46,734 bases of DNA from Flavobacteriaceae bacterium (GTDB lineage: Bacteria; Bacteroidota; Bacteroidia; Flavobacteriales; Flavobacteriaceae), in assembly GCA_013043005.1 (NCBI GenBank), contig JABDOZ010000161.1, positions 1-46,734 on the forward strand, read 5' to 3'. The notes under the pieces are model-generated. The model saw only the letters and a list, made by a program, of their open reading frames with translations. It made no database searches and was not told the DNA's origin. Numbering within the stretch: position 1 is the stretch's first letter; the number at the start of each line of letters is the position of its first letter. Positions 1 through 46,734 of this stretch are shown piece by piece. The position numbers and the translations under genes were made by a program.

Positions 1-451
1 TGTTTCTTAATATAGGCGTAATTACCGTTGGACCCGTGACAATTATTAAAGCAGAAAATAAAAATGCTATTTCCCAACTTAAATTAAAAACATAATGTGC
101 GACCAGTCCTCCTCCAAAAAATGTAATAGCTGCTCCTAGTGTTATTAATTTTGTTATAACCGGACCAACTGTTCGAATTTCATTTCGTTTTAAGGTCAGG
201 CCTCCTTCAAATAGAATAATACTAATTGCAAGTGATACAAAATAGTAAAGCCCTTCGCCTGGGAACAATCCTTTTTCCCCATTCCAAATTGGTTCAATCC
301 ATTTAGTACCATCTTCAGATAAAAACTCTGCGGCTATAGGTCCAACAAGCAAGCCTATTAATATTAATGGTAAAATTGCTGGAATTTTAAACTTCCATGC
401 AAACCACTGTGCTAATATTCCAAGTATAATAATTCCTGCTAATTCTAACAT
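1..451 (-). CDS. CPA1/NhaP-type cation:proton antiporter, N-terminal part (cut by window edge)
   Basis: Translating the minus strand from the ATG at 451 gives an open frame of 150 codons that runs off the left edge. It starts MLELAGIIILGILAQWF and contains successive hydrophobic segments, an early IPAILPLILIGLLVGP stretch, then ISIILFEGGLTL and later ALIIVTGPTVITPILRN. The FEGG and VTGPTxxxPIL signatures are those of the CPA1 (NhaP/NHE-like) sodium/proton exchanger family of the inner membrane. The ion-binding aspartate region and any C-terminal regulatory domain lie outside the window. It is divergent from the MBL gene across about 107 bp. Family assignment is firm; ion specificity (Na+ or K+) cannot be read. 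Confidence 0.85.
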   Translation of the reverse strand, partial: MLELAGIIILGILAQWFAWKFKIPAILPLILIGLLVGPIAAEFLSEDGTKWIEPIWNGEKGLFPGEGLYYFVSLAISIILFEGGLTLKRNEIRTVGPVITKLITLGAAITFFGGGLVAHYVFNLSWEIAFLFSALIIVTGPTVITPILRN

Positions 452-520
452 TGGTCCTATTTTTGGGTTAAAATACTAATTATTATTTACTGTATCAATT
501 CATTAAATATTTCTTAAGTA

Positions 521-552
521 TTTGGCGTTTAAACTATTGTTTCATTAATTTG
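521..552 (+). promoter_or_regulatory. Bacteroidota-type promoter for the MBL hydrolase gene
   Basis: TTTG at 521-524 (the -33 position) is followed after 20 bp by TTAATTTG at 545-552, one mismatch from TAnnTTTG. If the element is centred at -7, transcription starts near 556, about 3 nt before the ATG at 559, so the mRNA would be almost leaderless. Confidence 0.55.
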
Positions 553-558
553 CACGAA

Positions 559-1419
559 ATGAACTTATTCCCTATTAATGCCGGTAATTTTAAGCTTGAT
601 GGCGGTGCTATGTTTGGTGTAGTGCCTAAGTCATTATGGCAAAAAACAAATCCCGCAGACTCCAACAACATGATTGATCTTATAGCTCGCTGTTTGCTGA
701 TTGAGGATGGAAATAGATTAATATTGATAGATACCGGAATGGGGAATAAACAAAGTGAAAAGTTTTTTGGTTATTATCACCTCTGGGGTGATGATACTAT
801 AGAAAGATCATTGAAACAAGTTGGTTTTCATAAAGATGATATAACTGATGTGTTTATGACTCATCTTCATTTTGACCACTGTGGAGGTAGTATTCAATGG
901 AATAAGGACAAGACAGGTTATGAACCTGCATTTAGAAATGCCGCATACTGGAGTAACAAAGATCATTGGAAGTGGGCAACAGAACCCAATAAACGCGAAA
1001 AGGCTTCGTTCTTAAAGGAGAATATTCTGCCCATGGAAGAATTTGGCAGATTAAAGTTTACTTCAATTCCTAAAACAAACCTGCTTGAAAACAGCGAATT
1101 AGGATTTGATATCTTTTTTGCAAATGGTCATACTGATAAACAAATGATTCCACTTATCAAATATAAAGAAAAGACCATTGCTTTTATGGCCGACTTGTTG
1201 CCGACCACTGGTCATATTCCACTCCCTTTTGTGATGGGCTATGACACAAGACCGCTTTTAACTTTGGATGAAAAAGAAATATTCCTAAACACTGCTGCTG
1301 ATGATAATTATTATTTATTCTTAGAGCACGATGCTCATAACGAAATAATAACCGTTCAGCATACTGAAAAAGGAGTGCGTTTAAAAGATGTATATAAATC
1401 GAAAGAAATTTTTAACTAA
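559..1419 (+). CDS. MBL-fold metallo-hydrolase (lactonase-like)
   Basis: Soluble metallo-beta-lactamase-fold hydrolase of about 286 aa. The binuclear zinc motif THLHFDHCGG (HxHxDH), a later histidine in FANGHTDKQ, the bridging aspartate in FMADLLPTTGH and a final histidine in LEHDAHNE are all present, so it should be active. Length and layout resemble the branch that includes N-acyl-homoserine lactonases and related esterases, but the substrate cannot be read from sequence. I chose the ATG at 559 over a TTG nine bases upstream, because the promoter -7 element ends at 552. The next gene, an S8 protease lipoprotein, starts 11 bp downstream on the same strand, so the two are probably co-transcribed. 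Confidence 0.85.
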   Translation: MNLFPINAGNFKLDGGAMFGVVPKSLWQKTNPADSNNMIDLIARCLLIEDGNRLILIDTGMGNKQSEKFFGYYHLWGDDTIERSLKQVGFHKDDITDVFMTHLHFDHCGGSIQWNKDKTGYEPAFRNAAYWSNKDHWKWATEPNKREKASFLKENILPMEEFGRLKFTSIPKTNLLENSELGFDIFFANGHTDKQMIPLIKYKEKTIAFMADLLPTTGHIPLPFVMGYDTRPLLTLDEKEIFLNTAADDNYYLFLEHDAHNEIITVQHTEKGVRLKDVYKSKEIFN

Positions 1420-1430
1420 AACTAAAAAAA

Positions 1431-3023
1431 ATGAGATTATTAAAACCATTGTTTATTACTGCATTATTTGTTGCATTACTAACCAATTGTGGAAGTGCCC
1501 CAATAATAAGCACGCCAATTGAAAATATTGATAATACACCGCTTAAAGAAAGCGAGTTAACAGAAAACGAACAGAAAACCTGGGGACATTTAGATTTGGT
1601 AAATGATACCATCCCAGGAATGAGTGTTGACAAAGCGTACAATGAGCTGCTTGAGGGCAGAAAAGGAAAAACTGTTATTGTTGCGGTAATTGATTCTGGT
1701 ATAGATATAGAGCATGAGGACTTAGATGGTGTTATTTGGACTAACCTAAAAGAAAAACCAAACAATGGAAAAGATGATGATAAAAACGGTTATGTAGATG
1801 ATATTCATGGCTGGAATTTTTTGGGTGATGCTTATAATGAGCAGTTGGAAATGACAAGAATCTTAGCTGAAAATGATTCAAGTAATCCTGATTTCATGAG
1901 GGCTAAAGAAGATTATGAAAAAGAATATGGGCAAACTCTTCAAGTAAAACAAAATATTGAAGGACTGATGCAACAGATTCCTCCGGCTCAAGAACTAATT
2001 AGAAAACACTTGGGAAAAGAAGACTATGTAAAAGAGGATGTAATAAAAATACAAACTGAAGATCAGGGATTACTTCAGGCTAAGAATATTCAGCTGTTTT
2101 TATATCAGCAAGATCTCACTTACGAGAAGGTCAAGGAAGCTGCGGAACAATACACTGAGATATTAAACTACCATCTGTCTAAAGATTTTAAAGGCAGGAA
2201 AACCAATGACAATATAAATGATCTTACTGATATTGGTTATGGAAATAATAATGTATTGCCTGTCAAGAAATCTGAGAGTCACGGAACTCATGTAGCTGGA
2301 ATTATAGCTGCTGAACGAAATAATGGTAAAGGAATGAAAGGGGTTGCAGATAATGTAAAGATTATGACATTAAGAGTTGTTCCTAATGGGGATGAATATG
2401 ACAAGGATGTTGCCTTGTCTATACGCTATGCTGTTGATAATGGGGCCAAAGTAATTAATGGAAGTTTTGGAAAAGATTTTTCTCCTCACAGTAAATGGGT
2501 AAGAGATGCCATTGCTTACGCTGGTGAAAAAGATGTCGTTTTTGTTCACGCGGCAGGCAATGACAGTAAAAATATTGATAAGGAGCCTAATTATCCGAAT
2601 GATAATATAAATAATGGGCCTGAGGTGTCCAATTCATATATAACTGTAGGAGCCTTAGCGCCAAAATATGGGTCTGATATGGTGGCAAGATTCTCAAATT
2701 ATGGAAAAAACAATGTGGATGTCTTTGCTCCAGGGGCTAGAATATATTCTACTACTCCTGAAAATGAATATGACACTAAAGGAGGTACGTCTATGGCGGC
2801 TCCTGCAGTAGCGGGGATAGCAGCATTAATTCGTTCCTACTATCCAAAATTATCCGCTGCACAAGTGAAAGAAGTTATTTTAAATTCCGGCCTACCTATT
2901 AAGTCAAAAGTGGTTGTGGCAGGAAAACCTGAAGATGTACGTACGTTTAATGAAATCTGTAAATCAGGTAAAATTGCTAACGCTTATAATGCTTTAGTTA
3001 TGGCATCACAAATGTCGAGGTAG
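1431..3023 (+). CDS. S8 (subtilisin-family) serine protease, lipoprotein
   Basis: Secreted subtilase of 530 aa. The N-terminus is a lipoprotein signal ending in the lipobox LTNC, so it is probably anchored to the outer or inner membrane facing the periplasm or the surface. The catalytic triad is complete: Asp in VAVIDSGIDIEHEDL (about residue 87), His in SHGTHVAGIIAA (about 284) and Ser in GGTSMAAPAVAG (about 453). Between Asp and His there is an insert of roughly 130 residues, rich in charged residues and predicted helical, which is longer than in classical subtilisins. It lies 11 bp after the MBL gene and 9 bp before an M1 aminopeptidase lipoprotein, suggesting an operon for extracytoplasmic protein breakdown. 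No T9SS C-terminal domain is visible. Confidence 0.93.
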   Translation: MRLLKPLFITALFVALLTNCGSAPIISTPIENIDNTPLKESELTENEQKTWGHLDLVNDTIPGMSVDKAYNELLEGRKGKTVIVAVIDSGIDIEHEDLDGVIWTNLKEKPNNGKDDDKNGYVDDIHGWNFLGDAYNEQLEMTRILAENDSSNPDFMRAKEDYEKEYGQTLQVKQNIEGLMQQIPPAQELIRKHLGKEDYVKEDVIKIQTEDQGLLQAKNIQLFLYQQDLTYEKVKEAAEQYTEILNYHLSKDFKGRKTNDNINDLTDIGYGNNNVLPVKKSESHGTHVAGIIAAERNNGKGMKGVADNVKIMTLRVVPNGDEYDKDVALSIRYAVDNGAKVINGSFGKDFSPHSKWVRDAIAYAGEKDVVFVHAAGNDSKNIDKEPNYPNDNINNGPEVSNSYITVGALAPKYGSDMVARFSNYGKNNVDVFAPGARIYSTTPENEYDTKGGTSMAAPAVAGIAALIRSYYPKLSAAQVKEVILNSGLPIKSKVVVAGKPEDVRTFNEICKSGKIANAYNALVMASQMSR

Positions 3024-3032
3024 TAGAACTCT

Positions 3033-4883
3033 ATGAACAGGATTTATTTTCTTCTTTTTGTCTTTAGTTTTCTATTTATCTCTTGTAAAAGCTCACTAAA
3101 TGGAAGCTCTGGTGCTTTTCATACTTTTGATCGATATTATTGGCAGCAACATGTTGATTATAAGATGAATATCGATATGGATGTTAGCACTTTTAAGTAT
3201 AAAGGGGAACAAGAATTGATCTATACAAATAACTCGCCAGACACCTTAAATCGGGTTTTTTATCACTTATTCTTCAATGCGTTTCAACCAGGCAGTGAAA
3301 TGGATGTTAGATCACTAACTATTTCAGATCCTGACCCCAGAGTTCGTGATAGGATTAGCAAACTAAAACCAGATGAAATTGGTTATATAAATGTGTCATC
3401 GCTAAAACAAAATGGCCAAAAGCTTAAATTCGAAACTGCTGGAACCATACTAGAGGTGGATTTAAACAAACCCATAAGACCGGGAGAGCAGGTGAAATTT
3501 GATATGCGTTTTAATGGCCAGGTACCGCTTCAAATTCGGCGCGCAGGAAGAAACAACAGAGAGAATGTGGCTTTATCCATGGCGCAGTGGTATCCTAAAA
3601 TGGCAGAATACGATTTTGAGGGCTGGCACGCAGATCCTTACATAGGCAGAGAATTTTATGGCGTTTGGGGTGATTTTGATGTGAAAATAACTATAGATAA
3701 GGATTATGTGCTTGGTGGTACAGGGTATTTGCAAAACCCGAATGAAATAGGGCATGGTTATGAAGCCGAACCAATAAATACAACCAAACCAAACAAGCTT
3801 ACATGGCATTTTAAAGCGCCAAATGTTCATGATTTTACCTGGGCTGCAGATCCAGATTATATTCATGACACTTTGCAGGTTCCTGATGGTCCATTATTGC
3901 ATTTTCTTTATAAAAACAATCCGAAATTCGTTGAAAACTGGAAAAAAATGCAGCCAAAAGTAGTAGAATTGATGGAATACTTCAGTGATGAAATTGGTGC
4001 ATATCCTTATAAACAATATTCAGTGATTCAGGCCGGTGATGGTGGCATGGAATATGGGATGTGTACTTTTATTACCGGAAACCGAAGTTATGGCAGTTTA
4101 GTTGGGGTTACAGCTCATGAATTAGCTCATTCCTGGTTTCAGTTTTTGTTGGCTTCTAATGAATCTAAACATGAATGGATGGACGAGGGATTCACCAGCT
4201 TTTATAGTGATCTTGCTATGAATGAAATAATGGATTATAATAAAGAAAATCCTTCCTTAGGGGCTTATAACAGCTATATTTATTTAGCTACTTCCGGTAA
4301 TGAGCAGCCGCAAACTACTCATTCTGACAGATATGAATACAATCGTGTTTTTGGTATATCTGCATATAGTAAAGGGCAGGTTTTTTTAGCTCAATTAGGA
4401 TACATATTAGGAGAAGCAAACCTTAAAAAAACGATTAAAAAGTATTATAAAGATTTTGCATTCAAGCACCCAAGGCCGATAGATATTATCAGGTCTGCAG
4501 AAAAGGTTTCTGGATTAGAATTAGATTGGTATTTAACGGATTGGACTCAAACAATAAATACTATAGACTACGGAATAAAATCTATTAAAGACGACAGTGA
4601 GGGGGTTACTACAATAGAGTTAGAGCGTATTGGCTTAATGCCTATGCCTATTGATTTGGAAGTAACATATACTGATGGTACAAAGGAATTGTATTATATT
4701 CCTCTGCAGATGATGCGCGGAGAAAAACCTGAAGAATCTCCAAGGATTTTATTAAAAGACTGGGCCTGGGCTTATCCAACATATCGATTAAAAATAAATA
4801 AGCCTAAATCTAAAATATTATCGGTAACTATAGATCCCAAAGAATTAATGGCCGACATTAACATAGAAAACAACACGTATTAG
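3033..4883 (+). CDS. M1-family metallopeptidase (aminopeptidase), lipoprotein
   Basis: Zinc aminopeptidase of 616 aa with a lipoprotein signal (lipobox FISC). The zinc site HELAHSW (about residue 361) is followed by the third ligand Glu in WMDEGF at the standard HExxH-18-E spacing. GGMEYG about 25 residues upstream corresponds to the GxMEN exopeptidase motif that binds the substrate amino terminus. The N-terminal beta domain is present and the C-terminal part is shorter than in four-domain E. coli PepN, as in many Bacteroidota M1 lipoproteins. It is the last gene of the MBL-S8-M1 run and faces the AstE-like gene across 33 bp, in which no clear terminator hairpin is visible. Confidence 0.92.
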   Translation: MNRIYFLLFVFSFLFISCKSSLNGSSGAFHTFDRYYWQQHVDYKMNIDMDVSTFKYKGEQELIYTNNSPDTLNRVFYHLFFNAFQPGSEMDVRSLTISDPDPRVRDRISKLKPDEIGYINVSSLKQNGQKLKFETAGTILEVDLNKPIRPGEQVKFDMRFNGQVPLQIRRAGRNNRENVALSMAQWYPKMAEYDFEGWHADPYIGREFYGVWGDFDVKITIDKDYVLGGTGYLQNPNEIGHGYEAEPINTTKPNKLTWHFKAPNVHDFTWAADPDYIHDTLQVPDGPLLHFLYKNNPKFVENWKKMQPKVVELMEYFSDEIGAYPYKQYSVIQAGDGGMEYGMCTFITGNRSYGSLVGVTAHELAHSWFQFLLASNESKHEWMDEGFTSFYSDLAMNEIMDYNKENPSLGAYNSYIYLATSGNEQPQTTHSDRYEYNRVFGISAYSKGQVFLAQLGYILGEANLKKTIKKYYKDFAFKHPRPIDIIRSAEKVSGLELDWYLTDWTQTINTIDYGIKSIKDDSEGVTTIELERIGLMPMPIDLEVTYTDGTKELYYIPLQMMRGEKPEESPRILLKDWAWAYPTYRLKINKPKSKILSVTIDPKELMADINIENNTY

Positions 4884-4916
4884 TATTAGTTGTGTGCTCT
4901 TAGTTCAAAACATTAT

Positions 4917-6131
4917 TTAATAAGGTGAGTTAAACCAAGATTCTTTTTTATAAAGATCTGTTCTGGCATTTCTGGCTCTGTTATAAAGCTTAAGGTGGGT
5001 TTCATCTACTTGCTTGCTTCTAAAACCAAATAAATGGAATACTTGCTTGGCAAAAAACCTGGCAACTTTCAGATCGACTTTTAATACATGCTTCCTTTTG
5101 TTTTCCCAGTGTATTCCAGGGAATAGAACTAATAAATTATCTGCCTTGGCCCTTCTTAAAATAGCAGAGAGCCTAAGAAATATTGGTTTTACTTTTCGAA
5201 CAATAAAAAAACCATCTTCTCCAATGTCTTGATATAACGGCATAAATAATATTCCCTTTTTTTTAGACCTAATTTCTTCATCATTGTTATTAGCAAGTAA
5301 AACTCCTTTTTTTATTGGTTGAAAACTCTTGAAGCCATTGAGCATTTTAAAATTATCGTTTTCTTTTATTCTGTGTAAGTGAACGACTTCATATATTTCT
5401 GAATGATTATTAGTTGCGTCAGCTATTTTATTGTAATGCTTATCAAAGTCTAAAATGCCTTCCTTTTTTAAAATCCTGGAAAAAACTAAAGCTAAATACA
5501 GAAAAGAGGCGTGGTAATTGATTGAGTTTAATTCATCGTGCTGACCTGATTCAAACCCAATAGAAACATACCCAAGCTGATTAATATAGGTCAATAGTGG
5601 TCCGTTTAAAAACTCTTCTATGCCTAATACAATTGGAACTGGAAACAGTTTAGAAAAACGTCTATTAATTAGTGCGTCACTTATTGTAACAAATGGCAAG
5701 GTTTTGCTAGATGTGGTGTGAAGGTCTATGAAATAAAAGGGGCCGGGGTTTAAAGAGATTATTTCATTTAAAAGGTCAAAAATTTCAGATTGCTCATTTT
5801 CCTCGGTATTTAATTCTTTTTTTCTGATAAGTTTTTCCAGATTTTCGAAAGTCCAGATCCTGTTCAAATCCTCATCAATAAATCTCTTATTTAATTCAAG
5901 GGCTTTTAAATTTCCTGATATTCCATATACAGATCCATTTAACTCACAATCCTCAATGCTTTTAAATACTTCCTGAATAGCAAATATTCCCGAGTTTTCA
6001 TTTCCGTGAATTCCGGCAAATATAACAACGGTAATTCCTTTTCTGTCCTCGCGTTTGCTAATTACTCTGCTTATAATAGTTGGTTTTTCCAGTGCCTTAC
6101 TATGGACTTCTGTCATATTATTAAATGTCAT
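4917..6131 (-). CDS. AstE/ASPA-type M14 deacylase (succinylglutamate desuccinylase/aspartoacylase family)
   Basis: Zinc-dependent N-acyl amino-acid hydrolase family, 404 aa. Visible motifs are the zinc pair in FAGIHGNENSG (HxxE), the substrate-binding DLNR in IDEDLNRIW, the third zinc ligand in FIDLHTTSS and the likely catalytic Glu in GFESGQHDE. The last 150 or so residues are an extra basic domain not seen in short AstE proteins. The start ATG lies inside the end of the upstream ligase gene (11 bp overlap), so translation is probably coupled; a second Met five codons in is an alternative start. Being paired with a GCS2 ligase suggests that it acts on the same amide product or precursor, but the substrate is unknown. 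It need not be a true desuccinylase, as no arginine catabolic genes are nearby. Confidence 0.85.
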   Translation of the reverse strand: MTFNNMTEVHSKALEKPTIISRVISKREDRKGITVVIFAGIHGNENSGIFAIQEVFKSIEDCELNGSVYGISGNLKALELNKRFIDEDLNRIWTFENLEKLIRKKELNTEENEQSEIFDLLNEIISLNPGPFYFIDLHTTSSKTLPFVTISDALINRRFSKLFPVPIVLGIEEFLNGPLLTYINQLGYVSIGFESGQHDELNSINYHASFLYLALVFSRILKKEGILDFDKHYNKIADATNNHSEIYEVVHLHRIKENDNFKMLNGFKSFQPIKKGVLLANNNDEEIRSKKKGILFMPLYQDIGEDGFFIVRKVKPIFLRLSAILRRAKADNLLVLFPGIHWENKRKHVLKVDLKVARFFAKQVFHLFGFRSKQVDETHLKLYNRARNARTDLYKKESWFNSPY

Positions 6132-7971
6132 TTGAAGTAATTATACCGATTAGTTGTCCTTTTTTTACAACCGGAATTCCATTAATTTTATTTTTTTTCA
6201 TTATTTCTTTTGCCTCATTTAGGCTTTTATTCTGAGAAATTGTAATAACATCTTTAATCATTATGCTTTTAACTGATGTGGTGATCATTTCTTTATCATC
6301 TAGAAAACCTTTAATATCTCTCCACGTTAATAAACCAATAAGTTTTTTGTTTTTATTTATGACAGGTACATGGTGAATGTTTCGCCATAACATGATATTT
6401 ATAACTAACTCTAAACTATCGTTAACCCCTACGGTAAAAGTATCTCGACTCATTTTGTGACGAACATTTTTATTTTCTTCTTTTAGTACCTGAATATTTT
6501 GATTTGTTGTGCTCCAGTTTGATACGGGTTCATCCTTAACTTGTTTCTTATAGATATTTGAAGTCAATATTTGAGAAGCTTCAAAAGGTTTGTTCTTTTT
6601 TAGCAGATTTCTATAGCATTTGATCATCCATTGGGATCCATTATTTGATTTTATTCTATTTTCAATAATCCCTAAATAATACTGAGCGTCTTTTTCATTT
6701 ACCCCGGCTTTTAATAATCCGTTAAATGCCATTGGAAGCAATTCATTAAAAATCAATTTATGGCTTGAAATTAGCTCGCCATCCCAAAAGAATTGTGTTG
6801 TCATACCGTATCGAGCTGCTTTGAAAAAGTTTAAATTAACATCCCTAAAATCCATCATTTCATGAATATTCTTATACTTTTCCGTTTTGCCCATCATTAC
6901 CCCTACCCAAAACACCATATTTGCTATTTCGTCAACAACTGTCGGACCAGAAGGAATATATCTGTTTTCAATTCTTAAATGGGGTTTCCCTTGTCCAACT
7001 CCATAACATACTCTATTCCATCTGTAAACAGTGCCATTGTGTAAGCTTAAGGCTAGTAATTTAGGGATCTCTCCTTTTTCAAGCATTTCAACACTGTCTT
7101 TTATGTATTCAGATGTTACAAGGCTTCTGAATCTGGATACGTTTTCTTTAAAAATATTAGATATACAACCTTCCTCCCATTTGCTTCCAAAACTGACCCT
7201 GGATTGTTTTTCGTTTAATAGAAATGAATTCGCTCTTGTATCGACACTTTGGGTAAATAATGAGATTCTTGTTTCGCTCCATAACTCCTTACCGAATAAT
7301 AATGGTGAATTTGTACATGCTGCTAAAATTGGACCTGAAATTGCTTGTGCCCAATTATATTTTTCGATAAACTCATCCGGATTTATCTGTAAATGCATTT
7401 GAAAACTTGTATTACAGCCTTCCAGCATAACAGAATCATGTAAAAAATTTAATTCATCAACACCTTTGATGTGAATATCAAATTCTTGTTTTCTTGACTC
7501 TACCAAAGCTTCATTCAGAACATAATAACGTTGATTAGGCGTCATATTTTTTATTGACATATGCTCTAAAGTGAGTGTTGGCAGTATACCTGTCAATAGA
7601 ATTTTTGTGTTCCGGGATTTAGTTGCTTTCCTTGCTTTATTTAGTAAAGTATTTAAGTTTTTATGAAGGGTTGAGAAACAGTCTCCTTTTAGCTCTAATG
7701 GGTCTAAATTTACTTCAAGATTAAAGTTTCCTATTTCCGTTGTAAAATGATCGTCCTTTAAGTCTTTTAACACATCTAAAGCAATTCCATTTGGCATAAA
7801 CTCATCATCTACCAGACAAAATTCCTGTTCAGCTCCAATACGTATTGGTGACTTTTCGAACATGTCCTCTTCAATCATTAGTTCTAAAGCCTTAATGTCT
7901 TTTAGCAACTGATGTATATAGCCCGCCTTTTCTTTAGGGGTAGTGAGTCTTGTAACTTTTAAAATTCCCAT
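6121..7971 (-). CDS. GCS2-type carboxylate-amine ligase fused to two CBS domains
   Basis: About 616 aa. Residues 25-430 or so look like the glutamate-cysteine ligase type 2 (GCS2) fold: IRIGAEQEFCLVDDEF, then TEIGNFNLEVNLDP, are the acidic metal/ATP-binding segments, and ENRYIPSGPTVVDE is a later conserved block. The C-terminal 120 residues are a CBS pair (VPVINKNKKLIGLLTWRDI and IPVVKKGQLIGIITSNDI), which normally binds an adenine nucleotide and regulates the linked enzyme. Expected chemistry is ATP-dependent amide bond formation on the side-chain carboxylate of a glutamate-like substrate; the amine acceptor is unknown. I prefer the ATG at 7971 (MGILKVTRL) over a TTG at 7995. It overlaps the AstE-like gene. 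It is divergent from rnpA across about 130 bp. Confidence 0.85.
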   Translation of the reverse strand: MGILKVTRLTTPKEKAGYIHQLLKDIKALELMIEEDMFEKSPIRIGAEQEFCLVDDEFMPNGIALDVLKDLKDDHFTTEIGNFNLEVNLDPLELKGDCFSTLHKNLNTLLNKARKATKSRNTKILLTGILPTLTLEHMSIKNMTPNQRYYVLNEALVESRKQEFDIHIKGVDELNFLHDSVMLEGCNTSFQMHLQINPDEFIEKYNWAQAISGPILAACTNSPLLFGKELWSETRISLFTQSVDTRANSFLLNEKQSRVSFGSKWEEGCISNIFKENVSRFRSLVTSEYIKDSVEMLEKGEIPKLLALSLHNGTVYRWNRVCYGVGQGKPHLRIENRYIPSGPTVVDEIANMVFWVGVMMGKTEKYKNIHEMMDFRDVNLNFFKAARYGMTTQFFWDGELISSHKLIFNELLPMAFNGLLKAGVNEKDAQYYLGIIENRIKSNNGSQWMIKCYRNLLKKNKPFEASQILTSNIYKKQVKDEPVSNWSTTNQNIQVLKEENKNVRHKMSRDTFTVGVNDSLELVINIMLWRNIHHVPVINKNKKLIGLLTWRDIKGFLDDKEMITTSVKSIMIKDVITISQNKSLNEAKEIMKKNKINGIPVVKKGQLIGIITSNDI

Positions 7972-8077
7972 GTTCGAGCAATCTAATTGAAACAATTCGT
8001 TAAATTAATTTAAATATATTTTACAAAATATGACTTATATCACTCAACTTTATTTGTATTGTTAATCTTGTTAAGGT

Positions 8078-8085
8078 TATTTTTG
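8078..8085 (+). promoter_or_regulatory. -7 element of the rnpA-S41 protease promoter
   Basis: TATTTTTG matches TAnnTTTG exactly; a TTTG lies about 21 bp upstream at the -33 position. The predicted start near 8089 leaves about 11 nt before the GTG start of rnpA. Confidence 0.55.
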
Positions 8086-8099
8086 TATTCTTATTAATT

Positions 8100-8465
8100 G
8101 TGAGTCCGCTAATTTTAAATATGCAAAAGTTAAAAAGCCAGAAGCTAATCGATAGAATATTCAGGGAAGGAAGATCTTTATCAGTATTTCCATTAAAAAT
8201 GATATTTCTTGAGGCCGGAGATATTAATCAGGTGGGTGTTTCTGTGAGTAAAAAAAAATTTAAACGTGCTGTTGACAGGAATAGAATTAAACGACTAATT
8301 AGAGAGACGAACAGACTTAATAAAAAAATGTTAATTGATAACAATGTCAGTGGTTATGCGTTTATGATTCTGTATATTGGAGATGATGTTCCAGATTATA
8401 AGCTGCTCAATATTAAAACAAAAGAACTATTTACTAAATTTTTAACTGGTTTGGCTTTCTTGTAA
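8100..8465 (+). CDS. rnpA: Ribonuclease P protein component
   Basis: Small basic RNA-binding protein of 121 aa, the protein subunit of RNase P that matures tRNA 5' ends. The signature KFKRAVDRNRIKRLIRETNR (about residues 53-72) is the RNR motif that contacts the catalytic RNA, and VGVSVSKKKFKRA precedes it, as in the family. The frame opens with GTG at 8100; an ATG seven codons later (8121) is an alternative, but the usual spacing of six to nine residues before the conserved LKSxKLI block favours the GTG. It is not linked to rpmH here; it is followed after 11 bp by an S41 protease, an arrangement typical of Flavobacteriaceae. Confidence 0.93.
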   Translation: MSPLILNMQKLKSQKLIDRIFREGRSLSVFPLKMIFLEAGDINQVGVSVSKKKFKRAVDRNRIKRLIRETNRLNKKMLIDNNVSGYAFMILYIGDDVPDYKLLNIKTKELFTKFLTGLAFL

Positions 8466-8476
8466 AATAATTATAA

Positions 8477-10105
8477 ATGAAAAGAATATTTAAGAAAAAG
8501 ATATTGATTACCGTTTTGGCTGTAACAATATTTCTGACAGGAACGGCTTTTAAAAATGATTTTTTTGAAATAGCCAAACAACTTGAGATTTTTACTACAT
8601 TATTCAAAGAACTCAACATGAATTATGTTGATGAGACCAACCCTGGAGATTTAATGGATGCGGCAATTAAGAACATGTTAAATGATCTTGATCCGTATAC
8701 AACTTTTTTAAATGAACAAGATGTAGAGACTGCTCGTATTAATAATACTGGTGATTACACAGGAATAGGTGCTCGGGTTCAAATCAAAAAAGATAAATTA
8801 ATTATTGTTGAACCATACAAGGGTTATCCAGCAGACAAAGCAGGGCTAAAGGCTGGGGATGAAATTGTTAAAATTGGAAATATAAACGTAGCTGATTTTA
8901 AGGAGAATGCTAGTGATTTAATAAAAGGAGCGTCCGGTTCTACTGCTGAGATTAAATATTTAAGACAGGGAAAGCCTTATACAACAACAATTACAAGAGA
9001 GGAGGTTCAAATAAAGGCTGTTCCTCATTTCTCAATGGTTGACAAGAGCATTGGGTATATTGTATTAAGCAAGTTCAATAGTAAGGCTTCTAAAGAAACT
9101 ATTGAGGCTTTGAGGGAATTAAAAGCTGATGGTGCAGAAAAAATAATCCTTGATTTAAGAGGTAATCCTGGTGGATTGCTAAGAGAAGCTGTAAATGTTA
9201 CAAATATTTTTGTTCCTAAAGGCCAATTGGTTGTCACGACAAAATCAAAAGTTAGTAAATACAATAAAACCTATTATACCAATAGAGATCCTGTTGATCT
9301 TGAAATTCCTTTGGCTGTATTAATAGATGGAAGCAGTGCTTCGGCAAGCGAAATAGTTTCAGGGGCTCTTCAGGATCTGGATAGGGCTGTGGTCATTGGG
9401 GCAAAGAGTTTTGGAAAGGGTTTGGTTCAGCGACCTAAACAACTTAGTTATGGAACGCAGCTAAAAATTACAATATCCAGATATTATACGCCATCAGGAC
9501 GTTGTATCCAATCTTTAGACTATTGGAATAGAGATGAAAGCGGGAAAGCTGTAAAAATCAAAAAATACAACGAATTTAAGACAAAAAATGGTCGTAAAGT
9601 ATTTGATGGAGGCGGGGTGTCTCCAGATTTAGAATTAGCCTCTTCTAAAAAAGGTGCTATTACAAAAGCCTTGCTGGGAGAAAATCTAATATTTGATTAC
9701 GCAACTAAGTATTACTATGCTAATGATATCAATGATATAAATACCTTTAAATTTTCTGATGCCGATTTTAAGGATTTTAAAAACTATCTGAATAAGAGTG
9801 GTTTTAAATTTGAAACAAAAACAGAAAAAGCCTTAATTTCAGCGTATAAAACAGCTAAGGAAGAGGAAATACACTCAAGTATTGAATCGGACTACAATGA
9901 GCTTCTTAAAAATTTAGAGTCTTATAAAGGCAAAGTAATTGATGAGCAAAAAGATCAGTTATCTTCATTGCTTACCAATGAGATTGTTAAACGGTACGCT
10001 TACAGAGAAGGATTGTATCAGTACTACACCCTATTTAATCCTGAAATTAAAACTGCTTCAGAAATCCTTAAAAATCCGATTAAATACAATGGTTATTTGA
10101 ACTAA
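8477..10105 (+). CDS. S41 C-terminal processing peptidase with PDZ domain
   Basis: Periplasmic tail-specific protease of 542 aa. An N-terminal hydrophobic helix (ILITVLAVTIFLTGTAF) acts as signal or anchor. The PDZ domain is at about residues 95-170 (PADKAGLKAGDEIVKIGNI). The catalytic serine is in GSSASASEIVSGAL (about residue 290) and the general-base lysine is in GAKSFGKGLVQ about 25 residues on, so the Ser-Lys dyad is intact. A long C-terminal extension of about 170 residues, charged and helical, follows the protease core. Related CtpA/Prc enzymes trim envelope proteins. Co-transcribed with rnpA. Confidence 0.93.
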   Translation: MKRIFKKKILITVLAVTIFLTGTAFKNDFFEIAKQLEIFTTLFKELNMNYVDETNPGDLMDAAIKNMLNDLDPYTTFLNEQDVETARINNTGDYTGIGARVQIKKDKLIIVEPYKGYPADKAGLKAGDEIVKIGNINVADFKENASDLIKGASGSTAEIKYLRQGKPYTTTITREEVQIKAVPHFSMVDKSIGYIVLSKFNSKASKETIEALRELKADGAEKIILDLRGNPGGLLREAVNVTNIFVPKGQLVVTTKSKVSKYNKTYYTNRDPVDLEIPLAVLIDGSSASASEIVSGALQDLDRAVVIGAKSFGKGLVQRPKQLSYGTQLKITISRYYTPSGRCIQSLDYWNRDESGKAVKIKKYNEFKTKNGRKVFDGGGVSPDLELASSKKGAITKALLGENLIFDYATKYYYANDINDINTFKFSDADFKDFKNYLNKSGFKFETKTEKALISAYKTAKEEEIHSSIESDYNELLKNLESYKGKVIDEQKDQLSSLLTNEIVKRYAYREGLYQYYTLFNPEIKTASEILKNPIKYNGYLN

Positions 10106-10196
10106 AAAAATAATATTTAAAAACAATATTTAAGTATTTTGTTTCTATTATTCTTTATTTAAATAATTCACATATGAATATGACCTTTTTTGGCAC

Positions 10197-10204
10197 TACC
10201 TTTG
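10197..10204 (+). promoter_or_regulatory. -7 element for the OmpA-domain gene
   Basis: TACCTTTG matches TAnnTTTG exactly and lies 49 bp before the ATG at 10253. A clear -33 TTTG at 19 bp upstream is not seen. The 147-bp gap it sits in holds nothing else recognisable. Confidence 0.45.
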
Positions 10205-10252
10205 AGATATAAAAAATAATTTATATTTATAGCCTGTTTTTTAACAAGATCA

Positions 10253-11098
10253 ATGAAACGTTTATTTTTTATTGTCATATTATTTACTCAATTGGTGTTT
10301 ACTCAAAACGAGCTGAAACATGAGGTGTATTTTGATACTGACAAGTATGACGTGCCGGAAACGGAAAAGAATAGACTTCTTCTTTTTATTCAGAATTTAC
10401 ACGATATAGACATTAATAAAATTTCTATCTATGGCTTTTGCGATGACAGAGGCACCAGCTCTTATAATCAAGTATTATCACAAAATCGAGCTAATTCAAT
10501 TAAAACTGTTTTTTCTAATAACGAAATAGATCAGGACTTAATTACTAACGTAGACGGTAAAGGAGAGATTTTGCTTAAAATAGTAAAAGAGGACGATATT
10601 AATAAAATTCGCGGGTTGAATAGAAAGGTAGAGATTATCGTGGTTCCTAAAATTGAAGAAGTTGTAGAAAAAAATAGTGCTGAAGATGAAAAAAAGAAGA
10701 AAACTATTTATAGTAATGAACTAAAGAAAGGGGATAAGTTAACTCTTGATAAACTATTGTTTAAAACAGGATATAGTTATTTGATGCCTGAATCAAAACC
10801 CGTGCTTAAGCGCATAGCAGATACTTTGGTTAAGCGTAAAGAACTTTACTTTACTATACAGGGTCATGTTTGCTGTACTCAAAACAGTAGAGATGCGGTA
10901 AATAGAAAAACAAAGCAACGTAATTTATCGGTTGCCAGGGCAAAATATGTATACGACTATCTTTTAAAAAAAGGGGTTAGTAAAAAAAGAATGAAATATG
11001 TTGGAATGCGTAGAAAATTCCCATTAGGTGGTGATCCTAAATATGACAGACGTGTTGAGATTTTAATTACCTATGTAGCAAAGAAAAAAGCTAATTAA
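10253..11098 (+). CDS. Secreted protein with two OmpA-type peptidoglycan-binding domains
   Basis: 281 aa with a signal peptide (MKRLFFIVILFTQLVFTQ). Two OmpA-like modules occur in tandem. The first (about residues 24-130) has FDTDKYDVPETEKNRL and the GFCDDRGTSSYNQVLSQNRA segment that matches the GHTDxxGxxxxNxxLSxxRA peptidoglycan-binding motif. The second (about 165-275) has FKTGYSYLMPESKPVL, GHVCCTQN and LSVARAKYVYDYLLKKGV. In the second module GHTD is replaced by GHVC, so its diaminopimelate-binding Asp may be lost. No beta-barrel precedes them. It is expected to be periplasmic and to bind the cell wall. A 55-codon membrane-protein ORF starts 4 bp after its stop. Confidence 0.82.
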   Translation: MKRLFFIVILFTQLVFTQNELKHEVYFDTDKYDVPETEKNRLLLFIQNLHDIDINKISIYGFCDDRGTSSYNQVLSQNRANSIKTVFSNNEIDQDLITNVDGKGEILLKIVKEDDINKIRGLNRKVEIIVVPKIEEVVEKNSAEDEKKKKTIYSNELKKGDKLTLDKLLFKTGYSYLMPESKPVLKRIADTLVKRKELYFTIQGHVCCTQNSRDAVNRKTKQRNLSVARAKYVYDYLLKKGVSKKRMKYVGMRRKFPLGGDPKYDRRVEILITYVAKKKAN

Positions 11099-11102
11099 AA
11101 AT

Positions 11103-11270
11103 ATGTTTATAGTAATTCCAGGAGCCTTTTTAAGATGGATCTTTAACGGAATGAAACGTAGATTAAATGATTTTTTGAATGAAGAACCATATTTGAATTA
11201 TTTTATGGGATCAATAGGTATTATACTTCTGTTGATTATTAGTTTTTTAGTCAGAATTTTGCTTTTTTAA
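11103..11270 (+). CDS. Small membrane protein of 55 aa, function unknown
   Basis: ATG-initiated frame starting MFIVIPGAFLRWIFNG, with a basic stretch KRRL, an acidic turn and one strong transmembrane helix near the end (GSIGIILLLIISFLVRILLF). It starts 4 bp after the stop of the OmpA-domain gene, which suggests co-transcription and translational coupling. Its stop codon TAA shares the palindrome TTAA (11267-11270) with the stop of the convergent GNAT gene. I do not recognise a family. The composition (one helix flanked by positive charges) is that of a real small membrane protein, but the length allows a chance ORF. Confidence 0.5.
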   Translation: MFIVIPGAFLRWIFNGMKRRLNDFLNEEPYLNYFMGSIGIILLLIISFLVRILLF

Positions 11271-11707
11271 TTTCTAACCATTGCTATATGTGGAATACCA
11301 TCCTCCATATATTCTTCACCAACCTGCTTAAATTTTAAATTATTGTAGAAATCTCTTAAATACGTTTGTGCTGAAACTCTAATTATTGTTTCTTGAAAAT
11401 GCTCTTTAACTGCATCAATAGAAGCATTCATGATTTTATATGCTAACCCTTTACCTCTTAAAGATTTTTTGACTACTACCCTACCAATACTAGCTTCTGT
11501 GAAATAATCTCCAGGTTTAAAAATACGTGTATATGCTATAATCTTATCATCTTCCAATCCTAATACATGAAGGGCTTTTCTATCTTTTCCATCAATATCT
11601 TGATACACGCAGTTTTGTTCAACTACAAAAACTTCAGATCTCAATTGAAGTAAGCTGTATAGCTCATTTGGAGTTAAATCTTGAAAATTTTTAGTATCTA
11701 CAGTCAT
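11267..11707 (-). CDS. GNAT-family acetyltransferase, ElaA-like
   Basis: 146 aa. The N-terminal LTPNELYSLLQLRSEVFVVEQNCVYQDIDGKD is the characteristic ElaA opening, and IGRVVVKKSLRGKGLAYKIM holds the acetyl-CoA pyrophosphate-binding loop (RGKGLA). A cytoplasmic N-acetyltransferase is expected; the substrate is not known for the family. It starts 5 bp after the CDF transporter gene and is the third gene of the rpiB-CDF-GNAT operon. Confidence 0.87.
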   Translation of the reverse strand: MTVDTKNFQDLTPNELYSLLQLRSEVFVVEQNCVYQDIDGKDRKALHVLGLEDDKIIAYTRIFKPGDYFTEASIGRVVVKKSLRGKGLAYKIMNASIDAVKEHFQETIIRVSAQTYLRDFYNNLKFKQVGEEYMEDGIPHIAMVRN

Positions 11708-11712
11708 TACTT

Positions 11713-12612
11713 TTAGTCTTGAACAATAACATCCTTACTGTCGCACTTCCCAAATTCTGGTTGAATGTTTACATGATTAATTTGAAACTTATCGAACAAT
11801 ATCAACTCAATTTGCTTTAAGATCTCGTCGAAATCTGAAAGTTTAATATCATTATGAAAATCGATGTGGGCCTCAAAATGTGTTTCTTCTTCATTTAACT
11901 GCCACAAGTGTATATGATGGACATTTTTAATTTCCTTGATAACGCTTAGTTCTTTAATGATGGTTTTAATATGTAGCTCATTTGGAGTAAATAACATAAG
12001 TACTTTAAATGACTCTTTAAACAAATCAAATCCTACCCATATTAGATATAAAGCAATTACTAAGGTTAATAAACTGTCAACCCAGAAAATCTCATAGAAT
12101 TTCATAAGTAATCCACCAATTAATACAGCCACAGATGCCATCATATCAGTTAATAAATGCAAATACGCAGAGCGCATATTCATGTTGACTTTTGAGTCTT
12201 TTCTAAGTAGTAAAACACTAAATCCATTAGCTAAAATTGCAATAAATGATAACCATATAACAAGACTAGATTCAATTTCCTGTGGAGTTATAAAACGCTT
12301 AATAGCTTCAATTATAAGTAAAATAGCAACTATTATTAAGGTAGACGCATTAATAAAGGCGGCAAGGATCTCAGCTCTTTTATATCCAAATGTTCTGTTA
12401 ATTGAGGCATCTCTTTTAGCTAATAAATTTGCTATATAGCTTATAATCAATGATATTACATCACTAAAATTATGAAGAGCATCACTAAGTAGCGCTAAAC
12501 TTCCGGATATTAAGCCTCCTATAATCTGAGAAACCGTAATTAAAATATTGAGGAGTATTGAAATTAACAGGTTTTTACCTTTTAATTCCTGCTGTGAATG
12601 TGAGTGAGTCAT
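11713..12612 (-). CDS. Cation diffusion facilitator (CDF) metal efflux transporter
   Basis: 299 aa, inner-membrane H+-coupled exporter of Zn2+ or related divalent metals. A short His-rich N-terminus (MTHSHSQQ) precedes six hydrophobic segments. SLALLSDALHNFSDV on helix II and HLLTDMMASVAVL on helix V carry the His/Asp residues that form the transport site, the HxxxD pattern typical of zinc transporters such as CzcD/ZitB. The C-terminal cytoplasmic metal-sensing domain has VHHIHLWQLNEEETHFEAHIDFHND. The start codon directly abuts the rpiB stop (TAAATG), so the two genes are tightly coupled although functionally unrelated. Confidence 0.92.
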   Translation of the reverse strand: MTHSHSQQELKGKNLLISILLNILITVSQIIGGLISGSLALLSDALHNFSDVISLIISYIANLLAKRDASINRTFGYKRAEILAAFINASTLIIVAILLIIEAIKRFITPQEIESSLVIWLSFIAILANGFSVLLLRKDSKVNMNMRSAYLHLLTDMMASVAVLIGGLLMKFYEIFWVDSLLTLVIALYLIWVGFDLFKESFKVLMLFTPNELHIKTIIKELSVIKEIKNVHHIHLWQLNEEETHFEAHIDFHNDIKLSDFDEILKQIELILFDKFQINHVNIQPEFGKCDSKDVIVQD

Positions 12613-13047
12613 TTAAAACTTAATATCTATCTTATCAATTCGTCTTTTGTGACGACCACCTTCAAACTTTGAATTTAGAAATACCTTTACTATTTCTATT
12701 GCTTGAGGTAAGGATGTAAATCTTGCCGGAATACTTAATATGTTTGCATTATTATGCTCTCTGGCTAATACAGCTAATTCTTTGGTCCAGCATAATGCAG
12801 AGCGTATTCCTTTATATTTATTTGCGGTCATATTAGCTCCATTACCTGTTCCGCAAATTATGATACCAAAGTCAGCTTTGCTTTCTGAAACGTCTTGAGC
12901 AACCGGATGCGTGAAATCAGGATAATCTGAAGAATCAGTGTTATTTGTACCATAATTCTTAACGGTAATTCCTTGAGTATTTAAATAATTTATAATTTCA
13001 AACTTATAATTAGTACCGGCATGATCATTACCTATAGAGATTTTCAT
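12613..13047 (-). CDS. rpiB: Ribose-5-phosphate isomerase B
   Basis: 144 aa, interconverts ribose-5-phosphate and ribulose-5-phosphate in the non-oxidative pentose phosphate pathway. GNDHAGTNYK at the N-terminus, the catalytic Cys in IICGTGNGANMTANK, the following GIRSALCWTKELAVLAREHNNANIL and the phosphate-binding EGGRHKRRI near the C-terminus all match RpiB (LacAB family). The usual GCDHAG is GNDHAG here, with the catalytic Asp kept. First gene of the operon with the CDF transporter and GNAT. A weak TAnnTTTG-like element (TATCTTTA) lies about 20 bp upstream. Upstream is the long AT-rich gap. Confidence 0.95.
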   Translation of the reverse strand: MKISIGNDHAGTNYKFEIINYLNTQGITVKNYGTNNTDSSDYPDFTHPVAQDVSESKADFGIIICGTGNGANMTANKYKGIRSALCWTKELAVLAREHNNANILSIPARFTSLPQAIEIVKVFLNSKFEGGRHKRRIDKIDIKF

Positions 13048-13551
13048 TTTAATTCACTGTTTAAAATCTTAAAGATACAATTTATGGTTTTTAAAATAAC
13101 AACAGTTAATTATGATATTAATTAGTTGTTAATTTCTGTTTACTAAAATTTGTAATAAATTTTGGAATTATCAAATAAATTATCAATCAAAACCTTGTAA
13201 TAATCTACCTAATTTAAAGTGATAAAATTATCAGCTATTTTATAACTGAATCTGAAGACAAATAAACAATCTGAAGTTAATATTTTATAAAAAATTCTTA
13301 TTAATCTTAGTTATTAACCAATGTTAATATTTATTTTAATAAACTGAATAATAATGTTTTAAATATAATTTTAATGTTAATATACTGTCATTAAAAAATA
13401 TTAACTTAAAAACCAAAAAAAAATACAAAAGTTATGATAACTATTAACAGCCTATAATAATAACCAATAAGAAATTAATAGTATTAAAAAAATCTAATAA
13501 TAATAATTTGTTTGTTAATAAGATTTAAAAGGGAAAAATTAAAAATAGAAA
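13048..13551. other. 504-bp AT-rich intergenic gap with no gene
   Basis: Stop codons are dense in all frames and base composition is extremely AT-rich, well beyond the coding regions. It contains three copies of GTTAATAT and one inverted ATATTAAC (see the repeat feature) but no DnaA boxes of the TTATCCACA type, no tRNA and no GC-rich fold suggesting a structured RNA. It lies upstream of rpiB and downstream of the MORN gene, both on the minus strand. Confidence 0.7.
13274..13407. repeat. GTTAATAT direct and inverted repeats
   Basis: GTTAATAT occurs at 13276-13283, 13323-13330 and 13376-13383; its inverse ATATTAAC is at 13398-13405. The last two form an 8-bp perfect dyad with a 14-nt loop. The outer pair is longer: 13274-13286 is the exact reverse complement of 13395-13407 (13 bp). 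In such AT-rich DNA some of this may be chance. Confidence 0.5.
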
Positions 13552-14103
13552 TTAGAAGAAATTACATTTAATTTTTTTACCATTTTTGTCGTAGCATACA
13601 TTTTCTGTCATTCTCCCATCTGTATGCATGATATATTCATGCTGAATTTTACCATTTGCATAATAATCTTTACATAGACCGTCTACAATGCCGTTTTTAT
13701 AATATCGCTCAGTATAAATAATCCCATCTTCGTAGTAAATACAATTTCCATAAATAAGGTTATTCTTATAAGAAATCTCTCTAATGGGTCGGCCTTTAAT
13801 ATCATATTGTTTTGATATACCGTTAAGTTGACCTTTTAAATAATCGTTTTCTGCCTGAATTTGTCCATTTTTATAGTATGATTTAACAGGTCCTTCTAAG
13901 GTATCGTTAATATAATTTGCTACTATAAACACTTTTCCGCTGGAATAATGTTTAATCCACTCACCTTGCTGGTAACCATTTAAATCTCGTTTACCAATAG
14001 AATAAGTACCGTCATCATGCTCTTCAGTATAGACATCACTTTGGCTAAAGCAATGTATAGCGAAAAATAAAAAAGTAATTAAAAATATTTTAACTTGATT
14101 CAT
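13552..14103 (-). CDS. Secreted MORN_2-repeat protein (YwqK-like)
   Basis: 183 aa with a signal peptide (FLITFLFFAIHCFSQ). The rest is a run of about six degenerate 22-24-residue repeats of the pattern YxNGxIxxExxYxxGxxxGxxxxY, for example VKSYYKNGQIQAENDYLKGQLNG and CIYYEDGIIYTERYYKNGIVDG. These are MORN_2 repeats, often auto-annotated as a YwqK-family antitoxin; in Bacteroidota such proteins are generally secreted and no toxin gene is adjacent here, so an antitoxin role is unsupported. Function unknown. It is monocistronic, with a promoter about 50 bp upstream. Confidence 0.8.
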   Translation of the reverse strand: MNQVKIFLITFLFFAIHCFSQSDVYTEEHDDGTYSIGKRDLNGYQQGEWIKHYSSGKVFIVANYINDTLEGPVKSYYKNGQIQAENDYLKGQLNGISKQYDIKGRPIREISYKNNLIYGNCIYYEDGIIYTERYYKNGIVDGLCKDYYANGKIQHEYIMHTDGRMTENVCYDKNGKKIKCNFF

Positions 14104-14153
14104 AAGTATAAATAGGAGGGCTATTTAAACATTTAATAAGTAAAAATTTATTA

Positions 14154-14161
14154 CAAATTTA
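14154..14161 (-). promoter_or_regulatory. -7 element for the MORN-repeat gene
   Basis: On the minus strand this reads TAAATTTG, an exact match to TAnnTTTG, 50 bp upstream of the ATG at 14103. No good -33 element was found at 19-20 bp. Confidence 0.4.
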
Positions 14162-14303
14162 CTCACAAAAGGTACAATATAATATATCTTTTTGATTATA
14201 AATACTTCTAATACGGCGAAATGCATATATTTTAGGTTAAAAATAAGAAATAAATGGGAGTTAAATGTTTTACATATGAATCTTAAAATTAATATTTTAA
14301 CAG

Positions 14304-14311
14304 TAGTTTTG
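14304..14311 (+). promoter_or_regulatory. -7 element for rnr
   Basis: TAGTTTTG matches TAnnTTTG exactly and lies 17 bp before the rnr ATG, giving a predicted 5' UTR of about 14 nt. Confidence 0.5.
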
Positions 14312-14328
14312 TTTTAATCAAATTAATA

Positions 14329-16518
14329 ATGAGAAGAAAGAATAAAAGAAGAAGATCTACCAATATATCTAACCTTACCGATACTATTCTAAGTATATTA
14401 AAAAAAGAAAAAAATAAATCTTTCAATTATAAGCAAATTGCTGCAAAAATTGGAGTTAACGACGCCAGTAGTCGAAACCAAATAATCAAAACACTTCAAA
14501 AATTAAAGTCAAAGCAAGAAATTGAAGAAGTTGATAGGGGGAAATTTAAGGCTGTAATAACATCAGAATATCATATTGGAATTCTAGATGTTTCATCTAA
14601 AGGCACTGGATATGTGATCTGTAAAGATTTTGATGAAGATATTTTTATAGCAGCAAATAATTTAAACAAAGCTTTAAATGGTGATGAAGTCGAGCTATAT
14701 GTTTATAAAAGAAGAAAAAGAGGAAAATTAGAAGGTGAAATTACACAAGTTTTAAATAGAGCAAAAACGGATTATGTTGGAGTAATTCAGATCAATAAGA
14801 ATTATGCTTTTGTTATTCCAGACAACTCGAAGATGTACAAGGATATTTTTGTACCAAAAAACAAAACCAAAAACGCTCAAGATGGTGATAAAGTATTAGT
14901 GTCACTAGAAGATTGGCCTGATAACGCAGATTCGCCATTTGGAAAAGTTTTAAAACTTCTTGGTAGACCTGGAGAACATAATACCGAAATCCATTCCATT
15001 CTGGCAGAATACGGATTGCCTCATGAATTTCCCAGAAAAGTTGAAGAATATGCAAACAAGTTAAATACATCTATAACTGCTCAGGAAATTTCAAAACGTC
15101 GTGACATGCGAAATGTTTTAACATTTACAATTGACCCAAAAGACGCTAAAGATTTTGATGATGCGTTATCTTTTCAGGAATTAGAAAGTGGTATATACGA
15201 GATAGGTATTCATATAGCTGACGTGTCGCATTACTTAAAAGAAGGAACCGATTTAGATGATGAGGCTTATGAGCGCGCCACATCTGTATATCTGGTAGAT
15301 AGAGTTGTACCGATGTTACCAGAAATATTATCCAATGGAGCTTGCTCTTTAAGACCAAAAGAAGAGAAATATACCTTTTCTGCAATCTTCCAAATAAATG
15401 ACAACTGTAAAATTATTAGTAAATGGTTTGGTAGGACAGTTATTTACAGTGATGCACGATTTGCATATGAAGAAGCGCAGGCTATAATTGATACAAAATC
15501 GACTAGCATCCCTAAAGAAGTTTCACTAACAGGAAAGCCTTATAATACAGAAAAGAATATTGCAGATGCTGTCCTAAAAATGAATGAACTAGCTATAATC
15601 CTAAGAAAACAAAGAATGAGTTCTGGGGCTATATCGTTCGATAAGCTTGAAGTTAAATTTAATTTAGATAAGGACAACAATCCAACCGGAGTTTATTTTA
15701 AAACAAGTAAAGAAGCTAATAAACTAATAGAGGAATTCATGTTGTTAGCTAATAAACAGGTTGCAGAATTTATAGGTAAGCAAAAACCGGAAAGAACATA
15801 TGTTTACAGGGTTCATGATGAACCAGATATTTCTAAGCTGGCAGATCTTCAATCTTTTGTTGCTCGTTTTGGTTATAAGATGAATTTCAAGGATAAGAAA
15901 AGCACATCAGTTTCTTTAAATAAATTACTATCCGATGTCGTTGGAAAGAAAGAACAAAACCTTGTAGATACATTAGCTATCAGAACAATGAGTAAAGCCG
16001 AATACACGACCCACAACATAGGTCATTACGGATTATCATTTGACTATTATACTCATTTCACCTCTCCAATAAGGCGATATCCTGACGTGATGGTGCATAG
16101 ATTACTACAACATTATCTTGATAAAGGAAAATCAGTAAACCAAGATGCTTTTGAAGAAAAATGTAAACATTCAAGTGATATGGAGTATCTCGCAACAAGA
16201 GCTGAAAGAGATTCTATTAAGTACATGCAGATAAAATTTATGCAAGATCATCAGGATCAAGAATTTTTAGGAGTTATTTCAGGAGTTACAGACTGGGGCA
16301 TTTATGTAGAGATTGAAGAAAATAAATGTGAGGGAATGGTTAGGGTCAGAGACATAAAAGATGATTATTACAAATTTGATCAGGATGAATATGCTTTAAT
16401 TGGGGAGACTACTAAAAACATGTATCAGTTGGGAGAGGAGGTAATGGTTAAAGTAAAAAACACCGATCTTATTAAAAAACATCTTGATTTTCATCTATTA
16501 GGAAAAGTTGAAGATTAA
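14329..16518 (+). CDS. rnr: Ribonuclease R (VacB)
   Basis: Processive 3'-5' exoribonuclease of 729 aa that degrades structured RNA. Domains in order: N-terminal winged helix (about 27-72, KQIAAKIGVNDASSRNQII), two cold-shock OB domains (about 80-230), the RNB catalytic domain with the Mg-binding aspartates in TIDPKDAKDFDDALSF (about 268-283) and IHIADVSHYL, the RNB signature HFTSPIRRYPDVMVHRLL, and a C-terminal S1 domain (about 645-725, GVISGVTDWGIYVEI). The lysine-rich tail of E. coli RNase R is absent; instead the N-terminus is basic (MRRKNKRRR). Confidence 0.96.
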   Translation: MRRKNKRRRSTNISNLTDTILSILKKEKNKSFNYKQIAAKIGVNDASSRNQIIKTLQKLKSKQEIEEVDRGKFKAVITSEYHIGILDVSSKGTGYVICKDFDEDIFIAANNLNKALNGDEVELYVYKRRKRGKLEGEITQVLNRAKTDYVGVIQINKNYAFVIPDNSKMYKDIFVPKNKTKNAQDGDKVLVSLEDWPDNADSPFGKVLKLLGRPGEHNTEIHSILAEYGLPHEFPRKVEEYANKLNTSITAQEISKRRDMRNVLTFTIDPKDAKDFDDALSFQELESGIYEIGIHIADVSHYLKEGTDLDDEAYERATSVYLVDRVVPMLPEILSNGACSLRPKEEKYTFSAIFQINDNCKIISKWFGRTVIYSDARFAYEEAQAIIDTKSTSIPKEVSLTGKPYNTEKNIADAVLKMNELAIILRKQRMSSGAISFDKLEVKFNLDKDNNPTGVYFKTSKEANKLIEEFMLLANKQVAEFIGKQKPERTYVYRVHDEPDISKLADLQSFVARFGYKMNFKDKKSTSVSLNKLLSDVVGKKEQNLVDTLAIRTMSKAEYTTHNIGHYGLSFDYYTHFTSPIRRYPDVMVHRLLQHYLDKGKSVNQDAFEEKCKHSSDMEYLATRAERDSIKYMQIKFMQDHQDQEFLGVISGVTDWGIYVEIEENKCEGMVRVRDIKDDYYKFDQDEYALIGETTKNMYQLGEEVMVKVKNTDLIKKHLDFHLLGKVED

Positions 16519-16608
16519 ATGTTGAAAATAGTGTAACAAATTAAACTACTGTTAATCTATACTAAAACAAACAATTCAACATTAGTTAACAACATAAAAA
16601 AAAATTCA

Positions 16609-17286
16609 ATGAAAAATGCAATATTAGTCTTATTTGTTTTGACGATTTCAAACATAGCGGCTCAAGAACCATTAGAGAAATCAGTTGGTGACTTTAATGA
16701 AGTAAAAGTATTTGATTTAATTGAGGTCAATCTCATTAAATCCAGAGAAAACAAAGTTGTTATTTCCGGACACGACGTTGATGATGTTCAAGTAATAAAT
16801 AAAGATGGCAAACTAAAAATTCGAATGAATCTTGATAAAATATTTAATGGAGATCAAACCTTCGTTGAAGTTCATTACACGAGTATTGCTATTATTGATG
16901 GCAATGAAGGAGCATTCATAGTTTCTAATGAGTTGATAGAACAAGAACATATAGTATTAAAAGCTCAGGAAGGCGCTAGAATAAAAGCAGGTTTAGATGT
17001 TGATGAGGTTGAAATTAGAGCTGTAACGGGTGGTATAATTGAAACCAGGGGCCGAGCAAATAGTCAGGAGATTACCTTGAGCACTGGTGGAGTATATGAA
17101 GGTAAAAGTTTTGAAACAAAAAACACAAAGGTTAATATTAAGGCCGCAGGAGAAGCAGAGGTTAATGCGTCTCAGATTGTGGATGCCACGGTAAGAGCAG
17201 GAGGAGACGTTTTCATTTATGGGAATCCGGAGACAGTCAAGGAAAACACATTATTAGGCGGCCGTATTAAAATGCGAGACAACTAA
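16609..17286 (+). CDS. Secreted head-GIN/DUF2807 beta-helix-like protein
   Basis: 225 aa with a signal peptide (MKNAILVLFVLTISNIAAQ). The mature part starts FNEVKVFDLIEVNLIKSRENKVVISG, the opening of the head-GIN (DUF2807) domain, and continues in short glycine-spaced beta strands (IETRGRANSQEITLSTGGVYEGKSF, NIKAAGEAEVNASQ) to GNPETVKENTLLGGRI. These domains form small right-handed beta-solenoids in the periplasm or on the surface of Bacteroidota; no biochemical function is settled. It stands alone, 90 bp after rnr, and is followed by a terminator. Confidence 0.82.
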   Translation: MKNAILVLFVLTISNIAAQEPLEKSVGDFNEVKVFDLIEVNLIKSRENKVVISGHDVDDVQVINKDGKLKIRMNLDKIFNGDQTFVEVHYTSIAIIDGNEGAFIVSNELIEQEHIVLKAQEGARIKAGLDVDEVEIRAVTGGIIETRGRANSQEITLSTGGVYEGKSFETKNTKVNIKAAGEAEVNASQIVDATVRAGGDVFIYGNPETVKENTLLGGRIKMRDN

Positions 17287-17308
17287 AAAGTATTTAAATA
17301 TGCATTAG

Positions 17309-17336
17309 ACCTCTTTAGAAATAAAGGGGTTTTTTA
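17309..17336 (+). terminator. Rho-independent terminator of the head-GIN gene
   Basis: Stem ACCTCTTTA (17309-17317), loop GAAA, stem TAAAGGGGT (17322-17330), nine pairs including one G-U, followed by a T run to about 17335. Confidence 0.8.
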
Positions 17337-17419
17337 TTTCATAGAATCAAAGCTAAAATCAATTTAGTTCAAGGATAGGAATGAATTATTTCTTTACTTT
17401 GTGTAAACGAAGTTCAAAT

Positions 17420-18091
17420 ATGTTAGAAGACATTCAAGCAGCTATTCCATTAGGCTTTTTCTTAAGTTTTATGATTGGCCCTGTCTTTTTTGTACTTCTT
17501 GAAACAAGTGCCACCAGGGGTTTTAGAGCCGCATTCGCTTTTGATCTTGGTGTAATTCTAGCGGATATATTTTTTATTGCAATTGCCTATTTCAGTAGTT
17601 TTCAACTTTTAGAAAATTTAAGCAACCAACCAGGACTTTATGTTTTCGGAGGAATGATATTAACAGTTTATGGCTTAATAGTATTTATAAAAGGCCCTAA
17701 GAGAAACCCCGCACAAACAGATGAAGTATTGAGATATAAAAACGATTATCTAATGCTTTTTATAAAAGGATTTTTATTGAATTTTATAAATATAGGCGTA
17801 CTGGTATTTTGGCTAGGAGTTATAATTATTGTTGGTCCAGGCCTCGACAACGAACCAAATAGGTTTATGCTGTTTTTTGGAACCATGATAGGGTCTTATT
17901 TGGTTACAGACATTTTTAAAATTTTACTCGCCAAACAACTAAAAAGGCGGCTTACGCCTGATATAATAGTTAGAATCAAAAAAATATTAGGACTTGTTTT
18001 GATTATATGCGGGCTAGTTCTAATTGTAAAAGGATTTTTACCCAAGGACAAGTTAAACCCTCAGGATTTAATAGAGGATATAAGAGAATAA
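17420..18091 (+). CDS. LysE-family amino-acid/metabolite exporter
   Basis: About 223 aa with six hydrophobic segments. The N-terminus AAIPLGFFLSFMIGPVFFVLLETSATRGFRAAFAFDLGVILADI is the conserved LysE/RhtB opening (GxxxxxxPGP-like region, then GxxxAxxxxxGxxxGD). It exports amino acids or related small molecules across the inner membrane; the substrate is not readable. I chose the ATG at 17420: a TTACTTTG promoter-like element lies at 17394-17401, so a start at 17381 would lie upstream of the transcript. A perfect hairpin terminator begins at the stop codon. Confidence 0.87.
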   Translation: MLEDIQAAIPLGFFLSFMIGPVFFVLLETSATRGFRAAFAFDLGVILADIFFIAIAYFSSFQLLENLSNQPGLYVFGGMILTVYGLIVFIKGPKRNPAQTDEVLRYKNDYLMLFIKGFLLNFINIGVLVFWLGVIIIVGPGLDNEPNRFMLFFGTMIGSYLVTDIFKILLAKQLKRRLTPDIIVRIKKILGLVLIICGLVLIVKGFLPKDKLNPQDLIEDIRE

Positions 18092-18121
18092 AAAAAGAGA
18101 TCTACTATAGATCTCTTTTTT
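18091..18121. terminator. Bidirectional hairpin terminator after the LysE gene and the tRNA-Cys
   Basis: A perfect 13-bp stem (AAAAAAGAGATCT / AGATCTCTTTTTT) with a 5-nt loop ACTAT. A on one side and T on the other make it usable from both strands; it ends 4 bp before the tRNA-Cys 3' end. Confidence 0.88.
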
Positions 18122-18124
18122 GTG

Positions 18125-18195
18125 AGGCGTCGAGCGGATTCGAACCGCTGTACAAGGTTTTGCAGACCTCTGCCTAGCCACTCGGCCACGACGCC
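18125..18195 (-). tRNA. tRNA-Cys (anticodon GCA)
   Basis: The minus strand folds as a 71-nt cloverleaf: acceptor GGCGTCG pairs with CGACGCC, the anticodon stem GAGGT/ACCTT encloses the loop CTGCAAA with anticodon GCA, and the T arm is AGCGG-TTCGAAT-CCGCT. The discriminator is T, as expected for Cys. The 3' CCA is not encoded. Confidence 0.97.
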
Positions 18196-18246
18196 TTATA
18201 AGGACTGCAAATGTATAAAAAAATAAAATTTTAGATCAGTCACAAT

Positions 18247-18609
18247 TTACTTTTTATTTTTTTGAGTCATCTTAATAGTGACCTTTTGAACGTCACCGCC
18301 AATTGGAGGATTTAGTTTACTTACCCAAACCGTTGCTTTTTTAGCTAAAACTTCTTCCTTAAATATTCTGTTTAGTATTCTTTTAGCAACAGTTTCAAGT
18401 AAATGCGATGATTGTGCCATTTCTTCTTTTACAATCTTATTAAGAAGCACATAGTCCACAGTGTCACTTAATTTATCTGTTTGTGAAGACCTTTGAAGAT
18501 CAGCCTTAACTTCGAGATCCACCCTGTAATCACTACCAATTTTCTTTTCTTCCTTTAAACACCCATGGTAGGCAAATACTCTTATGTTTTTAACCTTAAT
18601 TATTCCCAA
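18247..18609 (-). CDS. folB: Dihydroneopterin aldolase
   Basis: 120 aa, the folate-pathway enzyme that cleaves 7,8-dihydroneopterin to 6-hydroxymethyl-dihydropterin and glycolaldehyde. Family landmarks: FAYHGCLKEEKKIGSDYRVDLEV near the N-terminus, SDTVDYVLL, HLLETVAKRI with the pterin-binding Glu, and the late KLNPPIGGDVQKV, corresponding to the KPxAP lysine region. The length is standard. It sits between tRNA-Cys and divergent glnS, with about 70 bp of shared upstream sequence. Confidence 0.93.
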   Translation of the reverse strand: MGIIKVKNIRVFAYHGCLKEEKKIGSDYRVDLEVKADLQRSSQTDKLSDTVDYVLLNKIVKEEMAQSSHLLETVAKRILNRIFKEEVLAKKATVWVSKLNPPIGGDVQKVTIKMTQKNKK

Positions 18610-18651
18610 TAGTAATACTTTTAATTATCTAAAAAAACCAGTAGTTTTTGA

Positions 18652-18659
18652 TAACTTTG
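18652..18659 (+). promoter_or_regulatory. -7 element for glnS
   Basis: TAACTTTG matches TAnnTTTG exactly, 18 bp before the glnS ATG. The -33 side is not clear. Confidence 0.45.
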
Positions 18660-18677
18660 TAAACTTATTAAAAAGGT

Positions 18678-20678
18678 ATGAACGAAGAAACTAAATCACT
18701 CAATTTTATTGAGCAAATTGTTGAAGAAGATTTAAGTGCTGGACTTTCAAAAGACAAACTTAGATTCCGGTTTCCTCCGGAGCCCAATGGATATTTACAC
18801 ATTGGCCACACAAAAGCTATTGGGATCAGCTTTGGACTGGGGGAGAAATATAATGCACCTGTAAATCTTCGCTTTGATGACACCAACCCGGTAAAAGAAG
18901 AACAGGAATATGTAGACGCTATTAAAAGAGATATTGCCTGGTTGGGTTATAAATGGGATAAAGAGCTGTATTCCTCTGATTATTTTCAGCAACTATATGA
19001 TTGGGCTGTGGAAATGATAAAAGACGGATGGGCTTATGTAGATTCCCAATCAAGTGAAGAAATGGCTGAACAAAAAGGGACACCAACTCAAGTGGGTACT
19101 AATAGCCCTTTTAGAACTAGAAGTGTCGAAGAAAATCTAGATTTATTCCAAAGAATGAAAAATGGGGAATTTAAGGAAGGAGAACACATTCTTCGAGCCA
19201 AAATTGATATGGCAGACCCAAATATGTTAATGCGAGACCCAATTATGTATCGTGTATTACACCAATCACATCACAGAACAGGAGATGAGTGGTGTATATA
19301 CCCAATGTACGATTGGACACATGGTGAAAGCGACTATATTGAGCAAATTTCACACTCGCTTTGCTCCCTGGAGTTTAAACCACACCGAAAGTTATATAAT
19401 TGGTTTAGAGATATAGTATATGATTATAGTTCAGACACACTTCCATTACCTCCAAAACAACGGGAATTTGCCAGGTTGAATTTGAGTTATACCATAATGA
19501 GCAAGCGCAAACTGTTGCAATTGGTAGATGAAGGAATTGTATCAGGATGGGACGACCCACGCATGCCAACTATTTCTGGCTTAAGAAGAAGAGGCTATAC
19601 ACCAAATGCATTGAAAAAATTCGTGGAAACCGCTGGGGTTGCTAAACGAGAAAATGTGATTGAAGTATCCCTTTTGGAGTTCTGTATTCGTGAGGATCTA
19701 AATAAAATAGCAAACAGGGTTATGGCGGTATTAAACCCGGTTAAATTGGTGATAACTAATTACCCTGAGGATAAAGTTGAATGGTTAGAAGCTGAGAACA
19801 ATCCGGAAGATGAAAATGCCGGAAGCAGAAAAGTACCTTTTTCTAACGAATTATATATTGAAAAGGAAGATTTTAAAGAAGAGGCTAGCAATAAGTTTTT
19901 TAGATTAAAATTAGGAAGTGAAGTTCGGCTTAAAAATGCATATATTATCAAAGCTGAAAGCATTGTAAAAGATGCTGATGGAGAGGTTACTGAAATTCGT
20001 TGTACCTATTCAGAAGATACGGCTAGAAGAGTGAAAGGAACCTTGCATTGGGTATCTGTAAAACATGCTATTAAAGCAGAAGTAAGGGAGTACGACAGGT
20101 TATTTATGGATGAAGCGCCTGACAGCCATCAGGATAAGACGTTTATGGAGTATCTTAACCCTAATTCATTGAGAGTAGTTGAAGCGTATTGCGAACCTGG
20201 TTTAAAGGACGCTAAAAAAGGGGAGAGGTTCCAATTTCAAAGATTAGGTTATTTCAATATAGATAATGATTCAACTCAGGAGCATTTAGTATTTAATAAA
20301 ACAGTAGGATTACGTGACACTTGGGCTAAAAAGAAACCTCAACAAACCACAAATCAAAAACCACCAACACAATCGCAAAGAAAATCTATCGATGTGATTA
20401 AACAGTTGGGGAAAAAATACACCAACTTACCAGAGGAGAAGCAACTAAAGGTTAAAGCTCAGATTCGGGAGTTGGCTAAAAATGTAAGCTACGATGAATT
20501 GCAGCCACTATTTGGAACTGCAGTAAAAAAAACCGGAACACGAATTGCAGCAATGTTAATATTAGGAGTGTTGCTGGACACTGAATTAGAGAGAAACGAT
20601 GACATCAACAACTTTATTAATAAGGCATTAGAAGACAAAAACGACTTATTGATAGCTGAAGCTAAGGTTCTAGGTTAA
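18678..20678 (+). CDS. glnS: Glutaminyl-tRNA synthetase with C-terminal extension
   Basis: 666 aa class I synthetase that charges tRNA-Gln. The HIGH motif is in PPEPNGYLHIGHTKAI (about residues 35-50), DDTNPVKEEQEYVDAI follows, and the KMSKS equivalent is in YTIMSKRKLLQLV. The body ends with FNKTVGLRDTWAKKK at about residue 551, where E. coli GlnRS (554 aa) ends. Roughly 115 further residues follow a Gln/Thr/Pro-rich linker and form a helical tail (AQIRELAKNVSYDELQPLFG then RIAAMLILGVLL). Some bacterial GlnRS carry a YqeY/GatB-like tRNA-binding appendage, and this tail may be a version of it; I cannot confirm the fold. It ends at a terminator shared with the convergent SPFH gene. Confidence 0.95.
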   Translation: MNEETKSLNFIEQIVEEDLSAGLSKDKLRFRFPPEPNGYLHIGHTKAIGISFGLGEKYNAPVNLRFDDTNPVKEEQEYVDAIKRDIAWLGYKWDKELYSSDYFQQLYDWAVEMIKDGWAYVDSQSSEEMAEQKGTPTQVGTNSPFRTRSVEENLDLFQRMKNGEFKEGEHILRAKIDMADPNMLMRDPIMYRVLHQSHHRTGDEWCIYPMYDWTHGESDYIEQISHSLCSLEFKPHRKLYNWFRDIVYDYSSDTLPLPPKQREFARLNLSYTIMSKRKLLQLVDEGIVSGWDDPRMPTISGLRRRGYTPNALKKFVETAGVAKRENVIEVSLLEFCIREDLNKIANRVMAVLNPVKLVITNYPEDKVEWLEAENNPEDENAGSRKVPFSNELYIEKEDFKEEASNKFFRLKLGSEVRLKNAYIIKAESIVKDADGEVTEIRCTYSEDTARRVKGTLHWVSVKHAIKAEVREYDRLFMDEAPDSHQDKTFMEYLNPNSLRVVEAYCEPGLKDAKKGERFQFQRLGYFNIDNDSTQEHLVFNKTVGLRDTWAKKKPQQTTNQKPPTQSQRKSIDVIKQLGKKYTNLPEEKQLKVKAQIRELAKNVSYDELQPLFGTAVKKTGTRIAAMLILGVLLDTELERNDDINNFINKALEDKNDLLIAEAKVLG

Positions 20679-20715
20679 TATTTACATACTGAATTTGATT
20701 CAGCTTATATCATAA

Positions 20716-20746
20716 AAAACCTCGAAGCTAATTACTTCGAGGTTTT
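20716..20746. terminator. Bidirectional terminator between glnS and the SPFH gene
   Basis: A perfect 12-bp stem AAAACCTCGAAG / CTTCGAGGTTTT with a 7-nt loop, located between two convergent genes. Confidence 0.88.
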
Positions 20747-20765
20747 GCTTTTCTAGCTATACAAA

Positions 20766-21689
20766 CTAATCACTTTTCTTCTCTTTGCTTTTCTTCATCG
20801 CTTCACCAATTTGGTTACTTGCCGCAAAACTGGCGACCATGTCATTTAGCATATTACTTCCTGCCTGAGGAGAGTTAGGTAATAGAATCAAATTGCTATT
20901 AGTTTCCTCTCCAATAGACTGCAGCGTATCGTAATGCTGAGTCACAACTATTAATGCAGATGCTTCCTGGGAGTTAATTCCAACCTTGTTCAACACCTCT
21001 ACAGACTCTTCCAATCCACGCGCAATCTCACGACGCTGGTCTGCGATACCCTGTCCTTGCAAGCGTTTACTTTCGGCTTCAGCCTTTGCCTTTTCTACTA
21101 TTAAAATTCTGGCGGCATCACCTTCATATTGAGCCGCAATTTTTTCACGCTCAGCCGCATTAATTCTGTTCATAGCCTCTTTTACCTGAGCATCAGGATC
21201 AATATCTGTAACAAGGGTTTTAATGATGTCATACCCGTATTCAACCATGGCATCATTTAATTCTGTTTTGACAGCAATGGCAATATCATCTTTTTTAACA
21301 AACACATCATCCAGCTTCATTTTGGGTACTTCTGCCCTAACAACGTCAAAAACATAGCTTGTAATTTGGTCGTGTGGATAATCTAATTTATAAAAAGCAT
21401 CATAAACCTTTTCCCTAATAACTTTGTATTGCACCGAGACTTTTAAGCGTACAAAAACGTCATCTAAAGTTTTAGTTTCTACCAGAACATCTAATTGTTG
21501 GATCTTTAAACTAAGTTTTCCGGCTATTCTGTCAACAAGTGGAATTTTGATTTGAAGCCCGGAATGACGAATACTATTAAATCGTCCAAAACGCTCAATA
21601 ATAGCCGCTGTTTGTTGTTTAACAATAAAGAAGGCTGAGATTAAAATAATTAATCCAATAAGAATAATAGGAATAAAAAATAAGTTCAT
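20766..21689 (-). CDS. SPFH/band-7 (slipin-like) membrane protein
   Basis: 307 aa. One N-terminal transmembrane helix (FFIPIILIGLIILISAFFIV) is followed by the SPFH domain (about 25-190: QTAAIIERFGRFNSIRHSGLQIKIPLVDRI, KLSLKIQQLDVLVETKTLDDVFVRL, VRAEVPKMKLDDVF) and an Ala/Glu-rich coiled coil (INAAEREKIAAQYEGDAARILIVEKAKAEAESKRLQGQGIA), then a short acidic/basic tail. Such proteins oligomerise into membrane microdomain scaffolds. The partner NfeD-type gene often found with stomatin homologues is not adjacent here. Its promoter region is shared divergently with the outer-membrane barrel gene. Confidence 0.9.
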   Translation of the reverse strand: MNLFFIPIILIGLIILISAFFIVKQQTAAIIERFGRFNSIRHSGLQIKIPLVDRIAGKLSLKIQQLDVLVETKTLDDVFVRLKVSVQYKVIREKVYDAFYKLDYPHDQITSYVFDVVRAEVPKMKLDDVFVKKDDIAIAVKTELNDAMVEYGYDIIKTLVTDIDPDAQVKEAMNRINAAEREKIAAQYEGDAARILIVEKAKAEAESKRLQGQGIADQRREIARGLEESVEVLNKVGINSQEASALIVVTQHYDTLQSIGEETNSNLILLPNSPQAGSNMLNDMVASFAASNQIGEAMKKSKEKKSD

Positions 21690-21738
21690 GGTTAAATGGT
21701 TAAAAATTATACAATTAATTAAGATACAAAATTTATGT

Positions 21739-21746
21739 TATATTTG
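21739..21746 (+). promoter_or_regulatory. -7 element for the outer-membrane barrel gene
   Basis: TATATTTG matches TAnnTTTG exactly, 23 bp before the ATG at 21770. Confidence 0.55.
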
Positions 21747-21769
21747 TGTGCCCAACGTAAAAATAAAAC

Positions 21770-22432
21770 ATGAATAATCAACTTAACCTATTAGTAGCAA
21801 TAACATTGCTTTTTGTTACAAATTCTTTCTCACAAAGACCAAATTACGATATTGAGAACTTCATTGGATTACATGGAGGAATCTCCCAGTTTGACATAAT
21901 TACAGATAATTTTACAACGGAGAAAAAAAACGGATTTGCTTTCGGATTGACGGGAATAGTTAATGTAGAACACAAATGGTACGACGTAAGTTACGGTATT
22001 CAGTTCTCTCAAAACAATGTCAATGTATTAGGCGGTATAACAGATGCGGACGGGAGCGAATCTTTGGAGTATAAACTTTCAGCAACACAACTAGCCATCT
22101 TTATGCATGCTAAACTACTTCGCCAAAACTTTACAATAGATTTTGGGCCAGTTGTGCAGGCAAATGGATTTCTTGAATTAAAGGACAAGGAACAGGAGGA
22201 TTATTTTGTCAATGGATTCGAAGATTTAAAAGCAATAGATTTACGAGATATTTCTAAATTTAATATCAATGGCGCAATTGGCGCTACTGCAGGTTTAAAG
22301 CATTTTAGACTTCGCGCCCAATACCAATATGGATTAACGAACATGCTTAGAAAATTAAATGATCTAGATTTTGATGCTGATTTTAAAGGAAATCAATCTC
22401 AATTGATTTTAACAGCGATCGTGCTATTCTAA
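21770..22432 (+). CDS. PorT-like outer-membrane beta-barrel protein
   Basis: 220 aa with a signal peptide (LLVAITLLFVTNSFSQ). The rest alternates short amphipathic strands with glycine/aromatic positions (FIGLHGGISQFDIIT, FAFGLTGIVNVEHKWYDVSYGIQFS, NINGAIGATAGLKHFRLRAQYQYGLTNML) and ends in LILTAIVLF with a terminal Phe, the usual barrel-assembly signal. This is the porin/PorT (OMP_b-brl_2) type common in Bacteroidota. A role in the type IX secretion system should not be inferred from the family name alone. Confidence 0.8.
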   Translation: MNNQLNLLVAITLLFVTNSFSQRPNYDIENFIGLHGGISQFDIITDNFTTEKKNGFAFGLTGIVNVEHKWYDVSYGIQFSQNNVNVLGGITDADGSESLEYKLSATQLAIFMHAKLLRQNFTIDFGPVVQANGFLELKDKEQEDYFVNGFEDLKAIDLRDISKFNINGAIGATAGLKHFRLRAQYQYGLTNMLRKLNDLDFDADFKGNQSQLILTAIVLF

Positions 22433-22492
22433 TTCCATTGTCGCCGCACAATCGATGATGATTCAGATTAATAGAATCTTTACCTCATAGAC

Positions 22493-22509
22493 CCTGAATC
22501 AAATTCAGG
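22493..22509. terminator. Possible weak terminator between convergent barrel gene and gltX
   Basis: CCTGAAT / ATTCAGG, a 7-bp stem with loop CAA. It lies in the 89-bp convergent gap but has no clean T run, so it may only be a small dyad. Confidence 0.35.
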
Positions 22510-22521
22510 ATAAAAATCAAA

Positions 22522-24033
22522 TTAGAAACTATCTATAGCCAGCTCTATTCGTCTCACAGTTGCATCACGACCGATCATAAACATTATCTGGAATAGATCC
22601 GGACCCTTTAAATCACCCACCAAAGCCAATCGCAATGGTTGCATTACCCTTCCAAAACCAACACCTTTTTTGGCAATCCATTCTTTAATAACAGTTTGAA
22701 GATACTCAACAGATTCTGATTCTGTATTATTTATAACGGACGCCAATTCCCTCATGATAGCATCAGTGTCGTCTTTCCATGCTTTTTTTGCGGCTTTTTC
22801 TGCATATCCTTTTGGAGCTATAAAAAAGAAACTACTTAATTCCCAAAAATCACTTATAAATGTAGCCCGTTCTTTTATTAAACCAACAACCAGAGAAACA
22901 TATTTTATGTCGACGTCTTTAAGCTCTGGTTGAATTCCAACAAAAGAATTTGCTAATTCATCATTGTTATGTTCTTGCATGTAATGATGGTTGAACCACT
23001 TGATCTTATCCGGATCAAAACGGGCTCCTGCTTTGTGGACTCGCTCTAACTCAAAAGTTTGAACTAATTCATTCAAAGTGAAATATTCCTGTTCTGTTCC
23101 TGGATTCCATCCTAAAAAGGCTAAAAAGTTGACAACTGCTTCTGTGAAATAACCTTCTTCTTTGTAGCCTGTTGAGATTTCGCCTGTTTTTGGGTCTTTC
23201 CACTCTAAAGGAAATACAGGAAATCCTAATTTATCACCATCACGCTTGCTTAATTTCCCTTTTCCAGTTGGTTTTAATATCAATGGCAAATGAGCAAATT
23301 CCGGAGCATCCCAGCCAAAGGCATCGTATAACTGTTGGTGCAAAGCTAAACTTGGCAACCATTCCTCCCCCCGAATTACATGTGATATAGCCATTAAATG
23401 GTCATCAACAATATTTGCTAAATGATACGTTGGCATACCGTCTGACTTGAATAATACTTTATCATCTAAAATATTTGTATCTATTTCTATATCTCCACGA
23501 ACAATATCCTTTAGATGAAGTGTTTCGTCTTGAGGTGATTTAAATCGAATCACATGATCTTCTCCTGCATCTAATTTAGCTCTTACCTCGCCCTCAGTAA
23601 GCGATAAAGAATTCTTTAGCTTCAATCTGTTATGCCAATTGTAAATAAAGGTTTTGCCTTTAGCCTCATGATCCTTTCTATGGAAACCCAACTCATCACT
23701 GGTGTCAAAAGCGTAATAAGCCTTACCTTCTTCAACCAATTTATCAGCATATTCCTTATACAAATGCTTGCGTTCGCTTTGTCTATATGGTCCAAACCCA
23801 CCATCTTTTCCAGGCCCTTCGTCAAACGGAATGTTGCACCAATTTAAAGAATCAACAATGTAATGTTCTGCACCATCGACATAGCGATTTTGGTCTGTAT
23901 CTTCTATGCGGAGCACAAATACCCCTTTATTTTTTTTTGCAAATAAATAGTTGAATAGAGCAGTTCTTACCCCTCCAATGTGCAATGGTCCAGTTGGACT
24001 TGGCGCAAACCGTACACGAACGTTATTAGTCAT
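22522..24033 (-). CDS. gltX: Glutamyl-tRNA synthetase
   Basis: 503 aa class I synthetase that charges tRNA-Glu. HIGH is in FAPSPTGPLHIGGVRTALFNYLFAKK at the N-terminus; KMSKS is KLSKRDG at about residue 262. After it there is an insertion LGFPVFPLEWKDPKTGEISTGYKEEGYF, seen in Bacteroidota GltX. The C-terminal anticodon-binding helical domain ends with GRVMQPLRLALVGDLKGPDLFQIM. Discriminating versus non-discriminating character cannot be read, but a separate GlnRS gene 2 kb away makes mischarging of tRNA-Gln unnecessary. Transcribed from a perfect TATATTTG element. Confidence 0.96.
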   Translation of the reverse strand: MTNNVRVRFAPSPTGPLHIGGVRTALFNYLFAKKNKGVFVLRIEDTDQNRYVDGAEHYIVDSLNWCNIPFDEGPGKDGGFGPYRQSERKHLYKEYADKLVEEGKAYYAFDTSDELGFHRKDHEAKGKTFIYNWHNRLKLKNSLSLTEGEVRAKLDAGEDHVIRFKSPQDETLHLKDIVRGDIEIDTNILDDKVLFKSDGMPTYHLANIVDDHLMAISHVIRGEEWLPSLALHQQLYDAFGWDAPEFAHLPLILKPTGKGKLSKRDGDKLGFPVFPLEWKDPKTGEISTGYKEEGYFTEAVVNFLAFLGWNPGTEQEYFTLNELVQTFELERVHKAGARFDPDKIKWFNHHYMQEHNNDELANSFVGIQPELKDVDIKYVSLVVGLIKERATFISDFWELSSFFFIAPKGYAEKAAKKAWKDDTDAIMRELASVINNTESESVEYLQTVIKEWIAKKGVGFGRVMQPLRLALVGDLKGPDLFQIMFMIGRDATVRRIELAIDSF

Positions 24034-24052
24034 CCATATTGTTTTTAAAACA

Positions 24053-24060
24053 CAAATATA
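24053..24060 (-). promoter_or_regulatory. -7 element for gltX
   Basis: On the minus strand this reads TATATTTG, exact consensus, 19 bp upstream of the gltX ATG. Confidence 0.55.
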
Positions 24061-24087
24061 ACAACGAGAATGGTTTAAAGAAATGCT

Positions 24088-25131
24088 TTATGCAGAAATC
24101 ATTTCTTGTGGAATTCGCTTGTTCATCAATTTGAACCACAAAGGCGGTATTAAGGAAATAACCATAGAGGTTGGATAGCCATATGGCATTTGTGGACTCT
24201 CCTGATGGCAATCCAAAATCTGATACTTTTTAGACGCCTTGTAATGATGGTCACTGTGTCTGGTTAATTCATACAAAACGATTCTACCAATAATATGATT
24301 GGAATTCCAGGAATGGATTTCCTTTACACGTTCATAGCGCCCGGATTTAGTCTTTAATCGTAATAATCCATAGTGCTCAATGTAATTGACGGTTTCAAGC
24401 AAAGTGAAACCAACAATTGCAACCAAAACAGCAAATAACAATCCAATTGCTCCGAATATATATAACATTATAAACAAATAAATGACTTGAATCACCAAAT
24501 ACCAGAACATGTCATTTTTGAATGAAAAAAACCGGCTATTACTGTTTTTAAGAAGAGTATTCTGAATTTTCCACGCGCTAAAGTATTGTCTTATTGTTGA
24601 AGTAAACCAAAACGAATAAACGCTTTGATTGTATCGAGCTGTAGCTGGGTCCTCCATGGTTGCCGCATGTCTATGATGTCCAAAATTATGTTCAATGAAA
24701 AAATGCATGTATAAGGACGGCAACAATAAAGCCTTGCCAATAAACCGCTCGTTTGATTTCTGCCTGTGACCTAATTCGTGGCCAACATTAATTCCATTTA
24801 CACTTAAAACAATACCCACGGAAAAAACCATTCCAACCAGCTCAAATGCAGCTAATTTGTTAGACGTAACCGCCGTCAATCCATAGATCAGAAGGGCATA
24901 TACTATGGGAAGATTTAGATACAATAACCAGTCAAATAACTTATTTTTTAGTTTGTTTTCAACCTCAGTTTTATCAAGATTGTGTTCATCAGTTTGAAAA
25001 ATAAGCTCTAATACCGGAAGCGAAATAAAAGCATAAAAAGGTGTTGCAAAAGACCATATTCCTTTAAAATAGATGCTCAATAGAGCAACTATTGGAATAG
25101 TAAAGGCGGCCAGATACTTTAAATCGCGCAT
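24088..25131 (-). CDS. Membrane-bound di-iron alkane 1-monooxygenase (AlkB-like)
   Basis: 347 aa integral membrane protein. The di-iron histidine boxes are complete: HELGHR, HNFGHHRHAATMEDPATAR, the NYIEHYGL motif characteristic of AlkB and xylene monooxygenases, and RHSDHHYKAS near the C-terminus. Several transmembrane segments lie before and between them. The enzyme would hydroxylate a terminal methyl group of an alkane or alkyl chain using O2 and electrons from a rubredoxin, but no rubredoxin or rubredoxin reductase gene is adjacent, so the electron donor must be encoded elsewhere. It is monocistronic, with its own TACTTTTG promoter element. Confidence 0.9.
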   Translation of the reverse strand: MRDLKYLAAFTIPIVALLSIYFKGIWSFATPFYAFISLPVLELIFQTDEHNLDKTEVENKLKNKLFDWLLYLNLPIVYALLIYGLTAVTSNKLAAFELVGMVFSVGIVLSVNGINVGHELGHRQKSNERFIGKALLLPSLYMHFFIEHNFGHHRHAATMEDPATARYNQSVYSFWFTSTIRQYFSAWKIQNTLLKNSNSRFFSFKNDMFWYLVIQVIYLFIMLYIFGAIGLLFAVLVAIVGFTLLETVNYIEHYGLLRLKTKSGRYERVKEIHSWNSNHIIGRIVLYELTRHSDHHYKASKKYQILDCHQESPQMPYGYPTSMVISLIPPLWFKLMNKRIPQEMISA

Positions 25132-25152
25132 AGAATATTAACGTAGTTTTAT

Positions 25153-25160
25153 CAAAAGTA
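25153..25160 (-). promoter_or_regulatory. -7 element for the AlkB-like gene
   Basis: On the minus strand this reads TACTTTTG, exact match to TAnnTTTG, 21 bp upstream of the ATG. Confidence 0.5.
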
Positions 25161-25243
25161 GGGAATTGAAAATAAAAATAAAATTGTAGATTAGTCGTTA
25201 AACCTTTCATTATTTGCGTAAAGGCGAAAAACTTTCAATCAAC

Positions 25244-25250
25244 AGGAGGT
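25244..25250 (+). promoter_or_regulatory. Perfect Shine-Dalgarno before the DUF4175 gene
   Basis: AGGAGGT, full complement of the 16S anti-SD core, with 9 nt to the GTG at 25260. It decides the start, since no ATG is available in frame nearby. Other genes in the window lack such a site. Confidence 0.75.
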
Positions 25251-25259
25251 GTTATTATT

Positions 25260-28200
25260 GTGAGCAATTTCAGCGATATACAAAATAAATTAGAACAGTT
25301 CATTGCAAAATATTATGCCAACGAACTGATTAAAGGCGCTATTTTGTTTTTGAGCATCGGGTTGTTGTATTTTTTGGTTACGTTATTAGTAGAAAATTTT
25401 TTATGGTTGGATTCTATTGGACGAACCATTCTATTTTGGCTCGTCATTGCTGTTGAATTGCTTTTATTTATGAAATTTATTGTGATTCCGGTTTCTAGAC
25501 TTTTGAAACTTCAAAAAGGAATTGATTACAAGCACGCCTCTAAACTAATAGGAAATCATTTTCCAGAAGTAAATGATAAATTGCTTAATGTGCTTCAGCT
25601 CAATGAGAATGAATCAGAATCAGAATTATTAATGGCCAGCATTGAGCAAAAATCTTCGGAATTGACACCGGTTCCGTTTAAATTGGCTATTAATTTTAAA
25701 AGAAATGTCAAGTATTTAAATTATGCTGTCATTCCAGTAATTATTCTGATGCTGGCTTTTGTTACAGGAAAGTTCAATTGGTTTAGCGACAGCTATGAAC
25801 GCGTCGTGAACTATCAAACGGCTTACGAGCCACCAGCACCCTTCGAATTCTACGTGTTAAATGAAAGTCTTCAAGCTCTGGAAAACAAGAAGTTTAAATT
25901 AATTGTAAAAGCTGCCGGAGAGGTGGTTCCTGAATCCGCTAAGATAACATTCAATGAAGAAACTTACTATCTTCAACAAAAAGGAATGGGAGAGTTTGAG
26001 TACATATTTGAGCAACCAAGGAATAACATACAATTCAATTTAACAGCAAATGAAGTCAAATCGAAACCATATACTTTAACAGTGTTGAAAGTTCCAACAT
26101 TAGTGAATTTTCGAATGGTTTTAGACTATCCAAAGTATACAAAGAAACGTGATGAAGTATTAAAAAGCACTGGGAACGCCATTGTTCCCCAAGGGACTAA
26201 TGTGACTTGGGAGCTTAAAACCAAATCTACTGACAATGTATTCATGTATGCTAATGACACTTTGAAATTCAATTCTAAAAATGACGATGAATTCGTGCTA
26301 TCCAAGCAGCTTTATAGTCAGTTAAATTACACCATAAGCACAAACAATAAAAACCTGAAAGATTACGAAAATCTTGATTTTAATATTGCAGTGATTAAGG
26401 ATGAATTTCCAGATATGAACTTGAAATCTGAAATCGACTCTTTAGACCAACAAACACTATACTTTTATGGACAAGTAAGTGACGATTATGGATTAAGTAA
26501 GCTTCAATTGGTTTATTATCCAATCGATAACAAGGCAGACTTTAAAAAAGAACCCATTCCAATCAATAGATCAAATTTTGATGAATTCGTAAACACTTTC
26601 CCGGGAAATCTTGATTTAACAGATGGAACAAGCTATGAATTATATTTTGAGATTTTTGACAATGATGCCAATAGAAATAAAAGCACAAAAAGCGCAGTGT
26701 TCTCCTATAGAAAATTAACTAGGCAAGAAGAAGAAAACAGAAGATTGAATAAACATAACGCAACCATAAAGGACATGGGAAAATCTTTAAAGAAGTTTAA
26801 AGAGCAGGAAAGAGAATTACAGGAACTGTCAAAAACCCAGAAAGAAAAATCAGAACTTAATTTTAACGATCAAAAGAAATTAGAAAACTTCCTCAAGCGG
26901 CAAAAACAACAGAAAGAAATGATGCAGAATTTTAATAAGAAGTTAAAGGATAATCTTGAGGAATTCCAAAAAGACAATCAGGAAGAGGATCAGTTCAACG
27001 AGGATCTAAAGGAACGTTTAGAAGAAAATCAGGAGCAACTGAAAAAAGATGAAAAGCTACTGGAAGAACTGCAGAAACTCGCTGATAAAATAAACAAGGA
27101 AGAGTTTACTCAAAAGCTGGAAGAATTAGCCAAACAAAACAAGAATCAAAAACGCAGCATGCAACAGTTGTTGGAATTGACAAAACGTTTTTATGTAGCT
27201 AAAAAGATGGAGAAACTGGCTAATGAGTTAGAAAAGTTAGCTGAAGAACAGGAAAAGCTTTCAGAAGAAACACCTGAAAATAATACTAAAGAAGAACAGG
27301 AAGAACTAAACGAAAAGTTCGAGGACTTTCAAAAGGAAATGGAAGAGTTAAAAAAGGATAATGAAGACCTTAAAAAACCAATGGATATTCCTCAGGATAA
27401 ATTAAGCGAAGAGGAAATCAAAAAAGAGCAAAAGGAAGCCACAGAACAATTAGAAAAGAAGGAGCAAAGTCAGGACGAAAAAGAAAAGCATAAAAACCAA
27501 GAAGGAGCAAAGCAAAAGCAGAAAAAAGCTGCGCAAAAGATGAAACAAATGAGTGCTCAAATGATGAGTTCAATGCAAATGGGAGGCGGGCAACAAGATT
27601 CAGAAGATTCGGAGATGCTGCGTCAAATTCTGGACAATTTAGTATTGTTTTCTTTTGACCAGGAAGCTTTAATGGATCGATTTAAAACCATTGAGGTCAA
27701 TCATAATGAGTATGCATATTATTTAAGAAATCAACAGAATCTGAGAGAGCACTTTCAGCATATAGACGACAGCCTATTTGCCTTATCCTTGCGCCAACCA
27801 AAGATTTCAGAAAAGATAAATAAGGAGATCACAGAAGTGTTTTTTAATATAGATAAATCTTTGACCCAACTCTCTGAAAACCAATTATATCAAGGAGCTT
27901 CAACACAACAATACACCATTACAGCAGCTAATAATTTAGCCAGTATGCTGAGTGATTCTTTGGACAATATGCAAATGAACATGTCTGGACAAGGCCAAGG
28001 TGAAGGAGAAGAAGGTTTGCCGGACATCATTATGAGTCAGGAGGAGCTCAACAAACAAATGCAGGAAGGCATGAAAAAAAGCAAAGACGGAAAGCCGAAT
28101 GAAGGAGAAGAAGGCAAAGAGGGTGAAAAGGGCAATGAAGGAGAAAAGGATGGTAAAAAGAAAGGCAAAGGAAAGAAAGGTGAGGGAGGAGAGCAACAGG

Positions 28201-28637
28201 GAGAAGGTGAAGGAACAAATGAAGAGCTAAATGGTGAATTGTTTCGGATTTATCAACAACAAGCAAAACTTCGGGAGGCACTTCAGGATAAATTAGGAAA
28301 ACATGGCGAATCTGGACAAGGAAAAAACCTGTTGAAAAAAATGGAGGAAATTGAACTGGATTTGATCAACAAAGGATTTACGAATCAAACACTTCAGAAA
28401 ATGATGCAGTTACAGCATCAATTATTGAAGTTGGAGAATGCAACCTTTCAACAGGGCGAAGACAAAAAACGAAAATCTGAGACTAATAAACAGCAATTCA
28501 ATAATTCTACCAATAACAAAATTCCTGCCATCAAGAAATATTTCAACACGACTGAAATTTTAAACAGACAAGCCCTACCTTTGCAGCCTGTTTACAAAAA
28601 GAAAGTACAAGAGTATTTTAAGCAAGTCAATGATTAG
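25260..28637 (+). CDS. DUF4175-family large membrane/coiled-coil protein
   Basis: 1125 aa with a GTG start. Three hydrophobic helices lie in the first 175 residues (ELIKGAILFLSIGLLYFLVTLL, TILFWLVIAVELLLFMKFIVIPV, LNYAVIPVIILMLAFVTG). They are followed by an extracytoplasmic region with Ig-like beta-rich segments (about 190-480), then a very long Glu/Lys/Gln-rich coiled coil (about 483-760), a Met/Gln-rich patch (KMKQMSAQMMSSMQMGGGQQ), and a low-complexity Gly/Glu/Lys stretch (about 913-985). This architecture matches the DUF4175 proteins of Bacteroidota; function is unknown. Its end overlaps ybeY by 8 bp, and DUF4175-ybeY-mnmG is a recurrent order in the phylum. Confidence 0.85.
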   Translation: MSNFSDIQNKLEQFIAKYYANELIKGAILFLSIGLLYFLVTLLVENFLWLDSIGRTILFWLVIAVELLLFMKFIVIPVSRLLKLQKGIDYKHASKLIGNHFPEVNDKLLNVLQLNENESESELLMASIEQKSSELTPVPFKLAINFKRNVKYLNYAVIPVIILMLAFVTGKFNWFSDSYERVVNYQTAYEPPAPFEFYVLNESLQALENKKFKLIVKAAGEVVPESAKITFNEETYYLQQKGMGEFEYIFEQPRNNIQFNLTANEVKSKPYTLTVLKVPTLVNFRMVLDYPKYTKKRDEVLKSTGNAIVPQGTNVTWELKTKSTDNVFMYANDTLKFNSKNDDEFVLSKQLYSQLNYTISTNNKNLKDYENLDFNIAVIKDEFPDMNLKSEIDSLDQQTLYFYGQVSDDYGLSKLQLVYYPIDNKADFKKEPIPINRSNFDEFVNTFPGNLDLTDGTSYELYFEIFDNDANRNKSTKSAVFSYRKLTRQEEENRRLNKHNATIKDMGKSLKKFKEQERELQELSKTQKEKSELNFNDQKKLENFLKRQKQQKEMMQNFNKKLKDNLEEFQKDNQEEDQFNEDLKERLEENQEQLKKDEKLLEELQKLADKINKEEFTQKLEELAKQNKNQKRSMQQLLELTKRFYVAKKMEKLANELEKLAEEQEKLSEETPENNTKEEQEELNEKFEDFQKEMEELKKDNEDLKKPMDIPQDKLSEEEIKKEQKEATEQLEKKEQSQDEKEKHKNQEGAKQKQKKAAQKMKQMSAQMMSSMQMGGGQQDSEDSEMLRQILDNLVLFSFDQEALMDRFKTIEVNHNEYAYYLRNQQNLREHFQHIDDSLFALSLRQPKISEKINKEITEVFFNIDKSLTQLSENQLYQGASTQQYTITAANNLASMLSDSLDNMQMNMSGQGQGEGEEGLPDIIMSQEELNKQMQEGMKKSKDGKPNEGEEGKEGEKGNEGEKDGKKKGKGKKGEGGEQQGEGEGTNEELNGELFRIYQQQAKLREALQDKLGKHGESGQGKNLLKKMEEIELDLINKGFTNQTLQKMMQLQHQLLKLENATFQQGEDKKRKSETNKQQFNNSTNNKIPAIKKYFNTTEILNRQALPLQPVYKKKVQEYFKQVND

Positions 28638-29049
28638 TTTCAATTACGAATTAGAATTTAAATTAACAAATAAGGAAGTATTGTCTGACTGGATTTCATC
28701 TGTAATTTCTTCGGAAGGATTAAAAGAAGGAGTAATCAATTATATCTTTGCTGACGACGACTATTTGCACAAACTGAATGTTGAATTTCTTAATCACGAC
28801 ACTTTAACAGACATCATTAGCTTTGATTATAAAGTAGGAAAAGAACTACACGGAGATATATTCATTTCAGTTGAAAGAGTAATTGAAAACGCCAAGGAAT
28901 TTGATGTTGATTTTGATGATGAATTGAATCGAGTTGTGGTTCATGGTATACTTCATTTTTGCGGATACAAGGATAAAACAGATGAACAGAAAAATTTGAT
29001 GCGAGAAAAGGAAAATCTCTACTTAGGTGAACTGAACCAAAAGTCGTAG
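28630..29049 (+). CDS. ybeY: Endoribonuclease YbeY (rRNA maturation factor)
   Basis: 139 aa metal-dependent RNase that matures 16S rRNA 3' ends and takes part in ribosome quality control. The UPF0054 core is present: LNHDTLTDIISFDY, HGDIFISVERV, and the metal-binding HGILHFCGYKD. Two ligands, H105 and H109, are conserved, but the third position, histidine in E. coli YbeY (H124), is Asp115 here. The start codon lies 8 bp inside the DUF4175 gene, so translation is probably coupled. mnmG downstream has its own promoter. Confidence 0.93.
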   Translation: MISFNYELEFKLTNKEVLSDWISSVISSEGLKEGVINYIFADDDYLHKLNVEFLNHDTLTDIISFDYKVGKELHGDIFISVERVIENAKEFDVDFDDELNRVVVHGILHFCGYKDKTDEQKNLMREKENLYLGELNQKS

Positions 29050-29057
29050 AATCGACG

Positions 29058-29065
29058 TATATTTG
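29058..29065 (+). promoter_or_regulatory. -7 element for mnmG
   Basis: TATATTTG, exact consensus. The predicted transcription start near 29069 places the parS site at 29084-29099 inside the mnmG 5' untranslated region. Confidence 0.5.
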
Positions 29066-29083
29066 CAAACCGAAAAATTAAAT

Positions 29084-29099
29084 TGTTTCACGTGGAACA
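29084..29099. promoter_or_regulatory. parS site (ParB binding), upstream of mnmG
   Basis: TGTTTCACGTGGAACA fits GTTNCACGTGNAAC and differs at one position from the Bacillus subtilis consensus TGTTNCACGTGAAACA. It lies 3 bp before the mnmG ATG. ParB-CTPase clamps load at such sites to form the chromosome partition complex near the origin. Confidence 0.85.
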
Positions 29100-29102
29100 T
29101 TT

Positions 29103-30980
29103 ATGAGTTTATTTCAAGAAACATATGATGTAATTGTAGTTGGAGGTGGTCACGCGGGAAGTGAAGCTGCTGCTGCCGCTGCTAATATGGGAAGCAAAAC
29201 TTTGCTTGTCACTATGAGCCTGCAAAACATTGCGCAAATGTCATGCAATCCTGCAATGGGTGGAATTGCCAAGGGGCAAATTGTTCGTGAAATTGATGCG
29301 CTTGGTGGTTATAGCGGAATTGTAAGTGATACGTCTGCGATTCAATTTAAAATGTTGAATAAATCCAAAGGACCTGCTATGTGGAGCCCTAGAGTGCAAA
29401 GTGACAGAATGCGATTTGCAGAAGACTGGAGATTGATGTTAGAGCAAACGCCAAACTTGGATTTCTACCAGGAAATGGTTGACGGATTACTGATTGAGAA
29501 GGATATAGTTCTTGGTGTAAAAACTTCGCTGGGAGTTGAGATAAAAAGCAAAACTGTTATACTAACAAACGGAACGTTTTTAAACGGATTGATTCATATT
29601 GGAGACAAGAATTATGGCGGAGGACGAGCAGGTGAGAAAGCAGCAACCGGAATAACCGAACAGCTGGTTACACTTGGGTTTGATTCCGGTAGAATGAAGA
29701 CGGGAACACCGCCGAGAGTTGATGGACGATCTCTTGATTTTTCAAAAATGATAGATCAGCCTGGAGATGAAAATCCAGAAAAGTTCTCCTATTTAGATAT
29801 TACTAAACCATTAATCGAACAAAGATCTTGCCATATGACTTATACAAGTCCATTGGTTCACGACCTGCTTCGGACAGGATTCGACAGATCGCCAATGTTC
29901 AATGGAAGAATAAAAAGTATTGGGCCACGTTATTGCCCATCAATAGAAGATAAAATAAACCGTTTTGCCGATAAGGAAAGACACCAACTGTTTGTGGAGC
30001 CTGAGGGCTGGAAAACTGTTGAGTTTTACGTCAATGGATTTTCAACGTCGCTGCCGGAAGATGTGCAATACAAGGCTTTAAAATCAGTTGCTGGATTTGA
30101 AAGTGTAAAGATGTTTAGACCTGGTTATGCTATTGAATATGATTACTTTCCGCCAACTCAATTAAGACATACACTAGAGACCAAATTAATTGAAGGGTTG
30201 TTTTTTGCAGGACAGATCAACGGCACAACTGGTTACGAAGAAGCGGCATCTCAAGGCTTGATGGCTGGAATAAATGCGAGCTTAAAAGTTCAGGAAAAAG
30301 ATTCGTTTACATTAAAAAGAGATGAAGCTTATATAGGTGTATTGATAGATGATTTAATTACAAAAGGCACAGAAGAGCCCTATAGAATGTTTACATCTCG
30401 GGCGGAATATAGAACCCTTTTAAGACAGGATAATGCAGATTCCAGATTAACGCCTAAAGGATTTGAGCTGGGATTGGCCTCTGAAAAGAGATTGAAACGA
30501 ATGGAAGAAAAGCATGAACAGGCGGAAAAATTCGTTCAGTTTTTTAAAGACACAAGCGTAAAACCAGATGATATTAATCCAATTTTAGAAACAAAAGGCT
30601 CATCGAAAGTGAAACAGTCTGGAAAGATGTTTAAGATATTTGCACGACCAAAAATTACGATGGATGATGTTAGAAAAATTGAAAGCGTGGAAGCTTTTAT
30701 TCAGGAAAACGAATTAGATAGAGAAGTAATAGAACAAGCAGAAATTCAGGTAAAATATTCTGGATATATAGCCAAGGAAAAGTTGAATGCTGATAAATTA
30801 AATAGACTTGAGTATGTAAGAATTCCGGAGAATTTTGATTACTCACAAATCAAATCCATGAGTTTTGAGGCAAGGGAAAAGCTAAAGAATATTCAGCCAA
30901 CGTCGATAGCACAAGCATCAAGAATTAGTGGAGTATCTCCTAATGATATTTCTGTCTTATTGGTTTATTTAGGTAGATAG
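29103..30980 (+). CDS. mnmG: tRNA uridine-5-carboxymethylaminomethyl modification enzyme MnmG (GidA)
   Basis: 625 aa FAD protein that, with MnmE, installs the cmnm5 group on U34 of tRNAs reading split codon boxes. The Rossmann FAD site is VIVVGGGHAGSEAAAAAANMG; SCNPAMGGIAKGQIVREIDALGG, GTFLNGLIHIG and RMKTGTPPRVDGRSLDFS are the GidA signatures; GLFFAGQINGTTGYEEAASQGLMAG is the second FAD segment. The C-terminal helical domain that binds MnmE is complete (IAQASRISGVSPNDISVLLVYL). The gene is bracketed by two parS palindromes. It is not followed by rsmG, as it is in Firmicutes and Proteobacteria. Confidence 0.97.
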   Translation: MSLFQETYDVIVVGGGHAGSEAAAAAANMGSKTLLVTMSLQNIAQMSCNPAMGGIAKGQIVREIDALGGYSGIVSDTSAIQFKMLNKSKGPAMWSPRVQSDRMRFAEDWRLMLEQTPNLDFYQEMVDGLLIEKDIVLGVKTSLGVEIKSKTVILTNGTFLNGLIHIGDKNYGGGRAGEKAATGITEQLVTLGFDSGRMKTGTPPRVDGRSLDFSKMIDQPGDENPEKFSYLDITKPLIEQRSCHMTYTSPLVHDLLRTGFDRSPMFNGRIKSIGPRYCPSIEDKINRFADKERHQLFVEPEGWKTVEFYVNGFSTSLPEDVQYKALKSVAGFESVKMFRPGYAIEYDYFPPTQLRHTLETKLIEGLFFAGQINGTTGYEEAASQGLMAGINASLKVQEKDSFTLKRDEAYIGVLIDDLITKGTEEPYRMFTSRAEYRTLLRQDNADSRLTPKGFELGLASEKRLKRMEEKHEQAEKFVQFFKDTSVKPDDINPILETKGSSKVKQSGKMFKIFARPKITMDDVRKIESVEAFIQENELDREVIEQAEIQVKYSGYIAKEKLNADKLNRLEYVRIPENFDYSQIKSMSFEAREKLKNIQPTSIAQASRISGVSPNDISVLLVYLGR

Positions 30981-30988
30981 ATTGTAAT

Positions 30989-31004
30989 CGTTCCACGTGG
31001 AACA
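30989..31004. promoter_or_regulatory. parS site (ParB binding), downstream of mnmG
   Basis: CGTTCCACGTGGAACA contains the perfect 14-bp palindrome GTTCCACGTGGAAC (30990-31003), fitting GTTNCACGTGNAAC. It lies 8 bp after the mnmG stop and 10 bp before the methyltransferase ATG, 1.9 kb from the first site. Confidence 0.87.
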
Positions 31005-31014
31005 TTTTTAATAA

Positions 31015-31866
31015 ATGACAAAAAGCAAAGCGTATATTTCCTTAAAAGACCATTCAGTTTCTTCTGATTATTTTGAATTGTTGGTCAATGAAGAATTCGG
31101 TTTTTTGGAAACATATCCTCAACCATCTGCAGATAAATTACCGGAATATTATAAAAGTGAAGACTACATTTCGCATACAGATTCCAAACGAAATCTGATG
31201 GAGAAAGTCTATCATGTTATTCGTTATATTTCGCTAAAAAGAAAAATGAAACTGCTTAATTCGTTTCAATTAGAAGAGAAAAATCTGTTGGATGTGGGAT
31301 GTGGCACAGGAGACTTTTTGCAAATCACTCAACAAAACAATTGGACAGTTTCTGGAATAGAGCTAAATGAAGCAGCTCGACAAATTGCTAACTCAAAAAC
31401 AAACAATTCAGTTTACAATATTGAACAGCTTTTGGAATTCCCCAAGCACAGTTTTGATGTTATTACGCTTTGGCATGTGTTGGAACATTTACCAAATTTG
31501 GAAGAACACGTGTCAATATTAAAATCACTCTTAAAAGAAAACGGAACATTAATAATTGCTGTTCCCAATTACAAAAGCTTCGATGCGAAGTATTACAAAA
31601 ACTTCTGGGCAGCTTTTGATGCGCCAAGACATCTTTGGCATTTTAATCAGGAATCGATCTCGAAGTTATTTTCAAAAGTAAACATGAAAGTAGTTGAAAC
31701 ACATCCAATGAAATTCGACTCATATTATGTTAGTTTATTGTCTGAAAAATATAAATCCGGATGGATGAATATTTTTAATGCCTTTCGAATTGGATTTACA
31801 TCAAATATAAAAGCGAAGCGCTCTGGAGAGTACTCGTCTCTTATTTACATCATAGAAAACTGTTAA
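31015..31866 (+). CDS. Class I SAM-dependent methyltransferase
   Basis: 283 aa. A short N-terminal segment with YPQPSADKLPEYYKSEDYISHTD is followed by the Rossmann methyltransferase core: motif I LLDVGCGTGDFLQI (about residue 90), the acidic residue ending strand 2 in VSGIELNEAAR, FDVITLWHVLEHLPNLEEHV, LKENGTLIIAVPNYKSFDAKYYKNFWAAFDAPRHLWHF. This is the COG2227-like type often linked to cell-surface glycan or lipid methylation; the substrate is unknown. It starts right after the second parS site. It has no evident promoter of its own and may be read through from mnmG. Confidence 0.88.
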   Translation: MTKSKAYISLKDHSVSSDYFELLVNEEFGFLETYPQPSADKLPEYYKSEDYISHTDSKRNLMEKVYHVIRYISLKRKMKLLNSFQLEEKNLLDVGCGTGDFLQITQQNNWTVSGIELNEAARQIANSKTNNSVYNIEQLLEFPKHSFDVITLWHVLEHLPNLEEHVSILKSLLKENGTLIIAVPNYKSFDAKYYKNFWAAFDAPRHLWHFNQESISKLFSKVNMKVVETHPMKFDSYYVSLLSEKYKSGWMNIFNAFRIGFTSNIKAKRSGEYSSLIYIIENC

Positions 31867-31930
31867 AATAGATTCTAATAAAAGCTGTTTAGCGATTCTT
31901 TTTAACAACGACGAATTACATTGCCTGTTT

Positions 31931-31951
31931 TTAAAACGCTCTTAAAACGCT
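31931..31951. repeat. Two tandem copies of TTAAAACGCT (11-bp period)
   Basis: TTAAAACGCT at 31931-31940 and 31942-31951, about one helical turn apart, so a protein could contact both on one face. They lie in the 296-bp gap between the methyltransferase and the OmpH-like gene, about 185 bp before the OmpH promoter. Nothing else is recognisable in this AT-rich gap. Confidence 0.4.
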
Positions 31952-32134
31952 TTATTTTGATTCACTTTTAATAAATTCTAGTTATTAAATATAATTCCTA
32001 TTATAAAATTTGTTTATTATTCTAATTTAGAGAATTGCTCTAACAAATTTGTCATCTTCAACATGATTCAGAATTCTTATAGTTAAATATTTAAATAATA
32101 ATTTATTTTCTACTTTTTATTTATTGCACTTTCA

Positions 32135-32142
32135 TATTTTTG
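32135..32142 (+). promoter_or_regulatory. -7 element for the OmpH-like gene
   Basis: TATTTTTG, exact match to TAnnTTTG, 20 bp before the ATG at 32163. It lies downstream of an in-frame TTG at 32124, which rules out that longer start. Confidence 0.55.
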
Positions 32143-32162
32143 CGAAGTTTAAAAACAGAATC

Positions 32163-32675
32163 ATGAAGAAATTAGTATATGTTGCATTTGCAATTTTTGC
32201 ATTCACATCTTGCCAACAACAAAAAATAGGATTTATTGATAACGGAAAAGTTATAAACGATTACCAGGAGAAAAAAGATATTGAAGAAAAGTATAAAGTA
32301 AAGGACGAAGTCTTTAAAAAAAGAACTGATAGTATTGGACAAGCATTTCAAGTAGAAGCACAGGCATTTCAAGCCAAAGCAAATAAAATGTCTCAAAAAA
32401 AGGCCCAGGAAGCTTATGAGGGATTAATGCAAAAGCAGCAAATGTTGCAACAACAGATCCAAATGGAGCAACAACAAATTAGCCAAGCGTTTCAAGCAGA
32501 AATTGATTCTACAATAGTTAAGGTAAAAGACTTTGTCAAAGACTATGGAAAAACAAATGGTTACACATATATTCTAGGAACGAGCGATGGCGCTTCAAGT
32601 GTGTTATTTGGAACAGAAGAAAACGATTTATCACAAACTATTATTGAAGCATTAAACGCAGAATATAAAAAGTAA
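32163..32675 (+). CDS. OmpH/Skp-family periplasmic chaperone-like lipoprotein
   Basis: 170 aa. The lipoprotein signal MKKLVYVAFAIFAFTSC gives a lipid-anchored form. The mature protein starts KIGFIDNGKVINDYQ (the Skp/OmpH beta strand), then forms a long Gln/Lys/Ala-rich helical hairpin (QAFQVEAQAFQAKANKMSQKKAQEAYEGLMQKQQMLQQQIQMEQQQ), and returns to strands near GYTYILGTSDGASSVLFG. Skp trimers hold unfolded outer-membrane proteins; the family and fold are clear, but the lipid anchor differs from E. coli Skp. Monocistronic, with a strong terminator. Confidence 0.88.
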   Translation: MKKLVYVAFAIFAFTSCQQQKIGFIDNGKVINDYQEKKDIEEKYKVKDEVFKKRTDSIGQAFQVEAQAFQAKANKMSQKKAQEAYEGLMQKQQMLQQQIQMEQQQISQAFQAEIDSTIVKVKDFVKDYGKTNGYTYILGTSDGASSVLFGTEENDLSQTIIEALNAEYKK

Positions 32676-32698
32676 AATACTGACAATCAGTTATTTAG

Positions 32699-32726
32699 AA
32701 ACCTTGTGAAAACAAGGTTTTTTTTG
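32699..32726 (+). terminator. Rho-independent terminator of the OmpH-like gene
   Basis: Perfect 9-bp stem AAACCTTGT / ACAAGGTTT closed by a GAAA tetraloop and followed by a T run. Confidence 0.9.
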
Positions 32727-32749
32727 TTTTTTATTGATTCTGTCTTACG

Positions 32750-32791
32750 TCACTTCGAGTGTTTCGACGAAGGAGAAATGTATCGAGAAGC
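32750..32791. repeat. Candidate dispersed intergenic repeat
   Basis: A more GC-rich 42-bp stretch in an AT-rich gap, beginning TCACTTCGAGTG and ending TATCGAGAAGC. The CACTTCGAG...CGAGAAG framing resembles short intergenic repeats I know from other Flavobacteriaceae genomes. Only one copy is in this window, so the call rests on recollection of the pattern. Confidence 0.45.
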
Positions 32792-32801
32792 ATTCACTTT
32801 T

Positions 32802-33200
32802 TTATGCACTTAACAAAAATACCGCAAAAACAGCGGGAACAAAATAGATTGCAATGGTTCTTGCTCCATCATAATCTTTTGCTATACGCTGTCCAAATAA
32901 TAGCATTAACAAAACGATGCAAGACAAAATCGCTCCATACAAACCAACCGTTTTATCATCATTCACTATGAGTTGATAAATTCCGATCACACTCAAAATA
33001 CCCGCTATCATTTCTGTCACTAAAATAATAGCAACATTTTTAACAACCATGTTGGCTAAAAAGGTTTTTGAGAAATGTTCTTTTAGCCAATTCACATTTC
33101 CTTTCCAATCAAGTATTTTATCAAATCCGGACTGTAAAAAAGTGATGATTAAAAAAGCGAGTAATAGTATTTCTGTGATGTGTTTTAGTAAGTTTTCCAT
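32802..33200 (-). CDS. DoxX-like small membrane protein
   Basis: 132 aa with four hydrophobic helices (ITEILLLAFLIITFLQSGFDKILDW, VVKNVAIILVTEMIAGILSVIGIYQLI, LYGAILSCIVLLMLLFGQRIA, IAIYFVPAVFAVFLLSA). The first helix ending in SGFDKI, with a following WLKEHFSKT, is the DoxX/DoxD-like pattern. Function is unknown. It begins 20 bp after the lipid kinase stop and is probably the last gene of the holB-kinase-DoxX operon. Confidence 0.72.
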   Translation of the reverse strand: MENLLKHITEILLLAFLIITFLQSGFDKILDWKGNVNWLKEHFSKTFLANMVVKNVAIILVTEMIAGILSVIGIYQLIVNDDKTVGLYGAILSCIVLLMLLFGQRIAKDYDGARTIAIYFVPAVFAVFLLSA

Positions 33201-33220
33201 GAGTTAGTGTTTTAAATATA

Positions 33221-34144
33221 TTAATTCCCAAAAAACGTAAACGCCTTAGGTACAACAGACAGTTTTATATTTCCTTTTCCAATCAACTCACCATCAGCTT
33301 GAATAAACGGAAAATTATCTTCATTAATCGTTATGGAAATTGAATCTGTTTTTAAAGTTTCAACTTTTTTATGATACACGATTTTACCATTAAATAGCCT
33401 GAATAAATTTCTAATAATATCAAACGCATTCAAATTTTTGGCAACACTAATATCAAATAAACCATCAAAAGGATTGGCTTCTTTAGTAAGCTGCATGCCT
33501 CCTCCAGAATAATTGCACAATCCAATTAAAATCATCAAAGTTTTGGTCTTGATTTCTTCATCATTCACCACCACTTTAGACTTAAAATTCTTAAACGAAA
33601 ACAACCCTAGAACGGCTCCCGCTAAGTATGCCAATGCTCCAAAATGCTTGTATTTATGGACCTTGCTTACCACGAACCCATCAAATCCCACACCTGCCAA
33701 ATTATTGAAATAAACAGGATTTCTTTCTTCATTTATAAACTCGATTTTACCAAGATCTTGGGTTTTCTTATTTCCGTTCTTTATGATTTGAATGGCCTTT
33801 TCAAAATCGTTTGGAATATCGTGTGTTTTCACCCAATCGTTTCCGGTTCCTATAGGAATTACACCTATTTTAATATCTTTTGAAGGCACTTGGGTTTGGC
33901 TCATGATTGCGTTAACAACATTGTGAAGCGTTCCATCACCTCCAACACAAACTATGTTTAAAATTCCATTTTCAATGGCTTGTTGAATCAATTCAGTACT
34001 GTGGTTTTCGTGCTCGGTAAAAGCGTAGTCAAAATCAAAGCTGTTAGTGGTTAACAAGCTTTCAATTTTTGGCCATTTTAATTTGCTTGAACCATTTCCG
34101 GAAGTAGGATTGATTATGACAAACCATTTCCCTGAATTTGTCAT
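33221..34144 (-). CDS. YegS/DgkB-type lipid (diacylglycerol-like) kinase
   Basis: 307 aa cytoplasmic or membrane-associated lipid kinase of the NAD/diacylglycerol kinase superfamily. Visible are the N-terminal IINPTSGNGSSKLKWP, the nucleotide-binding IVCVGGDGTLHNVVNAIM and the IGVIPIGTGNDWVKTHDIP signature, then FNNLAGVGFDGFV and a C-terminal DGLFDISVAKNL / FIQADGEL region. Likely phosphorylates a lipid or polyprenol-like alcohol; the exact substrate is not readable. It starts 4 bp after holB. Confidence 0.9.
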   Translation of the reverse strand: MTNSGKWFVIINPTSGNGSSKLKWPKIESLLTTNSFDFDYAFTEHENHSTELIQQAIENGILNIVCVGGDGTLHNVVNAIMSQTQVPSKDIKIGVIPIGTGNDWVKTHDIPNDFEKAIQIIKNGNKKTQDLGKIEFINEERNPVYFNNLAGVGFDGFVVSKVHKYKHFGALAYLAGAVLGLFSFKNFKSKVVVNDEEIKTKTLMILIGLCNYSGGGMQLTKEANPFDGLFDISVAKNLNAFDIIRNLFRLFNGKIVYHKKVETLKTDSISITINEDNFPFIQADGELIGKGNIKLSVVPKAFTFFGN

Positions 34145-34148
34145 ACTC

Positions 34149-35300
34149 CTAGTCCTTTTTATGAAGTAAACGAGTTAATTTGATAGAAAGATCTGTCAGG
34201 ATAATTTTAGAATTGCCATTACGTTCTATATGGTAGATGGCATCCTGAAGTTCCTGAGAAATCTCTAAAATATTGTTGCCGTGAACAAAAGGAGCAAATT
34301 TTCTCAGATCGAAATTATCAGCTTTTGTTTCCAGATAAACCAATTCTTCAGCTTTATAATTCATTAACATGGCCTGCCGAAAAAACTCCATACAATAACG
34401 CAAAAACTTTTTTTGAGTTTCACGACCATGCCTGGCAACTTCCTCGCTCCAGGAAATCAAATTATGAATCCCACTTTTGTTACCTTTTGCCTTGAAAGCA
34501 GAACGAATCCAGAATATAAACCAATCCTCAAATTGTGAGTCTTCAGTGTCATGATACACCAAATCACAGGCTTTGTTGTAGTTGCCATTAGACTGATGAG
34601 CAATTTTGGTTGCAACAGAAGCCTCTATATTAAAATTACTGATCAAACCATTTTTGATATCCTCTTCAGATAAAGGTGAAAAATGAAGTAATTGACATCT
34701 GGATCTGATTGTACTGATGATCTGCTCCTCATCTTCAGTTATCAATATGAAAACCGTCTGATTTGGTGGCTCCTCAATTAGCTTGAGAAGTTTATTTGCA
34801 GCCGAAATATTCATCTTATCTGCCATCCAGATTAGCATGACTTTAAATCCGCCCTCATATGCTTTTAGTGATAAGGATTTTACGATTTCATGCGCTTCAT
34901 CTACTCCAATCTGACCTTGTTTGTTATCAACTCCAAGCAATTTGTACCAGTCAAACAAATTACCATAAGGTTGCTGGGCAATCAATTGCCTCCATTCTTC
35001 TAAATAAAAATTGGATACAGGCTTGCTTTTAACCTTCTCGCTTGTTGTTACAGGAAAGGCAAAATGCAGATCAGGATGTGATAAGTTCTGGAACTTGAGG
35101 TTGCAGGCATCAATGCCACCTGAATTCTCTCCATCAATATTCTGGCACAAGATATATTGAGCATAAGCAATAGCCATTGGCAGAGTTCCTGATCCTTCCG
35201 GCCCCACAAATAATTGTGCATGAGGAATCCGACCATTATCAACACTATTTGTTAAGTGGTTTTTGATGTGATCCTGACCTAAAATATCACTGAAAAGCAT
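34149..35300 (-). CDS. holB: DNA polymerase III delta-prime subunit (clamp loader)
   Basis: 383 aa AAA+ protein. It opens LFSDILGQDHIKNHLTNSVDNGRIPHAQLFVGPEGSGTLPMAIAYAQYILC, the clamp-loader N-terminus. The Walker A lysine is missing (GPEGSGT), consistent with delta-prime being a stator that does not hydrolyse ATP. KVMLIWMADKMNISAANKLLKLIEEPPNQTVFILITEDEEQIISTIRSRCQLLHF carries the SRC motif and the degenerate Walker B/sensor region. The zinc-binding cysteine cluster of E. coli delta-prime is reduced: two cysteines flank the GENSGG loop. First gene of an operon with the lipid kinase; a TATCTTAG element (35305-35312, minus) sits 4 bp before the ATG. Confidence 0.9.
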   Translation of the reverse strand: MLFSDILGQDHIKNHLTNSVDNGRIPHAQLFVGPEGSGTLPMAIAYAQYILCQNIDGENSGGIDACNLKFQNLSHPDLHFAFPVTTSEKVKSKPVSNFYLEEWRQLIAQQPYGNLFDWYKLLGVDNKQGQIGVDEAHEIVKSLSLKAYEGGFKVMLIWMADKMNISAANKLLKLIEEPPNQTVFILITEDEEQIISTIRSRCQLLHFSPLSEEDIKNGLISNFNIEASVATKIAHQSNGNYNKACDLVYHDTEDSQFEDWFIFWIRSAFKAKGNKSGIHNLISWSEEVARHGRETQKKFLRYCMEFFRQAMLMNYKAEELVYLETKADNFDLRKFAPFVHGNNILEISQELQDAIYHIERNGNSKIILTDLSIKLTRLLHKKD

Positions 35301-35383
35301 GGTGCTAAGATAGGATATTTAAAATTCTTTAAATTGAAAACGTTTGCGTAAAAAAAGTCGTTTTTAAACAGATTAATATTAGT

Positions 35384-35391
35384 TACATTTG
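35384..35391 (+). promoter_or_regulatory. -7 element for pgk
   Basis: TACATTTG, exact consensus, with TTTT at 35361-35364 as a one-off -33 element at 19-bp spacing. It gives a 5' UTR of about 24 nt. Confidence 0.6.
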
Positions 35392-35418
35392 TGATATTAT
35401 TTTCTAAAGACATATGTA

Positions 35419-36606
35419 ATGAAAACATTGAACGACTTTAATTTCAAAAACAAACGAGCCTTGATTCGTGTAGACTTTAATGTACCTTTAAATGATAAAT
35501 TTGAAGTAACTGATACAACCAGAATTGTTTCTGCTAAGCCTACGATCATTAAAATTCTTGAAGACGGAGGAAGCTGCGTTCTAATGTCGCACCTAGGTCG
35601 CCCAAAAGGAGTTCAGGATGAATATTCATTGAAACACATTGTTGATGCTGTTGAAGAGATTATTGAAGTTGAGGTAAAGTTTGCTCCAAATTGCATTGGT
35701 GAAGAAGCCGAAGAAGCCGCAAAAAACCTTAAACCAGGAGAAATTTTATTATTGGAAAATCTTCGTTTCCATGAAGAAGAAAAGAAAGGCGATAAGGATT
35801 TTGCAGAGCAATTGTCTAAACTTGGAGATATATATGTAAACGATGCTTTTGGAACAGCTCACAGAGCACATGCATCAACCACGATCGTGGCTCAGTTTTT
35901 CACTGAAAACAAGTGCTTTGGAAATTTACTGGCTAAAGAAATTGACAGCATTAAAAAAGTGATGGAAACTGGCGAGAAACCGGTTTTAGCTATTCTTGGA
36001 GGTGCAAAAGTATCGTCTAAGATCACCATTATTGAAAATATTTTGGATAAAGTTGATCACTTGATCATTGGAGGTGGAATGACTTATACGTTCATTAAGG
36101 CACAAGGTGGAAAAATTGGAGATTCCATCTGCGAAGACGATAAAATGGACTTAGCATTAGACATTTTAAAGCAAGCCAAAGAAAAAAATGTTCAAATACA
36201 TTTACCTGTAGATGTGTTGGCTGCTGATGCCTTTAGCAATGATGCCAACACGCAAGTTGTCGATGTGTCAAACATTCCTGATGGTTGGCAAGGATTGGAC
36301 TGTGGACCAAGATCTAAAGCGAATTTTGACGAAGTTGTAAACGAATCGAAAACCATTCTTTGGAATGGACCATTAGGTGTTTTTGAAATGGAAAACTTTG
36401 CATCCGGAACCATTGAATTAGGAAATTCGATTGCAGAAGCAACCAAAAAAGGCGCATTTTCTTTAGTTGGAGGAGGTGATTCTGTTGCAGCCGTTAAGCA
36501 ATTCGGTTTCCAGGACAAAGTTAGCTATGTAAGCACAGGTGGAGGCGCCATGCTTGAAAGTCTTGAAGGTAAAACACTTCCTGGAATTGCCGCTATACTA
36601 GAGTAA
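35419..36606 (+). CDS. pgk: Phosphoglycerate kinase
   Basis: 395 aa glycolytic enzyme making ATP from 1,3-bisphosphoglycerate. Signature regions are all present: [88 protein letters not shown] and [16 protein letters not shown] with the nucleotide-binding glycine loop. Standard bacterial length. Monocistronic, with a good promoter. Confidence 0.98.
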
Positions 36607-36619
36607 GCTCAGGATTCTT

Positions 36620-36640
36620 AAGAATAATTTCATTATTCTT
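36620..36640 (+). terminator. Possible hairpin terminator after pgk
   Basis: AAGAATAAT / ATTATTCTT, a perfect but AT-only 9-bp stem with loop TTC, 14 bp after the pgk stop. It is not followed by a T run, so its strength is doubtful. Confidence 0.4.
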
Positions 36641-36673
36641 TAAAAAAATACGAATTTAGCCGCATTCACGTTG

Positions 36674-38290
36674 ATGTATTCAAACAATCAGGTTATGCGG
36701 CTAATTTTATTCTTTTCAATTTACTTTTTTCTGGTAAATGTTCATGCTCAGGATACTACTATGGTAGAGATAAAATCTATCAAAATAGAGAGCTTACAAC
36801 CTGATAAGCATGAACTAAAGTCTGCAATAATTAGCGAGCATGATACTGTAATCGATGGAAGAACGGTACTTAAAAAAGCAAAAGGACTTGAACCAATTAT
36901 AGACAGGGAATTAACAGATGATGAATTTGCAGCCGGCATTGACCAAAAATGGATGGATGAATTATACAGCAATTCATTATATGATACCATTTATAAATCG
37001 GTTTCGGAACTAAAATATGATGAGGTTTACTATCCCGATTTGCCAACAGACACCTTAAAAGCAAGACTGGAACAACTGAATGCCAGAACACCTTTTAATG
37101 TGGAGTATAATCGGTCATTGGAAAGTGTAATTAAAACCTATTTAAAAAACAGAAGACAATCCTTAGAGCGCTTAATGGCTTTGAGTGAATTGTACTTCCC
37201 AATGTTTGAGCGAGAACTGGACAATCAGAATATTCCTCTGGAGATAAAATATCTAGCCATTGTGGAATCAGCATTAAAACCTAAGGCAAAATCAAGAGTT
37301 GGTGCCACCGGACTATGGCAATTTATGTTCACTACAGGAAAGCAATATGGCTTAGATGTTAGTAGCTATGTTGATGAAAGAAGTGATCCTATAAAATCTA
37401 CAGTTGCAGCCACAAAATATTTGTCGAGTTTATATAGAATTTTTGGAGATTGGGATCTGGCCCTGGCAGCATATAATTCAGGTCCTGGAAATGTTAGCAA
37501 AGCTATCAGGCGCTCCGGCGGTTACAAGAATTATTGGAATATTAGGGGATTTTTACCTCGTGAAACAGCAGGATATCTGCCGGCTTTTTTGGCAACCATG
37601 TATATTTTTGAATATGCTGAAGAGCATGGTTTTAAATCAAATCAGCCAAATTTCAGGCATTTTGAAACAGATACGGTTCATGTAAAACAGATGATTTCCC
37701 TGGATCAGGTTTCGGAACTAACAGGAGTTAAAATTGAAGAGCTTCAGTTTTTAAACCCATCTTTTAAATTGGATATTATTCCTGTAATAAAAGGTGAAGA
37801 CTATTACTTGCGTCTTCCTAAAAACTCAATAGGAAAATTTGTCAATAACGAAAAAGAAATCTATGCTTTTGCAAAAACAGAATTCGATAAAAGGGAAAAA
37901 CCACTACCCGAATTTACTAAGACAAAAAGTCAGATTCGTTACCGGGTTAGATCAGGAGACTATTTAGGTAAAATTGCAAGACGATATGGAGTTAGGGTAA
38001 GTGATTTAAAAAGATGGAACGGACTAAGAAGCAACAATATACGTATTGGACAAAGACTTACTATTTACCCAAGGCAACCTTATACCGGGACTTCCCGAAG
38101 AATGACTACAGTAAACAAAAAAGCAACCCCAAAAGGAACACTTCAGATCTATACCGTAGAAAAAGGCGATACATTATGGAGCATTTCTCAAAAATATCCT
38201 GGCATTTCTGTTCAAAATTTAAGAGATTGGAACGATATTAGTGGTAATAAGTTGAAACCTGGAATGAAACTTAAGGTTTATAAAGGCTAA
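36674..38290 (+). CDS. MltD-like lytic transglycosylase with two LysM domains
   Basis: About 538 aa, secreted. The signal peptide is MRLILFFSIYFFLVNVHAQ, so the functional start may be the internal ATG at 36695 rather than 36674. The lysozyme-like SLT domain (about 185-330) carries the catalytic Glu in YLAIVESALKPKAKSRVGATGLWQF and the AAYNSGPGNVSKAI motif. Two LysM repeats follow (about 421-465 RYRVRSGDYLGKIARRYGV and 492-535 YTVEKGDTLWSISQKYPGI), which bind glycan strands. It cleaves peptidoglycan with formation of 1,6-anhydro ends. Probably co-transcribed with the DUF4837 lipoprotein gene 20 bp downstream. Confidence 0.92.
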   Translation: MYSNNQVMRLILFFSIYFFLVNVHAQDTTMVEIKSIKIESLQPDKHELKSAIISEHDTVIDGRTVLKKAKGLEPIIDRELTDDEFAAGIDQKWMDELYSNSLYDTIYKSVSELKYDEVYYPDLPTDTLKARLEQLNARTPFNVEYNRSLESVIKTYLKNRRQSLERLMALSELYFPMFERELDNQNIPLEIKYLAIVESALKPKAKSRVGATGLWQFMFTTGKQYGLDVSSYVDERSDPIKSTVAATKYLSSLYRIFGDWDLALAAYNSGPGNVSKAIRRSGGYKNYWNIRGFLPRETAGYLPAFLATMYIFEYAEEHGFKSNQPNFRHFETDTVHVKQMISLDQVSELTGVKIEELQFLNPSFKLDIIPVIKGEDYYLRLPKNSIGKFVNNEKEIYAFAKTEFDKREKPLPEFTKTKSQIRYRVRSGDYLGKIARRYGVRVSDLKRWNGLRSNNIRIGQRLTIYPRQPYTGTSRRMTTVNKKATPKGTLQIYTVEKGDTLWSISQKYPGISVQNLRDWNDISGNKLKPGMKLKVYKG

Positions 38291-38310
38291 ACCAATTAAA
38301 AATATATATA

Positions 38311-39288
38311 ATGAAAAAGTTAATCATTTTAGCAATTACCGCTACCATGGTATTTGCTTGTAACAATGACAAATCTAAAGGAAAGCAAAAGTCACTTTCA
38401 GAGTCTTCTGGAAAACTGAACAACCTGACTATAGTAGCTTCAAATGATCTCTGGAAAGGTAACGTTGGCGAAACCATAAGAGAGGTATTAGCCGCACCTG
38501 TAGATGGCTTGCCTCAAGACGAACCACTATTTACTATGAAACAAATGCCCCCGGAAGTATTTTCTGGTTTTGCTGCAAAAAACAGAACAGTCCTTAAAAT
38601 AGAACAAGGTCAAAAAGAATTTACAGTTGAAGATGATGTTTATGCGAAGCCACAAAAAGTTTTAATAATCTCAGGTAATACAGATGAAGAAATTATAAGT
38701 CAGCTTAAAGATAATGCAAAGAAGATAATTTCTGAATTCAAAAAAACTGAACTTACTGAAAAACAAAGACGCATTAAGAAATCACTTCACGAAGTGACGA
38801 CCATTGAAAATAATTTAGGAGTTTCCTTAAACTTCCCGACTGTATATAGAATTGCAAAAGAAGAGGATAAATTCTTCTGGATTCGCAAAGATATTACAAC
38901 AGGAAGCATGAACCTGATGATTTATGAGGTACCACTAGACGCCATAACAGAAGGCGAGGATGCTGTGAACCAGGTTATTAAAATCAGAGACTCAATTGGT
39001 AAAAAACATATTCCGGGAGAAAAAGAAGGTTCTTATTTAATCACAGAGCAAGCCTATGCACCTTTTTTCTTTAAAGAAATTGTGGATAACAAAACAACTT
39101 TTGTAACTAAAGGAACATGGGAAGTAAAAGGAGTTATAATGGGAGGGCCATTTATCAATTATGCCATAGAAGATAAAATTAACAATAGATATTTGATCGC
39201 CGAAGGATTTACTTTTGCTCCTAGTGTTCAGAAAAGAGATTTTATGTTTGAGCTGGAGGCAATAATAAAATCACTACATATTAAATAA
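38311..39288 (+). CDS. DUF4837-family lipoprotein
   Basis: 325 aa. The lipobox is in MKKLIILAITATMVFAC. The mature part opens with SGKLNNLTIVASNDLWKGNVGETIREVLAAPVDGLPQDEPLFTMKQMPP, the beginning typical of DUF4837, a Bacteroidota-restricted family of unknown function. It contains a repeated alpha/beta pattern, with DEEIISQLKDNAKKIISEFKKTE and KRDFMFELEAIIKSL at the end. Being downstream of a peptidoglycan lytic enzyme suggests an envelope role, which is only inference. Confidence 0.83.
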   Translation: MKKLIILAITATMVFACNNDKSKGKQKSLSESSGKLNNLTIVASNDLWKGNVGETIREVLAAPVDGLPQDEPLFTMKQMPPEVFSGFAAKNRTVLKIEQGQKEFTVEDDVYAKPQKVLIISGNTDEEIISQLKDNAKKIISEFKKTELTEKQRRIKKSLHEVTTIENNLGVSLNFPTVYRIAKEEDKFFWIRKDITTGSMNLMIYEVPLDAITEGEDAVNQVIKIRDSIGKKHIPGEKEGSYLITEQAYAPFFFKEIVDNKTTFVTKGTWEVKGVIMGGPFINYAIEDKINNRYLIAEGFTFAPSVQKRDFMFELEAIIKSLHIK

Positions 39289-39346
39289 AACCAATCGTGC
39301 ATTTGCTGAAATATGCAGTATTCACGAATTCCAAATTAATGCAAAA

Positions 39347-39372
39347 AAAGACTGCCTGAAAAGGCAGTCTTT
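39347..39372. terminator. Bidirectional terminator between DUF4837 gene and tatA
   Basis: Perfect 11-bp stem AAAGACTGCCT / AGGCAGTCTTT with a GAAA loop, between convergent genes. The A run before and the T run after serve both strands. Confidence 0.9.
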
Positions 39373-39393
39373 AATATAAATAGTTATAGACAA

Positions 39394-39585
39394 CTACTGT
39401 TTTTTATCAGTATTTTCTGTTTCTTCAACATCCTCTTTACTGGCATCCTTAAATTCTTTTATTCCACTTCCCAGGCCACGCATCAATTCGGGTATTTTCT
39501 TTCCTCCAAATAAAAGCAAGACCACCACCACAATTAATATGATTTGTGGAGCTCCAATTGCTAATGAAATTATACTTGAAATCAT
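39394..39585 (-). CDS. tatA: Sec-independent translocase subunit TatA/E
   Basis: 63 aa. A single N-terminal transmembrane helix ([28 protein letters not shown]) contains the conserved FGxKKxPEL hinge, followed by an amphipathic helix ([13 protein letters not shown]) and an acidic tail. It forms the pore-like part of the Tat pathway for folded proteins. tatC is not in the window. A perfect TAACTTTG promoter element lies upstream. Confidence 0.95.
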
Positions 39586-39605
39586 AATTTATTATTTTAA
39601 TGTTG

Positions 39606-39613
39606 CAAAGTTA
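39606..39613 (-). promoter_or_regulatory. -7 element for tatA
   Basis: On the minus strand this reads TAACTTTG, exact match to TAnnTTTG, 20 bp upstream of the tatA ATG. Confidence 0.5.
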
Positions 39614-39679
39614 ATAATTAAACTCGATATAGTGCGTTTTAAACCAAACTTTAGTATTTCTACACCAACTATTAATATG

Positions 39680-39687
39680 TATATTTG
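39680..39687 (+). promoter_or_regulatory. -7 element for the M23 peptidase-GH3 operon
   Basis: TATATTTG, exact consensus, ending 6 nt before the ATG at 39694. The predicted start near 39691 leaves a 5' UTR of about 3 nt. Confidence 0.55.
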
Positions 39688-39693
39688 TGATTG

Positions 39694-40560
39694 ATGGCAA
39701 AAAAGGAAAAAGAAAAAAAATTCGCTAAAAAGCTCTTACACAAGTACCGTTTAGTAATATTAAATGAGGATACTTTTGAAGAGCGTTTGTCGTTTAAACT
39801 AACACGTTTAAATGTGTTTGTTTTATCTTCAATAATGGCGATTCTCTTAATTATAGCTACCATTATTCTGATAGCGTTTACGCCGCTACGAGAATATATT
39901 CCAGGTTATTCATCGACAGCTTTAAAATTGAAAGCAACAGAATTGAATTTTAAAACAGATTCTCTGCAGCAGGTTTTAGCAATGAATGAAAAGTACTTTA
40001 CATCAATTAAAAGAGTATTGCAGGGTGATGTTAGTACTGTACAATTTAATCGAGATTCAATTATTGAAGCTGCAAAACAGGATACCACTGAAATTGATTT
40101 AACACCAATTAAAGCCGATTCTCTATTGCGAGAAAAAGTAAGTAAAGAAGATAAATACAATTTGTTTGAGTCGGCAACAACTAATGCAAGCTTTGTCCTA
40201 TTTCCTCCTGCAAACGGTACAATTAGTGAAGAATACAACGCCGAAGAAAAGCATTATGCAGTTGATCTGGTAGTGGCAAAAGACTCACCTATTAAATCTA
40301 CTGCCGACGGGACCGTCATTTTTGCAGAGTGGACAGCCGAAACTGGTTTTGTGGTGATTATTGAACATAGCGAAGGCTTGTTATCTGTTTATAAACATAA
40401 TTCTTCCATAACCAAGAGTCAAGGCGATTTGGTTAAAGCGGGAGAGGTAATCGCCACTGCCGGAAACACAGGGGAGTTTACAACTGGACCACATCTTCAT
40501 TTTGAATTATGGAGCAATGGCTATCCAATTAACCCAACTAACTATATTGATTTCAAATAA
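39694..40560 (+). CDS. M23-family (LytM) peptidoglycan endopeptidase, membrane-anchored
   Basis: 288 aa. A basic N-terminus (MAKKEKEKKFAKKLLHKYR) precedes one transmembrane helix (about 45-68, VFVLSSIMAILLIIATIILIAF), then a periplasmic linker and the LytM domain (about 165-285). Zinc ligands are in HYAVDLVV (HxxxD) and GPHLHFELW (HxH), so the site is complete and the enzyme is probably active rather than an EnvC-type activator. It cleaves cross-link peptides in the cell wall. I chose the ATG at 39694 over a TTG just before it. Its stop overlaps the start of the GH3 gene (TAATG). Confidence 0.9.
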   Translation: MAKKEKEKKFAKKLLHKYRLVILNEDTFEERLSFKLTRLNVFVLSSIMAILLIIATIILIAFTPLREYIPGYSSTALKLKATELNFKTDSLQQVLAMNEKYFTSIKRVLQGDVSTVQFNRDSIIEAAKQDTTEIDLTPIKADSLLREKVSKEDKYNLFESATTNASFVLFPPANGTISEEYNAEEKHYAVDLVVAKDSPIKSTADGTVIFAEWTAETGFVVIIEHSEGLLSVYKHNSSITKSQGDLVKAGEVIATAGNTGEFTTGPHLHFELWSNGYPINPTNYIDFK

Positions 40561-42062
40561 TGCCATCCATAAAATCATCCTTAGCTAAACCCTTTGCGAA
40601 ACGCATTAAAAAGAAAGTATTAAAATGGGCCAGCAAACCGATAGAAACCCAGGAAAAAGTTTTTAGAAAACTAATCAAAAAAGCCCGAAAAACACAGTTT
40701 GGCAAAGACCATGATTTTAAAAGCATTAAAACACACCATGATTTTGTAAATAAAGTTCCAATAAGGGATTATGAAGCCTTAAAACCCTATGTAGAAAGAG
40801 TCGTTGCCGGTGAAGAAAACATCCTTTGGAAAGGCAAACCAATCTATTTTGCAAAAACTTCAGGGACCACTTCCGGATCAAAATACATTCCAATAACAAA
40901 GCCATCAATAAAAGCACAAGTGGAATCTTCCAGAAACGCCATTTTAATGTATATAGCAGAAACCGGAAACACAAGATTTGTTGATGGAAAAATGATCTTT
41001 TTGCAAGGAAGCCCGGTTTTAAAGGAACAAAACGGAATAAAATTAGGCCGCTTATCTGGTATTTCCGCCCATTACGTGCCAAAGTATCTTCAAAGAAACC
41101 GAATGCCTAGCTGGGAAACCAACTGTATCGAAGATTGGGAAACAAAGGTGGAAGCCATTGTAGAAGAGACGCTCCCTGAAAATATGACTGTTATTGCAGG
41201 AATTCCATCTTGGGTGCAAATGTACTTTGAAAAGATTCAGGAAAAAACCGGCCAACAAGTAGGAGACGTGTTCAGAAATTTTAACCTTTTCATTTTTGGA
41301 GGTGTAAACTATGAACCATATAGGGCAAAATTCCAGAATTTAATAGGCAGAAAAGTCGATAGTATTGAGTTATATCCGGCCAGTGAAGGATTTTTTGCCT
41401 TTCAGGACAAGCAGGGCGAAAAAGGCATGTTGCTTCAAGTGGATTCCGGTATTTTTTACGAATTTATAAAGGCCGATGAGTTTTTTGAAGAGAACCCGAA
41501 ACGGATTACTTTGAAGGATGTTGAGCTTGCTGTAAATTACGTGATGATCATCTCCTCTAACGCAGGGCTTTGGGCATATAATATTGGCGATACAGTTGAG
41601 TTTACATCAATAATCCCTTACCGAATAATAGTTTCCGGAAGAATTAAACATTTCATTTCGGCTTTCGGTGAGCATGTTATTGGAAAAGAGGTTGAAGAAG
41701 CTTTGCAAGACGGCATAGAGAACACCAGCATACAGGTTTCTGAATTCACTGTGGCTCCCAAAATAAACCCCAATGAAGGCTTACCTTATCACGAATGGTT
41801 TATTGAGTTTGAAAAGGAGCCTAATAATCTATCAGAATTAGCTGGTAAAATAGATCGATCATTGCAAAATCAGAACAGATATTACTACGATTTAATTGCT
41901 GGTAAAGTCTTGAGGCCTTTAATAATCACAATAGTGAAAAAAGAAGGGTTTAAAAACTATATGAAATCGATTGGGAAATTAGGTGGCCAGAACAAAATAC
42001 CCAGATTATCAAACGACAGAAAAATAGCAGATGTCTTGGAAAACAATAAATTAACGAAATAG
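40560..42062 (+). CDS. GH3-family adenylate-forming acyl-acid amido synthetase
   Basis: 500 aa. ATP-binding motifs of the ANL-related GH3 family are in order: FAKTSGTTSGSKYIPIT (about residue 100), ELYPASEGFFAFQ (about 265) and YNIGDTVEFTSIIPYRIIVSGRIKHFISAFGEHV (about 340-375). Plant GH3 enzymes conjugate amino acids to jasmonate or auxin through an acyl-adenylate; the substrates of bacterial homologues are largely unknown. The basic N-terminus has no signal peptide, so it is cytoplasmic. Start and M23 stop share one base (TAATG), so the two genes are translationally coupled. Confidence 0.9.
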   Translation: MPSIKSSLAKPFAKRIKKKVLKWASKPIETQEKVFRKLIKKARKTQFGKDHDFKSIKTHHDFVNKVPIRDYEALKPYVERVVAGEENILWKGKPIYFAKTSGTTSGSKYIPITKPSIKAQVESSRNAILMYIAETGNTRFVDGKMIFLQGSPVLKEQNGIKLGRLSGISAHYVPKYLQRNRMPSWETNCIEDWETKVEAIVEETLPENMTVIAGIPSWVQMYFEKIQEKTGQQVGDVFRNFNLFIFGGVNYEPYRAKFQNLIGRKVDSIELYPASEGFFAFQDKQGEKGMLLQVDSGIFYEFIKADEFFEENPKRITLKDVELAVNYVMIISSNAGLWAYNIGDTVEFTSIIPYRIIVSGRIKHFISAFGEHVIGKEVEEALQDGIENTSIQVSEFTVAPKINPNEGLPYHEWFIEFEKEPNNLSELAGKIDRSLQNQNRYYYDLIAGKVLRPLIITIVKKEGFKNYMKSIGKLGGQNKIPRLSNDRKIADVLENNKLTK

Positions 42063-42065
42063 TAT

Positions 42066-42073
42066 TACATTTG
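42066..42073 (+). promoter_or_regulatory. -7 element for the DUF6909-type gene
   Basis: TACATTTG, exact consensus, 17 bp before the ATG at 42091. The start of the polysaccharide-linked run therefore has its own promoter. Confidence 0.55.
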
Positions 42074-42090
42074 CAGACCAAATAATACAA

Positions 42091-43782
42091 ATGAACAAAA
42101 AACCTCTGCATGAAAGAACAAGAGCTCAGGAAAGCTCAAATGCCATCGAAAGAATGTACATTACGATGCGCCATTTGTTCAATCGTGGATTTTATAAACC
42201 AATGGGCGTATCGGGTGAAACACTTCGGGAAGCTCTATTACTGTTAAGACCGGAAATATACGGCTCAATAGGAGAAGAAAAGGCAGAATTAAATGGTCTT
42301 TTATATGTTATTGACAGGCTCCCCTACGGAATTGAAGAGTGCTCCTATATTAACTTAACCAGTGATGAAGGCTATGGAAGCTCACATTTTAAACCTATAA
42401 TTCCGGAAAAAAGAAGACGCAACTGCTACAGGATAGATGAAGAGCAAATGAATATTGAGATCACGCGGGGACGTTCTGAGATCTATGATATTTTGACGCA
42501 TTTAACCTTCCTTTTTATTGAATCTCATAAAATAAGCAAGCGGGTTGTTATCAATGAAAAAGGCGATACCACCAGAGATTGGGTAAAGCTTGAAAAAGCC
42601 GTTCTTTCATCAAAGAAATTAACTCAGCCGGAAAGAGAAGTTGCTATTTCTCATACCGCAAATATACTTGGTAGAACGTTTAATGAAATTACTGAAGTTT
42701 ATAGGGATTTTTCTTCAAAAAAGCACCCCGAACGGTTTTTGAATATAATTTATTGGTTGGGCAAATTGGCCATAGAAGAGGTTGTCAATAATAAAAAAAG
42801 AGCTGTTACTTTCAGTCCAGTTTTACGAGAGCGATTAGGACATCATATACATGGTGAGATTTGGGCTAACAATATTAAAGAAGTCCTTAAAAAGCATAAT
42901 TTATTACATAGAAATATTCACATTATTAGTGCTAATATGCATAGTGTTATGAATACCATTTATGCGCCCAAAGCATTAAAAAACCTGGTAGCTAAAAATG
43001 ATATATTTGATGTTTATGAAGCCCTAAGCAATAATGATAATAAGTCGTTACGGAATAAAGTAACCAATGAAGCGTTAAAGAATGGCATGTTATTTATTGA
43101 AGACGCTTCAGGCACAAATATTAATGTTCAGATTTTTGATACAGCAACAATTGATTTTTCTCATTCAGATTTAAAAATTGATCTAGATTTTATAAAAGAA
43201 GAAAAACCACTTATATTCGTAATGGATTATGCCTTTGGGGAGCAGGCCTATGAAACAATTGATGAATTCTTAAAACCATTCAAAGTTGAAGATTCTAAAA
43301 TTAAAATGAATGTAGATTCTGTATCGATCATGGGCAAGGCAGGAATTCTTAAAGGAGGGAAAGGAGATATTATGATACCATCTGCACATATTTTTGAAGG
43401 AACAGCAGACAATTATCCTATTAAGAACCGTCTTTCGGTAAAAGATCTGGAAGGTCAGGGAGTAGATGTTTATAAAGGAGCCATGATAACAGTTTTAGGA
43501 ACCTCATTACAAAACAAAGAGATCCTGAAATTTTTCCACAATTCAACATGGAACGTGATAGGACTGGAAATGGAAGGTGCACATTATCAAAAGGCTATCC
43601 AGGCCGCATCCAAAGTACGAGGAAATATCAACTCCAAAGTAAAAGTAAGATACGCCTATTATGCCAGTGATAATCCGTTAGAAACCGGAAGCACTTTGGC
43701 CTCGGGAGGATTAGGAACATCTGGCGTCAGACCTACCTATTTAATAACAAGAACGATTTTAGAAAAGATATTTAATAAGTAA
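42091..43782 (+). CDS. DUF6909-like protein with nucleoside-phosphorylase-like C-terminus
   Basis: 563 aa, cytoplasmic, no signal peptide. I match it to a Bacteroidota family annotated as DUF6909, function not assigned. The N-terminal half (about 1-250) is helical and charged and resembles nothing I know. The C-terminal 300 residues carry motifs of the purine nucleoside phosphorylase/MTA nucleosidase fold: KGGKGDIMIPSAHIFEGT (about 418), IGLEMEGAHYQKAI (about 490, the ribose-binding MExxA pattern) and RYAYYASDNPLE (about 522, the SD motif with a candidate catalytic Asp). This is motif reading, not a demonstrated homology. It stands between the GH3 gene and the Wzz-like gene, 4 bp before the latter. 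Confidence 0.75.
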   Translation: MNKKPLHERTRAQESSNAIERMYITMRHLFNRGFYKPMGVSGETLREALLLLRPEIYGSIGEEKAELNGLLYVIDRLPYGIEECSYINLTSDEGYGSSHFKPIIPEKRRRNCYRIDEEQMNIEITRGRSEIYDILTHLTFLFIESHKISKRVVINEKGDTTRDWVKLEKAVLSSKKLTQPEREVAISHTANILGRTFNEITEVYRDFSSKKHPERFLNIIYWLGKLAIEEVVNNKKRAVTFSPVLRERLGHHIHGEIWANNIKEVLKKHNLLHRNIHIISANMHSVMNTIYAPKALKNLVAKNDIFDVYEALSNNDNKSLRNKVTNEALKNGMLFIEDASGTNINVQIFDTATIDFSHSDLKIDLDFIKEEKPLIFVMDYAFGEQAYETIDEFLKPFKVEDSKIKMNVDSVSIMGKAGILKGGKGDIMIPSAHIFEGTADNYPIKNRLSVKDLEGQGVDVYKGAMITVLGTSLQNKEILKFFHNSTWNVIGLEMEGAHYQKAIQAASKVRGNINSKVKVRYAYYASDNPLETGSTLASGGLGTSGVRPTYLITRTILEKIFNK

Positions 43783-43786
43783 AATT

Positions 43787-44869
43787 ATGAGTAAAAGCAA
43801 ACTACCGGAACAACCAAATTCTGAAGAAGTTGACCTAGGACAATTATTTAATTTGATAGGCAATGCCTTTAACAGGCTATTTAATTTTATTGCATCCATA
43901 TTCAAAGGTCTTTATCATGTTTTATTAATGCTTTTAATTCATGTTTATAAAAGAATAAAATGGTATGCAATTGCTATATTATTAGGGTTTATTATTGGTT
44001 ACACATTTGATAAATTATCAGATGATTTATATGGTGCTAATGTGTATTTAGAAACAAATTACAAATCAACCAGGCAAGCCTACGAGGTTATTAGAAATTT
44101 TCATCAGTTAACAGTAGATAAGGACACATTAGAGCTTTCAAAACGTTTGAATATATCCACTAAAGAAGCGAGTTCTCTTAAAGGGTTTTATATAGAGCCT
44201 GATCTTGATGAAAATGTAATGATGATAAAATATGTTGAATATAAGAAAGGATTAGATTCAATAGCCAGGGAAGAGTCAACTTATAAAGGATTCAAGGAAT
44301 CTTTATCAGCATATTCTTTTCCAATTCATATGATAGGAGTTGTTTCAACCGATAAGTTTATTTACAAAAAACTAAAATCCAAATTGATTGAAGAAATTAT
44401 TAATAATGAATTTTTAACCGAATTGAAAGAAGTTTATTTAAAAAACTTAGACCAACGAGAAATTGATATTGACAGAGAAATAAAAATATTAGACTCCTTA
44501 AAAACAGAGTATTTAAAAATAAGAATACAGGAATCAAGTAAGGAAATTCCTATAGGATCCGGAACAAACATTCTAATGGGGGGCACATCAGCTGACCCCA
44601 ATGCCATTATAAAAGACGAAACAGTCTTAGTAAATAGAATTTATGAACTTGAGAATGAAAAGCAGACAATTGCTACAAACCGAATTCAAAATAAAAATTT
44701 GGTAAATGTCATATCTGATTTTCCAGATTCGGGATATGATATCTCCGAATGGACAGATAAAATGAAAATAGTGTTACCAATACTTTTCTTTTTAATTACG
44801 TTTTTAGGATTTATATTATCGGCTTTAGAAAAATATCTTTCTGATCAGGACAGATTAATTCACGAATAA
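43787..44869 (+). CDS. Wzz/GumC-type polysaccharide chain-length determinant-like protein
   Basis: 360 aa. Two transmembrane helices at about 60-78 (IKWYAIAILLGFIIGYTF) and about 328-348 (IVLPILFFLITFLGFILSA) flank a periplasmic region with helical segments (EVIRNFHQLTVDKDTLELSKRLNIS, DQREIDIDREIKILDSLKTEYLKI). That topology is typical of Wzz co-polymerases controlling O-antigen or capsule length, but the N-terminal cytoplasmic tail is unusually long (about 58 aa) and no cytoplasmic tyrosine kinase domain is fused. The context with rfbB and rfbA supports the role. It overlaps rfbB by one base (TAATG). Confidence 0.78.
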   Translation: MSKSKLPEQPNSEEVDLGQLFNLIGNAFNRLFNFIASIFKGLYHVLLMLLIHVYKRIKWYAIAILLGFIIGYTFDKLSDDLYGANVYLETNYKSTRQAYEVIRNFHQLTVDKDTLELSKRLNISTKEASSLKGFYIEPDLDENVMMIKYVEYKKGLDSIAREESTYKGFKESLSAYSFPIHMIGVVSTDKFIYKKLKSKLIEEIINNEFLTELKEVYLKNLDQREIDIDREIKILDSLKTEYLKIRIQESSKEIPIGSGTNILMGGTSADPNAIIKDETVLVNRIYELENEKQTIATNRIQNKNLVNVISDFPDSGYDISEWTDKMKIVLPILFFLITFLGFILSALEKYLSDQDRLIHE

Positions 44870-45921
44870 TGAAAACAAATAATTTACTAATTACCGGAGG
44901 AGCCGGATTTATAGGGTCGCATGTAGTAAGATTTTTTGTAAATAAATATCGTGAGTATCAGATTTTTAACCTGGACGAATTGACTTATGCGGGCAACTTA
45001 GAAAACCTAAAAGATGTAGAAGATTCTCCTAATTACACGTTTATAAAAGGGAATATCAATAATGAGGACTTTATTGATCAGCTATTTATAAAATACAGGT
45101 TTGATGGTGTTATACATCTTGCCGCAGAATCACATGTCGACAGATCGATTAAAGACCCCTTGGCTTTTGTGAGGACAAATGTTATAGGAACTATTAATCT
45201 TTTGAATGCCTTTAAAGCTTGTTGGCAGGATAATTTTGAGGGAAAACGGTTTTATCATATCAGTACCGATGAGGTATACGGCACATTGGGAGAAACAGGA
45301 TTATTTACTGAAAGAACGGCATATGATCCTAATTCACCATATTCAGCTTCAAAGGCAAGCTCAGACCATTTTGTTAGAGCCTATGGAGAAACCTATGGAC
45401 TTCCTTATGTTATATCAAATTGTTCAAATAACTACGGTCCAAACCAATTCCCGGAAAAACTAATTCCATTATTCATAAATAACATATTAAACAATAAGCC
45501 ATTGCCGGTTTATGGAGACGGGAATTATACAAGAGACTGGCTGTATGTAATTGACCATGCTTTGGCAATTGATTTGGTATTTCATAAAGGGAAAAATAAG
45601 GAAACGTATAATCTTGGCGGATTTAATGAATGGAAGAATATCGACCTGGTAACACTACTTTGCAAGCAAATGGACGACAAACTGGGTAAGCCAATTGGCA
45701 CTTCAGAAAAACTGATCACATATGTTAAAGACAGACCGGGACACGATTTAAGATACGCAATAGATGCAACCAAAATAAACAAGGAGTTAGGCTGGGGACC
45801 GTCTGTTACATTTGAAGAAGGCTTATCGAAAACCATAGATTGGTATTTATCAAATGAAGAGTGGTTAAACCATGTAACTTCCGGTGACTACCAAAAATAT
45901 TACCTAAAACAATACAGTTAA
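44869..45921 (+). CDS. rfbB: dTDP-glucose 4,6-dehydratase
   Basis: 350 aa short-chain dehydrogenase/reductase family enzyme that converts dTDP-glucose to dTDP-4-keto-6-deoxyglucose, the second step of dTDP-rhamnose and related sugar synthesis. NAD-binding GGAGFIGSHVVRFF at the N-terminus, HLAAESHVDRSI, STDEVYGTLGETG with the catalytic Asp-Glu pair, and the YSASKASSDHFV YxxxK motif are all present, as is the sugar-binding NNYGPNQFPEKLIPLFI. It starts on the last base of the Wzz-like stop codon and is followed 3 bp later by rfbA. Confidence 0.96.
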   Translation: MKTNNLLITGGAGFIGSHVVRFFVNKYREYQIFNLDELTYAGNLENLKDVEDSPNYTFIKGNINNEDFIDQLFIKYRFDGVIHLAAESHVDRSIKDPLAFVRTNVIGTINLLNAFKACWQDNFEGKRFYHISTDEVYGTLGETGLFTERTAYDPNSPYSASKASSDHFVRAYGETYGLPYVISNCSNNYGPNQFPEKLIPLFINNILNNKPLPVYGDGNYTRDWLYVIDHALAIDLVFHKGKNKETYNLGGFNEWKNIDLVTLLCKQMDDKLGKPIGTSEKLITYVKDRPGHDLRYAIDATKINKELGWGPSVTFEEGLSKTIDWYLSNEEWLNHVTSGDYQKYYLKQYS

Positions 45922-45924
45922 ATA

Positions 45925-46734
45925 ATGAAAGGAATCATATTGGCGGGAGGAACAGGTACCAGATTGCATCCATTAACATTGGCGGTTAGTAAGCAGTTAA
46001 TGCCTATTTATGATAAGCCAATGATTTATTATCCGTTATCAACGTTGATGTGGGCTGGAATAAATGAGATACTTATAATATCTACACCTCACGACCTCCC
46101 ATTATTTGAGCAGTTATTGGGAGACGGTAAACAGTTTGGTTGTAATTTTGAATATGCTGTTCAGGAATCACCAAACGGATTAGCCGAGGCCTTTATTATT
46201 GGAGAGGAGTTTATCGGTAAGGACAAAGTGGCCTTAATTTTGGGTGATAACATTTTTTACGGAACAGGTTTAGCAGGATTACTCCAGGCAAATAATGATC
46301 CGAATGGCGGAATAATTTATGCGTATCATGTTAATGACCCGGAACGATATGGTGTAGCAGAATTTGACAATAATGGCAATGTAATTTCACTTGAGGAGAA
46401 ACCAGAGAGACCGAAATCTAATTATGCGGTACCAGGCATTTATTTTTACGATAATGCTGTGGTTGAAATTGCCAAAAACATTCCACCTAGCTATAGAGGT
46501 GAGTTAGAAATAACAGATGTGAATAACGAATATCTTAAACAGGGCAAATTAAAAGTTAGTGTTTTAGATAAAGGAATCGCCTGGTTGGATACTGGAACGT
46601 TTAATTCACTGATGCAAGCCTCTCAGTTTGTGCAGGTAATTGAAGAACGTCAAGGATTAAAAATTGGAGCCATAGAAGAGGTGGCTTACAGAATGGGATA
46701 CATAAACAAAACCCAATTAAAACAACTGATACTA
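45925..46734 (+). CDS. rfbA: Glucose-1-phosphate thymidylyltransferase, 3' end cut by window edge
   Basis: 270 codons visible of an enzyme that is normally about 285-295 aa. It makes dTDP-glucose from dTTP and glucose-1-phosphate, the step before Rfb[21 protein letters not shown] is the nucleotide-binding loop; [21 protein letters not shown], the metal-binding Asp in [28 protein letters not shown] and [18 protein letters not shown] follow as in RmlA. Only the last residues are missing. The gene order rfbB-rfbA suggests that the rest of a dTDP-sugar locus continues to the right. Confidence 0.96.

Follow-up and report, generated by a model that had tools for sequence, protein, structure and literature searches.

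A conserved gene pair of a GCS2-CBS ligase and an AstE/ASPA-type hydrolase in Flavobacteriaceae and other Bacteroidota-group lineages: a candidate unit of amide synthesis and hydrolysis

Two neighbouring genes on the reverse strand of the DNA stretch analysed here (46,734 nucleotides, referred to as the window), which belongs to a Flavobacteriaceae-like assembly of 73.5% completeness, encode a carboxylate-amine ligase of the GCS2 fold with a C-terminal CBS pair and a zinc amidohydrolase of the AstE/ASPA type. Judging by sequence comparison this ligase-hydrolase pair is ancient and conserved, and the chance is about even that it forms a self-contained ATP-driven unit for the synthesis and hydrolysis of an amide, probably of glutamyl type, perhaps gated by adenine nucleotides. 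The observed basis of this reading comprises the folds, the intact key residues, the adjacency of the genes, their fusion in one lineage, and their co-inheritance. The features of the pair are as follows.

6121..7971, minus strand: GCS2-fold carboxylate-amine ligase with C-terminal CBS pair, 616 aa (ATG 7971, stop 6121)
6517..7971, minus strand: GCS2 catalytic domain, about residues 1-485
6124..6483, minus strand: CBS pair of the ligase, residues 497-616
4917..6131, minus strand: AstE/ASPA-type zinc amidohydrolase, 404 aa from the first ATG (alternative start 6116)
5190..6131, minus strand: amidohydrolase catalytic and C-terminal beta domain, about residues 1-314
4920..5189, minus strand: amidohydrolase C-terminal extension, about residues 315-404, predicted to be folded

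The start of the ligase gene is best placed at ATG 7971, where the N-terminus MG-x-L-x-V is common to the orthologues; a longer frame from TTG 7995 lacks support. The catalytic domain belongs to a remote subfamily: the window ligase scored 13.8 bits against Pfam GCS2 (PF04107, cut-off 21), and a Pfam GCS2 scan across the whole window genome gave no match because the subfamily is too distant. The assignment to GCS2 is made since the cut-off is exceeded by orthologues (L041 with 22.4 bits, L098 with 37.5 bits) and the predicted structure matches. The AlphaFold2 model (mean pLDDT 81, weak loops at 164-187 and 222-255) was superimposed on 1tt4 with Z 31.3 and rmsd 2.9 over 340 residues, on YbdK (1r8g) with Z 31.0, and on the plant glutamate-cysteine ligase 2gwc with Z 27.4. 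These relatives came from the structure search, while querying the PDB by sequence with a profile of the ligase returned chance matches and no true relative. No GCS2-type NCBIfam family was among the best 25 matches of the window ligase (E up to 0.00048), no GCS2-type equivalog was obtained for orthologue L098 at E up to 1e-4, and a phage search gave a CBS match only.

The GhExE motif, characterized as the ATP-binding motif of the GCS2/carboxylate-amine ligase superfamily (PMC7947786), is present in the window ligase as GAEQE (residues 46-50). Its G46, E48, and E50, together with E79, E86, Q191, H193, R235, E335, and R337, are invariant in 51/51 paired proteins, and for this reason the ligase is probably active. 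The window ligase shares with YbdK, 1tt4, and 2gwc the fold, the GhExE motif, and conserved acidic and arginine positions, but differs from YbdK and GCS2-type ligases in its CBS pair, its remote sequence, and a deacylase partner in place of gshB.

The CBS pair itself is recognized by Pfam at 2.6e-25, and each of its repeats is closed by a GxxTxxD-like motif (GLLTWRD and GIITSND). In the model its closest structures include AcuB bound to AMP, ADP, or ATP and other nucleotide-binding CBS pairs, which makes nucleotide sensing by this part of the ligase, as proposed in the initial annotation, plausible. Among the orthologues the motif is weaker in L040 and L041 and lost in L042 and L043. Since the CBS pair is missing in family f32 and its motif is degraded in the fusions of family f6, nucleotide gating is not essential to the pair.

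The hydrolase matched Pfam AstE_AspA_cat (PF24827) at 1.9e-17 and 63.9 bits (cut-off 25), and its model (pLDDT 90.6) gave Z of 20-23 to AstE, DoeB, ASPA, and CphZ. The zinc site HxxE...H and the catalytic glutamate (H42, E45, H138, and E194) are kept in 51/51 sequences, and R83, N90, and R91 are likewise invariant. The scores against the AstE equivalog TIGR03242 (49.8 bits, cut-off 305.65) and the aspartoacylase equivalog PRK02259 (56.4 bits, cut-off 180) fall far below the thresholds, so that a substrate different from those of AstE and ASPA is expected. With AstE, ASPA, and DoeB the enzyme has in common the fold, the zinc site, and the catalytic glutamate, and is distinguished from them by the extra C-terminal segment and by the ligase in its operon. 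This extension is real and is kept in only a part of the paired family: it is missing from L041 and from the AstE proteins encoded in the MATCAP clusters described below, and at about 320 aa the f38 AstE proteins leave no room for it; it is therefore not essential to the pairing.

The initial annotation, which was made from the sequence alone, had named both enzymes correctly, including the CBS pair and the extra C-terminal domain, and the structure prediction that it proposed for them matched the GCS2 and AstE/ASPA folds. Its statement that the two genes overlap is conditional on the chosen start of the hydrolase: from the first ATG (6131) the overlap is 11 nt, while ATG 6116 (MTEV...), which fits most orthologues better, leaves a gap of 4 nt after the ligase. 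RNA folding around the overlap was unremarkable (z -1.2), and promoter and terminator scans found no more than chance.

The survey of conserved neighbourhoods, which the initial annotation also proposed, demonstrated conservation of the pair well beyond the window. Full-length ligase was found in 14/60 order-level relatives with 39-67% identity, and in all 14 an AstE gene is the next gene downstream on the same strand. In one of them, L042 of family f6, the ligase and AstE are fused in a single ORF of 927 aa, while in L043, a relative of L042, the fused frame is apparently broken into two ORFs. In the L043 genome, and in this genome only, a class-I glutamine amidotransferase follows directly after the ligase-AstE genes (11530-12261). 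A search of genome contigs gave only three named near-complete relatives and one partial; the named near relatives are a Flavobacteriaceae MAG and Christiangramia species.

In a sample of 395 genomes from this one phylum, to which the depth search was confined, with the AstE subfamily called at E below 1e-60, the GCS2 domain was present in 116 genomes, the AstE subfamily in 59, and both in 56. The co-occurrence has a Fisher p of 1.7e-31 (relatedness ignored) and is partly owed to shared ancestry. Both genes are carried by 43/43 GCS2-positive genomes of f38, and adjacency recurs in f1, f6, f7, f14, f22, and f38, as well as in f32, where the direct neighbour of a divergent GCS2 without CBS is an AstE gene of weak similarity; 5/5 genomes of f19 carry both genes, at separate places. 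About 37 genomes, mostly of deep lineages, possess GCS2-CBS without a close AstE (among the families concerned are f28, f33, f36, f40, f44, f50, f54, f56, f62, and f66), from which it follows that the ligase can work without the hydrolase. On the ligase tree 7-8 changes between the paired and unpaired states were counted versus a shuffled mean of 26, which is the pattern that an old association, broken up repeatedly, would give, and the distance matrices of ligase and hydrolase correlate with r 0.84. Little else is conserved in the pair operons across families, which favours a closed two-step unit. A BLAST search with a GshB-like reference sequence, which a distant ATP-grasp could escape, found no ATP-grasp gene up to three genes away from the pairs.

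Similar arrangements exist with other ligases. In six relatives that lack GCS2-CBS, a GshB-like ATP-grasp ligase and a peptidase of the MATCAP type are encoded together with an AstE of this subfamily, which shares 34-37% identity with the window hydrolase. These clusters resemble the window pair in setting an amide ligase beside AstE or FGase, and differ from it in the ATP-grasp type of the ligase, the added MATCAP peptidase, and the lack of GCS2-CBS. In L044 (9666-13485), and also in L045-L049, a MATCAP/QEGLA peptidase, the GshB-like ATP-grasp (PRK12458), and a short AstE lie in one operon; in L171 (4569-8455) and across L170-L182 a FGase-MATCAP-GshB-like cluster is found in Flavobacteriaceae, in some cases with a second GshB-like copy. 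In f19 a related hydrolase is encoded beside an ATP-grasp ligase, and a protein of 478-479 aa is encoded next to the ATP-grasp and AstE-like genes (L188 5591-7027 and L189 5571-7010), the L188 copy having no Pfam or NCBIfam match. Another locus (L183 1653-10539 and L184 4946-13920), apparently a true glutathione locus, encodes a kinase-like-looking protein of about 1800 aa beside glutathione synthase and an EgtA-like GCS2. The common theme of the ligase-hydrolase clusters is that an amidohydrolase is encoded next to an amide ligase; in the window pair the ligase is of the GCS2 fold.

A search of papers for this ligase-hydrolase pair found no description of it; outside that search lies the work of Iyer et al. 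2009, reportedly a survey of amidoligase gene neighbourhoods. A later paper that cites the 2009 amidoligase survey describes how different ligases of this type are linked in operons (PMC4431377). The cyanophycin couple CphA/CphZ, a ligase with a dipeptide hydrolase, offers a parallel: CphZ-type enzymes of the AstE fold hydrolyse isodipeptides (beta-Asp-Arg/Lys) and complete the breakdown of a product made by an ATP ligase (PMC10206079); the window ligase, in contrast, has the GCS2 fold and not ATP-grasp/Mur, and no polymer or cyanophycinase gene was seen near the window pair.

Two thiol pathways can be considered for the pair. The nearest folds of the ligase, YbdK and plant glutamate-cysteine ligase, would suit a GshA that forms gamma-glutamylcysteine, to which a GshB-like ligase encoded elsewhere adds glycine to give glutathione, and a GshB-like gene (PRK12458, 459 bits, cut-off 408) is indeed present in 6/7 Flavobacteriaceae pair carriers versus 4/34 (phylum sample). 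Against this, a close GshB-like match occurs in only 2/43 carriers of f38 and 0/23 of f32, none was found in the window genome at its 73.5% completeness, and the GshB-like gene belongs to the cluster of FGase and MATCAP and is also present where GCS2-CBS is not. BshC of bacillithiol synthesis was detected in 45/46 carriers tested, the window genome included, and in five Chlorobiaceae, the family that f32 looks like in such traits as its CBS-less ligase and GC-rich frames, N-methyl-bacillithiol is present and glutathione is below detection (PMC6282198). The zinc deacylase, moreover, has no place in the glutathione pathway. Ordinary glutathione synthesis is thus unlikely as the role of the pair, in agreement with the initial annotation, although the link keeps some weight in Flavobacteriaceae, because most carriers there have a close GshB-like gene. 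The initial annotation had named gamma-glutamylcysteine formation with a gshB elsewhere as an argument against its own reading; a GshB-like gene was found in most Flavobacteriaceae carriers, in the separate FGase-MATCAP cluster, and was missing from most carriers in other families. Still less probable is a role in ergothioneine synthesis with the ligase as EgtA and the AstE-like enzyme replacing EgtC in removal of the gamma-glutamyl group. It is suggested by L081 (6869-14304), where EgtB, EgtD, two tandem GCS2-CBS, and AstE lie in one co-directional row, by EgtD two genes upstream in L118, and by overall co-occurrence with EgtD (p 1.7e-12, relatedness ignored). EgtD is missing, however, in 48/116 GCS2-positive genomes, including 20/23 f32, 8/43 f38, and 3/7 f1 carriers, the association within f1 is not significant (p 0.39), and congeneric genomes that lack EgtD (e.g., G176 and G321) retain the tandem ligases and AstE. 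Ergothioneine as the general role was rejected on account of the many carriers that lack EgtD.

Two further readings are about as improbable as the glutathione one. By analogy with RimK or tubulin tyrosination, the ligase could add glutamate-like residues to a protein or peptide and the AstE-like enzyme could remove them; the occurrence of the same hydrolase subfamily with MATCAP-type carboxypeptidase and ATP-grasp ligase in other Flavobacteriaceae is consistent with such tagging, as is the placement of Dop within the ligase fold by the structure search (Z 17.4). The nearest folds, however, are small-molecule ligases and small-molecule deacylases, and the vicinity of the pairs shows neither a conserved acceptor protein nor a gene for a small tag. 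Alternatively, the AstE-like enzyme may clear side products of a promiscuous ligase as metabolite repair with no purposeful cycle, in line with the ligase standing alone in many deep lineages and with AstE almost never occurring without GCS2 (3/59 exceptions). In these three exceptions, however, AstE lies near a GshB-like ligase, and the fusion and tight operon structure suggest an equal partnership of both enzymes.

The reading of the pair as an amide synthesis and hydrolysis unit can be set out in steps. In GCS2 enzymes a carboxylate group, usually the gamma-carboxylate of glutamate, is converted to an acyl-phosphate and then attacked by an amine, and AstE-fold enzymes hydrolyse N-acyl amino acids by means of zinc-bound water. 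The window ligase would accordingly turn a carboxylate into an acyl-phosphate at the expense of ATP, the gamma-carboxylate of glutamate being the likeliest candidate, and join it to an amine, yielding a small amide or isodipeptide; both the glutamyl identity and the amine partner are presumed here. The AstE-like zinc enzyme would hydrolyse an amide of that kind to return the building blocks (turnover), or trim the product, and the fusion and co-inheritance suggest that both enzymes act on the same compound. Because CBS motifs are present, nucleotide control of the ligase may be supposed, with the CBS pair probably tuning it to the adenine-nucleotide state. More tentatively, a glutamyl-type amide made by the CBS-gated ligase and broken down by the AstE-fold enzyme as a dedicated isodipeptide hydrolase could serve as an energy-regulated reserve, protectant, or signal in several Bacteroidota-group lineages. 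The pair, conserved in several of these lineages and fused in one, points to a metabolite probably overlooked by metabolomics. It is small and self-contained, and because cultured strains (Christiangramia) carry it, direct assays of both enzymes are within reach. Annotation would also be corrected, as such genes can carry the names of glutathione or arginine-catabolism enzymes.

The surroundings in the window agree with the initial annotation, which had noted no gshB, arginine-catabolism, or other pathway genes adjacent to the pair: its neighbours encode S8, M1, and S41 peptidases, a metallo-beta-lactamase-fold protein, and rnpA, and no thiol, arginine, or ATP-grasp genes adjoin it. The RimK-type ATP-grasp neighbours that were anticipated did not appear at the pairs, and the RimK of the window genome lies on another contig, C167. 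Directly downstream of this RimK, at 222-1148 of C167 in the window genome (G000; L021, L167), an AstE-like stretch was observed (E 3.2e-7), which makes a second ligase-AstE pair in the same genome. Elsewhere in the window, at 40560-42062, this bacterium encodes a GH3-family protein (PF03321), a member of a family that in plants comprises acyl amido synthetases.
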